10,267 nucleotides of DNA, from assembly GCA_902773265.1 (NCBI GenBank), contig CACYDZ010000003.1:1-10267 (forward strand). The letters are read 5' to 3'. The stretch is from an uncultured Ruminococcus sp. (GTDB lineage Bacteria; Bacillota; Clostridia; Oscillospirales; Acutalibacteraceae). Each line of letters begins with the position of its first letter. Position 1 is the first letter of the stretch. Of the stretch, positions 1 to 10,267 are shown in pieces. Below the pieces are notes generated by a model. It saw nothing but the letters and a program-made list of their open reading frames with translations. It did no database searches and was not told the DNA's origin. A program made the translations under genes and the position numbers.

Positions 1-1
1 A

Positions 2-2053
2 GGTGATGAAGAAAATGTTACCGTTCCGCAGACGATTAACGGCAAAACAGTAACCGCTATTGGTGAACAGGCTTTTTATTCTTGCCAGACAGTTAAGAAC
101 ATTATTCTTCCCAACAGTATCCAGACTATCGAAGAATGGGCATTTTCATGGTGTGCTAACCTTACAAGAATTACGCTTTCCAATCAGCTCACCGAAATCA
201 AACCTTATGCTTTCAGTCAGACCGGTGCTTTGGTGAGCATTACTATACCCGACAGTGTTACTAAAATCGGCAACAATGCTTTTGAGAGTTCGGGTATTTA
301 TGAGATTACCATTCCTGATACAGTTACCGAAATAGGTGAGGCTGCGTTCTGGGAATGTGTCAATCTGGAAACACTGCCTAATCTTGCAGGTCTTACCGCC
401 ATCAGTGAAGATACCTTTTTCGGATGTGAAAAGCTGAAAAATATTATTATCCCTGATAATATCAAATCTATCGGACAGTGTGCATTCTGTGCCTGCGAAG
501 CGGCAGTAGATGTTGTTGTTCCTGAAGGTGTCACCTATTTATCACAGGGAGCATTCAGCGGTTGTACAGGCATGAAAAATATTACACTCCCCGAAAGTCT
601 GAAAACTGTCGGAGTAGTATGTTTTGAAAACTGTGAGAATATCGAAAATGTATACTATGCAGGCAGTAAAGGACAATGGAACGCTATTGATATTGATATA
701 TATTATGATGCCAACCGTTGGCTGGAAAATGCAACAATTCATTGTAATGTCGGCAAAGTTGCCGAAGAAATTTCTATCAGTGACACAGAACTGACCTTAT
801 ATGTAGGTGACCAAAAAACGCTTACCACCAGCCGTATAACAGGCAATACAGATTATGTATGGAAAAGCGATGATACCGGTTATATTACTGTCAATAAAGC
901 AGGTCGTATTGTGGCAAGAGAATCGACCGGTGAGGATTGGTCAGTAAAAGTTTATGCTAAGTATAAAGACGGTAAGGCTGTGGCTTGTAAAGTTCATATT
1001 TTAGAGAAACCTGTTGTTACGCTTGATAAAACACAGCTGGATATGAGTGTAGCAGATATGTACACCTTGCAACCGTCTGTAACACCCGAAGATGCAAGTG
1101 TTACCTATACTTTTAAAAGCAGTAATGCCAATGTAGCTACTGTAAACAAAAACGGTCGTGTTGTAGCCAGAGGTGAGGGTACAGCGAATATTACTGTTAC
1201 CGCTTCCAACGGAGCAAAAACAGTCTGTGTGGTCAATGTAGTACCGCAGAAAACTGTTGTACTGGACAAGTCAACGCTTGAATTGTCCGTTATGGAAATG
1301 TATACCTTAAAACCGTCTGTATCTCCACAGGATGAAACAGCTACCTATACTTTTAAAAGCAGTAATACCAATGTTGCTACCGTCAATAAATCAGGTCGTG
1401 TTGTAGCCAGAGGTGAGGGTACAGCAAATATTACCGTCATTGCTTCAAACGGTGCAAAAGCTACTTGTCAGGTTACAGTAATTCCGCAGAGAACACTTAC
1501 TTTGGAAAGTGACAATGTAACTTTAGAACTTAAAGAGATGTATACTATTGTACCAATTATGACACCTGCTGATGATACCGTTACCTATACTTTTAAGAGT
1601 AACAATACAGAGGTTGCTACTGTCAACAAATCAGGTCGTGTTGTGGCAAGAGATTATGGTGTAGCCAATATTACGGTAAAAGCATCCAATGGTCTTAGCA
1701 AAGTATGTCAGATAGTTGTAGAAGAAGATGAACCTGTTGAACAGAGTATCGTTTACTTCAATCCGTCAGCTATTGCTAACGGTAAGGAAAGATGGGCAGT
1801 GTATACATGGAACTCTCTCATCGGCGAACAGTGGCTGGATATGACAGAAAATGGCGGTCTGTATCAGGTTACTTTACCTGACGAATTTACGAATTATATC
1901 CTTGTCAGAATGAACGGTGCTTCTACCGAAAATAACTGGAATAACAAATGGAATCAAAGTCTGAACATGAAATATTCCGCTGAAACAAATCTTATTACCG
2001 CAACAGGTTGGGGCAGTGGAGATAAATTTAATGTAACAGAAAGTAAAAAATAA
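2..2053 (+). CDS. BspA-like leucine-rich-repeat / Ig-like (Big_2) surface protein, 5' partial
   Basis: The reading frame is open from the left edge, so the N-terminus and any signal peptide lie outside the window; 683 residues are visible. The TTG at 230 sits inside a repeat and is not a credible start. Three regions follow in order. Bases 2-755 encode BspA-type LRR_5 repeats of about 22-23 residues (pattern I.LP.s...IG..AF..C..L). Bases 760-1005 encode a diverged Ig-like domain, followed by three Big_2 domains in exact 240-bp register (1012-1731). Bases 1743-2050 encode a C-terminal module with AVYTWN, LVRMNG and NNWNNKWNQ. From memory this resembles a module common in secreted Ruminococcus proteins and possibly carbohydrate-binding. 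No LPXTG signal, dockerin or C-terminal membrane segment is visible. By family it is probably an exported adhesion or binding protein; the ligand is unknown. Confidence 0.9.
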   Translation, partial: GDEENVTVPQTINGKTVTAIGEQAFYSCQTVKNIILPNSIQTIEEWAFSWCANLTRITLSNQLTEIKPYAFSQTGALVSITIPDSVTKIGNNAFESSGIYEITIPDTVTEIGEAAFWECVNLETLPNLAGLTAISEDTFFGCEKLKNIIIPDNIKSIGQCAFCACEAAVDVVVPEGVTYLSQGAFSGCTGMKNITLPESLKTVGVVCFENCENIENVYYAGSKGQWNAIDIDIYYDANRWLENATIHCNVGKVAEEISISDTELTLYVGDQKTLTTSRITGNTDYVWKSDDTGYITVNKAGRIVARESTGEDWSVKVYAKYKDGKAVACKVHILEKPVVTLDKTQLDMSVADMYTLQPSVTPEDASVTYTFKSSNANVATVNKNGRVVARGEGTANITVTASNGAKTVCVVNVVPQKTVVLDKSTLELSVMEMYTLKPSVSPQDETATYTFKSSNTNVATVNKSGRVVARGEGTANITVIASNGAKATCQVTVIPQRTLTLESDNVTLELKEMYTIVPIMTPADDTVTYTFKSNNTEVATVNKSGRVVARDYGVANITVKASNGLSKVCQIVVEEDEPVEQSIVYFNPSAIANGKERWAVYTWNSLIGEQWLDMTENGGLYQVTLPDEFTNYILVRMNGASTENNWNNKWNQSLNMKYSAETNLITATGWGSGDKFNVTESKK
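1012..1731 (+). repeat. Three tandem 240-bp repeats encoding Big_2 domains
   Basis: Three in-frame units of 240 bp (80 codons) lie at about 1012-1251, 1252-1491 and 1492-1731 with no length variation. The marker ACCTATACTTTTAA occurs at 1103, 1343 and 1583, exactly 240 bp apart. Each unit encodes TYTFKS.N..VATVNK.GRVVAR. Units 1 and 2 are closer to each other (both RVVARGEGTANITV) than to unit 3, which suggests a recent duplication or gene conversion. Confidence 0.9.
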
Positions 2054-2344
2054 TTGTCAGCAAAGTGACGGATATCATTACTATTCATCGCTGAAAGTTC
2101 TGGAAAAGCACATGATTTTGCTTTATAGAAAAGTAAAATCGGGTGTCGTGTACTTGACAGCATCAACGAGCAGGCTGACAGCAGTTATACTGACTTGTGA
2201 AAGAAGAAAACCATCGTATTTCATGGAAGCGTATTTTTAATACCAAAATTAAATTTGATTTGTGAAATCATCAATTTTGAATTGTGATTTTCATTTCTGA
2301 GAAAATCTGTTTACAGCATTATAGAAATAAAATTGATTTTGTTA
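2054..2344. other. Intergenic spacer, no gene supported
   Basis: About 290 bases separate the surface-protein gene from the next promoter. I see no ribosome-binding-site-supported ORF. There is no classical GC-rich terminator. The only structures are an imperfect A/T-rich hairpin near 2114-2140 (GATTTT pairing with AAAATC) and an imperfect AT-rich inverted repeat near 2245-2290. Either could help end the upstream transcript, but neither has a clear U-tract. Confidence 0.5.
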
Positions 2345-2373
2345 TTTACAGACAAAAAAATTATTGTTATAAT
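2345..2373 (+). promoter_or_regulatory. Extended -10 sigma-A-type promoter for the small peptide gene
   Basis: TTTACA at 2345-2350 is followed after 17 bp by a perfect TATAAT at 2368-2373, with the extended -10 TG at 2365-2366. Transcription would begin near 2380, about 97 bases upstream of the small ORF at 2477. All elements are close to consensus, so this should be a strong housekeeping promoter unless it is repressed. Confidence 0.75.
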
Positions 2374-2413
2374 ATCCTTAATGGTTATTGCAAAAATAAG
2401 CATTAAGGATATT
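2371..2413. promoter_or_regulatory. 13-bp perfect inverted repeat overlapping the -10 box
   Basis: AATATCCTTAATG (2371-2383) is perfectly repeated in inverse as CATTAAGGATATT (2401-2413), with a 17-base gap and 30 bp between arm centres, about three helical turns. The left arm overlaps the last bases of the -10 box and the predicted start point. A full RNA hairpin would therefore be mostly missing from the transcript. This geometry suits a protein operator better than a terminator, but no regulator is identified. Confidence 0.5.
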
Positions 2414-2476
2414 TATTCTATATTGTTATTTGCCGTTACAGTTGACTATTAAGAGGAATTAAAGAGGTTTTTGCAA

Positions 2477-2599
2477 ATGGAAAAGGAAAAATATATTCCT
2501 ACAAAAATGGAAATTGTTGAATTTGATGAAGAAGATATCATTACCAATAGTGATGGTATAGAGTATGAAGAAGATGAATTACCGTTGATTGGTCCATAA
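2477..2599 (+). CDS. Small acidic peptide, 40 aa, unknown function
   Basis: The ATG at 2477 follows an AGAGG ribosome binding site (2463-2467) at 9-base spacing, and a near-consensus promoter lies upstream, so this is probably a real gene. The peptide starts MEKEKYIPTKMEIVEF, continues with DEEDIITNSDG, and ends with a Glu/Asp-rich stretch and PLIGP. It is strongly acidic, with no Cys, no membrane segment and no signal peptide. From memory, many clostridial genomes carry short peptides of the pattern Y..P..E...F..EDVIT.S of unknown role, and this one fits. The early Lys/Tyr/Pro part followed by DxITxS could be a leader-like layout, but no peptide-modifying enzyme or exporter is nearby. Function is not assigned. 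Confidence 0.65.
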   Translation: MEKEKYIPTKMEIVEFDEEDIITNSDGIEYEEDELPLIGP

Positions 2600-2600
2600 A

Positions 2601-2647
2601 AAATTTTCCATCGTTCAGCGGAAATTTTCTGATATAAAATGAACGAT
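2601..2647 (+). other. Hairpin with possible pseudoknot downstream of the small peptide gene
   Basis: Just after the stop codon, AAATTTTCC (2601-2609) can pair with GGAAATTT (2620-2627) with one bulged T. The loop carries ATCGTTCA (2610-2617), an exact complement of TGAACGAT at 2640-2647, which is the layout of an H-type pseudoknot. It may act as a weak terminator or 3'-end stabiliser. There is no proper U-tract and the region is AT-rich, so chance pairing is possible. Confidence 0.3.
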
Positions 2648-2670
2648 TCTTAAATATTTACGATTATGTA

Positions 2671-2699
2671 TTGAATTAAAAGACAGTTTATTATATAAT
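2671..2699 (+). promoter_or_regulatory. Sigma-A-type promoter for the SPFH/zinc-ribbon gene
   Basis: TTGAAT at 2671-2676 and a perfect TATAAT at 2694-2699 are separated by 17 bp. Transcription would start near 2706, giving a leader of about 68 bases before the ATG at 2774. I see no extra structure in the leader. Confidence 0.7.
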
Positions 2700-2773
2700 A
2701 GCAATAGAAGTGTACATAATCAACAAATAATACAGTTCATTCAATTTTTATTTACACAAAGGAGAGATAAATT

Positions 2774-4072
2774 ATGGGAATTATCAGAGCAGCGTTTAAT
2801 GCGGCAAGCGGAGCTTTAGGCGACCAGTACGGCGAAGTTATTGAGCCACCCTCCAATATGTCCAACACCGTTGTATTTGCACCGGGTCAGAATGCCCGAG
2901 CTAACGACCGTCACAATACCAACAGAGGAACCAGCAATGTTGTTTCCAACGGTTCATTAATTCATGTATGGCCTAATACAATGATGTTGTTGGTAGACGG
3001 CGGTAAAGTTATTGCAGCGTCTTGCGAAGAAGGTTATTACAAAGTCAGCGACAGCACATCTCCCTCTATCTTTGCGGGACAGTGGAAAGATGCTTTCAAG
3101 GATACCTTTGAGCGTCTTAAATTCGGCGGTACAACCCCCAGAAGTCAGCGTGTATTCTATATCAATATGCAGGAAATTCGTGGTATCAAATATGGTACAA
3201 GCAATGCGATGAACTACTTTGACGCTATGTATCAGGCAGAACTCTTTATCAGAGCTCACGGTACTTATTCTTTGAGAATTGTAGACCCGATGAAATTCTA
3301 TCACGAAGTTGTTGATAAGGGCAGTGCTATGTCCAATCAGATTATTGATATCAACAATATCAAAACCCAGTTCAATGAGGAATTTCTTACCGAACTGCGT
3401 AACTCTCTTGGTCAGATGTCTATTGACGGCTATCCTATCTTCCAGTTACACGGCAATACCAGAAACCTGACGAAATACCTCAATACCGCTCTTGATGAAG
3501 ACTGGCGTAATCTCAGAGGTATGGAAATCGTAGAAACAACCATTTCTATCTCTTATGACCAGGATTCCGAAAAAATCGTTAAAGAGCGTTCACAAGGTAT
3601 GATGTTCAGCAATCCACAAGTACAGTCGGGTTACATGGCTAAAAATGTTGCAGAAGGTATCCGTAATGCCGGCAGTAATTCAGGCGGTGCAGTGGGCGGA
3701 TTTATGGGCTTCAATATGGGTATGAATACGGGTGCAAATGTTATGCAGGGATATCAGAACCAGCCCTATCAACAGCAAGGCGGTTTCCAGACACCTCAGC
3801 CCAGACAGGCAGGACAAAACAATAATGCCAATTCCTGGACTTGTTCCTGCGGAGCAACCAATACAGGTAAATTTTGTAACGAATGTGGTAAACAGAAACC
3901 TCAGCAGAACAGCGGTGGCTGGACTTGTTCCTGCGGAGCAACCAATAAGGGCAAATTCTGCAGCGAATGTGGTAAGCCTATGCCGTCGGGGACAAAATGT
4001 TCCAAATGTGGCTATGAACTTCAGCCCGGACAGTCCTCTAAATTCTGTCCTGAATGTGGTAACAAATTATAA
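2774..4072 (+). CDS. SPFH/Band-7 domain protein with three C-terminal zinc ribbons (YdjI-like)
   Basis: This 432-residue protein starts at an ATG preceded by AAAGGAG (2758-2764) at 9-base spacing. Residues about 20-275 match the SPFH/'virion core protein-like' family that includes Bacillus subtilis YdjI: the N-terminal start MGIIRAAF, then VFYINMQEIRGIKYGTS and the Band-7 portion AELFIRAHGTYSLRIVDP (155-172). Residues 300-353 form a flexible Gly/Asn/Gln/Met-rich linker. Three zinc ribbons follow: C357/C359/C368/C371, C385/C387/C396/C399 and C409/C412/C425/C428. The first two are near-identical copies; the third is a classic CxxC-x12-CxxC ribbon. Family members are linked to membrane-stress scaffolds with PspA-type proteins in Bacillus, but no such partner is in view. 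It has its own promoter and looks monocistronic. No membrane segment is evident. The cellular role is inferred only. Confidence 0.85.
   Translation: MGIIRAAFNAASGALGDQYGEVIEPPSNMSNTVVFAPGQNARANDRHNTNRGTSNVVSNGSLIHVWPNTMMLLVDGGKVIAASCEEGYYKVSDSTSPSIFAGQWKDAFKDTFERLKFGGTTPRSQRVFYINMQEIRGIKYGTSNAMNYFDAMYQAELFIRAHGTYSLRIVDPMKFYHEVVDKGSAMSNQIIDINNIKTQFNEEFLTELRNSLGQMSIDGYPIFQLHGNTRNLTKYLNTALDEDWRNLRGMEIVETTISISYDQDSEKIVKERSQGMMFSNPQVQSGYMAKNVAEGIRNAGSNSGGAVGGFMGFNMGMNTGANVMQGYQNQPYQQQGGFQTPQPRQAGQNNNANSWTCSCGATNTGKFCNECGKQKPQQNSGGWTCSCGATNKGKFCSECGKPMPSGTKCSKCGYELQPGQSSKFCPECGNKL
3836..3978 (+). repeat. Tandem 84-bp duplication within the zinc-ribbon region
   Basis: A 28-base stretch at 3836-3863 recurs identically at 3920-3947, 84 bp (28 codons) later. 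Similarity then continues through the FC.ECGK codons to about 3978. The unit encodes one CxC...CxxC zinc ribbon plus a QQNSGG linker. The nucleotide identity points to a recent duplication, with the third ribbon older and of a different type. Confidence 0.8.
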
Positions 4073-4108
4073 TTCATGTTCCTGACAAAATAAAATTTTC
4101 CTGAAGTC

Positions 4109-4137
4109 TTGCAAAAAATATCTTGCTATGGTATAAT
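4109..4137 (+). promoter_or_regulatory. Extended -10 promoter for rplS
   Basis: TTGCAA at 4109-4114 lies 17 bp before a perfect TATAAT at 4132-4137, with an extended TG at 4129-4130. The start point would be near 4144, leaving an untranslated leader of about 140 bases before rplS. Confidence 0.75.
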
Positions 4138-4143
4138 ATTCGG

Positions 4144-4271
4144 GCATTTAAGTTCCGTTATGAAAATAATGGGGGTTAATGCCTGCTATGGCAACATAGC
4201 ATGACATTAAAGCGGACAGTCCTCTGTTCTGACGCTTATCGTTTGCGTGAACAAGAATGTCTGAAAACTAC
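4144..4271 (+). ncRNA. Structured rplS 5' leader, candidate L19 autoregulatory leader
   Basis: The leader folds into clear hairpins. TGCTATG (4184-4190) and CATAGCA (4195-4201) form a perfect 7-bp stem closed by a GCAA (GNRA) tetraloop. Below it, TTAATG (4176-4181) pairs with CATTAA (4205-4210) across an internal loop. A second hairpin is suggested by ACAG-TCCT-CTGT with flanking AGCG/CGCT (about 4211-4236). Firmicutes are known to have an L19 leader RNA before rplS through which the ribosomal protein represses itself. Position and overall form agree, but I cannot check the consensus, so an unrelated structured leader remains possible. Confidence 0.55.
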
Positions 4272-4285
4272 AGGAGGATTTGAAA

Positions 4286-4630
4286 ATGGATGCGTTAAAA
4301 ACGATTGCTGCCGATTCTTTGAAAAGTGAATTACCTCAGTTCGGTATTGGTGACACAGTAAGGGTAAGCGTAAACATTCGTGAGGGTGACAAGGAAAGAA
4401 TCCAGATGTTTGAGGGTACCGTCATTGCCAAAAGAGGCAGTGGTGTGTCAGCAACTTTCACGGTAAGGCGTGTTTCCTATGGTGTAGGTGTAGAGAGAGT
4501 TTTCCCGGTACATTCACCTAATGTCAAAGATGTCAAAGTTGTCAGATACGGTAAAGTCAGAAGAAGCAAACTGTATTATCTGCGTGACAGAGTTGGTAAA
4601 GCAGCTAAAGTTAAAGAACAAATTCGCTGA
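4286..4630 (+). CDS. rplS: 50S ribosomal protein L19
   Basis: The protein has 114 residues, the usual L19 length. I chose the ATG at 4286 because AGGAGG (4272-4277) lies 8 bases before it. The in-frame TTG at 4280 is too close to that site and would add only two residues. Diagnostic stretches are the [11 protein letters not shown] core, [15 protein letters not shown] and the basic [12 protein letters not shown] near the C-terminus. L19 sits at the interface of the 30S and 50S subunits. In many Firmicutes rplS ends an rpsP-rimM-trmD cluster; here it stands alone behind its own promoter and leader, followed by a terminator and lepB. Confidence 0.97.
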
Positions 4631-4645
4631 TAGTGTGATACTATC
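4629..4645 (+). other. Small hairpin overlapping the rplS stop codon
   Basis: GATAGT (4629-4634) and ACTATC (4640-4645) form a perfect 6-bp stem with loop GTGAT. The left arm includes the last two bases of the rplS TGA stop. It sits just before the terminator and may protect the mRNA end or be incidental. Confidence 0.35.
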
Positions 4646-4653
4646 CAACATTC

Positions 4654-4682
4654 AAGGGACGGGTCTATTCGTCCCTTTTTTG
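4654..4682 (+). terminator. Rho-independent terminator after rplS
   Basis: AAGGGACG (4654-4661) pairs perfectly with CGTCCCTT (4670-4677) around an 8-base loop and runs into a U-rich end (TTTTTTG). This is a good intrinsic terminator. With no clear promoter between it and lepB at 4713, lepB probably depends on partial readthrough. Confidence 0.85.
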
Positions 4683-4712
4683 TTATCTGCATAAAAGGAG
4701 AAAACGATATCT

Positions 4713-5294
4713 ATGGAAGAAAAAACGATTATTCCCGCCGATACACAGGAAGAAGAGGAAGAAGTCACCCTTACACAGAGTTGTTATGAATGGTTACATA
4801 CTTTTATTATTGCTATTGCTCTGGTAGTTCTGATACTGACTTTTGTTTTCCGACTGGTTGATGTTGACGGAGAATCTATGATGGATACCCTGCGGGATAA
4901 AGACAGATTGATTGTCACCAACTTTCTTTATCAACCCGAAAATGGCGATATTGTTGTTATCAGTCACGGACAAAATCTGAATAAACCCATTATCAAGCGT
5001 GTGATTGCCACAGAGGGACAAAGTCTGAAAATTGATTTTCAGAAAGGAATCGTATCTGTCAATGGTGCGGTCATTGACGAACCCTATATCAAAGCTCTCA
5101 CTACCAAACAAGGTGATGCCGAAATTCCTGAAGTTATTCCTGAAGGTATGGTATTTGTCATGGGGGATAACAGAAATCATTCTACCGACAGCCGTTTTTC
5201 TACGGTAGGTCTTATCCCCGTAACCAATATTATAGGCAAAGCACAATTCAGGGTCAGTCCTTTCAACAGTTTCGGTAAAATCTATCAGGAATAA
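4713..5294 (+). CDS. lepB: Signal peptidase I
   Basis: This 193-residue type I signal peptidase of the short Gram-positive (SipS-like) form cleaves signal peptides of exported proteins at the outer face of the membrane. An acidic N-terminal cytoplasmic tail (1-24) precedes one membrane segment (about 29-48). The nucleophile is Ser55 in VDGESMMDTL and the general base Lys95 in IIKRVIA. The conserved GDNR box is at 151-154, continuing into HSTDSR. GGAG (4697-4700) lies 12 bases before the ATG, slightly long. The rplS-lepB order is common in Firmicutes. The next gene follows within about 15 bases and is probably co-transcribed. Confidence 0.96.
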   Translation: MEEKTIIPADTQEEEEEVTLTQSCYEWLHTFIIAIALVVLILTFVFRLVDVDGESMMDTLRDKDRLIVTNFLYQPENGDIVVISHGQNLNKPIIKRVIATEGQSLKIDFQKGIVSVNGAVIDEPYIKALTTKQGDAEIPEVIPEGMVFVMGDNRNHSTDSRFSTVGLIPVTNIIGKAQFRVSPFNSFGKIYQE

Positions 5295-5311
5295 AGGAGT
5301 ATCGTCTTACG
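5293..5311 (+). promoter_or_regulatory. Ribosome binding site and putative ACG start codon of the radical SAM gene
   Basis: AAAGGAG at 5293-5299 overlaps the lepB stop. Nine bases later, in the frame of the downstream gene, is ACG (5309-5311). No in-frame ATG or GTG lies between the upstream in-frame stop (5276-5278) and the first internal candidate, and the only TTG is at 5354, inside the conserved domain. ACG is one base from ATG and has the same 9-base spacing as the 2774 gene, so it is the best positional start. Confidence 0.5.
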
Positions 5312-6193
5312 GAAACTTATTATTGTCAGGTATGTCCACGAAAATGTCATGCGTTGCGAAATGCTGACAGCGGTAACGGATTTTGTCAGATGGGAAATAA
5401 CCCTGTCGTGGCAAGAGTAGCTGAACATATGTGGGAAGAACCCTGTATCAGTGGTACAAGAGGCAGTGGAACGATATTTTTCAGCGGTTGTGTGATGAAG
5501 TGTGTATTTTGTCAGAATTACAAAATTTCTACCGAAAATTTCGGCAAAATACTCACTCCCTCTCAGCTTGCCGACTGCTATAAGTATCTGGAAGAAAAAA
5601 ATGTGCATAATATTAATCTGGTCAATCCTACACATTTTATCCCCTCTATCATCGCCAGTCTGGATATTTACAAACCCAATATACCTGTTGTCTACAACTG
5701 CGGGGGATATGAAGATGTGGGTATGCTGGAAAAACTGAAAGGCTATGTGGATATCTATTTACCTGATTTTAAATATGCTGATGATACGGTTGCCTTACAG
5801 TATTCCAAAGTCAGAAATTATTCGGAAACGGCTTTGCTTGCCCTGAAAGAAATGTTTACCCAACAACCACAGAATATTTTTGATAAAGATGGTATTCTGC
5901 AAAAAGGTGTTATTGTCCGACATTTACTTTTACCCTCCCATACTAAAAATGCTATGGCGGTTATTGATTTGCTGAAAAAAAATTTCGGAACAAACATTAC
6001 CATCAGCTTGATGGCACAGTATATTCCCTGCGGAAAGGCTCATCTCTATCCCAAAATTAACCGCAAAATTACGAAAAGAGAATATCAGAAAGTTCTGCAA
6101 TATCTGGAACAGTCGGAAATCAGTGGCTATATTCAGGAACTTTCTTCTGCTGATGATGACTATATTCCTGATTTCAATTTGCAAGATGTTTAA
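5309..6193 (+). CDS. PflX-type radical SAM protein (COG1313 family)
   Basis: The product resembles the uncharacterised PflX group, homologous to pyruvate formate-lyase activating enzymes. From the putative ACG start it has 294 residues, a full family length. Features in order: an N-terminal cysteine cluster (C6, C9, C13 in YYCQVCPRKC, and C26 in GFCQMG), EEPCISGTRGSGTIFFSGC, the radical SAM 4Fe-4S motif CX3CX2C (C61, C65, C68) followed by QNYKIS, then INLVNPTHF, PVVYNCGGYED, VDIYLPDFKY, VRHLLLPSH and SLMAQYIP. Starting at TTG 5354 would delete three of the four N-terminal cysteines, so that start is unlikely. The substrate is unknown; no obvious glycyl-radical partner is nearby. It follows lepB closely and ends at a terminator. 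Confidence 0.88.
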   Translation, partial: TETYYCQVCPRKCHALRNADSGNGFCQMGNNPVVARVAEHMWEEPCISGTRGSGTIFFSGCVMKCVFCQNYKISTENFGKILTPSQLADCYKYLEEKNVHNINLVNPTHFIPSIIASLDIYKPNIPVVYNCGGYEDVGMLEKLKGYVDIYLPDFKYADDTVALQYSKVRNYSETALLALKEMFTQQPQNIFDKDGILQKGVIVRHLLLPSHTKNAMAVIDLLKKNFGTNITISLMAQYIPCGKAHLYPKINRKITKREYQKVLQYLEQSEISGYIQELSSADDDYIPDFNLQDV

Positions 6194-6220
6194 GCGAGGG
6201 TTATCCCCTCGCTTTGTTTT
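6194..6220 (+). terminator. Rho-independent terminator after the radical SAM gene
   Basis: GCGAGGG (6194-6200) pairs with CCCTCGC (6206-6212) around a 5-base loop and is followed by TTTGTTTT. It starts directly after the stop codon and closes the lepB-radical SAM unit. Confidence 0.9.
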
Positions 6221-6231
6221 GCGGGGCGTGA

Positions 6232-6335
6232 GTTAAGGGCTTTGCCCTTAACAATCCTATGAGGGGCTTTGCCCCTCACCCCCACAAACTTTTTGAAAAA
6301 AGTTTGACAAAAACTTTTCCGGCTCACTTCGTTCG
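6232..6335 (+). repeat. Intergenic multi-hairpin repeat, copy A (forward)
   Basis: Three hairpins lie in a row: GTTAAGGGC/GCCCTTAAC (6232-6252), TGAGGGGC/GCCCCTCA (6260-6278) and AAACTTTTT/AAAAAGTTT (6286-6305). A conserved tail GACAAAAACTTTT (6306-6318) and a TCACTTCGTT-type end (to 6335) follow. The same series occurs at 6369-6496, 9101-9227 and 10165-10267. This copy lacks the first hairpin seen in copies B and C. No coding capacity is visible. Confidence 0.85.
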
Positions 6336-6368
6336 ATAATCTTTATCACAAGTTCAGCTTACACAACT
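6336..6368. other. Spacer between inverted repeat copies A and B
   Basis: These 33 bases separate the tails of two copies that point toward each other. They contain only a weak 5-bp stem (TTCAG/CTGAA). I see no promoter or gene. The whole stretch 6194-6525 is thus terminator plus repeats plus the ribosome binding site of the next gene. Confidence 0.5.
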
Positions 6369-6496
6369 GAAAGTTTCGGTCAAGCCTTTGGGGAGGCTTG
6401 TGGGGTTAAGGGGCAAAGCCCCTTAGCGGGATTTTAAAGGGCGGTAGCCCTTTAATCGGCTAAAAATTCCAAACAAAATCTGCGTAAGCAGATTTT
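6369..6496 (-). repeat. Intergenic multi-hairpin repeat, copy B (reverse)
   Basis: Read on the minus strand, all four hairpins are present: H1 AAAATCTGC/GCAGATTTT (6475-6496), H2 TTAAAGGGC/GCCCTTTAA (6434-6455), H3 TAAGGGGC/GCCCCTTA (6407-6425), and H4 AAGCCT/AGGCTT (6382-6399), whose loop reads TTGGGG on the + strand, followed by the GAC..AAACTTT tail (6369-6381). H4 has a different sequence from copy A but still pairs fully. It is placed tail-to-tail with copy A and ends 14 bases before the next ribosome binding site. Confidence 0.85.
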
Positions 6497-6525
6497 GACA
6501 TTATCGTTATGGAGAAATCACCATT

Positions 6526-7536
6526 ATGAAAATATTACTCGTCCTGACAGGCGGAACCATCGCCTGTAAAACACAAAATCATCAAATCAATATCACTTCA
6601 GAAACCGCTGACAGTATCCTTACCGTCTATCAGAACATCAATCCAGACAGTAATACTCTTTTTGAAGTCGTCCAGCCTCTTCATACACTCAGCGAAAATC
6701 ATACCGCTGTTACCTATAATCAACTCATACAATTTCTGTACAAAACCGATTTTTCCTCCTATGACGGTATCATTATGACACATGGGTCTGATACCCTTTC
6801 CTATACTTCGGCACTTGTAGGAATGTTGCTGCCCGATATCTCTGTACCGTTTATGATTACAGCGTCTGATTATCCTTTAGACAATGCAAAGTCCAATGGT
6901 ATCAGCAACTTTTCGGCTTGTGTCAGGTGGATAGAACATTCTGTCTGCAACGGTGTTTTTACCGTATACGGCAAAAAAGACTTTCCTTGTATTTATCTCT
7001 CTACCAGAATTTGTGAGGCCGACCCCGTTACTGATGATTTTTCCCCTTTCGGTGATGGGATTGTCGCCAGATTCCACAACAATCGTATCACCTTTATCAA
7101 CAATGAACTTGTCAATTTGTTGAAAACTTCTCGCCGTCAGCAAAGGTTTTTTCAGCAACCCCCTGTTATCCAAAAGAATGTCCTGCTGATAAAGACCTAT
7201 CCTAATCAGAATTTTTCGGTGTACCGTCTGGAAAACATTTCGGCAGTCGTTATCTATCTCTATCATTCAGGAACAGCTCCTGTTGTCGGGAGTGACACAA
7301 ACATCTGTCACTTTATGCAAAAATGTCGTGAAAAAAATATTCCTGTCTATACCGCTTCTCATAAACGCAAAGCAGATAACTATGTGACAACCATCGAAAG
7401 TGATAAATACACCACGCTGAAAATCTATCAGACCTCTCAAGAATGTGCTTATATCAAAACTTTGCTGGCAGTCAATCAGACCGAATATCTGCCTGATGAG
7501 GTTATCCGTACAGACATTTTCTTTGAACAGGAATAA
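6526..7536 (+). CDS. L-asparaginase-like amidohydrolase
   Basis: This 336-residue protein belongs to the bacterial asparaginase/glutaminase family, which hydrolyses asparagine to aspartate and ammonia. The N-terminal signature LVLTGGTIA (5-13) carries the nucleophile Thr11. The second signature is MTHGSDTLSYTSALVGMLLP (84-103), with Ser88-Asp89 where most members have Thr-Asp. ITASDYPLDNAKSNGISNF (111-129) fits the conserved segment that follows. The C-terminal domain keeps YHSGTAP but is otherwise diverged. There is no signal peptide, so it is likely cytoplasmic. The ATG follows GGAG (6511-6514) by 11 bases. No promoter is evident between repeat copy B and the gene. The gerA-like gene begins 41 bases downstream, probably in the same transcript. 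Substrate range is not certain. Confidence 0.85.
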   Translation: MKILLVLTGGTIACKTQNHQINITSETADSILTVYQNINPDSNTLFEVVQPLHTLSENHTAVTYNQLIQFLYKTDFSSYDGIIMTHGSDTLSYTSALVGMLLPDISVPFMITASDYPLDNAKSNGISNFSACVRWIEHSVCNGVFTVYGKKDFPCIYLSTRICEADPVTDDFSPFGDGIVARFHNNRITFINNELVNLLKTSRRQQRFFQQPPVIQKNVLLIKTYPNQNFSVYRLENISAVVIYLYHSGTAPVVGSDTNICHFMQKCREKNIPVYTASHKRKADNYVTTIESDKYTTLKIYQTSQECAYIKTLLAVNQTEYLPDEVIRTDIFFEQE

Positions 7537-7570
7537 TTCCTTTTTTTCTGTGCAAAACAGTAAAAAGGAA
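7537..7570 (+). promoter_or_regulatory. Hairpin masking the gerA ribosome binding site
   Basis: TTCCTTTTT (7537-7545), directly after the asparaginase stop, is perfectly complementary to AAAAAGGAA (7562-7570), which contains the ribosome binding site of the next gene. CTG/CAG extends the stem inside. With no U-tract after it this is not a normal terminator; it would hide the ribosome binding site in the folded mRNA and may lower or couple translation. Confidence 0.5.
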
Positions 7571-7577
7571 TGATGTT

Positions 7578-9020
7578 ATGAACAATCTATATGCTGTACT
7601 GGATAAGAATGTTGCTTATCTGAAAAAACTGTTTGATAATTCGTCTGACTTTACGGTGAGATATTTACAGACCAAATCAACAAGATGTGCGGTGATTACC
7701 ATAGAAGGTATGTGTGACAAGGAAGTTCTTTGTACAGGCATTATCTGTCCGCTGTTGAAAAGTGACTATCCCGAAACGGAAAGTGTAAGGGACTTACTCT
7801 CTTTTATGGAACACTCTGTACTTTCTCTGGCAGAGGTTTCCCGTTTGGAAACATTTGAAGATGTTTTACAGAACATCATGTCGGGATTTGCGGTACTGCT
7901 GATAGAAAATTGCAGTGTGGCATTGAGTATCGGTGTACAGGGGTACAGTTATCGCAGTGTTGCCGAACCCGACAGCGAACTCTCCGAAAGAGGAAGCCGT
8001 GAGGGATTTGTCGAACCGCTTCATATCAATATGTCACTGCTCAGACGCAGAATGAAAAATCCTAAACTTAAACTCGAAACAATGGTTATCGGGGATATCA
8101 GCCATACGGAAATCTGTCTTTGTTACCTGACGGATATTGTCAGCAAAAGTATTCTCGAAAATCTTAAAGAAAGATTACAGAATATTCATTTAGATACTGT
8201 GCTGGCAAGCGGATATCTGGTGACTTTTCTGGAAGATGATAACGAATATTCTTTATTCAGTGGTGTCGGCATTACCGAAAGACCTGATACTGTCAGCGGA
8301 AAAATTACAGAAGGCAGAATTGCCGTCTTGATTGACGGTACACCCTCTGTACTGATAGTGCCATATCTGTTTGTGGAAAATTTTCAGACAATGGGCGATT
8401 ATTCCTACAAGCCGTATTATGCAACCCTTATCCGTATGATGAAATATCTGTGTTTTTTTGTAGCGGCACTGTTACCCGGAATTTATACGGCAGTAGCATT
8501 ATTCAACCCCGAACTTTTTCCTGAACAAATTCTCATACAGCTGGAAACCTCTATCGGCAATACACCTTTCGGACTGGTAACAGAAATTCTGCTGGTACTG
8601 TTCATGTATGAGATTATGCGTGAGGCAGGATTAAGACTGCCGAAATCTTTAGGACACGCAGTCAGTATTGTGGGAGCGTTGGTGATTGGCGATACTGCTG
8701 TCAGTGCCGGATTGATTGTTGCTCCTACTTTAATGATAGTTGCATTGACGGCGATTGCGTCTTATGTCATTCCCGATTTATATCCGCAGTTGTATGTATT
8801 GAGAATAGGGTTTATTGTCAGCGGGGGATTGTTCGGCATATGGGGAATTGTGCTGTTGTTTTGTGTACTGACGGTCAATCTTTGCGGAAAATCCACTTTG
8901 GGCGTACCGTATACTATGCCGCTTGCACCGTTTAAACTTTCGGGTATGCGTGATGTGATTATACGGGCAGACTGGAAATTTATGGGGAAATTCAGACATA
9001 TTGTCAGCGATACCCCCTGA
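7578..9020 (+). CDS. Spore germination protein, GerA/SpoVAF family
   Basis: This 480-residue protein is of the GerA A-subunit family (GerAA, GerBA, GerKA, SpoVAF), inner-membrane proteins of the spore that sense germinants or assist the response. An N-terminal soluble part (1-285) holds the family segments GSREGFVEPLHINMSLLRRR (139-158) and EGRIAVLIDGTPSVLIVPYL (245-264). Membrane segments follow at about 288-309, 330-346, 362-398 (probably two) and 408-436. The conserved REAGLRLP.SLGHAVSIVGAL spans 348-368. The usual GQAAV is GDTAV here, which may point toward the SpoVAF side; that is inference from memory. No B (permease-like) or C (lipoprotein) subunit gene follows, unlike typical gerABC operons. 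The ribosome binding site AAAAGGAA precedes the ATG by about 8 bases and lies in a hairpin. A strong terminator follows. Confidence 0.92.
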   Translation: MNNLYAVLDKNVAYLKKLFDNSSDFTVRYLQTKSTRCAVITIEGMCDKEVLCTGIICPLLKSDYPETESVRDLLSFMEHSVLSLAEVSRLETFEDVLQNIMSGFAVLLIENCSVALSIGVQGYSYRSVAEPDSELSERGSREGFVEPLHINMSLLRRRMKNPKLKLETMVIGDISHTEICLCYLTDIVSKSILENLKERLQNIHLDTVLASGYLVTFLEDDNEYSLFSGVGITERPDTVSGKITEGRIAVLIDGTPSVLIVPYLFVENFQTMGDYSYKPYYATLIRMMKYLCFFVAALLPGIYTAVALFNPELFPEQILIQLETSIGNTPFGLVTEILLVLFMYEIMREAGLRLPKSLGHAVSIVGALVIGDTAVSAGLIVAPTLMIVALTAIASYVIPDLYPQLYVLRIGFIVSGGLFGIWGIVLLFCVLTVNLCGKSTLGVPYTMPLAPFKLSGMRDVIIRADWKFMGKFRHIVSDTP

Positions 9021-9038
9021 AATATCTGCTCTCAGACG

Positions 9039-9092
9039 GAAAACTTCTTTGTTTTCATCTCTATCACAGAAAACAAAGAAGTTTTCTTATTT
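9039..9092 (+). terminator. Long-stem terminator after the gerA-like gene
   Basis: GAAAACTTCTTTGTTTTC (9039-9056) is perfectly complementary to 9069-9086, an 18-bp stem with a 12-base loop, followed by TTATTT. The stem is AT-rich but very long, and it lies 18 bases past the stop codon, so termination is the likely role. Confidence 0.7.
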
Positions 9093-9100
9093 GACAGAAC

Positions 9101-9227
9101 AAAATCTGCATACGCAGATTTTGATTGAGTTTTCAGCCGATTAAAGGGCTGTCGCCCTTTAAAATCCTGCTAAGGGGCTTTGCCCCTTAACCCCACAACT
9201 TTTTGAAAAAAGTTGACAAAAACTTTT
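9101..9227 (+). repeat. Intergenic multi-hairpin repeat, copy C (forward)
   Basis: All four hairpins are present: H1 AAAATCTGC/GCAGATTTT (9101-9122), H2 TTAAAGGGC/GCCCTTTAA with loop TGTC (9141-9162), H3 TAAGGGGC/GCCCCTTA (9171-9189) and H4 AACTTTTT/AAAAAGTT (9197-9214). The tail GACAAAAACTTTT ends at 9227. It shares the AGCCGATTAAAGGGC block with copy B and the H4 type with copy A. It lacks the TCACTTCGTT end. Confidence 0.85.
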
Positions 9228-9255
9228 AATTATCTTAGCTTAACCTCAGCCAAAA

Positions 9256-9278
9256 ATCATTACAAATTTTGTAATGAT
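9256..9278. promoter_or_regulatory. 23-bp perfect palindrome adjoining the proB -35 box
   Basis: ATCATTACAAA (9256-9266) and TTTGTAATGAT (9268-9278) are exact inverted repeats around a single T. The site ends two bases before the -35 hexamer. Its size and place suit a dimeric DNA-binding regulator, either activator or repressor, of proB. I do not recognise the motif. Confidence 0.5.
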
Positions 9279-9280
9279 AC

Positions 9281-9309
9281 TTGAGAAAATAACAAAATTA
9301 TGATACAAT
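9281..9309 (+). promoter_or_regulatory. Extended -10 promoter for proB
   Basis: TTGAGA (9281-9286) and TACAAT (9304-9309) are spaced by 17 bp, with an extended TG at 9301-9302. The start point would fall near 9316, giving a short leader of about 29 bases before the ATG. Confidence 0.7.
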
Positions 9310-9344
9310 AAATTCCAGTTTGTCGAACCACAAAGGAGTTTATC

Positions 9345-10133
9345 ATGGAAAACAAAAGAATTGTTGTCAAGGTAGGAACATCAACATTGACATATGAAAA
9401 CGGAAAATTAAATTTAAGGCGGTTTCAGCATTTGTGTCGGGTACTAAGCGACCTTCACAATGCCGGGAGGGATATTGTATTGGTCAGTTCAGGAGCGGTA
9501 GGTGTCGGTCTGGGAAAGCTGGGCAGGGAAGAAAGACCGTCTTCTACACCCGAAAAACAGGCATTGGCAGCAGTAGGACAGTGTGAACTGATGTTTATGT
9601 ACGACAAGATTTTCGGGGAGTATAATAATACAGTCGCACAGATTTTGCTGACAAGGAATGTCATTGATGACACCACCTTAAGACAGAATGCCTACAATAC
9701 TTTAGAAACGCTGATAAAGATGAAAATTATTCCTGTCATCAACGAAAATGACAGTGTAGCCACTGATGAGATAGAAGGAGCGAATTTTGGAGATAACGAT
9801 ATGCTTTCAGCAATGGTGGCGAGATTAGTAGGGGCAGATATGTTGGTGATTATGACAGATATAGACGGATTATTTGAAACCAATCCCAGAGTAGACCCAT
9901 ATGCCAAATTACTCAAAAGAGTAGCCAGAATAGATGATGACATTAAGAAGATGGCAGGGGGAACAGGTTCAAACAGAGGAACAGGCGGAATGTTGACAAA
10001 AGTAGCTGCTGCCGAGATGGCCACTAAAAACGGCATACAGTGTTGTGTACTTAACGGCAATAATCCCGATATCCTGTATGACCTGATGGACGGTCATAAT
10101 CCTGGTACAATTTTTGAAGCCGACCCGGTTTAA
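9345..10133 (+). CDS. proB: Glutamate 5-kinase, short form without PUA domain
   Basis: This 262-residue amino-acid kinase phosphorylates glutamate to gamma-glutamyl phosphate, the first step of proline synthesis, in the cytoplasm. The ATP-binding start VVKVGTSTLT (7-16) holds Lys9. Other signatures are VSSGAVGVGLGKLG (47-60), INENDSVATDE (132-142, substrate site), FGDNDMLSA (148-156), TDIDGLFETNP (171-181) and GTGGMLTKVAAAE (212-224). The length fits the kinase domain alone; many homologs of about 370 residues add a C-terminal PUA domain, absent here. GGAG (9335-9338) lies 6 bases before the ATG. Its usual partner proA is not in the window; a repeat copy follows directly, so proA is either beyond the right edge or elsewhere. 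Confidence 0.97.
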   Translation: MENKRIVVKVGTSTLTYENGKLNLRRFQHLCRVLSDLHNAGRDIVLVSSGAVGVGLGKLGREERPSSTPEKQALAAVGQCELMFMYDKIFGEYNNTVAQILLTRNVIDDTTLRQNAYNTLETLIKMKIIPVINENDSVATDEIEGANFGDNDMLSAMVARLVGADMLVIMTDIDGLFETNPRVDPYAKLLKRVARIDDDIKKMAGGTGSNRGTGGMLTKVAAAEMATKNGIQCCVLNGNNPDILYDLMDGHNPGTIFEADPV

Positions 10134-10164
10134 GGACAATGTCATCAACTTAAAAGTGTCATTC

Positions 10165-10267
10165 CAAACGAAGTGAACCATAAAAGTTTTGTCCACTTTT
10201 GGGGAAGTGGTAGGGGTCAAGGGGACAAAGTCCCCTTGTGGGATTTTAAAGGGCAAAGCCCTTTAAT
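10165..10267 (-). repeat. Intergenic multi-hairpin repeat, copy D (reverse), cut by the window edge
   Basis: Read on the minus strand: H2 TTAAAGGGC/GCCCTTTAA (10246-10266), H3 with arms CAAGGGGAC/GTCCCCTTG (10218-10238), H4 CCACTT/AAGTGG with TTGGGG loop on the + strand (10193-10210), the GACAAAACTTTT-type tail, and a CACTTCGTTTG end (10165-10175) like that of copy A. H1, if present, lies beyond the right edge. The copy starts about 30 bases after proB, which has no other visible terminator. Confidence 0.8.

Follow-up and report, generated by a model that had tools for sequence, protein, structure and literature searches.

Our results suggest that the hairpin arms of the window (the whole 10,267-nucleotide stretch of an uncultured Ruminococcus sp. 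that was analysed) are probably relics of a non-autonomous, non-coding dispersed repeat. The unit would be an arm of three or four hairpins followed by an A/T tail, found either alone or in pairs joined tail to tail. Within the genus of the window, a MITE with inverted ends of ~17 bp and AT-rich target duplications of 8 bp would have taken the arm on as cargo and spread by means of a trans-acting transposase of the cut-and-paste type, and in the window's species most copies would be old, with the ends lost and the arms kept. The stems would stay paired through exchange between copies and repair, or through selection on DNA hairpins, and not through RNA regulation. Since most arms carry no ends, our confidence in this account as a whole is moderate.

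The window carries four arms of a multi-hairpin repeat

The preliminary description had listed four copies of an intergenic repeat, and the stems that it quoted were found in place when the sequence was re-read. The repeat is real and has four arms in the window, but A and B together make up one composite (6232-6497, ~265 bp) and are not separate copies, since their tails face each other over a 51-nt centre, which plays the same part in other composite copies. The features, with the evidence for each in brackets, are as follows.

6232..6318, + strand: arm A, one arm of the composite A+B; hairpins 2, 3 and 4 (6232-6252, 6260-6278 and 6285-6306) and tail GACAAAAACTTTT (6306-6318) (sequence, covariance model)
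6319..6369, no strand: centre between the tails of A and B (GGCTCACTTCGTTCG ... AGCTTACACAAC), the recurrent spacer of composite copies (sequence)
6370..6497, - strand: arm B, second arm of the composite A+B; hairpins 1, 2, 3 and 4 (6474-6497, 6433-6455, 6407-6424 and 6381-6400) and tail GACCGAAACTTT (sequence, covariance model)
9098..9227, + strand: arm C, a single arm; hairpins 1, 2, 3 and 4 (9100-9123, 9140-9162, 9171-9189 and 9196-9215) and tail (sequence, covariance model)
10181..10267, - strand: arm D, a single arm cut by the contig end; hairpins 2, 3 and 4 (10246-10266, 10218-10238 and 10193-10210) and tail (sequence; model match marked as cut off)

The common tail that had been proposed is present in each copy, but its letters vary with the subtype: GACAAAAACTTTT in A and C, GACCGAAACTTTC in B and GACAAAACTTTT in D. 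A full arm begins with GTC, hairpin 1 (CAAAATTTGC-TTAC-GCAAATTTTG, whose first C is the C of GTC) and a spacer, continues with hairpin 2 (TTAAGGGC...GCCCTTAA), AATCCYRC, hairpin 3 (CAAGGGGC...GCCCCTTG) and ACCCCAC, and finishes with hairpin 4 (ACTTTTT-GA-AAAAAGT), GAC(A)nCTTTT and then, mostly, AATTGTCATAGC. Among the matches listed (30 tails in the window's genome, G000, and 79 in G003, a congener ~90% identical to the window over two window genes), the number of hairpins varies between arms, and arms without hairpin 1, such as A and D, are often flush-ended at their outermost hairpin. Folded as single-stranded DNA, the stretch 6225-6500 gives -74 kcal/mol (z = -11.1, 200 shuffles). In G003, the orthologous places of A and B hold arms of other subtypes. 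The ORFs that overlap the arms were judged to be chance frames.

Other repeats lie beside the arms. An inverted repeat that fits the terminator pattern (6192-6214) is located just 3' of a gene and before arm A, and an A/T-rich one (9039-9086), which the terminator scan did not list, after a gene and before arm C. At 10136-10178, pieces of other dispersed repeats, of the CATTCYGAACGAAGTGAGGAATCTT and AAGTTGACGACATTGCC types, adjoin the arms; among the matches listed, pieces of these types were also seen beside or between arms near 54,500-54,900 of G003 contig C37.

The repeat is dense in the window's genome and in its congeners

A covariance model, one of the checks proposed for the repeat, was built from a 60-copy alignment (A1), made up of window B and C and of 58 full-length arms out of 59 drawn at random; the remaining one, L128:11767-11902, was removed by hand. 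The model recovered all four window arms, with E-values of 3.1e-25 (C), 2.9e-22 (B), 1.1e-17 (A) and 2.2e-11 (D). Note that C and B are training copies of the model; A and D, which are absent from the training set, scored 99.5 and 65.9 bits. The match of A begins at 6190, so the terminator-like hairpin at 6192-6214 is here taken for hairpin 1. The possibility that the copies are independent terminators was rejected: the arms have their hairpin order, spacers and tail in common, and the model matches A and D without having been trained on them.

The search of the unmasked contigs revealed a dense repeat and not one of few copies. The window's genome holds 123 arms (E <= 1e-4) in 372,667 unmasked bases from 59 contigs, which corresponds to 3.3% of the sampled bases and extrapolates to ~590 arms per genome, and G003 holds 329 arms in 779,888 bases. 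Four of the five congeners searched (G001, G002, G003 and G004) carry the repeat, with at least 39, 18, 48 and 46 matches, respectively, when up to 40 candidates were scored in each; in the fifth, G005, the search found none. Arms crowd the contig ends, which largely explains the fragmentation of the assembly: in the 59 unmasked contigs of G000, 57 of 117 ends have an arm no more than 150 bp away (~10 expected). The window itself stops inside arm D.

Some sister-genome copies have inverted ends, duplicated targets and empty counterpart sites

Some of the G003 arms are enclosed in short elements with the inverted ends CYACCTGWGCGGTTGRAA (CYACCTGWGCGGTTG). With at most one mismatch, we found 105 copies of this end in G003, 26 in G004, 12 in G001, 5 in G000 and zero in G002 and G005, and the reversed control gave 0 in all six genomes. 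A looser pattern (up to three mismatches) gave 36 inverted end pairs 140-470 bp apart, some of which may not be elements, 35 of them in G003 and one in G004. These sister-genome copies are short and have terminal inverted repeats, and the sequences inspected look non-coding. They also show target-site duplications: a perfect 8-mer flanks 12 of the 36 pairs, with ~1 expected, and pairing the flanks of different elements as a control gave 3.2% perfect 8-mers. At least seven of the eight letters are equal in 20/36 pairs (control 18%); a perfect 7-mer was seen in 3 of the 36 and a 9-mer in none. The target is 8 bp long and AT-rich, with the consensus AAAWWTTT. One element, of 464 bp (L242, G004 C221, 1054-1518), carries a perfect 8-bp duplication, AAATATTT, and its hairpin 3 is interrupted by a different repeat.

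Comparison of empty and filled sites between G000 and G003, which had also been suggested, yielded nine clean indels. In three of them, a G003 element with inverted ends faces a G000 site that is uninterrupted and otherwise aligned. One is a G003-specific arm with neither ends nor a clear duplication, one is a G000 arm at a diverged site, one (C61) looks like the partial swap of one hairpin array for another, and three are unrelated to the repeat. The G003 copies with inverted ends, duplications and empty sites behave as MITEs.

The window's own copies, A to D, have no recognisable inverted end, and the only window match to the end within four mismatches is at 5278, inside a gene. Because the search for their own ends failed, they are filed as MITE-related and probably derived, not as proven MITEs. 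Left-end remnants were found 5' of 60 of the 172 arms in G003 (control 1) and of 8 of the 46 in G000 (control 1), where they are weak, and right-end remnants at 50/172 (control 0) and 3/46 (control 1), respectively; 112/172 arms in G003 and 38/46 in G000 fall below the threshold and have no recognisable end. On balance, we prefer to see the window copies as old MITEs whose ends have probably been lost, over arms that never had ends.

Search for a mobiliser

The mobiliser of these elements is presumably a DDE-type transposase. No transposase gene was recognised between the end pairs read in G003, a set that leaves aside the 4.8-kb pair at C1:117858-122673. Neither IS256 nor ISL3 occurs in G003 or G000, and no pair of these ends was seen at three IS256/ISL3 loci of G001 and G004. 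The longer terminal inverted repeat pairs of G003 (C83, C52, C13 and C27) were considered as an autonomous parent and rejected, as they are neighbouring small elements, lone ends or ordinary genes; those of C83, C52 and C13 enclose ordinary genes. An origin in phages or plasmids was rejected too: arm C has no match in the phage and plasmid collections (E 1e-5), and two tail patterns have no exact match in viral contigs.

The preliminary description had pointed to a REP-associated transposase, and this lead came to nothing, with no intact Y1_Tnp in nine genomes. Y1_Tnp matches came from two of the nine, G003 (3) and G000 (1), and every one contains stop codons; decayed IS200-type (Y1) fragments are located at G003 C12:31579-31942 and C29:514-633 and at G000 C241:1451-1585. 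A REP/BIME mobilised by a REP-associated tyrosine transposase would account for these fragments, and for palindromic, intergenic, high-copy units that form composites of alternating orientation. However, this origin is highly improbable: intact Y1_Tnp is missing from those nine genomes, the GTAG/CGTC tetranucleotide is shared at one column by at most 3 of the 60 aligned copies and so does not act as a common tag, and the arms are ~85-130 nt long with three or four hairpins, as against the 20-40 bp given for REPs in the part of PMC3733652 that treats them.

The arm extends beyond the window's genus, and its tail is tied to hairpin 4

In a survey of 150 genomes of the family, in which the best 23 candidates at most were scored per genome under strict filters, the four-hairpin model matched 34 genomes and 32 of 135 genera (E <= 0.001), the window's genus included. 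One genome of another genus, G088, gave at least 149 matches from 150 scored candidates, and six other genera keep the hairpin order unchanged with different letters. Among 200 family genomes, the inverted end is multi-copy only in G000 and G003; it has a single match in nine others, and the reversed control gives a single match in five. We also observed in G088, from the coordinates and from one pair read in L296, arm pairs set head to head ~25-28 nt apart (for example, C12:410958-411231 and C17:108186-108457), the opposite of the tail-to-tail composite of the window.

A second regularity links hairpin 4 with the tail. In copies whose hairpin 4 reads Tn-G-Am-G and whose tail reads GAC(CG)Ak-CTT, the two runs n and k have the same length in 579 of 588 cases (n between 3 and 7), and the best of 1000 shuffles gave 243; these copies are related and hence are not 588 independent events, a few were possibly counted twice where loci overlap, and the pattern demands a T-run, which places C-loop variants such as window B and D outside the count. 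The GAAC and AAAC subtypes include single copies with 4/5/4 instead of 5/6/5, and single copies that break the tie, such as 4/6/5 and 6/6/5, exist. In other genera with other stem letters, the tie was kept in five of six arms examined by eye, and broken in G138 (6 vs 4). The tie would be accounted for by a triple helix or by a hairpin that competes with hairpin 4 (TnG with CAn).

The presence of the arm in many genera where the end is absent or single speaks against the reading of the arms as MITE relics. It would be expected if the hairpin arm itself were the mobile unit, older than the ends, with a putative enzyme that reads the hairpins and the tied tail as single-stranded DNA, and with a MITE that picked the arm up once. 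The abundance in G088, the identical hairpin order in six other genera, the stem-tail rule and the bare G003-specific arm all agree with this. However, the bare arms have no demonstrated boundary or target duplication, intact Y1 transposase is absent from the nine genomes, and most arms share the flanks GTC and AATTGTC, as expected from descent from one composite. We consider a self-mobile arm rather unlikely. A closely related proposal, which we view as unlikely, is that the arm is a family-wide mobile nucleic-acid structure, an exchangeable hairpin array for which the MITE of the window's genus would be a later vehicle, and in which the locked equality of stem T-run and tail A-run would imply an additional fold, either a competing hairpin or an intramolecular triple helix, read by a putative enzyme. 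If the tied hairpin and tail were a recognition signal, they would mark a common and possibly undescribed route of DNA spreading in gut and rumen Clostridia.

Stem changes are usually paired

The preliminary description took the paired changes in the stems to imply that folding itself is kept. The 60-copy count and the orthologous sites bear out the pairing, but exchange or palindrome repair fits it equally well. In the 60-copy alignment, 97.6% of 2145 stem cells are standard pairs (90.0% in shuffles), 16 of 36 stem pairs changed on both sides (8.6 in shuffles) and 166 cells are doubly changed, compared to 52 in shuffles and at most 21 in slid controls. Only 7 cells changed on one side and 51 are non-pairing; pair types are no more numerous than in shuffles (26 vs 27.9). 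Neither few copies, nor a lack of covariation, nor mere terminators, any of which would have spoken against the repeat, was found.

At thirteen arms that are orthologous between the two genomes G000 and G003 (flank identity 83-93%), 345 pairs are unchanged, 22 doubly changed and 7 singly changed; 53 fail to pair in one of the two species and 38 coincide with gaps, the broken class being inflated since swapped hairpins are misaligned. Window A differs from its G003 counterpart (C57) by four double changes, and the pair G000 C36:7434 and G003 C2 by three double changes in one hairpin, with 0 differences at 23 unpaired sites. Window B, C14 and C36:7283 have the look of whole-hairpin replacement. 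Given that G-U intermediates are rare and that several hairpins seem to have been swapped whole, the pairing is explained no less well by copy-to-copy exchange or DNA palindrome repair than by selection on an RNA. Folding, or whole-hairpin exchange among copies, is maintained, and the scarcity of G-U changes may point to a constraint that acts on DNA or on both strands. We infer that exchange plus repair of, or selection on, DNA hairpins keeps the stems paired, rather than RNA regulation. With its hundreds of paralogues and its orthologous sites, the repeat provides a natural data set on which process, selection, exchange between copies or palindrome repair, preserves DNA hairpins.

Gene context does not favour a regulatory RNA

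Using simple ORFs of at least 80 aa, 15 of 245 arm clusters on nine G003 contigs lie inside ORFs, in DNA that is 85% coding by the same ORFs. Arms are present in 161/469 codirectional, 39/86 convergent and 28/83 divergent gene pairs of G003, with no orientation bias relative to the genes (97 opposite, 85 same). Mostly intergenic, in all types of gene pair and unbiased, this placement is the pattern expected of a tolerated mobile repeat rather than of a terminator or leader.

These data also bear on the structured RNA that had been proposed, a reading that fared poorly here. A structured RNA, or a regulator resembling a terminator, that is retained at the ends of genes would explain the conserved, compensated stems and the intergenic placement, and hairpin 1 of C does fit a simple terminator pattern. 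However, no other arm hairpin does so in the two stretches scanned, which do not include D, all Rfam matches are below the gathering score, G-U changes are rare with 7 one-sided cells, and the arms, lacking orientation bias, are also found between divergent genes. We regard such a regulator as very unlikely, and retain the reading of the arms as MITE relics.

Relation to known repeats

In kind the repeat is ordinary, a dispersed MITE-like sequence; what is unusual is its form, an array of hairpins found in many genera and turned into a MITE in one of them. Of the affinities suggested at the outset, MITE-like holds for the family through the sister genomes, but not for the window copies, which have no ends, and a strict REP/BIME identity finds no support. 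Like the prokaryotic MITEs QMITE2 and ERIC, as presented in the portion of PMC10969869 that concerns them, the repeat is short, non-coding and intergenic, with inverted ends, target duplications (7-9 bp for QMITE2 of Coxiella), stable stem-loops and copy numbers up to hundreds. Unlike them, again within that portion, its core is an ordered, exchangeable hairpin array, found in many genera without ends, and most copies, those of the window included, have none. With REP/BIME and REPtrons, as covered by the same part of PMC3733652, it shares palindromic units, intergenic location and alternating orientation, but differs from them in having longer multi-hairpin units, and neither the GTAG/CGTC tag nor an intact Y1 transposase. 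The stem-loop families of 40 bacterial genomes (Bcr1, Clop-1, Clot-1) are likewise dispersed stem-loop repeats, but the sections of PMC2267715 at hand describe no such multi-hairpin family, a distinction made by description and not by sequence. Judged by title and start of abstract, none of the open-licence papers that the literature searches listed describes the repeat, which may nonetheless have been published.

Finally, two features were noted elsewhere in the window. A 40-codon ORF at 2477-2599 (MEKEKYIPTKMEIVEFDEEDIITNSDGIEYEEDELPLIGP), read by eye, resembles a small modified-peptide precursor. An imperfect inverted repeat (2354-2430), with two 36-nt arms that are 75% complementary, lies between this ORF and the first large one.
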